64,000 nucleotides of DNA, taken from positions 248,001 to 312,000 of the forward strand of contig BGKB01000010.1 in NCBI GenBank assembly GCA_003116975.1, read 5' to 3'. Origin of the DNA: Aurantiochytrium sp. KH105. Its lineage: Eukaryota > Sar > Bigyra > Thraustochytrida > Thraustochytriidae. This document shows positions 1 through 64,000 of the stretch, one piece after another. Every line of letters starts with the position of its first letter. Within the stretch, counting starts at the first letter, position 1. Under the pieces are notes generated by a model that saw nothing but the letters and a program-made list of their open reading frames with translations, did no database searches and was not told where the DNA came from. The translations under genes were made by a program, and so were the position numbers.

Positions 1-610
1 CTTGCGCAAGCGCAGGGGAAAGGCGCATCGCGCACATTTCGCCGTCGCCCACCTGGGTCCACTCTCTACAAAAGACCATGTATGGAACGCCGTCTTCCAT
101 ATGAAGCGTGCCATCGAGGCATGACCAGGAAGGCGGTGTCGTCGGCCCGCTGGTGATGGGCACAAAGGGCCCTTCGGGTCGTGCGCCTGGCGACTCGAGG
201 ACAACAACGCCGCGCTCGTTGGGCTTGCCCGATTTTTTCATGGTTGCAAACATAATGAGACGTCCGCGGTAGACGTACACCTCGGGAGCCCAGAACTGCG
301 TGTCTGCCCAAAAGCCCTCGGGCCTTCGAAAGGCTGGAAACGGGCCCTCCCAAGTCTCCAGGTCCTCGCTGCAATAGCAGTTGAAGCCGATACCCGGAAA
401 CTCCGAGTACGGATTGCCCACGTTATCCGGCGGTTTATCCGTGGTCCCGTACAGCCAGAACAGCTTGCCGTTCTTGTGAGCGGCGTCGAGCCCGGCTGGA
501 AGTGCATCCTTGCTCGCCAGCGGGCCTGACCCAGGCGCGCCAGCGTCCTCAACGTCGCGAAGCGAGACCAGATAGGGGTCTCGCATCCAGAGGTCGTGCA
601 GGCGATGCAT
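1..610 (-). CDS. GH43-like glycoside hydrolase, N-terminal part (cut by window edge)
   Basis: The frame read leftwards from an ATG at 610-608 stays open to base 1, giving about 203 residues. It shows GH43 (five-bladed beta-propeller glycosidase) landmarks: RDPYL near residue 10 (the Asp normally acts as catalytic base), WAPEVY in the middle, and LDGTL followed by DGVPYMVFC and GDGEMCAMRLS, where the LDG Asp matches the usual pKa-modulating Asp. The general-acid Glu would lie beyond the window. GH43 enzymes usually cut arabinan, xylan or related side chains; the substrate here cannot be told. No signal peptide follows this ATG. An upstream reading frame (909-631) could hold an earlier exon joined through an acceptor just above the ATG, but the ATG context (A at -3) is adequate. 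Family call fairly sure, start moderately so. Confidence 0.78.
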   Translation of the reverse strand, partial: MHRLHDLWMRDPYLVSLRDVEDAGAPGSGPLASKDALPAGLDAAHKNGKLFWLYGTTDKPPDNVGNPYSEFPGIGFNCYCSEDLETWEGPFPAFRRPEGFWADTQFWAPEVYVYRGRLIMFATMKKSGKPNERGVVVLESPGARPEGPFVPITSGPTTPPSWSCLDGTLHMEDGVPYMVFCREWTQVGDGEMCAMRLSPALAQ

Positions 611-1215
611 CTTTTCTCCCTTTTCCAAAGCTAGGCGGCGCCCTGAGCTCGCAGCTGCGAGCAGAGCTCGCGTGTCGTGCGTGTGCGCCGCAGCCCCGGG
701 ACCTCCGGGCCGCGCAAACCTGAAGCCTGCGCGTCGCACCGGCACGGTCCTTTGCTGATCTGTGTAAGAATTTTTTCCCAAACCTTATACATCATGTCGC
801 GATGATCATGGTCATCCTGATCGAGTGTGAAGTGGGGATTCAGGCCTTTTGCAGCCCGAGCAGCCAGGCCAAAGGCCGAGAGCAATCTTTTCCCTTTCGC
901 TGTACCCATTCATCGTCGAGCATGACATGGCAATCAATGGCACGGCATAGCATTGCGTTGGCTTTTAGATAATGAAAGTAAAAAGACACGGAGAAGGTTG
1001 TTTCAAGTAGGCCCTATAGCAAGTAATGAAATAGGAGGACAAAAACAAAGGAGTTGCGAGCGCGGCGGGAGACTCAAAAGACATGAAGGAAGCGACGTAA
1101 AGTAAGCAAAACAAGCGAATCAGGCAAATCGAGCAAACATGCGGGTTTCCGTATTCCGTTTCGTTCCTATGATATACCACTACAACACAACACCAGTAAA
1201 CCGCTGAGGCTACGC
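611..1215. other. Spacer between GH43-like gene and SANT-like gene
   Basis: This 605-base gap contains the 5' side of the GH43-like gene and the 3' flank of the next minus-strand gene. A minus-strand frame at 909-631 opens with ATG but has no recognisable domain and weak codon bias. It could be a 5' exon of the GH43-like gene; nothing proves it. Confidence 0.4.
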
Positions 1216-3030
1216 TCATGAGGAGGAGAGCTTGGATTGTTTGGCCGAATTGGTGGCACATCGACTGATTTCTTGCTGGATGGTGTTGAAGGCATCCTGG
1301 AAAGCACGCTTTTTTGCAGGAGTTTCTTGCCCGGCAAGCTCCATGAGCTTGGGGTTAAAAGGCAAAACCATCGAACGATCAATTGAAGGCGAGGTCGGGG
1401 AACTCGAGCTGGAGCTGGATGTCATCCCTGCCGGGGAGAACGGCTGCGCGCCTAATGCGAGCGAGCTCAGGGTGCCGAGTCCAGCCCCAGCCCCCGGGGG
1501 CCCCGACTGTGCGATCGCCGAAGATGGAGAAGTTTTATTTGCCGTGGCTGCTGCGACTTGCGCGACAGCTTGTGCTGCAGCTTGATAGCCCGTCATGCCA
1601 CCGTGTGTTGAGCTGGCGACATTGCCGCCCATGCCACCTGCTCCAAAGCCCATGGGAATGGCCATATTCCCCATTCCATTGTTGTTATTGTTGTTATTGT
1701 TGCCGGCGAGAAGGAACATGTTCGCAAGTTTTGACGTGTCATTGGTGGGCGAGAAAGTCGTCGTCGTCGACGAAATGCTCATGGGCGACAATGTATCGAA
1801 CTGGGTGTTACCCTTGGGGGTGTTAAGGAGCATCTGGAGAGCGATCAAGTTGGCGGCGTCTCCCTGGGCGGCCAAGAAGCGCTTTTGGGCGGCGTCCGCG
1901 CTCGCTGCATCGGTTGATCCAGGGAGTTGCTGCGTGAGCTCCGACCCCGTCGACGAGCTGCTGTCGCTGCGATCAGTCCTGGCGCTCTTTGGCGAGTTAA
2001 AGGCGATCGCGCGAAGATTTGCTTGGAGCATGGGCGAGAGGGGGGAATGTAAAAAGGGCGAGAAGGGCATCACGCCAGGAAATCCAGGAGCCATATTGTG
2101 GAAGTTCGTCGGCGAGAGCTCCGGCATGGTGAGCGGCGCAGGGGCTTTTCCAGAAGGGCCATTTGCGGATCCCGGCGTTTGCAGCTCGGCAAGGCCAGCG
2201 CCGGCGCGGCGGTTGCCCCTGGCCATGCCCTTGCCGGAAGAGGCGTCGGCGTTCGATGAGCCGCCGCGTGCTGTTAGGCTGGCGACTCCGCCCTGCGCGC
2301 GAATCTGACGAAGTAGCGCCCTTGCGTCAAAGGGGCGAAGCACGTGTGGCTTGGAGTTATCGCAGTGCTCACAATCGGGCCATCCACACGAGGCAAACCC
2401 GAGACGCACGCGCACGCGGTGCAGGCTGAGGCACTTGCTGCAAGTATCGCTCTTGTGGCAATCAAGCGAATGCTCGAGGAGAGACTCGATGATGTCCTCG
2501 TCAGACCCGGTGCCTGGGCTGCGGGCTTTGCGCAGCTTGAGGTGATGACGCACGGCATCGTGCTTGCGCTGATAGGGCACGAGCTGATTGAAGCGTTTGG
2601 CGATCTCGTTCATCCAGGACCGCCCACCCCACTTGCGCTTTGTGAGCTGGTGTACAAAGGCACGAAAGAGGTCGGGGTCTTTAAGGATGAGACCGAACAG
2701 GGTGTTCTTTTCCTCCTCCGAGAAGCGGCCCGAGTGCGTGGCCTCATCTACATGCGCGCCTGAGGGGGCGTTTGCGGACACCCGTTCTGGCGCATGATCC
2801 TCCTCATCGACGTAGTCTTCGTCCTCGTCGTTGTCCTCGTCGTTGTTGTCCTTGTCCTCGGAGCTCTGTCTTTTCCCTTGCTTTGCAATCCTTGGCTCGC
2901 TCTTCACGGTGGCGCCATTTTTGGCATCGTCCGTCTCCGAGGCGGGGCTGGCGCCTGTGTCTGCATCAGGAGACTGCGTCGAGGACATCATGGCCAGCGT
3001 GCTGGCCAATTCTTGCTCTTCCTTGTCCAT
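1216..3030 (-). CDS. Putative DNA-binding regulator, SANT-like plus Cys/His-rich segment
   Basis: A 604-residue protein starting at ATG 3030-3028 in a strong context (ACC before, G after). Order: acidic N-terminus with an Asp/Glu run (about 57-79); a helical, Trp-containing SANT/Myb-like segment (about 101-168); a Cys/His-rich segment (about 187-223, with Cys 191, 197, 200, 215, 220, 223 and His 187, 192, 204) that could bind zinc and loosely recalls a TAZ finger; then a long Ser/Pro/Ala-rich tail with a poly-Asn run. This layout suits a transcription regulator. The exact family is not recognised and DNA binding is inference. A CAAAG-type pentamer repeat lies in its leader, as it does upstream of the other SANT-like gene in this window (22954-24279). 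Confidence 0.7.
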   Translation of the reverse strand: MDKEEQELASTLAMMSSTQSPDADTGASPASETDDAKNGATVKSEPRIAKQGKRQSSEDKDNNDEDNDEDEDYVDEEDHAPERVSANAPSGAHVDEATHSGRFSEEEKNTLFGLILKDPDLFRAFVHQLTKRKWGGRSWMNEIAKRFNQLVPYQRKHDAVRHHLKLRKARSPGTGSDEDIIESLLEHSLDCHKSDTCSKCLSLHRVRVRLGFASCGWPDCEHCDNSKPHVLRPFDARALLRQIRAQGGVASLTARGGSSNADASSGKGMARGNRRAGAGLAELQTPGSANGPSGKAPAPLTMPELSPTNFHNMAPGFPGVMPFSPFLHSPLSPMLQANLRAIAFNSPKSARTDRSDSSSSTGSELTQQLPGSTDAASADAAQKRFLAAQGDAANLIALQMLLNTPKGNTQFDTLSPMSISSTTTTFSPTNDTSKLANMFLLAGNNNNNNNNGMGNMAIPMGFGAGGMGGNVASSTHGGMTGYQAAAQAVAQVAAATANKTSPSSAIAQSGPPGAGAGLGTLSSLALGAQPFSPAGMTSSSSSSSPTSPSIDRSMVLPFNPKLMELAGQETPAKKRAFQDAFNTIQQEISRCATNSAKQSKLSSS

Positions 3031-3043
3031 GGTACTGACGTGC

Positions 3044-3069
3044 TAGCTTTGCTTTGCTTTGCTTTGCTA
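3044..3069. repeat. (CTTTG)n pentamer repeat in leader of SANT-like gene
   Basis: About five copies of CTTTG (CAAAG on the transcribed strand) sit 14-40 bases upstream of the ATG at 3030, so probably in the 5' untranslated region. The same repeat occurs at 24670-24696 upstream of the second SANT-like gene. Confidence 0.75.
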
Positions 3070-3799
3070 TAAGACTGTTTGCGTTGGGTGTCCGTCCTCG
3101 TGCTTACGCGAGCCGCTGACGGCTCGCTGACGGGAGACTTCGGCTTAAAAATATACTGACAGATGGCTCGACCTGACTCGACGGTCTTCCTTCCTTCCTT
3201 CCTCCCTCCCTTCCTCCCTTCCTTGCTCGCGGTCTGCTGCCCGGAGCTGCGCAAGGCGTACGGAAAGCTCGCGCTCGCTAGCTGCCGAAGGAGACCTCGG
3301 GCTCGCTCTTTTCTTCCTCCCTGGCTCGCTTTTGGCTCTGTACGCACGGCGCACACGCGCGTACGTACGCGGCCGCCTGCTCCTGCTCCTCGTCGGGGAC
3401 TTCCTCGCCAGCAGCAGCGGCAGCGGCAGCGGCAGCAGCGGCGGCGGCAGCAGCTGGCTCCCCTGCGCGGGCGCGGCGCGGCGCGATGCGCGGGCGCGGG
3501 CGCGGGCGGGATGGATGCCCGGGCCCGGGCGCGAGGTGGCGTCCCGCGGCGGGTCCGCGAGGCTCGCCGCGGTCCCTGGCGCGGCGCGGGCGCGGGCTCG
3601 CGGCGCGGAGGCGGCCTCCGGGGCTCGCCGCGAGGTCCCGAGCCTTCGCGGGCGCCGCTTCCGTGCCTGGGCGCGGGCGCGGGGCCGGGCTCTGGGCTCG
3701 GCGTCGGGCTCGAGCTTCGGGCTCGCTCCCAAGACGGAGGGAGAGATGAACGATCGAACGAACGAACCAGCGGGGCGCGGCGCGATGAAGCGAGGACCT

Positions 3800-3800
3800 G

Positions 3801-3834
<34 letters not shown>
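3800..3834. repeat. (TGCC)n microsatellite
   Basis: About eight uninterrupted TGCC units within the GC-rich spacer. Confidence 0.9.
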
Positions 3835-3835
<1 letters not shown>

Positions 3836-4261
3836 TGCCCGGCGCGACGCGGCGCGACGGGGCTTGCGAGCGGCCTCGGGTCGGCGAGCTAGCTCGCCTC
3901 GGCGGCGTCGGTCGGCGCAAAGGTGGGAAAAACTAGCGAGCTCGCGAGCCCGGAGGACACTCGCTCGCTCGCTCGTTCAAAAAACAGCGCCCGCCGCCTG
4001 CGCGCTCGCCGGGGCGTCCGCGGGCGCGCGGCTGTCTGCTGGCGCTCTCCGCCGCGGCCGCCTCCCCCGCGCGCGCAGCTGCTGCCTGCCTTGCCCGCCC
4101 GAGCGCGAGCGCCGCGTGTCTTCGGCCTCGCGAAGGCTCGCGGACGCGCGGTCGATCGATGCGCGATCGCCCCCTCGCCTCGCCTCGCCTCGCCGCGACG
4201 CGCCTGCCGCGCCTCGCCTCGCCTCGCGCGCGGGCACGCGTGCGCGCGCCCCTGCGCCCGT

Positions 4262-4310
4262 GCTCGCGCTCGCGCTCGCGCTCGCTCGCTCGCTCGCTCG
4301 CGCGCTCGTG
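4262..4310. repeat. (GCTC)/(GCTCGC) simple repeat
   Basis: Imperfect GCTC and GCTCGC units, part of the surrounding GC-rich low-complexity block. Confidence 0.75.
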
Positions 4311-5029
4311 GCTCGCGGCTCGTGCTTGCGGAATGCGGAATTGGATGGAAATGGAATGCGCCGCGGCTCCCCTTTCTCCTTTGCTCCTGCCGCCGCCGCC
4401 GCCCTCCCGCTGCTCGCTTCTGGCCGCCCGCCTCTCTCCGCCGCGCTGCGCTCTGCCTGCTTTGCCGCGCTTCCTGCCCTGCGCTGCCCCGCCGCGCGCA
4501 GGCCCCCGCGGCGCAGAATGGACGCCGGAATCCATTGCGCGAGTCCAGTCCCGGCGCGAGCCGAGGCGAGACGAGAGACGAGACAGCGAGCGCCTGCTTT
4601 CCACCCTTTCTTTCTTTCTTTTCTTTTTTTCTTTCTTTCTTTTCTTTTTTTTCTTTCTTTTTTCCTCCCTTCTAGTACGTTCCAGGATTATCGTACTTTA
4701 TTCTTTTTCACGGCTGCATTTTCTTCCTCTTTTGCAGGAAAAATAAACAGACAAACAAACAAATTGAAAAATGGCGGTTCTAGGGTTCCGCGTAGGGAGA
4801 GCGCATGACGGAGAGACGGTAATATCCTAGGATAAGGATGTGGAAGAGCTGCGGGGCTGGAAAAGCTCTCGAAGAGCGCGCGCGCGGCGCAGTAAAGGCG
4901 GAGAGAGGCCTTCCATTCCTTCTTTGCTTTCGCTGGCTGCCTTCCTGCCTTCCTGCCTTGCTTGCTTGCTTCCTTCCTTTGGGGTTATTTTTTGGCGCCT
5001 CTGCTTTGGGAGCATTGGCGGTGGTTGAT

Positions 5030-5079
5030 GGATGGATGGATGGACGGATGGACGGATGGATGAATGGACGGATGGATGC
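5030..5079. repeat. (TGGA/CGGA)n microsatellite
   Basis: Imperfect tetramer array alternating TGGA and CGGA units. Confidence 0.85.
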
Positions 5080-5248
5080 TATCCGGAAGGCAGGCGAAGG
5101 CGGAGCGAGAGAAGGAAGGCGGCCGGCCAGCCAGAGAGGGACAGAGACTGCCGATGGCGGCCCAGATGGACTTGGCTGGCCCGCCGCGGGTTCAGAGGCG
5201 CGAGTACTTGATTGCTCGTATTTTTTGGCTCCAGAGCTACTTTTTACT

Positions 5249-5392
<144 letters not shown>

Positions 5393-6030
5393 GAGCTCCT
5401 ACATGCTTGGTATGGGAGTGCTGGCTTGAATGTTGTGCAAGTTTTCGTGCACGTTGACAACTTTGGTCGAAGGGGAACTCGCAATCTTATGACATGGAAG
5501 CGCTAGAGCTCCGCTTCGCTTCGCTTCACGTTGGCCACGGGCAACGCCTACGCCGGCCACCCCTCGCCGTGCGGCACGGACGGTACTACGCAGGCAGCCG
5601 ATGCAAAGCCAGCTAGCCCGCAAGCCCAACGTAATGACCAGGCCAGCCAGGCTCGCTGCGTCAAAAAACGATAAAGAGTGAAGAAAAGGACAGTCAGGCA
5701 TGCAAGACGTGCACGCACACGTGGATCAAGAGCATCTTTCTCACCGGCCGAAGCCTTCCTTGCGACCAGTCTCAGGGAGGGTCCGGCTCTGCTTTTTTGT
5801 TGTTCTTGCTATTGCTCCTGCTGCTGTTGCGGTTGTTTCCGAAACGGCGTCCATCCAGTCAATGCTTGTAGGCTTGGTCCGGCCGGGACTAACAGAACGA
5901 GATCAAACATTGGACTCACGCACAAACAAGAACTTGGAACTGCAATCCGCGCAAATCTAAACGAGCTCGAAAACAGCAAATAAGTCCGAGCCCGAGCTCG
6001 AGCTCGAATAGTACAGAACTCGAGATCGGA

Positions 6031-6072
6031 TTCGAGTCCGAGTCCGAGTCCGAGTCCGAGTCCGAGTCCGAG
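6031..6072. repeat. (GAGTCC)n hexamer repeat
   Basis: About six or seven GAGTCC units preceded by GAGCTC-type variants from 5987. Confidence 0.9.
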
Positions 6073-6793
6073 TTCCGAATCGAACCTGAGTTCACGGAGC
6101 CTGGCGGCAGCTCTGGGCCTGGTACTGGTCGCAGGGAAACCGGCCGGGCCGTTCGAGTCCAATACCTCTAGATGCCCCCCACATAAAGCAGCTGGCCAGA
6201 AGGGCAGGTTGTCCATTTCTGCAAAAGCAGGCTCGTAGGCATGCAGGTCGCGAGACTGCGCTGTCCTGCGCAGGCCCTGCTCTCTCTCACTCACGGTCTT
6301 CCTCTCTATCCTATTCTTTCTTTCCTTCTATCACTCTTCCTCCTCTTATTCCTAACCCTCCATTCGCCCTCCGCGCTCTCACAGTCGTCTCTCGTAAGGG
6401 GGAGAGGTGCGGGGCTTCTTACCCAGTGGTACGTAGAGGCAGTGGATCGAGTATCTGCGGGGTCTGGCTGCTCTGGCTTGGGGGCGCCTGGACTTGTTTG
6501 TTCGTGTCCTTTCCTGTGGCTCGCATTACGAAGTATTGTCTTGCGAGGCGCCTTCTCCACGGCGGATCTCGCTCGCTCGATCCCCCGCAATCGTGCTTGG
6601 GCCAGCAGAGCGCGACAATGCGACCTGTGCTTACGGTCGGGCCGCGGTCGTAGCATGCATCCGCGCCGCGGATCGATGAAGAAGGAAGGATGAACGGAAG
6701 GAAGGAAGGCAAAGAAGGAATAACAGGCTCCGCCTTCTTGTCTTACCTTTTTTCTTTTCTTTCTTATCCTTTTTACACGCCCTAGCCCTGGCT

Positions 6794-6824
6794 AAATTTC
6801 GTTCGGTCTAACCGAACGAAATTT
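6794..6824. repeat. Perfect 14-bp inverted repeat with 3-bp centre
   Basis: AAATTTCGTTCGGT, then CTA, then its exact complement. The core TTTCGTTCGGT recurs in the terminal repeats of the adjacent element and twice more near 7645-7671, so the palindrome belongs to the same repeat family. Confidence 0.9.
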
Positions 6825-6863
6825 TCGGCGAAATAGTTTCCCCGATCCGGCGGCAGGCTGGGT

Positions 6864-7447
6864 CAGTGAGACCGAACGAAATCTCTGGCAAACACGCGAG
6901 GCATTGCATTAAATACTTCTATTCAATTTTAAATCTTGCCGATTGGCCAGATCGTTCCCACGATGCCCCCGCACCCCTCTGCAAGTTTGCAGGCAAATTC
7001 TCCCGGTGGAAGGGTTGTTGTTCTTCTGCAAAGTTGGGTACCGTGAGGGCGAACTTGACCATGACCTAACGACCGCGCTTCATCAAGCGCTACAGCGGCT
7101 ACAGCGAGCAGAAAAGCTTGGCAGCGTCGCGAGTCACGCTCTGCGATCGTACCCCTGGCATGATCGCGTCCAATTTGTTTGCATAGCGGCCCGTTGCGCG
7201 AGTTTGAAGCTGGCAACTGCCTCGAGCGATGGCGAGGCCCATGTCGAGAGCTGGTCGAGACGCTGCAGCTCAACGTCAGCCCAAGCACGGAGGAGGAGGA
7301 GGAGGAGCGTGCACATGAGCTCGATGAGGGCGCTCGAGATGATATTGACTGNCCCGAGCGCAACGCAATTTAAAATTTGGCTAGGCGAAACTCACCTAAC
7401 ACAGTCTTAGTCATATTACTCCTAATTAATTTCGTTCGGTCTCACTG
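6864..7447. mobile_element. Candidate non-autonomous DNA transposon (MITE-like), 19-bp TIRs
   Basis: The 584-base segment begins with CAGTGAGACCGAACGAAAT (6864-6882) and ends with its perfect complement (7429-7447). Terminal CAGTG is compatible with cut-and-paste DNA transposons, but no convincing target-site duplication flanks it, so the superfamily is open. No transposase is encoded. The interior contains short protein-like stretches in shifting frames and one N at 7352, which may be captured host sequence. Related TTTCGTTCGGT motifs sit outside on both sides (6794-6824 and 7645-7671), suggesting nested or fused copies. Confidence 0.5.
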
Positions 7448-7644
7448 TATCGGTCTATTCTGGCCAAATAGGCCACTTCTCCGCCGCCTTCCCCCAAATC
7501 TAGTTTTCCCTACCCCTTGACCAAAACTGGTTCCCAAGCCTTTAAAATTTGGCACAGCAATCTACGGGCAGAGTTCCTTCCCTGTGCTTAATTTCAAGGC
7601 GCGCGAGTTAGTTTTGAGCGCTCTGGAAGAGATCAGGCAAATGA

Positions 7645-7673
7645 AATTTCGTTCGGTTTTTCGTTCGGTTTCA
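7645..7673. repeat. Two extra copies of the TIR core motif
   Basis: TTTCGTTCGGTTT occurs twice, 15 bases apart. The first copy with its AAA prefix pairs as an inverted repeat with 6811-6824, forming an outer shell around the 6864-7447 element. Confidence 0.7.
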
Positions 7674-7704
7674 TGTGGCTAGCCACTTTTTTACTTCTTT
7701 GTTT

Positions 7705-7841
7705 TATTGTTGTTGTTGTTGTTGCTGTTGTTGTTGTTGTGGTGGTGGTGAGAGGCCACGGAGATGCTGCTGCGAAAAATAGCAGAGGAAGGCAGAGAGA
7801 GAAAGATTGATCATAGCGAGCGAGAGAGAGAGAGAGAGAGA
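7705..7841. repeat. (TTG)n and (GA)n simple repeats
   Basis: A TTG/GTT trinucleotide run at about 7707-7751 is followed by an AG dinucleotide run at about 7823-7841. Confidence 0.85.
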
Positions 7842-7920
7842 GGGAAAGGTGGCGCGCCGCGAACTTTTGGCTATGCAGGATGACGGGTATGGCCATGCTT
7901 GCCTGCGCAGAGGCTCCTTA

Positions 7921-8350
7921 TTACCAGTCACTTGAGGTCAGAATCGTGGTGTCTTCATGAAGATGATCAAGACTCTTCCCACCGTTATTGAAAACCGCAA
8001 TGAGCATCATGTGCACGCAACGTTTGAAGTGCTTCACGATGAATTGACGACACTGTGTTGCGACTTGGCGCCAGCTATTTTCAGCATCAAAAGACGTCTG
8101 TCTAAAACACCAAAGACCGGCACCATCTGAAAAATACACCCAACCGCCTCTTGCAGCTCTGGCAACTACTCACAGTAAAAATGGTGACTTGTGCGCCTTT
8201 CTCCCCTTCGAACTGTTGGCTGTTCGAGCCAGCTTTAGCATAGATCCTTGGGCGAGCTTGTCATCAAAGCGAGAGCTCGCAAAGTTGTTGCCCTTTACTC
8301 GAAATGCAGTCACGTGCTGAGCGACAAAAATCTTACTGCCCTGTCTGATT
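7921..8350 (-). pseudogene. Decayed protein-coding relic, unknown family
   Basis: Read on the minus strand, a coding-like frame runs from about 8350 and contains the words AFRVKGNNFASSRFDDKLA and, further on, GGWVYFSDGAGLWCFRQ and HFKRCVHMMLIAVFN, ending in TAA at 7923-7921. An in-frame TGA interrupts it near 8172. A neighbouring frame gives a better middle part (EGEKGAQVTIF, then a CxxC), implying two compensating frameshifts. The CxxC after a beta-strand-like stretch faintly recalls a thioredoxin-like fold, but I do not recognise the family. Sequence error cannot be excluded, though several lesions together favour a relic. No clear 5' end is visible. Confidence 0.42.
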
Positions 8351-9056
8351 GGTAAAGGTTAGATTCTAGGACGCAGGGAAGACATTCTTGATTTCAGTAT
8401 CAAGGTCACGATCGCAATTGCGGCATAAGCGAAATATCAGGTCTCAACAACAGATTTTCTTTTGGGGAAATGCAGGAATATTACATCGGATCAGAATCTC
8501 GCGCGGACGCACCACATTCGAAAAAGAAAAATGGGCCTTCTCTCGCAGTTCCACACGCCGAGTACCACCGCCTAAAACTCAAGCGCAGGCAGATGCCCAA
8601 GCGCAAGCAGATCTCCGTCGTCGCTGTCCATCAAATGCTGTCCGGAGCCCCAGCACATTCCATTCGGCCTGCTCTCCTACACCCCAGAACATCGTTAAAA
8701 AGCTGTTAGCTACCATTGTGAGGTAGCTAGCTTGAAAGTGTGGCACGCGACTCGAATGACGCCCCCGGCCAGGATGACTCTCGAACTTTAAAAAAAAAAA
8801 AGGTTGAACTTTGAAGACGTTCAACTTGAAGTTCCGAGTCGTAACGGCCATGCGCACGATTTTGATGTGATGTGCGCAATTTTTCGGGCTGGGCGCGTAC
8901 GAGAGAGCAGCCAGAATAGATAAACGCGAGTGGGCGAGGAGGCAAGCATACGGCGAGCAGGTGAGGAGGCGGGCGGGCGGGCGGACGCTCGCTCCCTGGG
9001 TCGCGCAGGCTTGTAGTCAGCCAAAGGCGTGTCGGCTTAGCGTGCCGCAACCCACC
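8351..9056. other. Upstream region of the Nudix-TRP channel gene
   Basis: No gene supported. A run of 12 A lies near 8790-8801, and the last 100 bases before the ATG at 9057 are GC-rich. On the minus strand, more stop-broken protein-like stretches suggest the relic at 7921-8350 once extended this way. Confidence 0.4.
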
Positions 9057-12000
9057 ATGGGGGTCAAGGTCATCGTCGAGTTCGACGACGGCCTGGGACA
9101 CCGACGTCGGGTGCGGGCTGCAGTCTCGCACGAAGAATGCACGCTTAAAGACATCAAGGCAGCGGTCGCGAGCGAGGTACTTACCGATAAAATTGCTGTT
9201 CAAACCACGGGACTCCAGCATAATTACGAGCTTCGAAACAATGCAGAACTCCAGGAGTTTCTGCAAGGCGTGGACAGTTCTCTCGAGGCAATTGTCGTCG
9301 AAGTCAAGACCCTCAGAAGCAATCCTACCAAGCTTCGCTCCATTATTGAGCGTTCTCAACGCTTCGGAAAACTATCCAAGTCCTCCGCTGGTGGAAGCTC
9401 AAGCATTGCAGTGCGCAGGGCCGCTGCGGCCGCCGCCGCCGCTGCCGTAGCAGAACACAAACGAAGGGCCACGCGGAGTAGCGGGAATGCAGAAGGGGTC
9501 GAAAGCCAGCCATGGAAGATCTTGACAGAAAATAACGGGCCGCGCAAACGTAAAGACAAAAACACTGATGATCCACGCAAATATTCCGACACCGGCGACG
9601 GTGATGCATCTTCTGATGACAAAAGCGACGAGGACGACGAAGACAACGATGAAGAAGATGACGACGACGACGAGCTAGAGGACCTCGGGAGCCTCGGGAG
9701 CCTTCGACCTCTCGTTCCCAAAGATAGATCCAGACTCACTCTGTCCTTTCTCGAGGATCAACTTAGCTCGTACCGCATCAGCTGGGGTAGCTGGAAGGTT
9801 GAGCAGTCCAACAAAACAATTGAAGACCTTTTCGAGGAGCTGCGCAATAATGCGAGTGATTTGTACGCAGACAATCACGGCGTCATTCGCGTGGTGCGTC
9901 TCGTTCGTGTGAAAATTGTGCAGCCAGAAAGCAAGTACATTCTTGTCAACGCGCTAAAAATGGTTGATCTGCGAAGAAAACACAACGACGTTCACAGCCT
10001 GCCCGCGTACAAGTGCAAGCGAAACGAGTCTCCATACCATGCAGCTCTTCGCAACGTCCAGCAGGAACTTGGATTTGCGCTTTGGGGGCCCGTAAGCGGT
10101 ATTGAGGCTGCTCACGGGACAGTCGTCACAACATTGACAAACGAGCTTGCGCCGCGCGATCCCCACGCACGTCGCCGCAACATATTGCACGGTGGTACCA
10201 CCATTCTTGAAAAGGTGCGTCCCACTGGATTCGAGCGTCCAACGCATGAATTTCGCGAAAGTAAGTCCTTTCCGGGCTTACGAACAGCATATTACATCAA
10301 CACTCTCGTGTTGGAAATGCTCAGTCCTCGAGCTCCAAAGCAGGGGTCCTTTACTGCTGTTGATCAACAGCATCTCGACGTGATTCGTCTTTGGCAGTGG
10401 ATGCACCCCGAGCACGTACAGTCCAAAATTCTTCGCGAGGAACCACACGCAAACATGCGACAAAATACGCTTGGACATCTCACGGTGGAAGGCTCAAATC
10501 GACCTGGAGGAGCTGGGGCCATGGGCGCCGATGATGGCGATGAAACAGAAAAAGCGCATTTGGGCATTGTTGCTTCCAAGGCTGGTTTGCTGGCTCGCAA
10601 GGCAGCGCTCTACCGTCAAAATCTCGCCCTCATGGACGGCCCGCCAGCTTCTTCACTTCTCTCGCGAATTGCCGAATTTCGGTTCCGCGTTGTTCAGCCA
10701 TCCAAACGAGAGCGCCACGAAAAAGTCGAGCAAGAAAATTTGCTCTTGCACTATTCGTTGCCAGAGGACCCTCGGGAAATCACCGTCAACCTCCTCAACA
10801 ACTGGCTGGAGCGTTATGGCGTAGACACAAGTCGCTGGGGCACCGGCCAGGCGAAAACGGTGCAGCAGCTTGTTGACGAACTTCACAAGGGCGAAACGAC
10901 CCTTGGACTCACTTCGCCCGGCGAAGCACCCACGGGAGGTGGCATTGCGCCGCTAGCCACCTCGTCAGCCGGCGCCTCAATGCCTCCACGAAGTGTTCCG
11001 AGCCAACGCTTTAAGAACGCCGGAGCCACGGCCGCCGCTGCTGGGGCCGCCACAGCCGCAGCCGCCTTGAGCGGGGCCAGACAACGTCTTCTCTCTTTTC
11101 GCCCGTCTACCCGCTTTGCTTCCAAAACAGCCCTCCGCGTGATTCGTGTCGCCAAGGTCGAACTCATCCACGAGCGTAACCCGGACCTCATGCTCGTCGA
11201 AACCCATCAAAAGCTCGCGGACTCGCGTCTTCGCGTCCGTTTCAAGACGCTCGCGGAAAAGTTCAAGCCTGGCGAGACGCCTCGAGATGCCGCTCTGCGG
11301 GGCATTCGCGAAGAGATTTTCGACCCTGACATTTACACCGTCAACGAAAACGGAGACCGGGAAGTGCGCAAGAGGCCCTCGATCGCGGAGCTCAGCAAAC
11401 GTGTTCGCATTCTCTCCATCCATGCGCCTCTGGTGGAGGTCTCTCCTTCGCCGTCCTACCCGGGTCTGGAAACGCGATACATTCTTCACCTTTTTCGTTG
11501 CATGGTGCCCTTTTTGCCAGACGAGCCCTTTTGCACGGACGAGCCCTCGTACAGAAACGGCGGGTTGAGCATGGTCACACACTATTGGCGCTGGGAAACG
11601 CGTCCTACAATTACGGCAATGACCACCTCGCTCATCAATCAGGTTTGCTTCTACTTTCGACTTGTCCCCCCCGCAGAACGCGACGACAAGGTCCTCACAG
11701 ACTGGCTCTACGAGGCTGCCAAGACGAATCAAGTCAATGTCATCAAGCTCCTTTGCGCTGTCGATGAGGAGGGCGTCGTTGACCCCTGGGAAGACGAAGA
11801 AGCCCCCGCTGCTGACGATGTCGAAGACGCGGATCAAGAGGGCGGCAGCAGTGAGGAGGTTCCTCAGTCGAGCGCGTCACAGCTCAGTACCGAGCGCGTT
11901 CCACGCGTGAAACTGGATCCGGCCATCTTGCGCGACAAGGCGGGCCGGAGCCCGCTGCGCATCGCTACCTTGCATGGAGCGGGCGACGCCGTGGAAGCGC

Positions 12001-14486
12001 TTATCCGCATTCAACTGAGCAACGCGCAGAAAAAGGCGCAGGAACTCCTCAAAACGCCTCGCGAAGACCAGCTTCACGAGATGGATGTCTTTGCCGTCAA
12101 TCAGCCTGAAAAGTGCGCCGTGGACGGCGAGTCTTGCACCCTCATTTACTACGCGGCCATCGCGAATCGTGTAAGCCTCGTCAAACATTTGCTCGGGTCC
12201 AAGAGCGTAGCCGTGAACTCGGTGTGTCTACACTCGTGCATTTCGTGCGGCGCGGTCGAAGCGCTTGCCGTCCTGCTGCCGCGACTGCGCTATGATCCGT
12301 CAGCGCAAGGCAGCTCGCGACGCCGCGTCCTCTTTGGGGTGGAGATGGATAGCAGCGTCGACTTGAACAATCCTGAGGTGCGCGCGCGTTTGTCGGCTGA
12401 TCTGCCCAAGGCTGACAACTTTAGCTACTTTAAGTCGTTGCTGGACCACATTGAGCGGGAATTGAATGCACTTTCGGGCGCAGGAAACAAACTCATTTGG
12501 AAGACGAATGCAGACAGCGACGGTCAGGTCAGCATGGCACCTGCGCTACGCGCTCTCGAGGTCGTGCTGCAGTACTGCAATCCGACAGCGTACTATTACA
12601 GATCATTCTTGCACATTTACCTGCACAAGGTGATTGAGCTGGACGACCGGCCCGAAGAGGAAGCAATCTTGAGAGAATTCATTGATCGGTCACGCTTCCC
12701 GCTGCATATTGCGCTCATGAGCGCTCACGTTTTACGCAGCGTTTTTGGTCTCGAAAAACGATTCTGGGACTCTTACCAGAGTCACGCGGACAACTTTCAG
12801 AACCTGGTGTGCAACATTCTCGACTGCTGCGAGGACCAGGCCGAGGCCGAAGAGCTTCTCCGCGAACGAGCAGACATCCCTTCGTGGCGACGCGAAAATG
12901 GGACCTTGGTCACCCGGCCCTTGGCACACCGGCACAAGTCTACTTGTGCCTACCTTGCTGTAAAGTACCGTCTCAAACGGGTGGTCGCGCACAAGTTTTT
13001 TACAACGCAAAACGATGCCATCTGGTTCAACGACGCAAATGACAGTCTCTACACGCGTGGTCTTGGAAGTCTGGCCAATCTGTCGGCAAGCTTTTTCCCG
13101 CTCTTCAAGCAAGGCAAGACGAGCGAGGTCCCCGTTCGCACGGGTGGTCCGACTGCTCAGCGTTTCGATGTCGACCGCAAGACGCGCAACGAGAGCCTTG
13201 TCGCGTTTCTGCTACGCGTGCCGGGTCTCAAGACTTCCATCCAGGCCAGCTATCGAGCTTGCGTGAGTCTCGTCTTGCTTGTGCTGCTCGTCTTGATGAC
13301 TCCAGTGCTGTGGTTGTTGCCTTTTTCTCGATCGTTGCGCATCATTGTCGATATTCCGCGGACCGAATTCGCCTGTTGCTACTTTAAATGGTCCGTGTGG
13401 AGCATGTCGTACGTTCTGTATCTCTTGGCCTTTGCCTATTTGGCCACTAGAAACGCGCAAGGCGAGCAAGAGGCGTTGTCCACCGCAGAGCTGATCTTGA
13501 TCATCTTCTTTTTAGGTAACGTTGTCGGCATCGTCGAGCAGATTGCGGCAATCGGCGTGGGTCCCTTCCTGCAGCATTCCGTCAATATTGTCGATGTAGG
13601 CGCGTCGATCGTGCTTACTGCTGCTTTTTGCATGGATCGCACGACGGAGGCATATGACATTCTCATGTCCATCGGCGCTATCTTGTCAACCTTTCGACTT
13701 TTTCATCTTTTCAGCGCAAGCAAAGAGCTGGGGCCGCTGTGGATTACTATGCAATATGTGGTGTGGGACGTGATTCGCTTCCTGGCGCTCTTGGCTGTCG
13801 TCCTGGTTGCTTTCATTCTCGCGTTTGTGTTTCTGCTGGGAGGTCAGGGCGTCGAGGGATTTGAGACTGCAGGTGCGGCTTTTTCCTCGCTCGTGTGGTC
13901 CGTATTTGAGGCCTTTACCACGTACGACCCCAACCAGGGTGTTCGCACACGGCTGTACCAGGTGTTTCTCTTTGGTTTTCTCCTCATCGCCGCCGTCCTT
14001 TTGACCAATTTGTTGATTGCCATGATGACGCGGCGCTTTGAGCAGGTCGCACAAACAGCGCGCGTGCAGTGGTTGTATGCATTGGCTCAACTCATCGAAA
14101 AGTACAGTCTCATGCCCATTGCGCCGAGCCCCATCAACTTGCTCTCCTTTTTGCCCAACCTTGTCTTTCGCGTTCTTTACGGCAAGCAGTCGCTATATGA
14201 CCCGTACATTCCGGAATTCAAGCGTGGACATTCTATTGCGGTCGTGCCGATTATAACGTCCGAAGATCCCTTATCAAACGTCAACAAGCGAGAGCTTGAG
14301 CAGGCTCTCAACTTTCGATGCACGCGCCGTGCGGTGATGACGCGTCACATTCGCAAAAGCAAGCTGCGCGATGCAAAGCATCGCGAGGTACAGGATGCGC
14401 TCGCTCGCATTGGCCAGACGCTTGATCAGGTTTTGGTCTTGCAGCACAAGGATATGGCGGTGCGGAACGCTCGCATTTTTTCTTAG
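9057..14486 (+). CDS. TRP-type cation channel with tandem N-terminal Nudix-like domains
   Basis: 1809 residues; the ATG at 9057 has a strong context (CCACC before, G after). Order: ubiquitin/PB1-like N-terminus (about 1-82); acidic linker (about 183-212); module 1 (about 224-430); module 2 (about 539-860); ankyrin-like stretch (about 955-1078); six-helix ion-transport domain with pore loop and S6 ending NLLIAMM (about 1398-1661); basic C-terminal tail. The modules repeat each other: a helical segment, then IRVVRLVRVKIV or LRVIRVAKVELI, then a Nudix-box-like segment. In module 2 this is GETPRDAALRGIREEIF, keeping E-x7-R and the EE pair but lacking the canonical RE and final Gly. Module 1 has NESPYHAALRNVQQELGF, further degenerate. 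TRPM2 carries a degenerate NUDT9-like domain at its C-terminus that binds ADP-ribose; here two lie before the membrane domain. A ligand-gated role is inference. Membrane location is clear. Confidence 0.82.
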   Translation: MGVKVIVEFDDGLGHRRRVRAAVSHEECTLKDIKAAVASEVLTDKIAVQTTGLQHNYELRNNAELQEFLQGVDSSLEAIVVEVKTLRSNPTKLRSIIERSQRFGKLSKSSAGGSSSIAVRRAAAAAAAAAVAEHKRRATRSSGNAEGVESQPWKILTENNGPRKRKDKNTDDPRKYSDTGDGDASSDDKSDEDDEDNDEEDDDDDELEDLGSLGSLRPLVPKDRSRLTLSFLEDQLSSYRISWGSWKVEQSNKTIEDLFEELRNNASDLYADNHGVIRVVRLVRVKIVQPESKYILVNALKMVDLRRKHNDVHSLPAYKCKRNESPYHAALRNVQQELGFALWGPVSGIEAAHGTVVTTLTNELAPRDPHARRRNILHGGTTILEKVRPTGFERPTHEFRESKSFPGLRTAYYINTLVLEMLSPRAPKQGSFTAVDQQHLDVIRLWQWMHPEHVQSKILREEPHANMRQNTLGHLTVEGSNRPGGAGAMGADDGDETEKAHLGIVASKAGLLARKAALYRQNLALMDGPPASSLLSRIAEFRFRVVQPSKRERHEKVEQENLLLHYSLPEDPREITVNLLNNWLERYGVDTSRWGTGQAKTVQQLVDELHKGETTLGLTSPGEAPTGGGIAPLATSSAGASMPPRSVPSQRFKNAGATAAAAGAATAAAALSGARQRLLSFRPSTRFASKTALRVIRVAKVELIHERNPDLMLVETHQKLADSRLRVRFKTLAEKFKPGETPRDAALRGIREEIFDPDIYTVNENGDREVRKRPSIAELSKRVRILSIHAPLVEVSPSPSYPGLETRYILHLFRCMVPFLPDEPFCTDEPSYRNGGLSMVTHYWRWETRPTITAMTTSLINQVCFYFRLVPPAERDDKVLTDWLYEAAKTNQVNVIKLLCAVDEEGVVDPWEDEEAPAADDVEDADQEGGSSEEVPQSSASQLSTERVPRVKLDPAILRDKAGRSPLRIATLHGAGDAVEALIRIQLSNAQKKAQELLKTPREDQLHEMDVFAVNQPEKCAVDGESCTLIYYAAIANRVSLVKHLLGSKSVAVNSVCLHSCISCGAVEALAVLLPRLRYDPSAQGSSRRRVLFGVEMDSSVDLNNPEVRARLSADLPKADNFSYFKSLLDHIERELNALSGAGNKLIWKTNADSDGQVSMAPALRALEVVLQYCNPTAYYYRSFLHIYLHKVIELDDRPEEEAILREFIDRSRFPLHIALMSAHVLRSVFGLEKRFWDSYQSHADNFQNLVCNILDCCEDQAEAEELLRERADIPSWRRENGTLVTRPLAHRHKSTCAYLAVKYRLKRVVAHKFFTTQNDAIWFNDANDSLYTRGLGSLANLSASFFPLFKQGKTSEVPVRTGGPTAQRFDVDRKTRNESLVAFLLRVPGLKTSIQASYRACVSLVLLVLLVLMTPVLWLLPFSRSLRIIVDIPRTEFACCYFKWSVWSMSYVLYLLAFAYLATRNAQGEQEALSTAELILIIFFLGNVVGIVEQIAAIGVGPFLQHSVNIVDVGASIVLTAAFCMDRTTEAYDILMSIGAILSTFRLFHLFSASKELGPLWITMQYVVWDVIRFLALLAVVLVAFILAFVFLLGGQGVEGFETAGAAFSSLVWSVFEAFTTYDPNQGVRTRLYQVFLFGFLLIAAVLLTNLLIAMMTRRFEQVAQTARVQWLYALAQLIEKYSLMPIAPSPINLLSFLPNLVFRVLYGKQSLYDPYIPEFKRGHSIAVVPIITSEDPLSNVNKRELEQALNFRCTRRAVMTRHIRKSKLRDAKHREVQDALARIGQTLDQVLVLQHKDMAVRNARIFS

Positions 14487-14895
14487 CTTAAACTGTACAC
14501 CCCGAAACCAAGTTCGCCAAATTCCTTGCTGTCGAGCAGAACGGCTCGAGGAAAGAGGGTAGCACTGGAGCGCAAGAATATGCCGAAGCCTTTTTAGAAA
14601 TCAAATGAATAGAGAAGCGCGTTGGTCTTGGATACTGAGTTGCTTTTAAAAAAGTAATGCGAGTCCATAGAATTGACGTGTTCGGTACGCACGTGAAGCG
14701 CGCTGCCCGCGGGTGTTCATTTCTCTCTCTTGTCGTGCACAAGTCCCTTGTTTGCGCAGTTGCGCAGACAAGTGATGGGAGAGAGCAAAGGAGAAGTCAG
14801 CGTTTTCTGTTGTCTTCATCTTGGGGGGTGGGCGGGCTCGCGTCGCGGAGTGAACTCGATGCAAGAAGCGGGGTCTGGTCGCGCGGTGTGAATCT
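14487..14895. other. Convergent 3' spacer (channel gene / RPB7)
   Basis: About 410 bases between two converging genes. I see no coding signal; it should hold both 3' untranslated regions. Confidence 0.5.
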
Positions 14896-15730
14896 TTACT
14901 CGTCAACAGAAACGAGACCGAGATAATCGTCCTTGATGGTTCCAACTGCAGATACGCTGTTCTGGTCAAACTTTACGTTCATGAGGCGAAGACGCACACC
15001 ACTACCGGCGCGGATTTCGACCTCTTTATCCTCTGACACCCAGGCACTTCGCTCGTGATCAAAACCTTCTTTGAGATCCTCGGGCATCATGTGGCGTGAA
15101 ACAAAGATTTGAAGCGGGCCAGCCTTTGCAAAAAAACCATAATTGAGAGCCGTGGTTACGACGGCGTCAAGGACTTCGAGACGGAAAGGACGAAAGACAA
15201 CAGCCTTGAACTTGACCTTGTACGTCACCTGGCCGGTGCTGTCTTCAATCTGACCTTTGCTAATATCTTCGTCATTGATCTCTGTAACGTACACGACGTA
15301 ACCGATGCGACCAAGAGCGGCGCCTTCCACGGAGGACTTGAGTCGCGACTTGATCTTTTCGCGAAGTTGGGGGCCGAGATCCTCTGGGTTCATGGCCAGC
15401 TCCTCCTCGAAGCCTTTCTACGGGTTTTCCACGTGGCGCAGGTCATGTTAAGATAAAAAAAGGTACGTCAGTCAGTCAATGCTTGGTCAGTACGCGAAAC
15501 TCATCTCCCTCCTGCTCTCCCGTTCTCGTCCGCGCACGCGAGTGCGAAAGAACAAGCTCTCGGCTGCAAGGTTGTGCGCGCCTGATCGCTCTCCCCATCC
15601 GTATCCTCTCCATGCTCCGCAGGGCCCGGCGGCGCTTTGCCTGGGTCGTGCCGGACAGGCGGGTACCTCCAGAGGCAGCGTGCTCGCCCGCTGCCGCGCA
15701 ACGCGTCTCGCCACGTACGAGGAAGAACAT
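14896..15730 (-). CDS. RPB7: RNA polymerase II subunit RPB7, two exons
   Basis: RPB7 pairs with RPB4 as the stalk of RNA polymerase II. The main exon (15417-14896) matches the family along its length: a tip domain with KYKxxVFRPF-type sequence (here KVKFKAVVFRPF), DAVVT, a GPLQIFVSRHMMPEDL segment in the OB-fold, and the near-invariant ending DDYLGLVS. The main exon lacks the usual MFF/MFY start, but minus strand 15730-15719 reads ATG TTC TTC CTC followed by donor GTACGT. The exon at 15417 follows a TAG acceptor with KGFEEELA. Joining them gives MFFLKGFEEELAMNPEDLGP, which lines up residue for residue with known N-termini. The protein is 177 residues (about 172 in animals) with a 301-base intron. 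Transcript not seen, but the alignment is persuasive. Confidence 0.93.
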
Positions 15731-16485
15731 CGTGCCCGCGCCGTGGCCCAGGATGTCACCGACGTTGGCGATTTGAGGGCGGGCGCTTTGGCGGCACATT
15801 TGTGTGGCATACATACAAATTTATTTTATTGGTTTTGTTTTTTGGGGGCTTCAAGTTGTTGTGGCCACGATTCGAGGGTTGACGTCATTGGTCGGTCGTG
15901 GTTGAGAAGAGCTTTTGCTTCGCGGTGAAGGGAGTTTGGCACGAACAATAGTTTCTCTTTTTGTCAATGGCTCAAGTAGAACTGACCGTAACGAAATATG
16001 GCTTTGGAAAAAAAAAAAAGACAAGAAAAAGGGAGCGATTATCCTCGTCACTTTTAATTTTAGAGTCACGTCATGGATTTGTACGGATCTGACGATGTTA
16101 CCTTTTCCTTGAATACATTTCGTTGGTTCTTCTTTTTTGGAAAATAAAAAAAGATGGAGATCATTTGCAATGGCAATGGTATAGTAAAGAATGTGGCGCG
16201 AGCTCTGCCAAAGTCTTCTGGGCTTGCTCGATGATCCGTACAATAAATTGTCTGCCACTTGGACAACTGACGGCAAGGAAGAGCGAGCGTTCCAGTAGGC
16301 CTATAACAGTAGGCTAGGCCCACTCGACAGTGATACTGCGCCACGGCCCGGATCACGGTGCCACACTGTGTGTCCCAGTCCGAGTCCCGTCCCAATCGTA
16401 ACGGATTCTCAGCGGCAATCGTCGAAGCCCACGAGGGCTGGGCGGTGGCGTAGCCTCGCCGCGGGCCGGAGCAGTCGTGTTGGCC
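15731..16485. other. Divergent promoter region, RPB7 / Sfi1-like gene
   Basis: 755 bases between two head-to-head genes. It contains A-rich runs near 16009-16020 and 16141-16150 and no supportable coding sequence. It probably carries both promoters. Confidence 0.5.
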
Positions 16486-18690
16486 ATGCAGCACCGACGC
16501 GGAGATCACTCTAGGCAGCAAGATCAGGGCCAGCAGCGGTGGCGAGAACAAGCTCTGGCGGCGCATGTGGCTTCACAAGCCTTGGGTCCTCGGGATGCAT
16601 CTGCGGACCCGTCGGCACGGTCAAGCCCGCGAGAACGCGACGACCTTGCGACGACGGGCTGCAAGAATGCCACGCAGCGGCATGCGTACATTAAAGACCT
16701 CGACGCCCTCGCCTTGCCAGCCTCGCCCATGGCTACGCCATCAACAGCGACGCCAGGCGGGGCATCTCTTGTCTCGACATCTTCATTCGGAAGCCTTGTA
16801 TCGTCGGCCACGAGCGGGGCCGAGGTGCGGTCCGTAGACGAGCTGCTGAGCACCTGGCGAGCACGAAGAGCTACGCGTAGACGTTCACGTGATACTTGCG
16901 CTTCGCCTCAGCGGCGGCGACGACGTCGTCAACGAGAAAGACGAGGGGAAAGCTCTCGGGGTGCTCTGAAGGCCTCCTTTGCAATACCTGTCCCCCGGGA
17001 TGGACCTTGGGAAGACAACCTGCGTCGAGGGGGAGAAAGCCAAGAGCAAGTTGGAGGGAGATGGTCTCGTGCAATGCGCCTGTCAGAACTTGAACGCATG
17101 CAAGAGACCGAATGTTCGATATCTCGGGGAATTGAGTTTGAAAACGACAAGTGGAGCGAGGAATCGAACGATGGCGATGATCCAGCGGTCACCAGCCAGC
17201 TCCGGATCGCCTTTGTACAGTGGCTTGAAGTGATGCGAGAACACCAGTTCCAGGAGATCAGGGAACTCTCGGCAATGTACTATTACGACGTTGCGCTGTG
17301 TCAGAAAGCATTCTCAGGCTGGAAGTTAGTCCTTTTGGATCAACTTTGGCGACGCGCAGTGGAACATCACGAAATGAGAATGAAGCAAACGGCGTGGAAG
17401 CCTTGGGCTATGCTCGTCAAAACCGCACGACGAATGCGGCTGACCTCCCTGGAGCGCGCAAGGGTTGATTTTCTTGAGCGACGTAGACAAGAAACGTTAC
17501 GCCGGCATCTGACTGCCTGGCGCAGTACCAGTGAACGAAGAATCGAAGTTCGTGCAAGAGGCACGCGAGTTCGTCAAGAGCTATGTACTCGTGCCTGGCT
17601 TCGTCGCTGGAAACAAGCACTCGAGGCACAAAAACTACGAAAGCTGGCACACATTCTTGTACGTCGGACGTGGAAGGTGCTCAAGTGGCAATGGAAGGCA
17701 CATCGCGTATGGAAGGCGATGCCTCAGCGTTTGGAGTGCCTTCGTCGCACTGCGCAATATCGGAACTTGGTGCGTTTGCAAGCGCTGGAGCAGTGGAGAG
17801 GCTTTGTGAAGGCTCGGAGGCTCGCGGCGTATTACGGAGATCTGCGTGAAGTTTTGGCAGAAATGCAGGTGGGTCTTTTGTCCAGACAAAGACGACGATG
17901 GCGCGTCATGTATACGCGCACTCGCGCGCGTCTCGCCATTCGGCAATGGCGCAAATGGACGCAACGAGATCGAGAGCACGGGGCGTGCTACGATGCAATT
18001 CAGACTTTGTCTCGAAAGAGGGCGCGGCGCCATGTTTTGTGGCAATGGCGCCGCGCTGCGCGAGAAAAGAGGTGCAATCAGCGCTGGTCTGTGTTGTTGG
18101 GCGGCTTGCAAGCCAAAGCCCAGGAGCATGCGGAGATCATCGCGCACGCCGCCGCGCGAAGACTTGTGCGTTGCGGAGCTGATATGTTTCGCGAATGGAG
18201 GCAAGCGTCGCGCGCCGAGCGACATCGTCGTCATCGTGAGATGCGTCGCGTCGTGGATGCGCTGCTATGGGCCTGTGCGCGACACAGAGTTCAAATGCGG
18301 ATGGCAGTGGTGCATGCGGAGAAGATGCGCGCGAGAAGCGCATTTTGTGCATGGCGGCGCGCCATTATCCTGTCGGCTGACTGGGAGCGCGCCGTTGCGC
18401 TGCACGGCCGACATTTGCTGCGAAAGATGCTCGCGCGTTGGAGGTGGTACGTAGATGCACTCCATCACGCAGATGCTCGTGAGCGCGCGTTGGAGAGACA
18501 GCTCTCCTTGGGATGGTTTGCAGAAGTACGGTTGGAAGCCGCGCGCGCGTACCATTACCGACGTCGCGCGGGGTGGGATCTTCCCTTGCAGACTTCGCAC
18601 GTTTCATACGCGTCAATGCATTCGCCCGCTAGGCCTGCGACGCCTGCATGTAGGTCTTGTGGGTGGGATGGAAGCATGTATCACAAGTGA
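16486..18690 (+). CDS. Sfi1-like Trp-repeat protein, putative centrin-binding centrosomal protein
   Basis: 734 residues from ATG 16486. The N-terminal 200 residues are Ser/Arg-rich and low in order. From about residue 260 on, a very basic alpha-helical region repeats a Trp-centred unit: GWKLVL, PWAMLV, AWRSTS, RRWKQAL, WQWKAH, QWRGFV, QWRKWT, QWRRAA, EWRQAS, AWRRAI and RWRWYV, spaced some 25-40 residues apart. This is the look of Sfi1 repeats, which form one long helix that binds centrin at spindle poles and basal bodies. Function is by family resemblance; other long basic helical centrosomal proteins could look similar. The frame has no intron. Divergent from RPB7. Confidence 0.7.
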   Translation: MQHRRGDHSRQQDQGQQRWREQALAAHVASQALGPRDASADPSARSSPRERDDLATTGCKNATQRHAYIKDLDALALPASPMATPSTATPGGASLVSTSSFGSLVSSATSGAEVRSVDELLSTWRARRATRRRSRDTCASPQRRRRRRQRERRGESSRGALKASFAIPVPRDGPWEDNLRRGGESQEQVGGRWSRAMRLSELERMQETECSISRGIEFENDKWSEESNDGDDPAVTSQLRIAFVQWLEVMREHQFQEIRELSAMYYYDVALCQKAFSGWKLVLLDQLWRRAVEHHEMRMKQTAWKPWAMLVKTARRMRLTSLERARVDFLERRRQETLRRHLTAWRSTSERRIEVRARGTRVRQELCTRAWLRRWKQALEAQKLRKLAHILVRRTWKVLKWQWKAHRVWKAMPQRLECLRRTAQYRNLVRLQALEQWRGFVKARRLAAYYGDLREVLAEMQVGLLSRQRRRWRVMYTRTRARLAIRQWRKWTQRDREHGACYDAIQTLSRKRARRHVLWQWRRAAREKRCNQRWSVLLGGLQAKAQEHAEIIAHAAARRLVRCGADMFREWRQASRAERHRRHREMRRVVDALLWACARHRVQMRMAVVHAEKMRARSAFCAWRRAIILSADWERAVALHGRHLLRKMLARWRWYVDALHHADARERALERQLSLGWFAEVRLEAARAYHYRRRAGWDLPLQTSHVSYASMHSPARPATPACRSCGWDGSMYHK

Positions 18691-19314
18691 AAAGAGTTGC
18701 CGATGGGTGCCAAGACCCTCCAGAGGAGGGAGTTCTCACCTACGACCAGACGTTGTGTCAGTGCTCTATGTCTGACTTCTCTCCCCCCCTCCCCCTTCCC
18801 CCTCCCCTCAGAAATGCCGGTGGCCATGGGCTCGGCCTTGACGTGGGTATGCGTGACCTGTGTCACATGATCGAGGGGTATAGGTGTCTGTCTTCCTCAT
18901 GGTCTTCGCAACACGACAAGTCTCTGCTCGTTGGTTGATCCATTCTAGAAATTAAGCCCAAGAGGATCACACATCCAGCGCGCTGCCAGCGCGAGGCCCT
19001 CTTCGTCCAGCAGAATTGGCTAGAAGACCCACCTCTGTCCTCGCGAAGCTGGCCGCCGCTGTGCGTTGCGACGATGCGGACGCTGCACGTGCCGCAGACC
19101 TAGTATTTACCACAGAGCCGCGCGGCAGCCAGCGCTACCTTGGTTCTCTGCACCCATAGTCTCGGAGACCTCTAGCTAGTCCTGGCAAGGCAGCCGCGAC
19201 GCGAGACCAGAGCACCTACGGAGCGAGCGCGGCCCGGCTACGCGCGGCGCGGTGCTCGTTTGCGGCCTGCGCGGGCGTGCGAAGAGAAGAGAAGAAAAGT
19301 GAAGTGAAGCGAAG
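18691..19314. other. Spacer
   Basis: 624 bases with a C-rich pyrimidine run at about 18781-18808 and a GA-rich leader just before the ATG at 19315. No gene seen. Confidence 0.5.
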
Positions 19315-19935
19315 ATGCTGAGCACCGTCACGATGGAAGCGCTGCTCCCGGGAGTGGCGGGCGGCACGTCGTACGAGGTGCCCAAGCTGTACTCGAGCGG
19401 CGCGCTGGTCGCCGAGGGCCAGGACGCGGAGGTGGCGAGCTTTAAGACAACGAGTCGGTGCTGCGCCGGCACGTACGTGGAGATGGTCGACCGGAATGGT
19501 GACAAAGCGACCGTCTTGCGCCTTGATGGCACGCCGCGCGCAAAGAGAGTCATGGAACCTCGCGGTACACAGGAACACGCGTGGATGCTAGGCCACGCGG
19601 ATGGTGAGGTCGTCATGGCACTCAAGCATCACCTTTACGCAAGTTGGGACGCCCCCGCGGTTTTGGCTGTCGCCAGCACCGCCGAGGGCGACCTTGTAAT
19701 GCGCAGCGTGGAGCGCGAGGCGGCGGAAGAAAAGGTGACCAGCAGCAGAGGGAAGCTTCTTCCCACGGTTGTGGCTATCCTCGACGGCGACGTCGAGGTG
19801 GCGCAAATCACCTTTTGGCGCAAAGGCTTCTGGCTTCCTGTCGACACCACAGTGGTGGAGCTGTACGAGGATATATCGCGGCCGGCGACCGTGCTGGCGT
19901 GCGCGTGGCTCTTTGACGTTGCCCTCAAATTGTGA
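19315..19935 (+). CDS. Hypothetical protein, possible tubby C-terminal-like (LURP-one/scramblase) fold
   Basis: 206 residues, no signal peptide. The sequence is strand-rich with regularly spaced turns, runs through a TVVAILDGDVEVAQITF segment, and closes with VVELYEDISRPATVLACAWLF. Proteins with the tubby-like beta-barrel (LURP-one-related, phospholipid scramblase) typically end with a near-C-terminal Asp followed by a hydrophobic helix, which matches here. That fold assignment is tentative and no catalytic residue or partner is visible. The ATG follows a purine-rich GAAG leader and is the first in frame. No tie to its neighbours is evident. Confidence 0.62.
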   Translation: MLSTVTMEALLPGVAGGTSYEVPKLYSSGALVAEGQDAEVASFKTTSRCCAGTYVEMVDRNGDKATVLRLDGTPRAKRVMEPRGTQEHAWMLGHADGEVVMALKHHLYASWDAPAVLAVASTAEGDLVMRSVEREAAEEKVTSSRGKLLPTVVAILDGDVEVAQITFWRKGFWLPVDTTVVELYEDISRPATVLACAWLFDVALKL

Positions 19936-21542
19936 CAATTATGTACGCGCCGGGCAGTCAAGGCCGGTGCGCGGGAGAATGCTCTTCCTGCGTCTGGCGA
20001 GGTTCTCTTCCCAAAGTGCGCGTGCAGTACAACGCATCCTTGCCTGGCGGAAGGTGCGCAGTTTTTTTGCTCGATGGTGCCTGCCAGGCGCCGTAAATTC
20101 ATCCCACATCACAGACGATGTTCGGACGAACAGAAATTGCGAAAAGCCGACCGCGCAGGCGATGGTTCTGCGGATACGAGGCGTCGCGTTTATTTATCCA
20201 CTGCTCTGCCGTCTTCTGTCAGAGAGCGTGTCCACCACGGGAGCGATGTCGTTGCATAACTAGGAGACGAGAATCTTTCCTGTCTACAAAAGAGCTGCGA
20301 CTTGCGGAGGGAAGACGCTATGACTACTCAATATTATGACCACCAAATAACTCAGCGTTAAAAAACCTGCGTTCTTTGTCGGGTTCGCCGTGATTTATCT
20401 TAAAATTTTTGGCCTCTCTCAGGGCTGTTGAAATTGCTAACTTTTATCTGTTTTCATCTGCTAACACCAGCAGATCGTTAAGGACCCATGTGACGCGATG
20501 TGATTGCAATAGGTGACCTTTTGAAACGTTCGCAATCATTTGGCCCGAACTTCTTAAGGGGTTGTTGAGAGAGAATGAAAGACGCGCGAGTTAGATTGCG
20601 CAACTTCCTGGGTCTTGCAAAACGTAGCGTCCCCACTCGACCGCGGAGTCTGAGGACATGAGGGACATCGTAAAGTAGAAGCCCATGGAAAGCGCGGGAA
20701 TGCCAGCTTTTTTTTTCTTCTTTTTTTACGCACGTTTCCATACACTTCTGTTTCAATTGCAGAGTTGTCTGTATACAAGCACTGATACATTTCTCTCTTC
20801 CGTCTTCGTCCTATCGGCATTGTCGCTGCCTGACTCCTTGCTGCTCTGCACGCTTTTTGTGCCGCACGTCGCACTGGTCTGGGTCGCGTTCGCGCACGTC
20901 GATCGCCGCTTGGCTTGGACGGCGCGTTCATTCTGACACGCGTGCAGTGCTTCACTCTACCATCCTCCTTGTCTCAGCGTGTACCGCCTCGTCTGGCACA
21001 TCGCGCAGTCTTAAACCAGCGCAGTCCACCGTACGTACTCTGGCAAGCTGGTCTCGCGCCGGATTCTCGTTCCTGAAGCCACGGCGGGCGGGCCGGCGGC
21101 GCTGGTTCACTCTTTTCTCTCCCTCTTTTTCTTCTTTGCGCCGCACTGCGCAGACTTGCACCGCACCCCGCCGCGCGTGCCGTGTCTTCGTGTGCATGTC
21201 TCCAGGGCTGAGCGCGTGCGACGAGCCAGCTCCAGCTGGGGGGCAGCCTGGGAGTCGTCGCCGTGCACTGTGACCAGCATCGGAGTCGAGAAAGTTGGCG
21301 CGCGTCGCAGCAGCCGTCGCTGCCGTCGCATGCCAGACCGGCTGGCACGGCGCTGCAGCCTGCCGCGGCAGCAGAACTCGATCGGCGAGCGCAGGCTACA
21401 CCATTTTACGCGGGAGAGGACGGCCGAGCGAGCAGCGCGAACCCTGGAAAGTGGCTGAGGCAAACTCCTGCCCGAGGGAGGCCTAGGCGCACGAGCAGGC
21501 GCGAGCAAGGCGTTGGGCGGCAGAACGGCGTCGGCTGCCACG
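19936..21542. other. Spacer, 1.6 kb
   Basis: Short frames occur on both strands, but none has convincing codon use or a recognisable domain. The right half, from about 20,860, is GC-rich and probably includes the promoter and leader of the gene at 21543. A T-run lies near 20708-20727. Confidence 0.45.
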
Positions 21543-22310
21543 ATGGCTTCGGCTGCCAAGTCGCCTACCGAGTCGGGTGTCCGAGATCTCCCGGGCCCAA
21601 GTCAGGACGTAGCGTGTGATATTTGGTGCGCTGGCCAGCAGCCGGAACCCGAAATGTCGGCAGCTCTCTACTTCGCGGAGGCTGTGCCAGACGAGGACCA
21701 GCTCGCCATCTTCACGAGCTACGAGGGCCTGAACGACGTGGACGTCGCCTTCGGCTGCGGAACCCTTTTTCTTGTTCTTGGCATTATTTTAGTGGTCCTT
21801 GGGATTATATTTAGTCCTTACGAGGGATTTCTCGACTTTCTGGTGTGCGGCTTGGTCGCCCTTGCGCTTGGTTCGTGTTGCGCCTTTCCTGGCATGCGAA
21901 CGATCTGGCGTGGGCCTCGCCCGACGATGCAGCGGGTTGCCATTGGTCTGACGGCCGTACTGGTCGCCAACCGCGTTGGCGAGGATTTCGTCCTCACGCG
22001 AATTCCCTTCGCCACAATCCAGAGTTTCTTCAGTGAAGGCACAAACGCCGGCCCAAACACAAGTTTTATCCACGACGAAGTGACCATCGTTCAACGCCGC
22101 TCATCTGGCCGCCTGGTTACGCACAAGCTTCACCTCGTCTACTCGCAGCACACGAGGAGGAGGCATAGCGGTCATCGTGGTCATTTGGCCATCAACGTAG
22201 GTGCGAACTTTTCTGAGACTCTCTCCATGCGCATGCGAGATGCTGGGGCTGCCGTTCCGGACGCCGTGGCCGTCCCTATCGCGGACCTCAGCGCCGATGT
22301 AAAGGTGTGA
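21543..22310 (+). CDS. Two-TM membrane protein, unknown function
   Basis: 255 residues; the ATG at 21543 is the first in frame. After an acidic, soluble N-terminus (about 1-65), two hydrophobic spans follow closely (about 68-91, GTLFLVLGIILVVLGIIF, and about 95-117, FLVCGLVALALGSC), separated by a short polar turn. The remaining 140 residues are soluble and strand-rich, then a His/Arg-rich stretch, and the protein ends DLSADVKV. Two spans followed by a strand-rich domain resembles membrane proteins with a PH-like domain, but I cannot name a family. Both termini probably face the same side. Real gene likely, function unknown. Confidence 0.68.
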   Translation: MASAAKSPTESGVRDLPGPSQDVACDIWCAGQQPEPEMSAALYFAEAVPDEDQLAIFTSYEGLNDVDVAFGCGTLFLVLGIILVVLGIIFSPYEGFLDFLVCGLVALALGSCCAFPGMRTIWRGPRPTMQRVAIGLTAVLVANRVGEDFVLTRIPFATIQSFFSEGTNAGPNTSFIHDEVTIVQRRSSGRLVTHKLHLVYSQHTRRRHSGHRGHLAINVGANFSETLSMRMRDAGAAVPDAVAVPIADLSADVKV

Positions 22311-22953
22311 GGACCTCTTTCGATCCATTTTTCTTTTGTCTTTCTTCCCTTTCCCAGCGTTGACTTTTATGGTGAAGATTCGCTTGCGCATGATTGGATT
22401 GATTGGTTTTTAGTTGGTATCCTCTCTGCAGAATTGAAGTCACGAGGCTAATGATCCAATGGATTTTAAACATGGCTTGCATGAGACCACAGCAAATTTA
22501 CAACCATACATTCGACGTATTACTACACCCGTGTCTGTTTTAATGACCATCACTTGTCTGGACGCTGGCTATGCCACAGAATTAGTGCATGCAAGATTTC
22601 AGGTGATGAGGACTGAGAGAAACTGAGAAAACAAATGAGAAAGCAGAGCAGGAGAGATTTATATATATTCAGATTTAGGCGAGCCTCATGGGGCAGAGCA
22701 ATAATAGTGTTCAGTGAATCCTTTTTCGAGCGGATCGCATTGCCACGCACAGGACGAGGAATCGATAATCTTTCAGAAAGCAATGAGATCGGATAGTTCG
22801 CTCGCAATGTGCAGAACAGAAGTCGCGTTTTGGTGGTCGGTAGACAGTGGAATGGAGAGATTCAGAAGAGACAGCAAGTCAGGCAAAGGGCAATAAAGGG
22901 GCGTGGTGAGAGGCCCCTTCCCATCAATGGATGTGTGAGAGCGTGCCTTTGAT
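22311..22953. other. Convergent 3' spacer
   Basis: 643 AT-richer bases between converging genes. No coding signal; both 3' untranslated regions should lie here. Confidence 0.5.
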
Positions 22954-24279
22954 TTACATCGACGAGGAGGGCGTCTTCTTCTCGAGATGCTCCATGCATG
23001 CGGTGACCAGCATCTCTTTACGCTTGTCCTGCGGAAGAGACATGTATTTGCTGACTGCACGGCTGAGGCTGGTGTTGAGGTAGCGCATGGCCTGGTCTCG
23101 TGCGGTGAATGTGAGATGGCGCGTCTCGGTTCCCTCGTTCGCCAGACGATAGTGCTGCAGGTAAAAGACAATGGCCGCTCGCGCGAGTTCGCAGTCGGCA
23201 GCAAGGTCGACCTTGATACCCGAGGACGCGAGAAGCTTGGTGATTTGCTTGAGGCAGCGGTAGTAAAAGTCTCTGCACTGGGACCGCGTCTTGGACTGAA
23301 GCATGGCGCCGATGGCGACGAGATCTTGTCGTCGGCCTCCATGCCACTTGACGTCGGGGTTCTGAAGGGCGATGCCAAGAAGGGCGCGCACGACTTCGTC
23401 GCGTTCCGGGTCCCGCCACGACGCGTATGCGCGAGACTTGCTCGTGAGGCAGCTCGATCCGGACGACTCGCTGCTATGTTTCTTAGGACCGAGGGATGGG
23501 CGCTTGGCGGGCTGAGCCGTGGCCTTTTGCAGCTTGGCAATGAGGGTCGCGGCGTGCGGGGCCAGGCTGCCATGCTTGGCTGCAGTGGCGGAGGGCGAGT
23601 CCGGGGTGGCCAAGGGGGAGCTGATTGGGGTAAGGCCGAGCGAAGCACTGTTCGCAAGCATCTCGGGGGACGAAGACGCTGCAGAGGATCCAGAGGCCAC
23701 CGAGGCAGTGGACAGTGAGCAAGACGAAGACGAGGTCGTGAGGAGGGAGAGGGCCGACATGGTCGGTTTCCACAAAGGGGAATGGCTATCCGGAGAATAA
23801 CTCAGGTTTGACTGCTGCTGTTGCTGCTGCTGCTGCGAGATTTGAAGGGCGCTGAAGAGGTCTGCGGATGATGCACTGGGCGAGATGGTCGGTGTCTCCA
23901 TGGATGGCGTGCTCGCAGTGGCAGCAAGCACCTTGTTCCCGAGTGATTTGTTGCCAAGCATGAGAGCCACTCGAAGCTCCTCATCGGAGATCCTTTGGCC
24001 CGGGCGTTGCTGGGTTGGCGGCGGCGGCGGCAGTGACTGCACTTGCTGCGTGTTGAAGTGGGTGTTGTCGTCCTGCATGCCTGGCAAGTTTGCAAAGATG
24101 TCCCATGGAAGCTGCCGCTGCTGCTGCTGCTGCTGCTGCTGCTGCGATCGAAGTAGCGCATAGTGCATGAGAAGCGCGCTGTTGGCAGCAGGTTGCACCT
24201 GCTGCTCGAACGATGGAAGCGCTAGCATGTTGTTCTCACTCCTGCTGTTGATGCTGGAGGTTGGCACGGACGCTGACAT
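22954..24279 (-). CDS. Gln-rich putative transcription regulator with SANT-like C-terminal domain
   Basis: 441 residues from ATG 24279-24277; the open frame continues upstream but without another ATG. It has two poly-Gln tracts (about 45-56 and 149-157), a poly-Pro run, and a Ser/Thr/Pro-rich centre. A folded C-terminal part (about 284-435) begins with a Trp-containing helical segment (ASWRDPERDEVVRALLGIA, then KWHGGRRQDL, then SQCRDFYYRCLKQI) that resembles a SANT/Myb-like three-helix unit, then a helical tail rich in Leu and Lys. It likely acts in the nucleus; targets unknown. The general plan parallels the protein at 1216-3030, and both genes carry a CTTTG repeat upstream. Confidence 0.68.
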   Translation of the reverse strand: MSASVPTSSINSRSENNMLALPSFEQQVQPAANSALLMHYALLRSQQQQQQQQQRQLPWDIFANLPGMQDDNTHFNTQQVQSLPPPPPTQQRPGQRISDEELRVALMLGNKSLGNKVLAATASTPSMETPTISPSASSADLFSALQISQQQQQQQQSNLSYSPDSHSPLWKPTMSALSLLTTSSSSCSLSTASVASGSSAASSSPEMLANSASLGLTPISSPLATPDSPSATAAKHGSLAPHAATLIAKLQKATAQPAKRPSLGPKKHSSESSGSSCLTSKSRAYASWRDPERDEVVRALLGIALQNPDVKWHGGRRQDLVAIGAMLQSKTRSQCRDFYYRCLKQITKLLASSGIKVDLAADCELARAAIVFYLQHYRLANEGTETRHLTFTARDQAMRYLNTSLSRAVSKYMSLPQDKRKEMLVTACMEHLEKKTPSSSM

Positions 24280-24669
24280 GTTCCGGTTTTGCTCGTGCCT
24301 GGTCGTTCGTTGCCTGGCGCGTGGGGCAAAGAAAGCTAGCCTGCTTGCTTGGCTGGGAGTGCACCGCTTGCTTTGCTTGCTTGCACGAACACACCGACCA
24401 GGCCTCACTTGCTTGTGGTCGCTGCCGCTTTGCTTCACTTGGCAGTTTCGCAAGAGATTCGACACGTGCACAACGAACAATCACCACGCGAACCAACCAC
24501 TCTCTCTCTCTCTCTCTGTCGCTCACTCACGCGTCGGGTCGATTCGGCCTCGGATCGTGTGCGTGTGTATCAGGTCACAACGGGTGGGTGGGCGCCTGAT
24601 CGATTGGTTGGTCAGCCGGCAGCTGGCTCGCTCGGTCCGTCTCACTCCTCTTCTCCTGTCCTTCGTCCT

Positions 24670-24696
24670 TGCTTTGCTTTGCTTTGCTTTGCTTTG
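24670..24696. repeat. (CTTTG)n pentamer repeat upstream of Gln-rich regulator
   Basis: About five CTTTG units roughly 390 bases upstream of the ATG at 24279, matching the repeat in the leader of the gene at 1216-3030. Confidence 0.8.
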
Positions 24697-25454
24697 TTTT
24701 CTTTTCGCTTTCTGTTTGCTTTCCTTGCTTGACTTGCTCTAGCTTCCGCTAGCCGCCCGGCGTGTCCACAGCTGGCGCGTGCAGGTGAGCACACCTTTTG
24801 GGGAGCCTCCCGGCTGCTCGGAGACGAGCAAGCCACGAAACCCGATGACAGCGCTTTCCCGCCCCGACCTTCTGCAGACTCGGCCAAGGCTGCAGCTGCT
24901 CTTTCCGCGCCGCGACCGAAGCGTCCGCGGCTGAGCGCGAGTGCGCGTGCGAGCGAGTGCGAGCGGTGACGGCACGTTGATCGCGAGTCGAAGCCTGCTT
25001 GACTGGCTGTTCGCGCGGGCTTTTTCGGGGTCAGGCGAAGCTAGCTAGCTCGCGGGCGATGGCGACGCAATGGCTGGTCGGGCCTGGCGCGACCGACTCT
25101 CTCTGGTTCTCGTGGAGGGGCGCTACGTGGATTATCTATGTGGTGTTGGTTGTCCGGCCACGTGCACGACGCCATGCACACACATACATGCATACACACA
25201 CAATTCCGGAAAAAGTCAGTCTACTTGTCCCCATCGATTCGCTGTCCCTTCCATTCTCCTCCGCCCCGCCCGCTCCGCTCCGCTCCGCCCCGCTCCGCCC
25301 CGCTCTTACTCGCCCCCCTCCATCGGCAGCGGGTTGATCTCCGCTGCCTGTCCCGGCCAGGGCATGTGCAAAGTGCTAGCTTGCTTGCTAGCTTACTTGT
25401 CACGCTTTCTTTCGTCTCTGTGCTGCTGCTGCTTTTTGCTTTTGCTTCTTTCCT

Positions 25455-25492
25455 GGAGCTTGTGCACGCCGCTGGAGCTTGTGCACGCCGCT
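25455..25492. repeat. 19-bp tandem duplication
   Basis: GGAGCTTGTGCACGCCGCT occurs twice head to tail with no gap. Confidence 0.9.
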
Positions 25493-26369
25493 CGAGTTCG
25501 CTCCCGCGGTGCGAGACGCGGGGGAGGAGGCCGCGGCAGGCTCGCGCGCGGAGAGAACGCAGGTAGCTGGCGGCGGTGCACGGGAAGGGGCTTATTGGTC
25601 GCAAGTCGGGTACGCCTGCGTGCAGTGCAGGAGGGAGGGCGACGATTGCTCCTGCTCTTGCTGCCGCCACAGCTACGTTTTTAGGCTTTCTCTCTTGCAT
25701 GCTTGGTTGAGACGTGCACAAGGTGAGGCGAGCGCACGGGGACAAACGGAGGGCTGACGGGGCACGTGCAGGTGCAGGTGCAGGTGCGATCCGCGATCCG
25801 TCTTGGATTTTGATGTCCTGCAAAATCGAAGCGAGGTCGCGAATTATCTTGCATCTCGGTGTGCTCTCGTTTTTTCCATAGATTACAAGGAATCAGGAAA
25901 GAGGCAAAAGAAGCAGGTGCAGGACAGCGAGCAAGAAAGCCTTTTCACAAAACAAAACAAAACACATGCACACATCAGAGGACACGCGTTGATGAATGCG
26001 CCGGAAGATAGATTGATGGATGGTTGGCGGCGGCCACGCGCAGGGGTCGAATAGATTCACACGCTGCTCTCCCCCTTCCTTCCACCCTCTACCCTTCCTC
26101 TTCGTCAAACGATATCAGACAGAATGAGGCAAGGCGGCCGCCCAGGACGGCCGTGGACACCACCTCAATCGATCCATCGTCGAAAACGTACCTGTCAAAA
26201 AAAAGTCCACTAACGTCGGCGGCGTCACGCGTCTCGCGTGCACTCTTGTCCGAGTCCAGTCCTTGGTGCACGCGGTGCTTGGCTTGGCTGCTTTGGTCTT
26301 GAAAAACCTACGCTCGAAGCGGCCAGGATGTGAACAATTTGCGACCTGAGCGCGGATGGAAAATGCGAT

Positions 26370-26449
26370 GCAAAGCAATGCTATGGAAAGGAATGCAAAG
26401 CAATGCTATGGAATGGAATGCAAAGCAATGCTATGCTATGGAATGGAAT
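26370..26449. repeat. 25-bp minisatellite, three copies
   Basis: Units begin GCAAAGCAATGCTATGGAA at 26370, 26395 and 26420. The third carries a 5-base internal duplication (CTATG). Single-base drift separates the copies. Confidence 0.9.
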
Positions 26450-29400
26450 CCAATGCAACACGAGTGCAAGGCAAGGCAAGGCAGTGCAATGCAATGATGC
26501 GACGCGAGTGGCTCGCAGTGCCAAGCCTGTGCACGTTTGTCCCTCCCTGTCTTGAAGGAGCAGGAGGAGCCGAAAATGTAGCAAGACTAGGCACTCGCGG
26601 TCCGCACCGCTGCGTGCTCGACACAAGCACACGGCCGCGTGCACTCGGTGCGGCGCGTGGCTCGGCCCCGCGTCCGGGCTGCGCCCGTGGCTGGCTGGCT
26701 GGCTGGCTGGCGGGCGGGCGGGCTGGCCGTCCGTCTGCTCGCGCTTGAGGGAGCTCGAGGGATTGATGAAGTGCCTGCCTTCTTGCTTTGTTTGATTCTG
26801 CGCCTCCTCGCGGCCGCGCTGCGACGGGCCAGGCAGGCGGAGCGGCGCAGTCACACGGACCCGCGGGCGCGCAGGCTAGCGCGAGATGCTGGCGCGCGCG
26901 GGGGCGGGGGGAGGCAGGCGTGTCGGGTGCGTTCCCAGTCTGGCCACGCGTCGCGTCGAGTCGCGTCGCGTAGCGTTTCGTCGTGTCTTCTCGATTGACA
27001 GAGAATGCAGCTTTTGAATGTATGACCGCCGATTCAAAAAATTTCAAAAACAAAACAAAACAAAGCAAATCAAAACAAAACTAACAAGAAGGAAGAAGGG
27101 AAAAACAGCAGGCAACAAAACAGCGTAGGAATGATCGTCATCCGAGTTCCCTGCGCGACCAGCCAGCCAGCCCGCCAGCGCAGCCTGCAGCTCCAGCTTC
27201 CACCGCTGCCGCCACCGGGGCGAGCAGCGAGAACTTCCGCCTCGCGCTGCATCAGCGTCTCGTCCGAGGCTGTTCGCTGCAGGGCAGCTCTTTCGCGCAC
27301 CCGAGCCGGGGGCGTCGCCGCCCGGGGGTCTCCGGACCGGCGCCAGCCTGCTTTCCGCTGCGGGTTACTGCGGGGAAAGAGGGAGGGGAAAGGGGGGAGA
27401 CGCGGCTGCGGGGAGGGGGGGTGGGGGCCAGGAAGAAATTGGCTAGAGGAAGAAGGGCAAAGGCGACGGAACGAATGGTAAAGAGTGAGAGAACGATTGA
27501 TGATGATGATGAGCCATGCGAAACAGCGGCACGGCCAGCAGCAAGAGCAACAGTAAGCGATGTAATGCAATGCAATTTCAGTGGCCAGCGGCTTCGAGGA
27601 CTTTGCCCGAGCCGACGAAGGATCTTCAACCTCGAGCCAAGAGATCGATCGATCTTCTTCCCTGCGATCGTCTTTGGTTTCCACGTCAGCACGGCCAGCG
27701 GTTTCGCAGCGCAGCCACAGATCGCGGCTCTCCCCGCTCTCGGCAGGCCGACGCGCCCCCAAAGCGCTGCAATACGATGCGATGCGATGCGACGCGATGC
27801 GATGGGCTGCGATTCGCTGCGACGCGTCGCGACGCGGCTGGGGCAAGCCAAGCCAAGCCAAGCTAAAGCCAAAGCATCAGTGGCAGCTGCAGCAGCCAGC
27901 TGTAGATGTAAGCACGCAGGAAAACAAAATGCGAGCGGCAGCAGGAACGTCGGCCAGGCTCGATCGCAAGTGCAGATTTGGTAGCAAGCAGTCAGTGCAG
28001 GCAAGAGATCGAAGGCCGGCAGCCCGCCCGTGCCAGTCAGGTCAGTCACACCACCCTGGCCACCAGCTAGCTGCAGAAAGAAATGAAAATAGAAAGAAAA
28101 CCAATCGGGACAACGAATTTGCATCCCATCCCATTTCGTCCGTCCATCCACCCATCCACCTATTCATTCATTGCTTATCCGCGGCGTCACTCGAGGCGGC
28201 GTCCATCGCCCCGTGCAGCGCGTAGCGTGCGAGGCCGGCGAGTCACCATCATCGCTCGCTCGAAACGAATTGAGCCAACGAGGGGACAGCCAAGAATCGC
28301 AGCCCGGGCACCGTGACGTTTGAGCGCGGTGGCAGCAGCCAGCTGCAGCTGCAGCAGCAGCGATGATCACCATGAAGAACTTGAATAATTTAGAGGTTCG
28401 AAGGGAACGAAGGGTTCGGACGCCTGGCTAAGTTGTGCAAGGACCCGGGCTTGGATCCGGAAGGCGGAACGGAGCAGAGCAGCCTGCCGCGAGAACGAAC
28501 ACGCACGGAGCGCAGGTAGTTTTTGGGGTATTTGGGGCGTTGTTCCTCGCCGTGCCGAGCACTGGTCGTCGCGGCGGCGGCAAATTGTGCTCGCGCAGGA
28601 CGGGGAGGCGTGCGAGAGAGCCGAACAGCGCACGTGGCCTCGCTCGATCGGCGCAGCGATCGATTCATCAATCGATCCATCGATCTCGGGGGACGGACAG
28701 GAAAGCGAGGCGAGAGAAGAATAGAAATGTGAAGCGAAGATTTAGAATAAATGCAAAACCCAAGCAGAATCTTTGAGAATCGCCATGGTCGATTGCTTCG
28801 CTGCTGTCGAGCGGTCGAGTGGTCGAAAGGGAGGTTTCCAAGGCAAGGCAAGTCGAAAGGCAAGCAGCAGCCAGGCAGCTGCAGCGGAGGAGTAAATAGA
28901 TCATGGCAAAATTGCTGGCCGAACATCGCGGAGACAGCCGTGAGTCGAATCACCCCATCGACTGCGATCCTCAGGCGGGATGGAGGCGAACCGGATCGAC
29001 TCGAGGAAGGCTTTCTTTCTAACGATCGCTTCGCTCGATCGAGTGAAAAGGCGCGGACCCACATCTCCCACATCTCCTTCAGCCCAAGAAAGAAGTGGCA
29101 GCCGCGCTCCGAGCAGCCATGGGGGCACCCGGCACGTTTTTTGAGGAGACGCCACTCACAGCTCTGGTTAGCTTTCAGAGTATTAGCGGGAAAGGAGAAA
29201 AACACTCCTATAATGCTCCTTGGAAAATTCGGTCCGCGGCAGCGCATTTCAGGGGCCTCCTATCTTCTGCGGACCAAAACACAGGCCAAAGAACCCCACG
29301 ATACCCCCTTTGGGCGGCGGCCTCTCCGATTCAGCGTAGGAGGTTGCCGTGCTTTTCCGGGGTGCCTAACGAGTCATCCCGGGCCTCGAGGTGGCTGCCG

Positions 29401-29612
29401 CGCGGAGCGCCCATCGCGGACACCCTGCGAGTCTTCGCAACGAACCCCGCGCCGAGCTCATATTCCGCTCGGGCGCGCTCCACCCCCGGCGTGCCCCGCG
29501 TGCCCCCCTCCGGGCGCGGGAGGAGGTCAGCAGGAGCCGCCCCAAGACAACTTGCGGGGACCCGCAGCGCCGCCGCGGGGCCGCACGTGCGCAGACCAAA
29601 ACACAGGCGGCG

Positions 29613-29646
29613 GGCGAGCGAGCGAGCGAGCGAGCGAGCGAGCGAG
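29613..29646. repeat. (GAGC)n microsatellite
   Basis: About eight GAGC units. Confidence 0.9.
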
Positions 29647-29689
29647 AGGCCTTCGGGCCACTTCGTTCGTTCGCTCCATGCCCGAACGC

Positions 29690-29719
29690 AAGGGAGGCAA
29701 GCCAAGGTTTGCCTCCCTT
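29690..29719. repeat. Perfect 11-bp hairpin
   Basis: AAGGGAGGCAA and its exact complement TTGCCTCCCTT are separated by an 8-base loop. It is followed by a (GATC)n run at 29728-29752. Confidence 0.85.
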
Positions 29720-29727
29720 CGGCGCTT

Positions 29728-29752
29728 CGATCGATCGATCGATCGATCGATC
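29728..29752. repeat. (GATC)n microsatellite
   Basis: About six GATC units, self-complementary. Confidence 0.88.
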
Positions 29753-30321
29753 TCCAAGCCCTCCGTGGCCTCGCGTCGACCGAGGCGAGCGACGGTGTAG
29801 TCGGGTCGCGGGCTGGGAGCCTCCGTCCTCGCTCCCGAGATTGATGACCAACGCTACGCGTAATACATAACAGCGCGGCAAAGCGCGGGCTCTTGCGCAG
29901 CGGTGGCGGTGCGGCTGCTCGCGAGGCTGCGCGAGACGGAGCCGGGGTCGGAGACGGAGACGGGGCCGAGGAGGAGGCGGAAGGCGGAAGCGCGAGTTCA
30001 GGGGGCGAGGGTGGCGCAGGGCGCAGGTGATCACAGGCCGGAACGTCGCGTACCTTCGACGCCGTCGCGGAGAGGAAAACAAAGCAAAGCAGAAGAAAAC
30101 AATGCAAAGGGGGCGCGTGCCTGAATTGGCTGCACCGCCAGCACAAGCGAGAGAGCGAGCGAGAGAGCGAGCGAGCGAACGCCTCTGCCAGCTGTCGGCT
30201 GCCAGCAGCCAGCAGCCAGGAGCAGCGTGCAGCTGTATATGTTTTCAGGCAACGTAGAGTTGGAGGAGCCGCGAGAAGGTCTGGCGCGGGGCGGCCCCCG
30301 GGATTGATTGATCGATTGATT

Positions 30322-30358
30322 GATTCATTCATTCATTCATTCATTCATTCATTCATTC
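30322..30358. repeat. (TTCA)n microsatellite
   Basis: About nine ATTC/TTCA units preceded by ATTG/ATCG units. Confidence 0.93.
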
Positions 30359-30777
30359 GCCAGTGCTACTCGCAGTTGGCTGTAGCGCTGGATGGTTACC
30401 TTTGTTTGTTGCTGACGGTCGCGTTCGCGTGTCATATGTTAGTACAGCTACCATGGGCACCGAACGAAAGATGAAGGACAGCGGGCGGGCGGTTCTACCT
30501 GCATACCTTCTGCAGCTGACTGCATGTGGCCGTCCGCAGCCGTCACCGCTGGCGAACCCTCGCTCGCAGGCTCTGCAATGAACCTGCCCATCGATCGATA
30601 CCGAAAGATTGAGATTGAAAAAATGAACGATTCATCGATCGAACGGACGGAAGAACGATTGCGGGCAACCGACAGTGTTCTCGGCAGGCGACGCGAAGTT
30701 CCAATGCCAGCGTGGGAGAAGATGGTAGGCAGCAGTATGACCGACCCATGGCATCAATTGAATATAGTGGATGATGT

Positions 30778-31144
30778 ATGAATGGGCAGCCCAAGTTTCT
30801 GACAGTCCAAGTCGTTACTCGACTGCCAAGGGATGGTCGCCTTGTTTCTTTCGTGAGTTCAATTCGTTTTCATGCAATCTTGTCCATCCAAGGAACAGCC
30901 GTGAACGTGTTTGGATAGGTCTTGACGTCTTGCTTGGCTCGTGATAAATGGCAACAGAAAAGGGCTCATGCTATGATCGCGGTCAGCTCGACGTTTAAAC
31001 GAAAGTGATCCGCTTGGCGCTCTGACGCAGGAGATTGACGAAAATTGGCTGCAAGCGCTTTCTTGCAAGCAATTAGATTTCTCCTCGGCCTTGCTCGAAT
31101 ACATTCTGCGCAAAGAGAATATTCTTTGTCGCGGGAGTCGTTGA
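30778..31144 (+). pseudogene. Decayed gene relic, unknown family
   Basis: From an ATG at 30778 the frame reads as plausible protein (words include KFLTVQVVTRLPRDGRL, SSIRFHAILSIQGTAVNVF). It hits an in-frame TAG at 30916, continues in the same frame (ARDKWQQKRAHAMIAVSS) to a TGA at 31006, and is then best continued in the next frame (ALTQEIDENWLQALSC, LDFSSALLEYILRKENIL) to a TGA at 31142. Protein-like words in successive frames broken by one stop and one shift mark a dead gene or gene fragment. I do not recognise the family. A 94-codon-or-shorter frame just upstream (30524-30781) could be another piece of it. Confidence 0.5.
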
Positions 31145-32047
31145 TCGTTCGAGCTAAAGATAGATGGCGGCGACTTGTGTTCGGACTTAGATCAGGAAGA
31201 GATTACTTGAGCTTGTGCAGAACAACGAATAAATTGCTCTGGATTTGCTGTTTCCATTCTAAGAGTGCTGACGATCTCTACCTTTTCCTCTGACTTGCTT
31301 GTGCAGAGCATAGCGTTGTAGAGAATACTACTGCTGCTCTTTTCGCCAGCTTGCCAGCTCTTTTCGCCAGCTTTTTACAATTGCGTTGCAATGCGTTTTC
31401 GTCGTTCATGTCCCAGGACCTCCGCACCTCATTCCATCAAATAGATCCCTTCTTCAGAGCGAAAAGAGAAGCTGACAAATTCTCTCTCTCTTTTTTAAGT
31501 TGAATTTCCTGCAGCGCCAACATCAACGCCATCGCACCTCTTCTCCGCCACCGCGGCCTTCGATCGCAACGCCTTCTCCAGTTCTCCCTCCCTTCTACAT
31601 ACTCCCCATCTCCCGCCGTCCCACATTCCGGTACTTGTCGCGTCTCCCTTGGGGGCCATCGTGCGCAATCGCTTCGCATCTACCCCCCCAAGATGCAGAC
31701 AAAAAGCGCCGATCAGACCGCAGAGACTCCGCGCGCACCCCCGCGGACGCAGTCCGGACTAGTACCGCGGCGGCGCGAGTCCATTCGTCGCTTACNCCGC
31801 CCGCGCCTCCCGCGCGCCGCGCCGCGCCGCAGCGGAGCGGAGCGGAGCGAAGCGAGATCGATCGGCGCAGATCGATCCACCCTCGATCTCCTCTCCCCTC
31901 CTCTCCTTTCGTGCCGATCTCCTGGCCCTTCTCCTCTCCTCTCCTCTCCTCTCCTCTCCTCTCCCCTCCTCTCCTCTCGCGGGCGCCAGGCTGCCCCGCG
32001 CGCCCGCGGCGCGAGGAGGAGGCGAAGGCGGCGCCGTCCGGGCCACC
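31145..32047. other. Promoter and leader region of the NIPP1-like gene
   Basis: No gene supported. It includes a pyrimidine-rich (CTCCT)n run at about 31890-31978 and an N at 31796. The last 50 bases are GC-rich and run into the ATG at 32048. Confidence 0.5.
31925..31979. repeat. (CTCCT)n pyrimidine repeat
   Basis: About ten CTCCT-type units directly upstream of the NIPP1-like start, probably in its leader or promoter. Confidence 0.85.
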
Positions 32048-33980
32048 ATGAGCCCCGGGCTGCACCTCAGCCTGCGGCTGCCCGGGAGCCAAATCGAGAA
32101 ACCCCCGAACGGGGACAAGTTCCTGCTGCCGAAGTGGGCGTGCAAGCCCTCGCAGGGCGCCGCGCTGCACGTGACCAAGAACGGCGAGACGCTGTCCACG
32201 CTGCAGCTCGACGACCACACTTACTTTATGTTCGGCCGCTCGCCCAAGGTCTGCGCCGAGGGCCACGGGTACACCATCAACCACCCCTCGCTCTCCAGAC
32301 AGCACGCGGTCATCGTCCACGGGAACGATGAAACTCTGTATATTATTGACCTCGACTCGCCCGCCGGGACGTGGGTCAACAAGGAGCGGCTCCAGCCGTA
32401 CTGCCCCAAGCTCCTCGAAAACGCAAACATCCTCAAGCTTGGCCACTCTACGCGTCGCTACGTTGTGCGCCTCTTTCCCATGCAATGCAAGCTCCGGGCG
32501 CGCCAACGTGCCGGCTCGTCATGCTCCGCATCCTTTTTGACCGAAGCGAACCTCAACAAACTTCGTGTCAGCACGCCAAGGCGTTCGGGCGCGGGGTGCG
32601 CCCCCAACGCCAAGGCTCTCAATGCCCCTTGCGACAGCTTGCAAGGCGCCGCAGACACTGCACGCGCTGCTCAAGGGGATATGTCCACCGCCCGCGCTTT
32701 CGATCTCGGCAGACCCACTTGCGTCGACGAAAAAGCCGCGCACACCTTTCACGAAAATGCCAAGGATGCAAGCGCTGACGCGTCTCACAACAGCGATGGC
32801 GTGGATCCCGATCTTACAAACCAAGTCGGAAATCGTAATGACGGGGAAGACGATGACGACGATGACGATGATGATGACGATGACGACGAAGATGAGGACG
32901 ATGAAGCGTACAGTCCATGCACGCGCACCGAGCTCAGACAACGCAAAGAAAACCTCCGCCAAGCGCGCTTGCATTCTGGATTGAACGCTGCCGTCTCATA
33001 TCCATCGCCAAAGTCCATGCTCGGTCGTCGCGGAAGCGACTCCCCGGTCTCCTCCTCTATTTCGGCCGCCGAGCTTGCAGCCGCCGTGGCTGCCACCTCG
33101 AGCCCTGTTGCTTCGCCTGTCATGCGCCCGCAACCCCGTCGCCATGGAAGCTCAGGGCTCACCACGACCGTCGAGACGTTTGCCCGTTTGCCACCTGCAT
33201 CATCATCATCATCATCATCCTCGGGACCTGCGCAACGTGCAAGATCGCTATCCACGAGCAGCAACCTCTCTGGATTGCATCCCATGTCTATGGGCTCGCC
33301 TCGCGAAAGCGTCTGCTCTGTGGGGAGCACCCTCTCCTTGTCTGGCTCCCAGTCTGGCCATCAAAATCCATTCTCAACCGCCTCGCCCATGTGCGCGAGC
33401 ATGCTCTTGGGCTCGCCCACTCTTCAGATCTCGCAGAGCTTGCCTACTTCTACGTATATGAGTGAACTCTCGCTCGACCGTATTGGCGGCCAGCCCAGCG
33501 ACTCTCCCGAGAATCACCACTCCCGTGCTGATCATCCTCATGGGCGCCACGTGCGTCAGCACAGTCACCAGCTCATGCAAAGGTCCAAGTCGCCCTTTCA
33601 TCGGAGTCGGTCCAACTCCACCTCTGCCACAATGAAGCGTCGCGCTTCCTCGCAGCTCATTTCTCATGCGACGCAACGTCGTCGGAGCGTGCTTGGCCCG
33701 TGCAGGCGCGTCAGCTTTTCGCAGTCGGGGCCCGAGGTCATTGATGCTGACTGCGTGTTTGGAACGGATTCGACATCGTCTGGAACATTGCCGCCTGCTC
33801 GGGGCGCACAGTCTGACTCGCCTCGACGCATGTCCAAAGATTCGTCTCCAGGCTTTGTTCGCCCGCGCTCATCCACCCCGTTGCCCGGTGACGCTATGAG
33901 CACAACCTCATCTCCGGAAAATGCCAGCCCGCGCGGCGCACAGCATTTGTGCAATGCCGCTTTCAAGAGTATTGGTCTCA

Positions 33981-34011
<31 letters not shown>

Positions 34012-34870
34012 CAACAACAATAACAATAAAATTGACGATGGACCTCATGACATGATGACACAGGCGCACAACGGCGAATCGGAGTCGGCGCCTTCGCGTC
34101 TCTCGCTCGCCTCTAACTCTGATATATCAACCTCTTCAAACATGTCGGAGCGCATTTGCTCTTCCGTCGTCAAGAGCGGCATCATGGAAACAAGTGCTTT
34201 TTTGCCCCGTCAGCGCTCATACGAGTCCGTGTCGTCGGACTCTTCCGAGTCAGGGTCGGAGAATGAGGCCCGTCGCACTGTCGAGCGTCGCGCAGAAGCC
34301 TCTTTTGCTCCTACTTTTGCCGCTACTGCTTCTCCTTCTGCTGCTGCAGCAGCTACGGCTGCGTCAAGCACCTCCTCCTCCTCCTCGTCCTCCTCCTGCT
34401 CTTCTTCTTCAGCTTCTTCTTCTTCTTTTTCTTCTGCAATGACATCCTGCTCTTCTTTGTCAAAGCGTGTGTCCCCACCGCCACGACTCAGCCTGTCCGA
34501 GAGCATCAAGCCTCTCTTCAACGCCCCAGGCGTGACCTCGATGGGTAACTCGCCTTGTGCTGCCGCCAAGCGGCGCAGCCTTGAGCGGACTCCGAGCGCA
34601 CAAATGGGCGTGAGCCCGGACTCCTGGCCCACTTCGCCCGCCGCTTTGCGTGGGCGCTGGCGTAACCCGCATTCGCATGTTCGCTCGAACCAAGATCAAA
34701 ACCATCATCGCCACCACCGTCATCATCGCCACGGCCACGATGGTCAGTGCAAGGAGCCTGCTTGCACAGTTAAATTGCACGAGGCTCTTGATAATATTTG
34801 TGAGGAGATGTCTCCTTCGACTTCACGAAACGCTTCTTCGCATCGTCATGAGGAAGCGGGCTTGCGCTAA
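32048..34870 (+). CDS. NIPP1-like FHA-domain protein with RVxF motif, greatly extended
   Basis: 940 residues from an ATG in a near-ideal context (GGCCACC before). Residues about 27-140 match the FHA region of NIPP1 (PPP1R8), a nuclear inhibitor of protein phosphatase 1: a PKWACKP lead-in like NIPP1's PPWAGKP, FGRSP, then SRQHA, IDLDSPAGTWVN and LKLGHSTRRY, in family order. FHA domains bind phosphothreonine. At residues 554-557 lies RVSF, set in CRRVSFSQSGPEVI, which parallels the PP1-docking RVTF of NIPP1. Unlike the roughly 350-residue animal protein, there are hundreds of Ser/Asp-rich residues on both sides of the RVxF, including an Asp run (about 267-284), poly-Ser/poly-Asn tracts and a His-rich patch. 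A nuclear PP1 regulator is the best reading. Alternative: an FHA protein with only a chance RVxF. Confidence 0.78.
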
Positions 34871-35115
34871 TACATGGGCTGCTTTGCTCTTCTTTGCTTT
34901 GCTTCAAAAGAAAATGTTGTAATGTGTCTTATATTTTTTTTTCTCTCTTTCGCTCTCTTCCCAAACTTTTGCAAATCTCTGGCAGTGAATTTTTTTCTTC
35001 TCCAAAGTCAGGGTTTCAAGATCTGTCGGGCGAGTTCTTCTGTGACCAGCTAAATTAGATACGTAAAGAGAAAATGTCAAAAGCTAGGCCTATGTTATGC
35101 AAGTAAAGATTCGCG

Positions 35116-37890
35116 TCATTTCACGAGCAAGCGCTGAAAGGCCTCGTGCGCAAAAGGGAGGACCTGAGACACTTCGCAGCGCAAGTTGACCTTGCAGGCG
35201 TCGTGGCCGTCCTTAAAGGTGATTTCTGCCAACACCATGGCGCCTGTGGTGGTCTTGCTGGAAAAGTAGCCGACGCGCTGGTCCGCTGCAGGGTTGCGTG
35301 TGGCAATGTGAAAAATGTTGTGCTGCTCGAGCAGCGAAACGACGGCGTCCATCTGGGTGGACACGAGACCACGCAGGGTTGCCGCCTGGCCCTTGGCGTC
35401 CCCGAGCGTCTTCCAGGAATCGATGAAACCCTTCTTGTCCGCCCGTCCTTGCTCCGTAAAGAGCACGTAAAAGGGCAACGTGACCTTGAAGTAATTGATC
35501 GCGCCCACGGCAACGTTCTTGAGCGCCACGTCAATAACAAGGTTTGGTGCCACGCCTGGCTGCGCCATCTCGGGCCGCGTCACGATTGGCACGCTGAAGC
35601 GCGACTTGGGTCCACCCTGCATGAGACTGGTGCCCAGATCTACGTTCACAGAAGAAGGGGCCAGTGCAAAGGTGTTCTTGTTGAACTGGATTGCAAACTT
35701 GCCAAAGGGGGTTTGGGAGCTCACATTGGAAAAGTCCAGATCGAGATAGATGGAACCGTTGCGACGCGCAAAGTCCGCATCCAGCTGCAGACCCTCTGCC
35801 GCCGCGGGGCTCAGGCGCGTCGTGAGAGGCGCGCTTGAAGCGGGAGCCCCCATGCTCGGCGCATCAAAACCGCCCAGGAGGTCGTCGCTCCCGCTGCCGC
35901 CTCCGTTGCCGCCGCTCACCGACAGACCGCCAAACCCGAGGAGGTCCTCGCTATCGTCCTGCTGCTGCTGCTTCTTCTTTTTGCCGCGGCCTTCGTCATC
36001 GCTGTCGTCGCTGTCGTCATCGTCATCATCGTCGTCGCTGCTCTCCAGACCCACGTCGTCGTCATCGTCGTCGCGCATGCCGGAGCCAAGGGGAATTCGT
36101 GTGCGCTTGACAAAGGCCGAGGGCGGTTTGTGGTAAATGGAAGCGAGCGTGGCAATATTCTCCACCAAAAGGTCAAGCAGAGCCGGCTCCAGCTGCGACG
36201 AGTCGTCCACAATGACGGGCTTGTCCGAAAGAACAACGCGCTTCGCCGCCTCTGGGTCAGTGGACAAAAGTCGCCAATAAATGTAGCCGCGATCGCGCAG
36301 ATCCGGGTTGTCACTGCTTTCCGTGGCCATGGAAAGAACAGATTCCATAATTTCTTTGGCTCCGTCGGGGCGCTTGAGAAAGAGCTTGACAGTCGCCGTG
36401 AGCAGCTGCAGCTGCACGTCAGCCGTCTCGTCCTGAAAAGCGTCCATAAAGGTTTCGAGGAGCTCATCAGCATTGTCGATGCGCTCCGCGTACTCGCCAA
36501 CGATCCAAATCATGGCCGCCTTGGCCTCCGGCTCGTCAAGTGTCTCGAGATTCTCGCACAGCGTGGCGATGATGGACTCGTAGCGATTGGGAAAGCGGCG
36601 AAAGATGTAGCTAATCACAATGATGGCCTCTTGCACCACGTAGTTGACCTTGGTCTTGATGAGGTCGAGCAGGACATTGATGCACCGTTCCGCGGATCGC
36701 TCGAGCTTGATGGCGACGCGGCCAATTGCACGCACAGAGGACTTGACAAAGTCAATGTCGATTTCGGTGGCATACTCTTTCAGCTCCAAGAGGACCTGCT
36801 CCGCATTGCGGTCGGTCGCCAGCTTGACGAGGATTTGCAATTTCTCCATTTTGACATAAATGGGGTCCGTGTAGCGGCAAAAGAACACGCGAACGTCGTT
36901 CGCGAGGATTGAGGGCCGCTTCTGCACAATGAGGTTAATGTTGCGGAGAGCCACGTACTGGATCTCGGGCTCTGCCGACAGCAGCGTCACGAGTGGCGGC
37001 GAAAGCTTGCGCGTCAAGGACTTGACAGTCTCCTGCGACTCAATCAGATCCACGTACTTGACAATGATTTTCACGGCCGACATGACAACAGCCGAGTTGC
37101 TGTGCTGCAGGCGCGGCGAGACGCGCTCCACGATCGACTCTGCCTCGCGGGCGCTCGACGGCTGGTATGTGGCCAGCGCATCGAGGATAAAGACCTGCGA
37201 CCACTCGCTGCACTCTGCAAGAGCGGCGAGAAGCTTGCTGAGAACAGACCCGCTCACGGCAAAGACCTTGGACCCGTCCACGCTGAAGCTGGCGATCTCG
37301 CTCAGAGCCGCCACGGCGTTGGCGACGACGGTCGGGTTCGAGTCGCTAATCAAGTCGTGCAAAAGCTCGAGAAAGCCCTGCTCCTCGGCAAGCTCGGGGT
37401 TGATGTCGTAGAGCTTGGCCACGCAAATGGCTGCCGTCTTGCGCACGTACGGATCATCATCCGAGAGCGAGCGGCGGAGAGGATCGCACAGGTACTCTGT
37501 GATTTTCTCGACGCGGATACAGCCCATCGTGCGAATGGCGAGCGCGCGAATGAGCGGGTTCTGGTCGTTGGCGTCGCGCCGGAAGCAGTTCACGGCCAAA
37601 ATCGCTACGTCAGGTGCGGACTTGGCATAGTTGATCAGGTACAGGTACACGAGCTTTTTCAGTTCCACGTTGGCTGTTTGCATGCAGTTGAGCATGTCGG
37701 GGAACAGCTGCGAGACGTCTTTGCCCACCGTCATTGCCGCAATGACCTTTTTCACGGCCTCCTTGCGCCGGTCTGCCTTTTGGTCATTGAGCTCTTCCTT
37801 GAGCTCGTGCATCTCGCCCTTCTTGGTCGTCGAAAAGTACTTGGAGTCGCCGCCTCCTTTCCTCAGCCCTGCAAGGCTCATCATCATCAT
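35116..37890 (-). CDS. Beta-adaptin, large subunit of clathrin adaptor AP-1/AP-2
   Basis: 924 residues; four ATG codons in a row at 37890-37879, any of which could start the protein. The N-terminal trunk (about 1-600) is a HEAT/ARM solenoid with classic beta-adaptin sequence: KYFSTTKKGE, GKDVSQLFPDMLNCMQT, KKLVYLYLINYA, RALAIRTMGCIRV and YVRKTAAICVAKLYDINPEL. The hinge (about 605-670) is extremely acidic with Asp/Ser runs, then KKKKQQQQ, and contains DLL-type words (EDLLGF, DDLLGGF) that may bind clathrin. The C-terminal ear (about 680-924) is present and ends FQRLLVK. Beta subunits build the AP core and recruit clathrin at trans-Golgi or plasma membrane. Many protists share one beta for AP-1 and AP-2; I cannot say which applies. 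The 5' side faces the F-box-like gene at 38656. Confidence 0.95.
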   Translation of the reverse strand: MMMMSLAGLRKGGGDSKYFSTTKKGEMHELKEELNDQKADRRKEAVKKVIAAMTVGKDVSQLFPDMLNCMQTANVELKKLVYLYLINYAKSAPDVAILAVNCFRRDANDQNPLIRALAIRTMGCIRVEKITEYLCDPLRRSLSDDDPYVRKTAAICVAKLYDINPELAEEQGFLELLHDLISDSNPTVVANAVAALSEIASFSVDGSKVFAVSGSVLSKLLAALAECSEWSQVFILDALATYQPSSAREAESIVERVSPRLQHSNSAVVMSAVKIIVKYVDLIESQETVKSLTRKLSPPLVTLLSAEPEIQYVALRNINLIVQKRPSILANDVRVFFCRYTDPIYVKMEKLQILVKLATDRNAEQVLLELKEYATEIDIDFVKSSVRAIGRVAIKLERSAERCINVLLDLIKTKVNYVVQEAIIVISYIFRRFPNRYESIIATLCENLETLDEPEAKAAMIWIVGEYAERIDNADELLETFMDAFQDETADVQLQLLTATVKLFLKRPDGAKEIMESVLSMATESSDNPDLRDRGYIYWRLLSTDPEAAKRVVLSDKPVIVDDSSQLEPALLDLLVENIATLASIYHKPPSAFVKRTRIPLGSGMRDDDDDDVGLESSDDDDDDDDSDDSDDEGRGKKKKQQQQDDSEDLLGFGGLSVSGGNGGGSGSDDLLGGFDAPSMGAPASSAPLTTRLSPAAAEGLQLDADFARRNGSIYLDLDFSNVSSQTPFGKFAIQFNKNTFALAPSSVNVDLGTSLMQGGPKSRFSVPIVTRPEMAQPGVAPNLVIDVALKNVAVGAINYFKVTLPFYVLFTEQGRADKKGFIDSWKTLGDAKGQAATLRGLVSTQMDAVVSLLEQHNIFHIATRNPAADQRVGYFSSKTTTGAMVLAEITFKDGHDACKVNLRCEVSQVLPFAHEAFQRLLVK

Positions 37891-38655
37891 GGTGTCTGCA
37901 CGTCGGCGCTGCTCCTCCTGCTGCTCCTCCTCCTGCTGCTGCCGCCGCTGCTGCTGCTGCCCGCGCCGTCGCGCGTCGCGGCTGCCAGCCTGGGCGCGGC
38001 GCGCTCGCCCACTCTAAAACCGGCTCCGCGTCTCTCGCTCTCGCGCCGCGACGCCGGCGCGCGGCGGGGGCGCGGCGCGCGGCGGGGGCGCGGCGCNGGG
38101 CGCGGCGCGCGGGGGCACGGGGGCGCGGCTCGCGGGGGCGCGTCGCGCGCGCAAGGGCTCGGGCCGTGCGGTCGCGGCTCTGCGCGGCGAGCGAGCGGCC
38201 GAGCGAGGCTTCTTTCGTCTCTGCTTGAGCAGAGCGGCAGAAAATCTTTCAAAATCTTTTGGGACAAAGAGGCCTATCTCGCGGGGAAAGAGGCGTAACG
38301 GGAGTTCGCGTCTCACCACGTAGTACACCGTGACGACCGTGGTCATGATGAAGAGCAGCAGCGGCGGCAGGAGCAAGAGGAGCAAGAGGAGGCGAGAGAA
38401 AAGGTTCTCCGCTCGCGAGTTTCCCAATGATGATGGTTCATCGTCATTGCGATAGCGAAGGCGGCGACAGCGATGGACGGAAGATGACCAGCGGGTTGCG
38501 CTCGGCGGGTTCTGCAAGCGGGGGTGTCCGACGTCCCGCTCGACAGAGATGTCTTTGAGCGGCGATCGGCAAGCACAGTCTGAGCAAACCCTGAACCTCG
38601 CATCGATCAAGTTCAAGGCTCTTAGGAGACGAGGTCTCGCGTGTTTTCCTCCAAC
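37891..38655. other. Divergent promoter region, beta-adaptin / F-box-like gene 1
   Basis: 765 bases with a very GC-rich core (GGCGGGGGCGC repeats, N at 38097) and a run of CTG/CTC trinucleotides near 37910-37965. No coding sequence supported. Confidence 0.5.
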
Positions 38656-40557
38656 ATGCCGCTGTTGGTACCCGGACAACATGACGTCACGGCGGCCTTC
38701 TTCGCGGTGGATATTCCATCGAGCCGACAAAACTCTCACATCGCGTGGGATGAAAACTTGCGCTCTCGAGTCAGTGCGCTTTTCGACCCTGAAGATAGAC
38801 CTCCGCTGGCACAGGCGACAGAGAGTGACGCTGCCAAGGTTGCGATCGCCGTCGGCGTGGTGACCAAATCGGGGCTTGCCGAGGCAGAAAAGGCCATCAA
38901 GAACGGTCTTCCTCGGCCCAAATGGTCCGGCATGGCCGAAGGTGCCTTCCACGCCCTTGAGACAGGCACCATGTGGCCCACGGGAGCCTTTTGGCTTCGT
39001 ATTAGCCTCGCCAATGGGGACAGCTCAACCTCTTTGGCCTTAAAACGTGCTCCCTGCGGCGAAATTGCGCCCCAAGTCGAATCAAAGGCCAGGATCTTTC
39101 CCGAGTTCGTGTTGACCAAATTACTGGAATATTGTGACGAGAAGTCCATTCTCGCGCTGGCGGATACCTGCAAAACCTCTTACTTCTTCATGAACAGCCG
39201 TTGGAAGCAGGTGATGAAGTCCTCGTATCTTGTTACGCACTTCATGAAGCCTCGGGCCAACATGCGGGTTCAACTTCCCCCACCGGGCTTTACGCCACGC
39301 CAATTTCTCCAGATGCTTGCGTCGGAAGCCTGCGCTGAATGCGCCTCGAAAGACCTCGATTCTTATTGTGCAAAGGAACGATGTGTACCTATTTGTCGTG
39401 CGTGCATGCAAGACCACTCGGTGCATGTTGTTGCTAACAGCCTACGTCTAGACAGAGTCTCCGTAACTTGCCCAGAATCCATGCTATGGTGTGCTCCCGG
39501 AGGGTTTGGTGGTATGCACTGGTGGCGCGACGTGCGCTGGCTCGCGCGCGATTGTTCTGACGTTATCGCGTATCAAAAAGCAAAGCTTGAAAGATTGGCG
39601 GCTCGCTCCAAGAAACGCGCGCGCGCAGTGAGAAACGCTGCCGAAGACCTTGAGGTAGAGCCAGACTGGCTCAAGGAGCATTCTGTTTTCACAGATGTTG
39701 CGATCGGAAGACTCCGCATCGGCAAGGATCGAGATCGCATATTGAGCACAGTACGAGAAGCGATGGCATGCGAGAAGGAGCTGGACGACCTTGAACATGA
39801 GGTGCACCCACTCACGTTTGAAGCCATCGATCGTCGAAAGCTTTTGCTCGTGGATCAGAGCGTCACGCCTCGTATGGTCACGAAGGTTCTTAAAAGGATC
39901 AACGAAGCCCTGAAGATGGTCAAAATGCCTGATGTAGCTGTACTGAATAGACTCCGGTGCTTGACATTCTCATCTTTGACACATTTCGCCGTGAAAGACT
40001 GGGCACTGTTTTTTCTACCAACGCCGAAAGCACGTGTGGCTTGGATGAAAGCTGACTGTAGCACGCTGGATCCTAAACGCATGATGTTCTACTTGAAGTG
40101 GAGACCGGACTGGAGGAGAGACTACAATGCCATTGTAAGATCAAAATGGAAGGACGACAAGAGTTTTCTTCGAATACCTTGTTGGGACACACGGCGACGA
40201 AAATTCATGGCCCTGGCGAAGCGAGAACGTCTTATACGAAGGTACTACGACTCTTTGCGCCCTGAGGGTGTAGATTTCGACGAGATCATCATGGAAGGTG
40301 ACGTGGAAAAGTATGTTCGCTTCGGCAAGGTTGTTGATGGCAGGCCCATGACTTTCTGGAGCAAGAATTCCGATGATGTTCACAATCTCCCTCGGGACAT
40401 CTTTGATCTTCATGTTGAGCGACTTCGCAGCCAAAAGCAACAGAAGCGAGCCTTAAAGGGCCATGCAAAAGATCACGTCGAGACTACGCCGAAGGGTGCC
40501 CGAGACAATTTTAAACGACGGAGGTGTAACGACAAGGGAATTCAAGGATTAGACTAG
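38656..40557 (+). CDS. F-box-like/CxxC protein, tandem family member 1
   Basis: 633 residues from the ATG at 38656. Layout shared with the next two genes: an N-terminal module with LFDPEDRPP and WSG; an F-box-like helical segment (about 148-190, FPEFVLTKLLEYCDEKSIL); the signature QLPPPGFTPRQF; a zinc-ribbon-like stretch with CxxC pairs (about 226-258, CAEC ... CRAC); RWLARD followed by a basic KKRARA patch; a helical block with DWLKEH and a HPLT signature. F-box proteins usually tether substrates to SCF ubiquitin ligases via Skp1, which would make this a substrate receptor, but the F-box match is by eye. No TM or signal peptide. It ends beside a long (AAAC)n array. Confidence 0.72.
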   Translation: MPLLVPGQHDVTAAFFAVDIPSSRQNSHIAWDENLRSRVSALFDPEDRPPLAQATESDAAKVAIAVGVVTKSGLAEAEKAIKNGLPRPKWSGMAEGAFHALETGTMWPTGAFWLRISLANGDSSTSLALKRAPCGEIAPQVESKARIFPEFVLTKLLEYCDEKSILALADTCKTSYFFMNSRWKQVMKSSYLVTHFMKPRANMRVQLPPPGFTPRQFLQMLASEACAECASKDLDSYCAKERCVPICRACMQDHSVHVVANSLRLDRVSVTCPESMLWCAPGGFGGMHWWRDVRWLARDCSDVIAYQKAKLERLAARSKKRARAVRNAAEDLEVEPDWLKEHSVFTDVAIGRLRIGKDRDRILSTVREAMACEKELDDLEHEVHPLTFEAIDRRKLLLVDQSVTPRMVTKVLKRINEALKMVKMPDVAVLNRLRCLTFSSLTHFAVKDWALFFLPTPKARVAWMKADCSTLDPKRMMFYLKWRPDWRRDYNAIVRSKWKDDKSFLRIPCWDTRRRKFMALAKRERLIRRYYDSLRPEGVDFDEIIMEGDVEKYVRFGKVVDGRPMTFWSKNSDDVHNLPRDIFDLHVERLRSQKQQKRALKGHAKDHVETTPKGARDNFKRRRCNDKGIQGLD

Positions 40558-40565
40558 GAATTAGA

Positions 40566-40755
40566 ACAAACAAACAATCAATCAAACAAACAATCAAACA
40601 AACAAACAAACAAACAAACAAACAAACAAACAAACAAACAAACAAACAAACAAACAAACAAACAAACAAACAAACAAACAAACAAACAAACAAACAAACA
40701 AACAAACAAACAAACAAACAAACAAACAAACAAACAAACAAACAAACAAACAAAC
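40566..40755. repeat. (AAAC)n microsatellite, about 45 units
   Basis: About 190 bases of AAAC units with a few ATCA variants at the left end, starting only 8 bases after the stop codon of the preceding gene, so probably transcribed in its 3' untranslated region. Confidence 0.97.
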
Positions 40756-42027
40756 GGACAATATGATTGAAGGAACCCGAATTACAATTTGGCTGTCGTT
40801 TTAGCCTCGGTTTTATTTTTTGTGACTTGTAGACACAGCACGGTGCAAAGGCCGACGACTCAGGAAAGGACTCAGCACAAGGTTTACCTCACTCGACGCC
40901 GCTCACTCAGGTTCTTTGATACCATACACGGAATTCCTTGTCTCAACACGGTTTTTCTGCTCGGCGTTTCCGCACTAGTTTTCACGATCGTCGCTTCGAA
41001 TCCTATTGATTATATCTGCAGCTGCTTGTAATGAAAGTGGGAAATACACCATCTTCGTAACGCATCTTTCAAAGTAAATTGGCCCACACAATGCGTCGAT
41101 CGTGCCACGGACGCTCGCTAGTAGTGGCCATGGTGGCTTCCGATTTGGCTTGCGGGACTCACTTCGTCTGCACACAACGCAACGTTTCTGAAAATCGAAC
41201 AAACTGTAGAATAGCAGTGGCTCATGGCGACGCTCTTGCTGCGCGACCAGCTTCCAGTTTGAAAACCGTAGTTTTACCTCGTCTTCAAGCTCAACTTCAA
41301 CAAGATCAGATCAATACATCAAATGAAGAATGATCCCCAAGTTTGAGACGCAATACGAAAAACACAAGTCTCCAGGGCGATAATCGATTCGATTTCCCGG
41401 TAGGCGTTTCTAGCATCCATCATATGAACAGGCAGCCTTCAGCGCGATGAAAAGCTTCGGAATTTCGCTCATGGCGTTTTTGGTCCTCGTCGCCGATCGT
41501 GTGCGGCTCGATTTTGAATTGCGAATTTGAATATGTGGCCTCGTTTGCACCTAGTATCTCCAAGTCTTGCCTCGCATACTACAGCCAAAACAGATTGCCA
41601 CGCGACGAGCTCGGCGCGCCGCGCCGCGCGCGCGCCCCTTTCCTCGATTTCTTTCCGCCTCCCTCTCTTCTCCCAGCTGCAGACGCCGCGTGAGACCAGA
41701 ACCCTAGGACCAGAACCCGCTTCATGCGGCCATCTTGAAGTTGGTCTCGGCGCGCTCTCCGACGGCACGATGCGTTCTGCAGCGCAAAATCCAACGGCAG
41801 TGATGCGAACATAATGGCTTTCGGGCGAGGCTCGGAGCTAGCTGCGTTCGTAGCAGTAAGTTCTTCGGTTCACGCGTTGGGCGACGGACGGCCCTGCGAC
41901 AGACTTGCCGGGTGCGTTCCGCACCACACCGCGGGTTCTGCTCGGCAGCTCAGCAAAGAAGAGAGCGATAGCTACCCGGCCGGTGACTGGGCGGGCGAGC
42001 TCGCCGCAAACCACAATCACCAGCACC
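40756..42027. other. Spacer between F-box-like genes 1 and 2
   Basis: About 1.27 kb. An 80-codon frame from ATG 41091 is present but has no recognisable feature and is probably chance. The segment from about 41,600 is GC-rich and likely the promoter of gene 2. No remnant of a fourth paralogue is visible. Confidence 0.45.
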
Positions 42028-44049
42028 ATGAGCTACTTTAGGCGCTCGAACCAGCCGAAGGAGCTAGTGATCCCGTCTTCGTTCGATGTGACCACCGCAT
42101 TTCGCTTCGCTAGTACAGGGTCGCGTCGAACGGCCAACCAGTTCAACTTAAGTTCCCAAGTGAAATTGCGCAGGCAGTTATCTGCCATCTTTGACCCGGA
42201 TGATGGGCCTCCACCGGTGGGACACTCGGCACGACAAGTTGCCAAGATAGCTATTGCCGTGGGGCTGCTGTCCCAAACGATGGTCGACTTGGCCGAAGTT
42301 GCTGTCGAGAAGGGCCATCCACGAGCCAAGTGGTCCGGAACTGCCGAAGCTGCTTTCGAGGCCCTGAAGAATAATACTCTTTGGCCCGTGAAGGCGTTTT
42401 GGCCTCGACTAGGTCTCGCCCAAGAAGAGAGCTTGCCCTCAACAAGCTCAGCAGCACCTACCGCAGACGCAGGGACGTTCCGGTCACAGGGTTTCGGCAA
42501 GCCGTTTCCCGAGTTTATTCTGACCAGGATGATGGATTTTTGTGATGAAAAGTCGTTTCTCGCACTTGTAAAGACCTGCAAAGCGCACAGCGGCTTTGCA
42601 GATACCCATGGGAAGGAAATCATGCTGTCCTCGCGCCTTGTGTCAATCTTCATGAGGGAACGGAACTGGATCGGGGTTCAGCTTCCTCCGCCCGGCTTTA
42701 CACCACGCGGGTTTCTCGAAATGCTAGCGTCCGGCGCTTGCGCAGAGTGTGGGAAAAATGGCTTCGACACTGCTTGCGATGCTGGTGTGCAAATGCCTCT
42801 GTGCTTTCAGTGCAGGAAAATGGGCTCTCGCCACCTCGTTGATTGCAAGAGCGAGATCCGGTCAATCTGCATGTTGACTGTAGGCCTGATGGCGCCTTCC
42901 TTCAAGACATGTCCTGGTCTCTCTGGATATACCTGGGGAACATTGCGCACCGCGCGCTGGCGACGTGACCTGCTCTGGCTTGCACGTGATAACGCAAAGG
43001 CTAAAACACACAAGGAAAATGAAAGTCGAAGGGAGTCAGCTCGCGCAAAGAAGCGCGCGCGCGCAGTGAAGCGCTTTGCAAAGGTCTTAGAGGCCGAGCC
43101 TGATTGGCTCAAGGAGCATCACGTCTTTGACCGAATTGCCGCCGGGGAACTGGGCGTTGTCAAGGATCACGATGAGATCCTCAGCGAGCTTCAAAACACC
43201 ATGGCGCGCGACAAGGCTCTGCATGATCCGAAAGATCAGCTGCATCCGCTCACAAAGAGAGCCATCGACCGGAAAAGGTTATTACTCTCGAAGGCCGACG
43301 TTGCGCCAAACTTGATTCGCGAAGCCTTGGAGAGGTTCAGTGAAGCTTTGTACAAGTCAAAGGCGTCGGATGAAGCTGTTGTGGAGCGCTTGCGGCGTTT
43401 TGATTTCTTGCGTGCCGCACGACTTGCGGTGGATGACTGGATTGTACTTTTGCTACCAACGCGAGATGAGCGTCTAGCGTGGATGAAAGCTGATTGCAAT
43501 TCTATCGATTTTGATAAGATAGTCACATACTGCAGCTACACTACTTCAGTCAATCAGATCGCGGACCCGTGCAAGGACTATATTATCTTCAGAGATCGCA
43601 TTGGTTTCTCGATGAACAGACCAATGTTGTGGACTGAGACCAAGAAAAAGATTATGGATGCAGTGGAGCGACTGAATCTTGTCCACGAGTACCTTGAGGA
43701 AACGCATTCCGGTTCAAAGAAACTCTCCTTTGACGAGGTCACCAACGACCTCCAAATACGGCATTTCACGACTGGTTTTAAGTTTCATCAAGGCTTGAAC
43801 GACGCTGAAATAATTCGGAGAAGGATCCGTCAACTGCGAGACTTGGTTGCGCAGAGGAAGGCTTGTGATGTAGCTGAGCTCGAAAAGGGAGTTTGTTATG
43901 TGAAACGTGAAGGAGGATCTTCTTCTGCAACGCTTCAAAGCATTGGGTCTCGCTCTCAAACAAGCTTGAAGCGGGAGCGAGAAAGCGAAGATGAAAGCAC
44001 AGACGACGACGGGTGCTGCCGCCGCAAACGTAGTCATCCATCCCGCTGA
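42028..44049 (+). CDS. F-box-like/CxxC protein, tandem family member 2
   Basis: 673 residues from ATG 42028 (CACC before). Same plan as members 1 and 3: LFDPDDGPP-type N-terminal module and WSG; F-box-like segment (about 160-203, FPEFILTRMMDFCDEKSFL); QLPPPGFTPRGF; CxxC pairs (about 238-270, CAEC ... CFQC); LLWLARD then a KKRARA basic patch; DWLKEH; LHPLTKRAIDRKR. It is closest to member 1 by shared words (DEKS, DWLKEH, KKRARA), so 1 and 2 look like the more recent pair. The C-terminal tail is Ser/Lys/Arg-rich with SRSQTSLKRERESED, a possible nuclear-localisation and phosphorylation region. Substrate-receptor role in ubiquitin ligation is inference. Confidence 0.72.
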   Translation: MSYFRRSNQPKELVIPSSFDVTTAFRFASTGSRRTANQFNLSSQVKLRRQLSAIFDPDDGPPPVGHSARQVAKIAIAVGLLSQTMVDLAEVAVEKGHPRAKWSGTAEAAFEALKNNTLWPVKAFWPRLGLAQEESLPSTSSAAPTADAGTFRSQGFGKPFPEFILTRMMDFCDEKSFLALVKTCKAHSGFADTHGKEIMLSSRLVSIFMRERNWIGVQLPPPGFTPRGFLEMLASGACAECGKNGFDTACDAGVQMPLCFQCRKMGSRHLVDCKSEIRSICMLTVGLMAPSFKTCPGLSGYTWGTLRTARWRRDLLWLARDNAKAKTHKENESRRESARAKKRARAVKRFAKVLEAEPDWLKEHHVFDRIAAGELGVVKDHDEILSELQNTMARDKALHDPKDQLHPLTKRAIDRKRLLLSKADVAPNLIREALERFSEALYKSKASDEAVVERLRRFDFLRAARLAVDDWIVLLLPTRDERLAWMKADCNSIDFDKIVTYCSYTTSVNQIADPCKDYIIFRDRIGFSMNRPMLWTETKKKIMDAVERLNLVHEYLEETHSGSKKLSFDEVTNDLQIRHFTTGFKFHQGLNDAEIIRRRIRQLRDLVAQRKACDVAELEKGVCYVKREGGSSSATLQSIGSRSQTSLKRERESEDESTDDDGCCRRKRSHPSR

Positions 44050-44517
44050 TTCTGCGTGATCTCAATTTTTTAAAACTTAAAATATATGTTGTTATTGTTG
44101 AAAGTCTTTGCAAGCAAAAGTCGTGTCTTGAGCAGCGCTTATTGTACAGATTTGGTGTCAAATGAAATGGTCTAAACGAGTGAGACGCCCGGGGCCCGGC
44201 CCGGATTTTTCCAGATCGACCAAGCAAGGTGAATTTAGTACATTGTTACTACGTATGAAAAAAAATGAAGGAACGAACGATTGCGGCAGGCCGGCCAGGC
44301 TGGCGAGTGTTCAGATTCGCTTTGACGTCTCGGCGCCGGCCGCACTTGCGCGCAGAGTACGGCGCAGGCGCGCGTGCGCGCCACACATCGTGCGCTGGGT
44401 CAAGCACGCGCGCGCGTCTTGAAGACGGCGAAATCAGGACTTCGCGCCCCAGTCGTACGGGAGCGAGAAAATCCAAAGACCTATTGCGCAGCCACAGTTT
44501 TCGAGCAAGCTCACGCA
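44050..44517. other. Spacer between F-box-like genes 2 and 3
   Basis: 468 bases. AT-rich at first, GC-rich from about 44,280. No gene seen. Confidence 0.5.
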
Positions 44518-46425
44518 ATGCTGACGCCTCCGAGCACGGATGCCGTCGCGGCTACCTTTTCCGCTGCGTCAACGATGTGCAAGGGCCGGCCGCAGATGAT
44601 TTTTCTTCAAGACGGCGAGTTCATTCCCGCGCGGATTCTGGGCGAGCGTGTGAAAGGTCTCTTTGATCCTCGAGACAGACCCTTTTCGAAGATTCCAACG
44701 GCAAAGGCCGCTGTCAAGGCGGCCTTGGCCGTTGGCCTCACGACTGGGCCTATGATATCTCTTGCAGAAAAGGCAATTGCCGATGGCCACCCTCGGCCTG
44801 CATGGTCCGGTCCCGCTGAGGCTTCTCTGGAGACCTTGGAAAAGGGCGAAACCTGGCCCTCGAGCGCCTTTTGGCTAAAACTCGGTGCTAACTCACAAGA
44901 AGAGGCAGCGCCGTCCAGTCCTAATTGCCCCGCGCTTGCAAAGAGGCCGGTGAGCTCTGATTTCCCCACGCCCGCAAAGAGAATCAAAAAGGCACCAACC
45001 CTGCCCCCATCAACAACATCGTTTCCAGAATTCCTTCTCTCGAAGTTGCTTGATCTCTGCAATGTGGAAAGTGTTTTGGCTCTCGCCGATACCTGCAAGG
45101 TGCACGCCAGATTCCTGGACAGACACTGGCAAAAGATCATGGAAAATGCTAGTGTCGTAAAAGTGTTCATGTCGCGCCGCCTGGACATGCAAGTTCGTTT
45201 ACCCCCGCCTGGATTTACACCCCGTGCATTCATCACGATGCTCGCAACGAATGCTTGCGCAGGATGCGGGCGCGAGGCGTCTGACGCTGGGTATATTCAT
45301 GTGCCTGCCTGCAAAGCTTGCTCGGGTCTGTACGCCGGTATTTTCGTGCCGCAAAAGGACATTCCCAAGTTCTGCATGGAGCGAGTGGGTAAGCTCGCTC
45401 CAGCCTACACAGTACAAATACGCCGTCGGCCTTACCAGGTGTACGCCAATATGCGATGGTCGGGGGATCTTCGGTGGCTTGCGCGCGACAACCCTGATCA
45501 GCTCGCGCATGAGGAAAGCAAGGCCCGGCGCGGAAAGACCCGAGTAGAAAAGCGCTCTCGTGCTGTTGATCGCTTAAGGAAACTTCTCGATAGGGTACCC
45601 GACTGGCTTGCAGACCATCCTGTGTTCGATCAAATAATGACCGGGAAACTTGGGGTTGTCAAAGACAAAGAAATAATACTTGAGGAATTGCGTAGTGCAA
45701 TGCTTCGCGAGGATGAGACAAAGATTGTAGATGACACGCTGCATCCACTGACGTGGAAAGTCCTGGACAAAAGAAAGTACATCTTCTCGGGAGACTCTGT
45801 GGCTTGCACAACAGTAAATGATGCTTTGAAAGAAATGAACACGACAGATGAGGCCTCCGCAAAAGTCCTCCGTAACATGCCAGCCGATGCAACCGTCTCT
45901 GATTGTGTTCATTTTCTTCTTCCCGACCCTGAGCGGCGCGAGAAGGTTCTTGCAGCATGCAACAACTTGCAGCCTTCCACGTTCGCTCATAGGTATCTTT
46001 CAGACCACGCGTCACGTTCTGGTTTGCTCTGCGCCCTAGAAGGCCGACCGGAGCCGACGATGATGGTGTGGAGCCAACTCCGCCCCAGGTTGGGAAACAT
46101 AACAGCTCGTGTGAAACTATATCGAAACGTCTTCAACAAAGTACAGACAGAGATGCACACGAAGTATGATTGGGCACAGTGTGAACTGGCATTGAAACGG
46201 TACTTTAACGTCGAGGAACATGATGAGCCACTTCGTGAGCAAGATTGTATGAAAGTCGTTCAATCGTGGTTTGACAGCCGGCGGAATATTGAAAGCCGGC
46301 GGAATATGAAAAATCGTGTATGCCAATGCGGCAGACCTAGTGCGGCTGCATGTGTATTGGGCAAGTGCGGTCACTGCTGCCGTAATCAACTACCGATGAA
46401 CCGTACGTGCCCTAGACATGCATGA
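44518..46425 (+). CDS. F-box-like/CxxC protein, tandem family member 3, with Cys-rich tail
   Basis: 635 residues from ATG 44518. It has the family plan (LFDPRDRPF and WSG; F-box-like segment about 169-205, FPEFLLSKLLDLCNVESVL; RLPPPGFTPRAF; CxxC pairs about 245-275, CAGC ... CKAC; LRWLARD; a KRSRA patch; DWLADH; LHPLTWKVLDKRK) but is more diverged than members 1 and 2. Its C-terminus differs completely: the last 36 or so residues hold CQCG, ACVLGKCGHCC and TCPRHA, at least seven Cys plus His, which looks like an added zinc-binding or RING-type-remnant module. If that tail works as a ligase module, this paralogue could act without a separate RING partner; this is speculation. Confidence 0.72.
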   Translation: MLTPPSTDAVAATFSAASTMCKGRPQMIFLQDGEFIPARILGERVKGLFDPRDRPFSKIPTAKAAVKAALAVGLTTGPMISLAEKAIADGHPRPAWSGPAEASLETLEKGETWPSSAFWLKLGANSQEEAAPSSPNCPALAKRPVSSDFPTPAKRIKKAPTLPPSTTSFPEFLLSKLLDLCNVESVLALADTCKVHARFLDRHWQKIMENASVVKVFMSRRLDMQVRLPPPGFTPRAFITMLATNACAGCGREASDAGYIHVPACKACSGLYAGIFVPQKDIPKFCMERVGKLAPAYTVQIRRRPYQVYANMRWSGDLRWLARDNPDQLAHEESKARRGKTRVEKRSRAVDRLRKLLDRVPDWLADHPVFDQIMTGKLGVVKDKEIILEELRSAMLREDETKIVDDTLHPLTWKVLDKRKYIFSGDSVACTTVNDALKEMNTTDEASAKVLRNMPADATVSDCVHFLLPDPERREKVLAACNNLQPSTFAHRYLSDHASRSGLLCALEGRPEPTMMVWSQLRPRLGNITARVKLYRNVFNKVQTEMHTKYDWAQCELALKRYFNVEEHDEPLREQDCMKVVQSWFDSRRNIESRRNMKNRVCQCGRPSAAACVLGKCGHCCRNQLPMNRTCPRHA

Positions 46426-47303
46426 AAGATACTGATATTGATTTTTATCGCGATGAGGGGTTTCGTAAAGACTTCAGATGCTCTTATCTGCCAGCGAGGA
46501 CTAGAACACGGCGGTCATGGGAAAGGATTCAAACACGCCAAGGGCGGCTGGGATTCACGGCGGCAGCCCGCACTGCCGCTGCCGCACCGATCGTTTCCTT
46601 TCGAACGAATCTCCTCGCCACAATCGCTCAACGAGCTCCTTCGCCCCGCAGCAGCAGCTTGGCAGTAGAAATCCTGGTCGCAGTGCAGTTTGGACTTGCG
46701 CAACCCAGACCCACCAAGCAGTGCGGGCATGCCCGACACTGCCATTAATTGCTCTAGTGGCCACGGCCGCGGCGCGCCGCAACGCGACGCGGAGAGTGCC
46801 CCCTCCGAGGTTCCGCCGGTTTCCCCGCAAGCGTTCGCGCACAGCTCCGCCTCGGCGGCCGCGACGCGCAACGGACCTCATTGGGGGGCACCGCGCGAGT
46901 CTCTCTCGGCCCCTTCTGACCGAGTCCTTCTCCTCTTTTGCATCAGCCAATAGCAGGGTCTGAAAAGCGACATAAAAAGCCTGGCCCGAGTCCACGATCG
47001 ATCGATCGGCCGACCGACCGATCGCCGCGGGCCCGCCTCCGACGGTCCTCCGGCCCCGCCTCGCCCCGCCTGAAGCGCGCAGTACCTCGCCGCGGCAAAG
47101 CTGCCCTACCGCCGCCCGCACGGGTGCACAGCACAGCGCAGGACAGCGGCACAGCACCGCACGGTGGGACCCGGGAGTTGCTAGCACGTTTTGGAGCAGG
47201 GCGGATTCTTTTCTTTCTGTTATGTTATACTAGTTACTACTCTGACACTGTGAATGGCGAGGCTGGGAAGCGCGCATGTGCATGCTTTCTTTCACCCGCT
47301 GCA

Positions 47304-47325
47304 TGCAGTGCCTCGAGGCACTGCA
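47304..47325. repeat. Perfect 22-bp palindrome
   Basis: TGCAGTGCCTC followed directly by its exact complement, centred on a CTCGAG site, 36 bases upstream of the ATG at 47361. Confidence 0.9.
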
Positions 47326-47360
47326 CAGCTCAGCTCGTTGTGCGCGAAGCGTGAAGATGC

Positions 47361-47787
47361 ATGCACGAGGAGAAGGCGCAGGTCGTCGACCGTGCGAGCG
47401 GCCCGAGCAAGCAAAACCTGAATAGCGAGCATCCTGATCTCGAAGAAGGAAAAGAAGAAGAAGAAGAAGAAGAAGAGAAAGACCGTGAGCCTGGCAGCGT
47501 TGAGAGCGATGCCGGCAGGACGAGAAGCGATTCGGATGACGGTGGCGCGCATGAACTCGAGGGCGCAGCCACGACGCCTCGCCGCTGCGCGGGGCTCTGT
47601 GGAACGGGAGCAGAAGACGCGCGCAGCTTCGGTCTTCATCGGCAAGAAACAGCACTCCGTGCAGGCTTCGGCGCTGCCCGTGGATACGCGCGGCGAGTTC
47701 ATGTTCTCCAAGACCGAGGAAGTCGCTGAGTCTCCGCGAAGCAAAGAGCAGCGCGCTGCCGACGAGGACGACCTCTTGCACCTCTAA
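47361..47787 (+). CDS. Doubtful small acidic protein gene, possibly two exons
   Basis: An ATG at 47361 opens an acidic frame with a Glu run. At 47485 a donor-like GTGAGC occurs and an acceptor CAG ends at 47518. Joining 47361-47484 to 47519-47787 keeps frame and gives 130 residues ending DEDDLLHL, a normal-looking soluble C-terminus (with VFIGKKQHSVQASALPVD and GEFMFSKTEE before it). The implied intron would be only 34 bases, very short, so the alternative is a single-exon 92-residue frame from the ATG at 47509. No family recognised. Minus-strand frames also cross this region. Confidence 0.33.
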
Positions 47788-48261
47788 ATAGTAGGACATC
47801 AGCATGAGCGCCATCCGCGTCGCGATGTTGCCTCTTGTAGCATAGTTCGTACCACGTACACTACCTACGTGCCTGTCTCCCAAGGCGTTCACTATGCATC
47901 GACATGTGACGATGCATGCGATCGATGCTCATGTGCATTTCGTTGCGCTGTCGATGCAATAAAATGACAACTGCCACTCCACTCCATCATCGTCGCCCTA
48001 CCGTTCATGCACCCCGATAGGCCAGGCTAGGCTTGCAGCCACGCTCGCTCGCACGCACGCATGACTAGCATCCGCTCGTGCGTCGCTATGCTTTCTGGCC
48101 GCCCCCTGGCACCTCTTGTACATACATAACATTCACAGTCAATTTATCTATCACCTAGGCTACTTCAAATTCACCACTGTGCCCTCGCATCCACCGAGCA
48201 AGCCGCCCTCCCCGGCACGTGTCGTGCCTCGTGGCCTCTCTCCGTCCCGCCCGGGCCGACC

Positions 48262-48263
<2 letters not shown>

Positions 48264-48298
<35 letters not shown>
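48264..48298. repeat. (CAG)n trinucleotide array
   Basis: About eleven CAG units, upstream of the three-exon gene and probably outside its coding part. Confidence 0.92.
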
Positions 48299-48929
48299 CA
48301 GCTGGCTGGCTGGCCCATCCCCCGCTTCGCACCTTGTGCCGCCGCCGCCGCTGCCGCTGCTACAAAAACCCCTCGCCGTCGACGTGCCCCGGTCCCGGCG
48401 CCGCTGCTGCTTCTTTCTGCCAGCCTCCCTCCACCCAGGTCGCACTGGGCGCAGGCGCAGGCGCCGCCGCTCCGCGCACTCGCTGGTCACTCGCTCACTG
48501 CCCGCCGCGGTTCGCGGCCGTCGCTCCCCGCGTCCCAAGCTCGACGCAGGCGGCCGCAGCAGCAGCGGCGGCAGCGCCAGCGAGGCTGCAGGCAGCGACG
48601 TCCCGCGCGGCTGGAGCTGCGGCTGCACGGCTTGCAGGCGCTGCGCTGGCGCTGGAGCTGCTGGTGCTGGAGCTGCAGCTGGTGCTGGAGCTGCTGGTGC
48701 TTGCGCGCGTGCGTCATTGGCCGCTGCAATTGCGAAGGTGTGCCCGCTGCAGAGCAGAGCAGGGCAGGGCAGGGCAGGGCAGGAGAGCAGCGCAGAGCAA
48801 ACCGTGAACGCGCGACGCGGCGGCTGCAAGAGAGGGCGCCGGGCGCAGCGAGCGGGGGCAGGGAGAGCGAGGAGGGGAGAGCGCGCGAGAGAGCGAGAGA
48901 GCGCGCGAAGGCGCCCGACGTCGACGACC

Positions 48930-50086
48930 ATGGACACGAGCTTCCAGGATGTCTTTGCCAGGTTCGCCTGCGACGCCACCGCAGGGTACGTTGCTCGACG
49001 CTCGACCTGGCGGAGCGGTAGCAGAAGGACGAGGCACGCCGCGGAGCGAGCGAGCGAGCGAGCGGTAAACCATGGCTCGTTAGCGCGAGAACTCGGTGGC
49101 TCGTGTTTCGCATGCATGCTCGAGCGAACAGACCGAACTGACGAAATGTAAAATCTTGATGGCACAGTGCAATCGCGGGCGCGACAGTGACCCCCGTCGT
49201 GAGTGCCGTGGATCGCGCCCTGGCAGAGAGCGCATCCGGAAAGGGAAGCCTTTGGCCTAGCTTCTTTGCCGCTTTGCGCGAGTACGCTGCCAGGCCCATC
49301 GCTTACCTCAAAGGTCCCCAATTCTTTTACGTTTGGGCCGTCTATGGCGGCACGTATTGTGCGGCCAACTTGGTCGACACCGTGTGCGGCTTGCGCAAGG
49401 TATGTTATTAGCCCCTGAATCCACTTGCTTTGCTCACACCAAACGCTCCATACTCCTCTCTCTCCCGACACTTGATGCGTTCTCCTGTTCTCGCAATCAC
49501 CCGAAAGGTCCAGCCAGCTGACTCGCCTCCTCTCGATCCGTCATTCTGATCGCTTTCATCAACACTTCTTGCACAGGTTGACCCGGCCATGCCCAAGCTT
49601 GCCACCACGACCGCAACCAACACTGTTGCCTCCATGATGAAGGATCGCGCCTTTGCGCAGCTCTTTGGCACCTCGGTGGCCTCTGGCGTTCCACCGGCAG
49701 CTTACGCTGCCTGGCTCAGCCGTGATGCCGTCTCGATGAGTTGCTTCTTCACCTTGCCGCCCATCGTTGGCGGCATGCTCAGCGAGTACACCGAGAATGG
49801 ATACTATTACGCGCAGGTCACACTTCCGCTCGCTGTGCAATTCCTCACGAGTCCGATTCACTTGCTGGGATACAACATTTACAACCAGCCAAACGCCACC
49901 GTCGCCAGCAGGATTGCTTTCATGCGCAAGGACTACTTGCGAAGCGTCGCCTTGCGTTGCGTGCGCCAGGCCCCGCCTTGGTCGTTCGGTACCATTGGAA
50001 ACACCGAGATCAAGGGCAAACTTCAGCGGGCTGCCGGCCTCAAGCCTCTCGTGCCCAGCACTCCTGTCTACCATGTTAGCGGATAA
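48930..50086 (+). CDS. Three-exon gene, conserved-looking integral membrane protein of unknown function
   Basis: Exons 48930-48985, 49168-49399 and 49577-50086 give 265 residues. Donors are GTACGT and GTATGT, acceptors CACAG and GCACAG, and the phases match (2, then 0). The ATG has ACC before and G after. The protein shows YLKGPQFFYVWAVYGGTYCAANLVD, then MKDRAFAQLFG, a run around RDAVSMSCFFTLPPIVG, and a C-terminal half with another hydrophobic stretch (VTLPLAVQFLTSPIHLLGYNIY). Three to five membrane spans are possible. The style resembles small multi-pass organelle proteins, perhaps mitochondrial, but that is a guess and no catalytic motif is visible. It shows that introns occur in this genome. 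Confidence 0.78.
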
Positions 50087-50494
50087 GCGAGAAGCGTTGT
50101 CGCTCTCGATTGATGCTTCTGCTGTCGCAATTAGGTCCGTAATGAAAAACATGAAGAGATACATGTACGATGAAAAATCTAAAGGGCGGGAGGCCTGTGT
50201 GTATTCGGACGAGACACACGAAGAGAGATGCGTATCTTTCTTTGTACACTGGGTTGCTGGACCTGTCGAGAGTCAACCGCCCCATTTCGTTCCTACGCTT
50301 GTCTCTCTGCACGTCTCTCCGCCAGTGAAGTGCACTGACTGCATGAAGCTGCAGCGTTCCTTTTGGGGTTCAAAAAATTAAACCGTACTTGGCCCTACAA
50401 CCAAACTCTCATTCTTTTTCCAATTCAAGCTACGTTCATTTTCTTTTCTCTTCTTTTCTCTTGGTTGGCGAGTCTTACAACTCAAGCTAGGGCC
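50087..50494. other. Convergent 3' spacer
   Basis: About 400 bases after the three-exon gene. No coding signal beyond its 3' untranslated region. Confidence 0.5.
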
Positions 50495-50668
50495 TGCGTA
50501 CGTTCTTTACCAGCCTACGTTCACTTTTTTCCTTTCTTGGACACTCTTGAGCTGAAGACTACCCAGCTGGAAAAAACCATCCTCGCGGCTCGCGAAGGCA
50601 ATCGAAAAATGGCAAATGGGCCTAAAGATTGTCACCGAAAGCAAATCCCGCCACTGGAGCGGGCTCTC
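50495..50668. repeat. Tandem duplication, unit 1 (non-coding copy of a gene 3' end)
   Basis: This 174-base unit is a diverged direct copy of 50669-50842. Read on the minus strand it still encodes most of the final residues of the neighbouring gene (PLQWRDLLSVTIF, CHFSIAFASRE, SLQLKSV), but the stop codon of unit 2 is changed to CAA and the copy lies downstream of that stop, so it sits in the 3' untranslated region. Confidence 0.92.
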
Positions 50669-50842
50669 TACGTATGTTCTTTACTGGCCTACGTTCACTT
50701 TTTCCCATTCTTAAACACTCTTGAGCTGAAGACTATCCAGCTGGAAAAGACCGTACTCGCGGCTCGCAAAGGCAATCGAAAAATGGCAAATGGGCCCAAA
50801 GATTGTCACCGAAAGCAAATCCCGCCACTGGAGCGGGCCCTC
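50669..50842. repeat. Tandem duplication, unit 2 (coding copy)
   Basis: Period 174 relative to unit 1. It contains the last 43 or so codons and stop of the membrane protein gene at 50711-51736 on the minus strand. Confidence 0.92.
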
Positions 50843-51736
50843 CCGTGACGATGTGCGAATCGAGCTCGCTGACCGAACCGGACGCATCGCCTCCACCTCA
50901 AGCCAAAGGTATGCCGCAATAACGAGAATTATGTAGTCCACCAGCATGAACGTGATGGCCGAATTGGCCGTCAGCTCATCCCACAACACCACGAGCGAGC
51001 CACATTGCAGGATACATGCCCAAGCGTACAGGTGCACAAAGAGGCCCACCACCGCCGTAAGCCCGGCGTTCACCATGATTAGATAGTGCGCAAACTCACG
51101 GTCCGGCAACCGTCCGCCTCGCGACTCGTGCGAGCTTGAATCCGCTTCTTTCCATTGTAGACTGCGTGTTCCGTCAAATGGCAACGCCAACGGAGGCGCA
51201 ACAGCTGCAATGCCCACCACCGCCAATACGGTAGGGTCAAACTTGCCGCCGGGCCACGCCGACGCTGTGCCTGGCAGGACCAGCACAATGCCAGTAAGCC
51301 ACATGAGATTGAAAAAAACAATGTTAAAGGCTCGCGAGGCCCCGAGTTCGTATTGCGGCACGCCTCGAGGCACTTCTCGTGGGGCAGAGCGCTGTACAAG
51401 CGCCAAAAAACCTGGCACGGCACCGCAGGCCGCCAGCACAATCGAGAGCAAAGGGACCACCGCGGGTGCGACAGAGGGAACCTGGCATCTGCGACGACTT
51501 GACTCTGCAACAAAGCTCCACAGCGTTGCGCACGTAAACGTAAAGATACTATAGTAAACGGCAACGCCCATTGGGTTTGCAACAGCATCGTTAAAGAATC
51601 GCGTAAACAGCGAGAGCGGATCAGACGGCTGCCGCAGCATAGCATCCTCTTCGAGCCATTTGTACAGATACCAGTGCGTCCACACGATACCCACGACCGC
51701 TAGTGTCGCGTACGCAAGCCACACCGAGCTCTTCAT
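50711..51736 (-). CDS. Polytopic membrane protein, about eight TM spans, unknown function
   Basis: 341 residues from ATG 51736-51734. About eight hydrophobic spans: near 5-25, 57-80, 95-114, 137-155, 167-188, 220-248, 258-282 and 304-325. The loop after span 3 and the one before span 6 are charged. No signature of a known transporter class is evident. Its 3' end is duplicated in tandem just downstream. It lies head-to-head with UreF 441 bases away, so the two could share a promoter. That raises, but does not show, a link to nitrogen or nickel handling. Confidence 0.72.
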   Translation of the reverse strand: MKSSVWLAYATLAVVGIVWTHWYLYKWLEEDAMLRQPSDPLSLFTRFFNDAVANPMGVAVYYSIFTFTCATLWSFVAESSRRRCQVPSVAPAVVPLLSIVLAACGAVPGFLALVQRSAPREVPRGVPQYELGASRAFNIVFFNLMWLTGIVLVLPGTASAWPGGKFDPTVLAVVGIAAVAPPLALPFDGTRSLQWKEADSSSHESRGGRLPDREFAHYLIMVNAGLTAVVGLFVHLYAWACILQCGSLVVLWDELTANSAITFMLVDYIILVIAAYLWLEVEAMRPVRSASSIRTSSREGPLQWRDLLSVTIFGPICHFSIAFASREYGLFQLDSLQLKSV

Positions 51737-52177
51737 CGTTCTTATTGCGTGTAAAACGCCCCGTCGCCACGGTGGCCTCCTCTGTCTCCGTCTGCGTCTT
51801 CGTGTGCGTCTCTTGCACTTTCAACCCTGACCTCGGGAGACGACCGCTCGCGGCCCAGATTCGCGCTCTGTCAGCAGGCCTCTGCCCGCCGCCGCTGCGC
51901 AGTCGACCTGCCCAAAGCCGCTCTGCCGCCGTGCTCCGGGCAGCGCACGCGGCCGTGCTCGCGCGTGCACGCTTTGCTTTGGGCGACTTTGGGTGTGAAA
52001 AAGGGTTCTACAGTATGATAGCAAAACTAGGACTCGAGGAGTCGACGCGGGCGAGGGCCGAGAGCTGCAGCGCAGCCGCGCAATTCTGCGCTCTCGGCAC
52101 GCCTGTCGCGCCGCCGAGATCTTGTTGTCCCAGTTGTTGTCCTTGTTGTTATTCTTCGCGGCGGTTGGTGCGCCACC
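51737..52177. other. Divergent promoter region, membrane protein / UreF
   Basis: 441 bases between head-to-head genes. Nothing coding is supported, though the plus frame stays open for a long way before UreF. The UreF leader ends in GCCACC directly before its ATG. Confidence 0.5.
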
Positions 52178-52990
52178 ATGGGCGGCGTAGACGCCGAGTG
52201 CATGGCCTGGACCATTATCGACAGCGGCCTTCCGACCGGCGGGTTTGCGCACTCGCTGGGGCTCGAGGCCGCCGCGGCATCGGGCCACGTCCTCGGCAGG
52301 AAAGGCGAAGGTGTCCGCGCAGCCCCAGGCGGCGCCCGAGGCCATTGCGAAGCAGCCACATGGGCAGCGACCGAGGCACGCCCAGATGCAGTCGCCTCTA
52401 CGAGAGACGCCCCCATGGACCTTCCGACCTACGTGGATGCGCAAATTACTTCGCTTGCCGCCTTGGAGCTTCCTTTCGTGTTTGAGGCCCATGCCAGCAC
52501 TGATACTGACGCTTGGAAAAGACTCGATGCGCTCCTGCAAGCCCAACTCGTCTCGAATCCGATCGCACGGCGCGCTTCTGCAACGCAGGGAGCAGCCTTC
52601 CTGCGTGTGGCTGCGACAGGGCTCGCATCCAACACAGACATGCTCGCCAGAATCGAGGCAATGCGCACGGCAGTCTCCAAGGGCGAAGCTGCAGGTTTGC
52701 TTGCGCCAGTCTTTGGCCAAGTCTTGGCCATGCTTGGCGTTGATGCGCGCAAGGCCCAGAAAATGTATCTCTTTATTGCGCTGCGCGACATGCTTTCGGC
52801 CGCGAAGCGTCTCGCGCTCATTGGGCCCATGGCCGCCGTTCGAGTCCAGAGTAATCTCAGTGCTCGCGTCGAATCGCTTGCGGCACGGTACCAAGATCGT
52901 CCTGTCTCGGACGCGCACCAAACCTTTATGCTCGGTGACATTCTCCACTCCACGCACGATAACCTCTTTCGCCGCTTGTTTTTATCCTAA
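52178..52990 (+). CDS. ureF: Urease accessory protein UreF
   Basis: 270 residues; the ATG at 52178 has an ideal context (GCCACC before, G after). UreF joins UreD and UreG in the complex that delivers nickel and activates urease in the cytosol. The all-helical protein opens with DSGLPTGGFAHSLGLEAA, the standard UreF signature (residues about 15-32). Later segments LNPIARRAS-like (SNPIARRAS), NTDMLARIEAM, GQVLAMLGVD, LRDMLSAAKRLALIGP and the His/Asp-rich closing region DAHQTFMLGDILHSTHD fit the family. A less conserved insert at about 40-75 is acidic/Ala-rich. No signal peptide. UreD follows 475 bases downstream on the same strand. Catalytic urease and UreG are not in this window. Confidence 0.93.
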   Translation: MGGVDAECMAWTIIDSGLPTGGFAHSLGLEAAAASGHVLGRKGEGVRAAPGGARGHCEAATWAATEARPDAVASTRDAPMDLPTYVDAQITSLAALELPFVFEAHASTDTDAWKRLDALLQAQLVSNPIARRASATQGAAFLRVAATGLASNTDMLARIEAMRTAVSKGEAAGLLAPVFGQVLAMLGVDARKAQKMYLFIALRDMLSAAKRLALIGPMAAVRVQSNLSARVESLAARYQDRPVSDAHQTFMLGDILHSTHDNLFRRLFLS

Positions 52991-53465
52991 AGAAAACCTC
53001 TTCATCCCTACAAAAAAATGGTCCATGGGCAGCAACACCTCGGCCTTTACTTGCTGGTTGGCTAACTATTTCAGATTTGCGCGAGCACTGTCTTGCTCGC
53101 TCAAGATCGTGCTCAATAGGGAAAAGCAAGCGTGACACGACAAGCGCCAAAAGGCCGGCGTTTCAGAAATCGACTTCGAGTAGACGCTACTCGGTCTCCT
53201 TCTTTTAGCCCAGCGTCTCTTGCGCTAGCCCAATGTCTCTTGCGCCAAAACATCAGCCGCCGTCTTTGAAGCTTACGTCTTTCCGCCCGCTGTTGACTCC
53301 AAGGCCCATACTTTGGGCGGCCTTGTTATGCACACCAAAACCCCTCAGAAGGTGCCTGGTGCAGCACGCGCTACGAGGCAAGGTTTGCAGTGCTGCTACG
53401 ACGCGGCGCGGAGGGAACGCATAGGTGGTAGGGGCGGCGCGTGCGGAGCGCAAGGACACGACGGC
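52991..53465. other. Spacer between UreF and UreD
   Basis: 475 bases holding the UreF 3' and UreD 5' flanks. The UreD frame stays open upstream to an ATG at 53328, so its start may be earlier than chosen. Confidence 0.5.
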
Positions 53466-54272
53466 ATGGGCGAGCAGGTGGAACTGGACGGACGGCTAGC
53501 GGTAGAGTATGTCGGCAACGTGTCAGAGGTGACCTCACGCTATGCGCGATACCCATTGCGGTTCATGTTTCTGCCGTGCCAGGGAGACTTGGGCGCCGCC
53601 TGGGTCTTCACCATCACGTACGGAGGAGGTTTCGTGTCAGGGGACAAGGTCGCCTTCTCGACGAGCGTGGGGCCCGACGCAACCTGCGTGCTCACCACGC
53701 AAGCCTCAACAAAGTCATACAAGAAAAAATCTGAACATGCTACTGCGTATCAAGAGACCCGAAACACTATTTCTACAGGGGGCTTGCTCATTCTCGCACC
53801 CGATGCCGTGGCATGCTTCACAAACTCGCGTTTCCGCCAGCTACAGCGCTTCCACCTCGAAGCAGGCGCCTCGCTCGTTTTTGTCGACTGGGTCACCTGC
53901 GGTCGCGCACACGAATTTTGGGACATGGATCTCTACAGCAATCGTACAGAGATCTTTCTCGACGGCAAACCTATTCTCGTTGAGGACATGCGTCTCGAGG
54001 CCGGCGTCGCAAAGCAAATGGGCAAAGTGAGTGTCTTTGCGACGGTTGTCATCGTTGGCGCTAGAGCCCTGTCCGCGCTCAAACCACCAGCCCCGATGGC
54101 CGACGTGGAGGAGGCAACCCAGGTCGTCGTTGCGACCGCAGAGCTGCCTGGGGGCGTCGGATTTGTTACGCGACTCGCAGGCGTCGGCGTCGAGCAAATC
54201 ACGCGAGTCCTCGCCAAAATGCTTGACCCCCTCAACAAAGACCTTGGCGGCAACCCCTATCGTTCGCAGTGA
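53466..54272 (+). CDS. ureD: Urease accessory protein UreD (UreH)
   Basis: 268 residues from ATG 53466. UreD is the scaffold that binds urease apoprotein and the UreF-UreG complex during nickel insertion. Landmarks in order: GRLAVEYVGNVSEVTSRYARYPLR at the start; TYGGGFVSGDKVAFSTSVG; TTQASTKSYKK; LLILAPDAVACFTNSRFRQ; SLVFVDWVTCGRAHEFWDMD; LGGNPYRSQ at the end. These match plant and bacterial UreD closely. I chose 53466 because family members begin just before the GxVxVExV segment. A longer form from ATG 53328 adds 46 residues with no family counterpart. The last 16 bases overlap the 3' end of the convergent gene at 54257-55600. Confidence 0.93.
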   Translation: MGEQVELDGRLAVEYVGNVSEVTSRYARYPLRFMFLPCQGDLGAAWVFTITYGGGFVSGDKVAFSTSVGPDATCVLTTQASTKSYKKKSEHATAYQETRNTISTGGLLILAPDAVACFTNSRFRQLQRFHLEAGASLVFVDWVTCGRAHEFWDMDLYSNRTEIFLDGKPILVEDMRLEAGVAKQMGKVSVFATVVIVGARALSALKPPAPMADVEEATQVVVATAELPGGVGFVTRLAGVGVEQITRVLAKMLDPLNKDLGGNPYRSQ

Positions 54273-55600
54273 GCCGGCGCAGTGTGGACAGCGAGCAGAC
54301 GCTGGGCCTCTCGACTCCACGCCTCCACAGTCGGGTCCACGTCGAATGTCCACGCTGCTTGCTTTATAGTAATGAGACATCCGCTCTCGTAAAAGAGCGT
54401 CTTCAGTGAGTCTCGAGATTCATCAAAACTCGAGGCCGGCTCCAGCAGCGTCGAGCTCTTTGCCGAGCTCGCCGACATGTCTATCACAGGCCGCGCCGCA
54501 GCCCGCAGCCCGTTCACAATCGACATGAGTCCGTATTGCAGAATATTTAAGGTTTCTGAAAAGTTGCGCATCGCCGCGAGCACACACTTGACATAAAGTT
54601 CAAAGTCCCACTTGCATCCCGGGCACACCAGCATTGTATTGGCGAGCGCATTCAAGGCGCGCGCTTGAACCGATCCGGCAAGAGCGTAGTTTTGCATGTT
54701 GTCCAGGGTTGATTCAACAGCAATAGTAAAGTCTCCCACGTCTAAACATCCTCCACACTGTATCGCTGGCGTCACCGCCCCCGGTGCCGCCGCAAATTCG
54801 TGCGCAAGGTTTGCCACGGCCCCGAGCGCCGCCTCGACAAGGAAACGGTCATCGTTCAGATCAGTACTGTGCAGCGCTTCTGCGGCAAACCGGTAACACC
54901 CCTTTCCTGTCAGGACTTGGCGCACTCGCTCGATACATGCTAAATTCGTTGCCGCGCGCAAACCCTCGCGCTGTAAGACGCGATCGCGCGGGAAGTGCTC
55001 AAGAACAAAGCTTATCAGAAGAGCTGCGCCCATATCTTCGCGCAGAGCATTCATCTCGAGCTGCGTCAACGTTGAGGCCGTACTCAGGTCCATGATGGCA
55101 TGCGTCACGACTCGCAAGAGCGGAACGTTTACGAGGTACTTGCCCACTGCGCCAGCGCGTAGAATACCGCCCCACGTCAGGTCGATGTGCACTTCGTGCG
55201 AACGCGCGGTTCTTGCGAGCTTGACCTTGTCGAGCTCCATTCTTCGCGCAGCCTCGGCCTTGACAAGCCATTGCCGGGTCTTTTCTGCCGCAATGCGCAC
55301 TGCCGAGGCTGGCGCTCGCTCGTCTTCGATCGCAGAATCAAGATCCTGCAAGAGCTTCTGCAGCACTTCGGCCTGGTGTCGCTCCTTTTCCAGCTCTGCC
55401 TTTTCACGAGCTTCCGCTGCTTTGCCGTGGGAGTCGTCGTCCGTCTCGCCGACCTTGTTCTCGTCCTCTGCTGCATCATTTCCCCCGTCCCCGGCGACCG
55501 CCTTCGCCTCAACCTCGGCTTCCTCCTCCTCCTCCTCCTCCTCCTTCTGCAGCTCCTCCTCCATGGACTCTCCCTCCGCCTCCACCTCCTCCATCTCCAT
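54257..55600 (-). CDS. Armadillo-like repeat protein with acidic N-terminus
   Basis: 447 residues from ATG 55600-55598. An extremely acidic, Glu-rich N-terminus (about 1-55) leads into a charged coiled-coil-like helix (about 60-130), then a helical solenoid with ARM/HEAT-like pairs: LREDMGAALLISFVLEHF, LRAATNLACIERV, VEAALGAVANLAHEF, ARALNALANTMLVC and LQYGLMSIVNGLR. Such repeats bind protein partners; I do not recognise the subfamily and no catalytic site is visible. Likely cytosolic. The gene converges on UreD and its last 16 bases overlap the UreD coding sequence. It is divergent from the nucleoporin gene with a 623-base gap. Confidence 0.75.
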   Translation of the reverse strand: MEMEEVEAEGESMEEELQKEEEEEEEEAEVEAKAVAGDGGNDAAEDENKVGETDDDSHGKAAEAREKAELEKERHQAEVLQKLLQDLDSAIEDERAPASAVRIAAEKTRQWLVKAEAARRMELDKVKLARTARSHEVHIDLTWGGILRAGAVGKYLVNVPLLRVVTHAIMDLSTASTLTQLEMNALREDMGAALLISFVLEHFPRDRVLQREGLRAATNLACIERVRQVLTGKGCYRFAAEALHSTDLNDDRFLVEAALGAVANLAHEFAAAPGAVTPAIQCGGCLDVGDFTIAVESTLDNMQNYALAGSVQARALNALANTMLVCPGCKWDFELYVKCVLAAMRNFSETLNILQYGLMSIVNGLRAAARPVIDMSASSAKSSTLLEPASSFDESRDSLKTLFYESGCLITIKQAAWTFDVDPTVEAWSREAQRLLAVHTAPAHCER

Positions 55601-56223
55601 CGCCTCGGCCTTCTCGCGCGGCGCGTACGCCCCTCGAGCGAGTGCAACACTGCGCGACGATTGTGAGACGAGTCGAGTCGAGTCGAGCGAGGTCGGTCAA
55701 GCCTGACCCTCGTCGGGGCGCGGCGCATAACGGCCGCGGCGGCCGGCTTCCGGCGCCCGGGCGCGCCGAAGTCACGCTAGCCCAGGCCAAAAAAAATCTT
55801 CATAATGGAAACCAAAGCAAAGCCACGAGCCGCAGGCGACTGGAGCGGCGGCGAAGCGAGCGCGGCCGCGCCCGGAGCGCGAGAGGCTCGCGCGCGGGCG
55901 GAGAGCAGCGCAGCGCAGCGCGCGCGGCGAGCGGCAGGGCCGCCGTAGCCCCCACCCCCCCGGCACAGGCCGCGCGGCGCGGCGCAAGCGGCGGCGGAAG
56001 CGACGAGGAGATTTTGAAAACGCGCTTCTGGTGGCCGCCGCGACAGTTTGACTCACGGTCGCCAAGCTCGCTCGCGCGGGAGGCAGACGCGCCAGAGCGC
56101 AGGCGCGAGCGCGAGCTAGCGAGGAAGGGGGCACAGGGAGGAGCAGGCGGAGGAGGAAATCAAGCTAGGCTTGTTTGTCTGTGCGTGAGTGCTTAGGATA
56201 GCTGGCACGTAGAGAAAAGCATC
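55601..56223. other. Divergent promoter region, armadillo-like gene / nucleoporin
   Basis: 623 bases, GC-rich, with an (AGTCG)n-type run at about 55669-55694 directly upstream of the armadillo-like gene. No coding sequence supported. Confidence 0.5.
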
Positions 56224-58613
56224 ATGTTCTCGAACGCGGCCACGCCGCAGCAAGGCAACCAGGGAGGTGGTCTCTTTGGCAACCAGACGCCGGCAAACAG
56301 CGGAGGTGGTCTTTTTGGCGCGCAGACGCCACAGCAAGGCAACAATAACAGCGGCGGCCTTTTTGGCGGCGGGGCCTCGACAAGTCTCTTTGGAGCCCAA
56401 ACTCCGCAGCAGCAACCGCAACAGAGTGGCAGCCTCTTTGGCTCGACATCCAATACCAGCAGTGGCGGTCTCTTTGGCTCGCAAACGCCCCAACAGCAGC
56501 AGCAGCAGCCACAACAACAACAACAACAACAACAAGGTGGGGGTCTCTTTGGCGGTAGTAATACCGGAATGTTTGGTTCCTCAGCAGCAACGACCACAAC
56601 CATGACGGCGCCTGGGGGCTCCACGTCGACTGCAGGGGGCCCCTTTGGAAGCGGGTCCCAGGCACAGGGTCAGCAAATGCAGCAGCAGCAACAGCAACAG
56701 CTCGTTCCTTCCAGCACGGCAGATCCCACAACCGAAAGCTCGCGAGCACTCATTGACAAAACGCTGCAAGGCGTGCGTCGCTTCAGCGACGTCCTGAGCG
56801 AACTCAAAGACTGGATCCGCGATCTCGATCATGTTGTGCGTGTTTCCTCGGGCCACGAAGAAGAGTGCGAAAACTTCATCGAGACCCTACGAAGCAAGTT
56901 TGTTCCCCGTTGCGCTCAACTTTTGCAGCATCCGCCAAGGAACTCTAGCGAAAAGGTCACCGTCTCCAACTTGGATCGCAACGCTGTTGATGTTGTTCTG
57001 ATTCTTCGACTTGCAGAGGAACTCGAGCTTTCCGAGCTGGAGGCTCTCAATCTCTGGGATTGCGCGGCGCGCTTCCCGGAACTCCCAGCTGAGGTCGATT
57101 TTCTGCCCTCGAGCACCGACACCTTTTCCGTCGCTGTCGAGCTCTTTTACTACAAACGCGACCTCGAACTGGTCCTCTTGCTCGACCTCATCCGGTGCCA
57201 CTCGGCCAAACCTGGTAGTAACGTCAATGTAGACCTCGCCCGAGGCATCGTCGACGAGCTCCTTGTGAACCACAAGCTCGGCGAGCTCATGATTCGACGC
57301 GTTCGAGGACACAACGAACGAATTGCAGCGATCCTTGCGCCGCAGCACCGCAACATGGCTAGTCTTTCAATTCAAACCAGCGCACTGCAACTCGAGCGCC
57401 GCCGTCTTGCCGACGCAGTCTTCATTCTTCTCATCGGAACTTTTGCCACAGACGAGGAGACGCTCGCACTCTTCGCCATTGTGCGAGACATGTCAAATCG
57501 CTGGCTTGACGTGCACGAGGTTGCCGCGAATGAGCAAGAGGCCATGTCTTCATACGAGTCTCACTTGGTCCTCGTGCTCGCCTTGGCTTCGGCGCTCGAC
57601 CGCACGGATGCGCTCTATGATCGCACCTTGGCGCGAATGCAGAACAAGCCGGTGAGGTCAGAGTCTCTTAACTTTATCGAGGCATGCGAACGCGAAGTCG
57701 AAAGTAATGTGAGCGACGCAGAGTCACAAAGCGGATCATTTGCGCAACCTAACAGCACGCGCGGCTCGTCGAACACTGCAGGAAGCACGAAATGGAAGCA
57801 TCAGGGCGTCCACGGCGTCGTGACTCTTTTCTGGGCCTCTTTCATTGGTGATTTGCGTCCCGAAGACTTTCCACGCTCTTCGCTTGCCTCCAAACAGCAC
57901 CGAAATGACGTGCTCAACCAAGGCTACAAGTTGCGTGGCCTCGCTTATTTGCGTGGCCTCGTACGTAGCGCAGAGTTTTTGCAAGACGAACTTCGCGACA
58001 GCTACATGAGCATTCTCACAATTTTTGTTCAAAAGCTTGTTACGGCCAACGTCGAGACGGTGCTCGGCACCGAAATGCTAGTCGATCTCTACACCACCAA
58101 CTCCCGCGAAGCTCTGCGGGCACACGAGGAAAGATCAAATTATGCCGGCGCGAACTCCACGACCGGGGGTGTCTTGCCCCATCACGGTCAATCCATGCTG
58201 GCGGGAGCACATGGGCACGGGCCTCATCACAACATGCGCGGCCCTGGTGGCGTTTCGTCAAAGTCACTCGTCTCCGACAAAGACGCATCCCCAGACACTC
58301 TTGAGGATCTCTTGGGCCTCTTACGTGCACTTCGCGTGCTCGAGCCGGAGGACGGTGCAAGTCTTTGGCAGAGCCAAGATACCCTCAGGGAGTTTCTATA
58401 TTCTGTCGAGCGTGTTGTGGACCAGGATAACGACCCGACGTCCCTGTACGTGTCCTATTTGGGATTCCTCGGTAGTCTTGCGAAATCAAGGCAAGACGTC
58501 GACTTTCTATTGCATCGTCGCTACAACAGATCCACCAGCATGTCCTCCCCGTTGCTTGACTTTGGCATGCTCTTTGACGTTTTGCGGCAATTTCTTAGTG
58601 AGATGCAGGCTCA

Positions 58614-58644
<31 letters not shown>

Positions 58645-61600
58645 CCCTTTTCGGATGCTCTCGTCGCGCAGCAAGGCCACCAACACTACATGCACCAGCA
58701 ACAAGCTCATCAGGGCTACCCATACCAGCATGCCTCGCAGGCAGTTTCCCTCGTGCAGGAAATCATGCCGCTCGCGGATCAGCTTGTCCTTACATGCTGG
58801 CTGGAGGCCCTGTGCTCTTGCCTCGCCTTCGTGTCTCCGAGCGAGGTTTTCGGTGACACACCAGTCGAGGAGTTCATTAGCATAGCAGTTGCCATGCTTC
58901 GATGCCGACTCGAACCGGCCCTCAAGGGCCAGCTCGTCCGCGCGCTCTCTCTTATGGCGGTTCAGCTCCCAAAGGATCGCAACCTCTGGAGTCGACTCGA
59001 AGGGGACTCTTCCGGAGCCGCGGCGGACCAGTCGGTCGTTTCCCACCCAATGAATGGGTTTGGAAGCACTTCTATGCTGTCGCAGGGCGGCCAAGCCTTG
59101 CAGTCGGGTTACGGTGCCCCCGCAGGATTCTTTGATGGTGGGCCCACCATGATGGAAGCCATCAGACTTGACCTCAATCACAGTGAGGCTGTCAACAATG
59201 TGTATCCGCTCACGGCCAACTATCTGGAACTCATTTGGAAGCTTCTCCGTGATGTGCAGGATGATGATTATCGCTACTTGGAGGCTCGGACCAATGAGAC
59301 TGCCCCCGAGGCAGCATCGCCAGCTAAAGGGCCTATGCAGACGTCCTTTAATGGGGGCAACAACGCCTTTTCTTCAAACGCGCAAGGCGCGCAGCCCTCT
59401 ACTCCTCCCAAGGTAGGTCTTCTTCCATACCTCGAGTATGTTCTATTCGAAGTTTTCCTCAAGCTCGATCACCGCAAATTTCGCGACTCTGGAGAGAAAT
59501 GGCGTTTGGCAGCGGGCTGCTTGCGCATTTTCGTGCAAATCCTCGAGGAGTACACGGTCGACAGCGAATCTGCGAGAAATGACTTTGCCGCCTCTCAGAC
59601 ATATAGCACTGGGTTCTGGGTTATGGCCAAGCTTCTCGAGGGGAGTGCTTTCTTTCGCCAGCTTGTCGACCTCTTGCAAGAGGCCGGGGGAGAAGAGGGC
59701 GTGCGCGCACGCCGCGAGAGCACTTCAACTGTAGACTTGCAACAGTATGCCAGCGCCATGGACTCGTACTTGCACGATGCGAGCGCTGCTAGCTTGCAGC
59801 AGCAGCAACAGCAAATGTCGCATCAGCAGCAGGGCCCATTCTTGCTTCACCAACAATTGCAACAACAACAGACAGCTGCTGGGAGCCAGGGTAAAAAACC
59901 ATGGTTCGTCGTCTCTTCCCATCGGGCCAACGTTGATGTGCGCAACTCAAGTGTATCACAGGGCGATGCATCTGGCGCACCCTTTGGCATGTCGCTCATG
60001 CGGCCGAGCGGCGCGAGCTCCACGTTGCCGGCGTACGATGGTGGACGATTCGCCTCGTGGCTTTCCCAGCCGCACGCGGCCGGTTGGGCGTCCGCCCTAC
60101 GGGTTGCAGGGACGAGGCCCGTACGGTCGGGGGACCCGGACTCTCCGCTACTCCCATTTTACGAGCAGGTCGAGGGTAAATGGTATGGCTGGGACGACGG
60201 AGATCTTGGCGGGCGTTGGCGCGAACACACGGTGCGCCTTGCACTGCGGCTGCTCAAGCAAGTGTCTGAGCGAGAAAGCTGGTTTTTTGAGGGTATCCAT
60301 GCTTCGGATGTTTCCCTCGAGAGCCGCCTCGAGCGTCTGCATCGGCTCTTTACGCACCAACAAGACCGTCTGCCCACGGTCGCTGCCTTTTGCGGCTATC
60401 CATACTCTGCGGAAATGCGTCTCAACGCGATCGAGCTCGTCTTTCGCCTCTCTGAGCAGTCACCGACGGGTTCGGTCGTCAAGACCTTGCGTAGACATGG
60501 GGAGCTGCTCGTGCGCAACTTAACGCTCTGCTTTACGGATCAGTTCAATGGACTCGACGATCCGGACCGCAAGGTGACCAATTTCAATCCGAATGCCGCG
60601 ACTCCAATCGATGACAGCCCCTTCCGCGTGAATGCGAACACGAATGTGAACGCGAAAGTCGATGTAATGGACCTCGACGTTGCAGCGAATGCCAAGATGC
60701 GCAAGCGCATTCTTCTTTTGCTCATCCAAGGCCTAACGCCCTCGCGCGGCAACGTCTCGGAGCTCGTGCTTGGCCTCGATGAGATTTCCACGCGTAATGC
60801 TCCAGTGGAGTCGATCGATCTGCGACCGGGACGGCGATGCTGCCTGAACGCTGTGCTTGATGCGCTCGACGATCTGGACAACGAATTTCCTGCTGACACT
60901 ACCCAAGCCAGTCTCATGGAACTCATGTACCGACTGGTGCTGCTCCTTTGCCATCGACGACCTACCGAGATCGCTCTCTCATACGGGCTTAATGCGCAGC
61001 GCGACAACTTTTGGCTCCGCCATTTCCAGCGTGTGGCCACGGAGGGACCGCGAAGCGATGACCCGCGAAATGTGCAATGCGTGGCGTGGGTGATGAACGG
61101 CGTGTACCTGGATTTGCGCATCGCCCGGGCGCAAATCTTGCCCGTTGTGTCTCTCAACAAGATCCTCCCGCACCTCTTTTCTGGAAGTCTCATTCGTGGT
61201 GAAATGGACGAGGCGGACGCGCGCATTCGCGAAGTTCTATTGGCTCTGAAGGGTGCGTTTTCTCCTGATGCTGCACTCTCGTCTCACCTTCCCGATCTGG
61301 TGCGCCAATTGCAACAAGATGCGCAAGCCGCACAGTCTCTCTGGATTCCGTTCCAGGACTACTATGGACTGACTCTCCACAAGGTGAACGAGTCGATCAT
61401 CCGGAGCGCCGTCAAGAGCGAGCACGATGAGGCACTTTTATGGGCCGAAAGCAGGAACCGTGCGATTGACCTCTTGGCCGCACGCGCAGAGGTTGTGGCA
61501 TCGTGGCGTGCCATCGTACAGCTCGCCTTTGTGGACTGCCGCGAGGACCTGATTCGCAGCTGCGCGCCCGGGCGAGGTGATCAAGAGCTCCTTGTGCAGT

Positions 61601-63684
61601 TCACGCTGTCGCTTCTGGCCCAACTGCGTCGCTCTCCTGACGCCCACGTGGTCTTGGCGTACCCGCTGGCTTCGTTGGTGCCCACACTTGTTGCGCAGAT
61701 GCGGCACGGCGACGAGAGTGCGCGAGATGACGCATCTGCGAATGAGATGGCGCTTGCGGCGGCGACGGGAAGCTACACGTCTGCCTTTTCGCGGGGTCAG
61801 CAGCCGCGGGCCAAGATTGAAACCCAAGGCTTGGCGAGACTCTCACGAGAGGAACAGCGGACTCTTCTCGCGGGCATGCTCGAGGCCTTGCGTAGCCGCG
61901 CGCGCATGGGCGCAAGCGCGGACTCGGTCTCCCCCGAGCTGCGTGCCGCTCTGTACACCGGAATATGTGTTCTCATCAATGGCATGCGGCGACACTACGC
62001 AACGAACTTGTCAAACCAGGTGAGCCAGTTGCCACTATCTATCACAGAACGCGAATTTCTTGCTGGCGCAAAAGAGTTTGGCAGCGATGAGCTCCAGGAA
62101 CTGCGAAAGCGCGCGAAGTCCGTGCTCGATACTCTTCACGGTGGTGAGAGGTCAACGATCCTGGAAATCGTCGTTCCGGACGCACTCGAGTCCGAATCTC
62201 CCATGGCGCGCGCAACGGGGTTGGCAACGCTCAAGATTCTTCTCGAGTGCGATAGCGACGACGGCGACTGGTTGCGTCGTTTGCGGCGCGTTGGCGTCTT
62301 GCGCCAGCTGTTATCAGCCATCGTAGACCGCGTCTGCGCGGACAGGTTGCTTGCAAACGCGCAGGTCGAAAAGATCTATGAGCTTTCCATGACTGCGCTT
62401 TGCACGGCGGCGCAATCTGTGCACGGCGCGCAGGCCATCGTCAAGAGCGACTTTCTTCAGCGTCTCGCAAGCGAACCTCTTGTCGTACTTTGCGACAAGC
62501 GCGCCCTCGATGCTTGGGCCGGCTCCATGGGGGATACGGAAATGCACATGTCAACAGATGCTGCCGGTGGATCTGGACTGGGCGGTCCTGGCGAGACATC
62601 TTCGCCGTCCGGCGAGAACTTGCAGGAACGCCGCCACGATCTTGTTCTCCCCTTGTTGCGGCTCCTCTCTACGTTATTCACGACGCTCCGGGAAAACAGG
62701 CAGCACGGTGGCAACGCAGACCTCGCGCAGCTGCAAAAGGACGTCTTGTTGTTCTTCCGTGTGCAGCGCCGGATGGTCAGTTCCAGCCTGGGCTTCCCAC
62801 CATCGTCCATCAATGACATCGAGGAGAGTTCGTTGCTTCTCGCTCTTTTGGCGCATGCTACACGTGATAATGCCCAAACCGTCATGCAAGAGCTCGGTGG
62901 GACGGCGGACGAGTTCGACACCCTCGTGTTCGACCTCATTCGCGAGGTATGTAATCCGCAGCCTCAGCGTGGCGAGTGGAAGGATGTCTTGGCACCGGCG
63001 CCGGGGCCCGAGTCTGCGCGTCACAAGGAAGTGGTTGCCGCGCCGCCGGATCTGTCACCAACTAAACCCGCGGCCAATGCTTCCCTCTTTCAGCTCGATG
63101 TATTTGCGCAACAGCGACGTCTCCTGCAAAATGCCATCATGTACACGCGGGCGCGCCGGGATGCTGTGCAACTCAAGGAGAACCCGTCGATGGGGCGCAA
63201 CGACTCGCACGCGCACTCTCTCATCCTTTGTCTCGACTACGCGGCACACTGCCTTGCATGCTTGTCGCGAAACTCGCCAACGGTCTTTGAAGATGCGCTG
63301 TCGGAGCACCGCAAGCCGCATCGAAACCTGGACGCTAACGCGGCCAGCATGATTGCCTCTTGGAGCCAGCATCCGCAGTACGCGCAGTGGTCCTGCTCGA
63401 CGCTTCTCTTTGTTCTCGAAGGTGCGCTCGTGGTCTTATATGCGCGTCTGAAGCAGATTCGTCGCTGGAGCGTTTCGGAGAAAAGCTCCAAGCAGTCTAA
63501 TTTTGGCGCTCAGTCGCCGAACGCCGTGCGCGCCTGGCTGGCGCACGACAAGCTGCTGGCAAACCATTTCGAGCCTGCCCGGGACAAGTCGGCAATCGAG
63601 CAGCTCGAGGAGGTTGTGCAGTCCAATTCGTCTAGCAGCCAGTTTGTACACTTGATCCTGCGTCGCATGCGCGAGCTCGTATAA
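56224..63684 (+). CDS. Nup205/Nup192-type scaffold nucleoporin with GLFG N-terminus
   Basis: 2486 residues in one exon from ATG 56224. Residues about 1-146 are Gln/Asn/Gly-rich with nine xFG words, mostly GLFG (GGLFGNQTP, GGLFGAQTP, TSLFGAQTP, GSLFGSTS, GMFGSS). From about 160 to the end a long helical solenoid follows, with poly-Gln insertions near residues 800-820 and 1195-1225. The C-terminal third carries the Nup205/Nup192 pattern (IVVPDALESESPMARATGL, VGVLRQLLSAIVDRVC, VEKIYELSMTALCTAAQ, KSDFLQRLASEPL). Nup205/Nup192 builds the inner ring of the nuclear pore and in yeast and animals has no FG repeats, so an FG tail on it is unusual. The protein is also longer than the roughly 2000-residue animal form. 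Assignment to Nup205/192 rather than Nup188 is by sequence feel. Confidence 0.83.
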
Positions 63685-63847
63685 GTTGTGGCTGCGCCCG
63701 AGCTCGTTATGTGCTATCTGCCGACGAGGAAAAGGGCACGAATGGGGGACAAACAAAAGCACACAGAGAGGATTGAAGTTCTTCGGAATAAACTTTTATC
63801 GATAGCACCCCCCTTATTTTTTTTTTATGGGTCTCAAATCTCTACAT
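63685..63847. other. Short convergent 3' spacer
   Basis: 163 bases between the nucleoporin stop and the next gene. It has an AATAAA at about 63787-63792 that could serve nucleoporin polyadenylation, followed by a T-run. Confidence 0.5.
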
Positions 63848-64000
63848 TCACGCTGTCGGCCCTACTCCACCCTTGAGATTAATCTTGATGGTTGTGCGCT
63901 TTGCACCAGGCTTGGCGCTACGCATCTTGGGCGGAGGCAGGCCTCCGAAGGAATTGAAACCAATTCCGGCAGGACGCTTGTTGTTTTTGCGCAAATGGCC
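63848..64000 (-). CDS. C-terminal fragment of a basic protein (cut by window edge)
   Basis: Reading the minus strand from the window end, one frame stays open for 50 codons to a TGA at 63850-63848. It is rich in Lys, Arg, Gly and Pro with words HLRKNNKRPAGIGFN, GGLPPPKMRSAK and RTTIKINLKGG. This looks like the tail of a basic, probably nuclear or RNA-associated protein. Too short to name, and the start lies beyond base 64000. Confidence 0.55.
   Translation of the reverse strand, partial: GHLRKNNKRPAGIGFNSFGGLPPPKMRSAKPGAKRTTIKINLKGGVGPTA

Follow-up and report, generated by a model that had tools for sequence, protein, structure and literature searches.

Tandem N-terminal Nudix modules on a TRPC-like channel protein of Aurantiochytrium sp. 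KH105

Ion channels that are coupled to Nudix domains are already known as a kind: the literature consulted deals with TRPM2 and with TRPS, its sister (PMC13143021, PMC11479946). For human TRPM2, a further paper gives RILRQE as the inactive Nudix box and names REUXEE as the core of such a box (PMC6461439).

Here we analysed a stretch of 64,000 nt from contig BGKB01000010.1 of Aurantiochytrium sp. KH105 (the window), which encodes a protein resembling TRPM2 in that a channel of the TRP superfamily is combined with a cytosolic Nudix-fold domain. It differs from TRPM2 in having two such modules, in their N-terminal position, in their derivation from a different Nudix family, and in a channel body that is nearer to TRPC. 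TRPC3 and TRPC6 resemble it as the best sequence matches in the PDB, by the TRP domain and by a weak match of the linker helices, but TRPC channels, which possess ankyrin repeats, are not known to carry Nudix modules such as those of the window protein. Since the tandem N-terminal arrangement is unlike that of TRPM2, the fusion of Nudix modules to the channel is probably independent. A preliminary description of this DNA had drawn the comparison with TRPM2 and had proposed an independent solution for gating by ADP-ribose or another nucleotide. The difference in arrangement and the probable independence remain, but TRPM2 is an analogue, the nearest channel by sequence being TRPC, and several ligands are candidates, ADP-ribose being one of them.

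Neither an N-terminal Nudix TRP channel nor a fusion of Nudix and Cys-loop receptor is described in the titles and abstract beginnings that searches of the open-licence PMC articles listed, a scope that leaves subscription journals and preprints outside. As far as the literature searched tells, tandem N-terminal modules of another Nudix family are new, whether borne by a TRPC-like channel or, as a separate case, by a chain of Cys-loop receptor type. We propose, with a probability of about one half for the mechanism as a whole, that the protein forms a cation channel resembling TRPC, presumably as a tetramer, which would be opened or closed from the cytosol by its N-terminal pair of Nudix modules.

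The gene, its conservation and the channel body

The gene extends over positions 9057..14486 on the forward strand, on which all features of the protein given below are situated. The reading frame runs from ATG to stop without any internal stop codon and encodes 1,809 aa. As for most of the channel genes listed, there are two near-identical copies in the 76-Mb assembly (367 contigs), and the frame is open in both haplotype copies. The NCBI entry "Short transient receptor potential channel 3 [Hondaea fermentalgiana]", from a thraustochytrid stramenopile, is 99% identical to the window protein and carries precomputed matches to PF00293 and PF00520.

From the N- to the C-terminus the protein comprises two composite modules, an ankyrin-like segment, TRPC-like linker helices, a six-TM pore, and the TRP domain. 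A composite module consists of a helical segment of about 45 aa and a Nudix domain. In front of the two copies lies a small N-terminal domain (residues 1–85, 9057..9311), which is 36% and 33% identical to the orthologues P0003 and P0004, respectively. Its earlier designation as ubiquitin/PB1-like, made by eye only, could not be confirmed: Pfam yielded no match to a PB1- or ubiquitin-type family in these residues, and the model, for which no aligned relatives were available there, shows two strands followed by long helices at a pLDDT of 44–80 by block.

Module 1 begins with the helical segment (residues 226–275, 9732..9881), the counterpart of GIDTSxWGxGxAK in the relatives, followed by the predicted Nudix fold (residues 276–457, 9882..10427) with a degenerate Nudix box around the core RNVQQE (residues 318–339, 10008..10073). 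In module 2 the helical segment (residues 569–616, 10761..10904) is separated from the predicted Nudix fold (residues 688–870, 11118..11666) by a partly Ala-rich linker (residues 617–687, 10905..11117). This linker is nearly missing in P0004, and its pLDDT falls below 50 at residues 628–663 of the protein (residues 69–104 of the model). The Nudix fold of module 2 contains the box variant E-x5-E-x7-R-G-x2-E-E (residues 734–754, 11256..11318) and the family signature SPSYPGL (residues 798–804, 11448..11468).

The ankyrin-like stretch that had been read downstream of the modules (residues 880–1080, 11694..12296) is supported by Pfam in P0004, above the curated cut-off, and in P0003, at the cut-off, but the weak matches in the window protein itself stay below the cut-offs. 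The TRPC-type linker helices preceding S1 (residues 1160–1330, 12534..13046) rely on a weak profile match to TRPC6 215–305 (15 bits, i-Evalue 0.025); the region is 80% and 62% identical to P0003 and P0004. Residues 1393–1660 (13233..14036) comprise a hydrophobic pre-S1 segment centred at 1412, the segments S1–S6 and the pore. Visual inspection together with the Pfam match puts S1 at about 1443–1463, and the hydropathy peaks fit S2–S6. With 48.1 bits for PF00520 Ion_trans (cut-off 25) and NLLIAMM at residues 1651–1657 as the end of S6, the six-TM channel domain with this S6 motif, as described before, is confirmed. The TRP domain and the next segment (residues 1661–1716, 14037..14204) follow S6, the TRP domain being clear in the alignment with TRPC6.

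Searching the PDB by sequence placed TRPC3 and TRPC6 first (3.8e-18; profile search 1.2e-19) and TRPM2 behind them (5e-11; profile search 2.9e-13). By sequence the channel body hence resembles TRPC more than TRPM. The NCBI TRP model TIGR00870 "trp" gave 64.3 bits, below its curated cut-off of 498.75, which counts against a formal TRP assignment. No Pfam NUDIX match was found after the channel domain, both matched stretches preceding it, and LSDAT/SLOG, the family of MHR1/2 in TRPM2, is absent among the nine Pfam families listed for the window protein at E<=10.

A search with residues 210–900, which scored the 8,000 candidates with the most words in common, returned three matches, namely the Hondaea entry, P0003 and P0004. 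The latter two have the same layout as the window protein. Their identity (P0003 and P0004, respectively) amounts to 65% and 62% in the Nudix part of module 1, 66% and 58% in that of module 2, and 79% and 61% in the TM region. The alleles differ by a single base in 107 codons without and in 22 codons with a change of amino acid, and one further codon carries several differences, which are synonymous; the uncorrected pN/pS is 0.065. Only one amino-acid change (V357I) falls into module 1 and none into residues 569–616 and 694–870 of module 2, with T691S at the edge of this module. These comparisons place the layout and both modules under strong constraint.

A second TRP-like gene of this genome, a paralogue of 1,693 aa (L030:200-5281 on C39, with a second copy on C29), shows the matching order, with module copies at about 50–285 and 537–770 followed by the channel. 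Its channel was aligned by blastp with 22% identity over 510 columns (4e-17). The protein was found with 2e-24 to 8e-10 by three profiles and with 3.7e-31 by the combined profile; with filters off, shuffled modules of the paralogue reached at best an E of 0.22 against four profiles. The paralogue modules are decayed, keeping 14 and 17 of 31 conserved positions (defined below), and Pfam NUDIX is not listed for the protein at E<=1. Ion_trans is matched in part only, and the frame stops shortly past the last TM segment, so that the paralogue is no more than a candidate for a working channel.

We considered that two separate genes, one for a Nudix protein and one for a TRP channel, could have been wrongly joined in the gene model or the assembly. 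Such an artefact is very improbable, because the order is identical in two alleles, two orthologues and one paralogue and because pN/pS is low across the frame. On the basis of the orthologues, the alleles and the shuffled sequences, artefact and chance were both rejected as explanations of the fusion.

Frames of 1,792–1,816 aa, every one of them matching Ion_trans four times, are located on G000:C85 (about 479602-483915) and also on C184, C245 and C280; these matches suggest four-domain channels of the voltage-gated type.

Family and active-site state of the Nudix modules

Pfam NUDIX (PF00293) matches the full-length protein with 31.6 bits, in two stretches (cut-off 21.1). Taken alone, module 1 scores above this cut-off (23.1 bits) and module 2 below it (16.6 bits). 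Of the orthologues, P0003 exceeds it (22.2 bits) and P0004 does not (16.8 bits).

A profile search with module-2-type sequences (4,994 scored) yielded 117 short free-standing relatives at E<=0.001 (P0005–P0121, mostly about 190 aa). They have the whole composite module in common with both channel modules and differ in being single small proteins that are not joined to a channel. The named sources are Chloroflexi/Chloroflexota, Patescibacteria and the gingers Curcuma longa and Zingiber officinale, and the labels read hypothetical protein, NUDIX domain, ADP-ribose pyrophosphatase YjhB, 8-oxo-dGTP pyrophosphatase MutT, or uncharacterized. PF00293 is precomputed for 41 of the 117 (hand count of the listing). 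Relatives in viral contigs numbered zero; an uncultured phage record (LR756502.1, 642 kb) contains a 37.7% match to the free-standing relative P0086.

A profile was built from 109 of the 117 relatives, eight being left out as too long, partial or odd, and it contains no channel sequence. It finds module 1 at residues 230–457 (2e-21), module 2 at 576–616 and 688–853 (1.6e-12 and 6e-30), and likewise both modules of P0003 and P0004. None of 2,000 shuffled modules was listed with this profile at E<=10 under default filters. A profile of 22 of the 117 relatives matches solved Nudix hydrolases, with E. coli MutT first (1.8e-5); searching the PDB with a four-module profile gave three weak matches, none of them to a Nudix protein. 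According to the family profile, both channel modules belong to one divergent Nudix family with free-standing members.

The question whether either module is Nudix-folded was put to structure prediction, and both modules are modelled as Nudix alpha/beta/alpha folds. For module 2 the underlying alignment consisted of 66 of the 117 free-standing relatives and the two orthologues. That of module 1 contained 66 free-standing rows and omitted the orthologues, because a first alignment had placed both of them on module 2. The earlier proposal of a TRP-type channel with a tandem pair of Nudix modules at its N-terminus is upheld. In a tree of 30 of the free-standing proteins and 12 modules, the module-1 orthologues group with a support of 100/99 and those of module 2 with 94/80. 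The branches are long, leaving module 1, module 2, and the paralogue and receptor copies without a resolved relation, and duplication in place is unsupported.

The top fold neighbours of both modules are RppH and the Ap4A and inositol-pyrophosphate hydrolases, with tied Z and hence as weak evidence. These enzymes act on 5'-triphosphate RNA, dinucleoside polyphosphates and inositol pyrophosphates. NUDT9 and the NUDT9-H domain of TRPM2 are absent among the 50 VIA neighbours listed per module and among the best 50 of 793 Foldseek rows for the module 2 model, which excludes nothing. The protein could be a proper ADP-ribose-gated channel, the modules being the functional equivalent of TRPM2 NUDT9-H and sensing ADP-ribose from oxidative or DNA damage. 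This would be in line with the predicted Nudix folds of both modules, with the channel superfamily common to TRPM2 and with the likeness of the degenerate boxes, RNVQQE of module 1 paralleling RILRQE of the dead human TRPM2 box (PMC6461439). However, the top fold neighbours are other hydrolases (weak, as Z is tied), and the channel body is nearer to TRPC than to TRPM by sequence; we regard this explanation as unlikely. ADP-ribose gating is possible but lacks specific support, since the nearest solved folds are RppH and the Ap4A and inositol-pyrophosphate hydrolases. Tied Z values and shared folds prove nothing, and as a ligand ADP-ribose is still plausible.

The full canonical Nudix box is GX5EX7REUXEEXGU, and neither module matches it completely. 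Module 2 retains E740-x7-R748 and the pair E752 E753, but E734 occupies the place of the first Gly, G749 that of the Glu in RE (giving RG) and F755 that of the last Gly; module 1 deviates by Y318, RN and QE (Q336 E337). The motif details reported earlier, that is E-x7-R and EE kept and RE and the final Gly missing in module 2, and QE in module 1, were therefore accurate. The pattern E-x7-R-x-x-x-[EQ]-E is readable in 105 of the 117 free-standing relatives (the 12 others do not fit and are unclassified), and the residue after Arg is C, G or A in all 105 and Glu in none. Since every readable relative has RC, RG or RA, the missing RE of the channel modules is by sequence a family trait and not decay within the channel. 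The position of the MutT box Gly is occupied by Glu in 95% of the 109 relatives; this Glu may take over the role of the missing ligand. Both exchanges, box Gly to Glu and RE to R[CGA], are widespread in the family, whose signature SPSYPGL is represented by SPSYP in 115 of the 117 relatives.

As family-conserved we took 31 positions, each kept in at least 85% of the 109 relatives. Module 2 keeps 29 of them, including E734, E740, R748, E752 and E753 (30 each in P0003 and P0004), and module 1 keeps 19 (19 and 16). In module 1 three family Glu are replaced by Asn298, Tyr318 and Gln336, and the three orthologues agree in these residues; one more Glu, of weaker conservation, has been lost as well, with a different replacement in each orthologue. 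The modules are thus of one family but unequal: judged by these positions, module 2 is enzyme-like and family-typical, and module 1 is a pseudo-Nudix, pseudo-enzymatic domain.

This inequality bears on two further explanations. Module 2 could be an active hydrolase tethered near the channel without any direct role in gating. Its almost complete family pattern would suit an enzyme, and the currents of Nematostella TRPM2 were unaffected when ADP-ribose hydrolysis was disrupted (PMC6461439). Yet module 1 is about as conserved across species as module 2 despite its three lost Glu, and the paralogue retains two decayed copies, which makes a mere tethered enzyme improbable. Alternatively, the Nudix folds could have lost ligand binding and serve as a scaffold that holds the tetramer or protein partners together. 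The decay seen in module 1 and in both copies of the paralogue, as well as the mitoribosome Nudix-like chains 8a22 and 6ywe among the 50 listed fold neighbours of module 1, would point in this direction, but the near-complete family pattern of module 2 is unexpected in a pure scaffold, and we consider this explanation doubtful, too.

Further fusions of the module

The module family is also found on a protein of a different channel superfamily. P0122, a protein of 2,575 aa from ENA with 14 member sequences and one contig, resembles the window protein in having tandem N-terminal copies of one module family on an ion channel, and it differs in belonging to the Cys-loop receptor superfamily with apparently five subunits per chain. 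The 109-member profile finds module copies at 19–235 and 282–478 and a fragmentary third from 506 onwards. Behind them, four stretches score for Neur_chan_LBD and two for Neur_chan_memb. FPxDxQ motifs are located at 851, 1553, 1923 and 2292 in four repeats that match mutually, and a fifth repeat at about 1199 was read by eye. The PDB matches are to the proton-gated GLIC and chimeras and to nicotinic and 5-HT3 receptors, the best stretches being shown only in repeats 1, 3 and 5. This sequence suggests five Cys-loop receptor subunits chained in one polypeptide, possibly a naturally concatenated pentamer.

The first two module copies of P0122 keep 27 and 28 of the 31 conserved positions, and the third keeps 17, its Nudix-box region being mostly gone. 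By this measure the TRP-type channel and P0122 each pair family-typical with degenerate module copies.

In the genome of the window, the 109-member profile also finds a single module (24 of 31 positions) in an NLR-like protein with a frame of 3,886 aa (L020:1191-9998, C10 from 111191; second copy on C7). Scanning of its first 2,936 aa gave TCAD9 (1e-30) and, below the cut-off, a NACHT-like region and HEAT repeats. Nudix domains, not necessarily of the present family, are mentioned among the predicted NAD/ADP-ribose-acting effectors of bacterial conflict systems (PMC7159879). Matches to a library of defence systems were weak only, the best being PDC-S07 to one free-standing relative (1.1e-4).

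Possible function of the module pair

In the gating of the TRPC-like channel by its Nudix pair, as proposed above, module 2 would be the main ligand site and would bind a diphosphate-linked metabolite. Candidates are NAD-derived compounds, for instance ADP-ribose, but also dinucleoside polyphosphates and inositol pyrophosphates. Module 1 might act as a non-catalytic binding or coupling domain. Occupancy by the ligand would shift the packing of the module pair on the layer of ankyrin-like segment and linker helices and thereby gate the pore. Module 2 may slowly hydrolyse the bound metabolite and could thus limit or reset the signal sensed by the pair. TRPM2 chanzymes have two ADP-ribose sites, a design comparable to the sensing pair considered here but separately reached. 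Regarding the genomic neighbourhood of the bacterial relatives, two contig scans with few and narrow patterns confirmed zero relatives, which does not imply their absence; operons consequently give no pointer to the ligand.

A wider interpretation can be put forward tentatively. The module may be a portable metabolite-sensing Nudix cassette, undescribed in the papers found, which was fused in tandem and N-terminally, independently, to a TRP tetramer and to a Cys-loop pentamer made of a single chain; a NACHT-like/HEAT protein would have received it once. Typical and degenerate copies would then provide sensor and enzymatic reset in one chain, a second route to nucleotide-gated channels besides TRPM2. 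Two more fusions, both with the one other Nudix family but on channels of unrelated superfamilies, would establish the coupling of Nudix domains to channels as a recurrent solution. The Cys-loop receptor chain with modules in the equivalent position hints at a second wiring of metabolite sensing to channels. Being small and soluble (about 190 aa), the Nudix modules lend themselves to direct ligand screening, and the free-standing relatives could be used for finding the ligand.

An Rfam search of the window gave zero matches. The neighbouring genes give no pointer to the function of the channel: an RPB7-like subunit is encoded at 14896-15393 (minus strand), an FHA-domain protein at 32048-34870 (plus strand) and a beta-adaptin at 35116-37890 (minus strand). 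Towards the end of the window a frame of 2,486 aa (56224-63684, plus strand), with an N-terminal FG-repeat-like stretch below the cut-off, shows homology to Nup192 with 130.8 bits.
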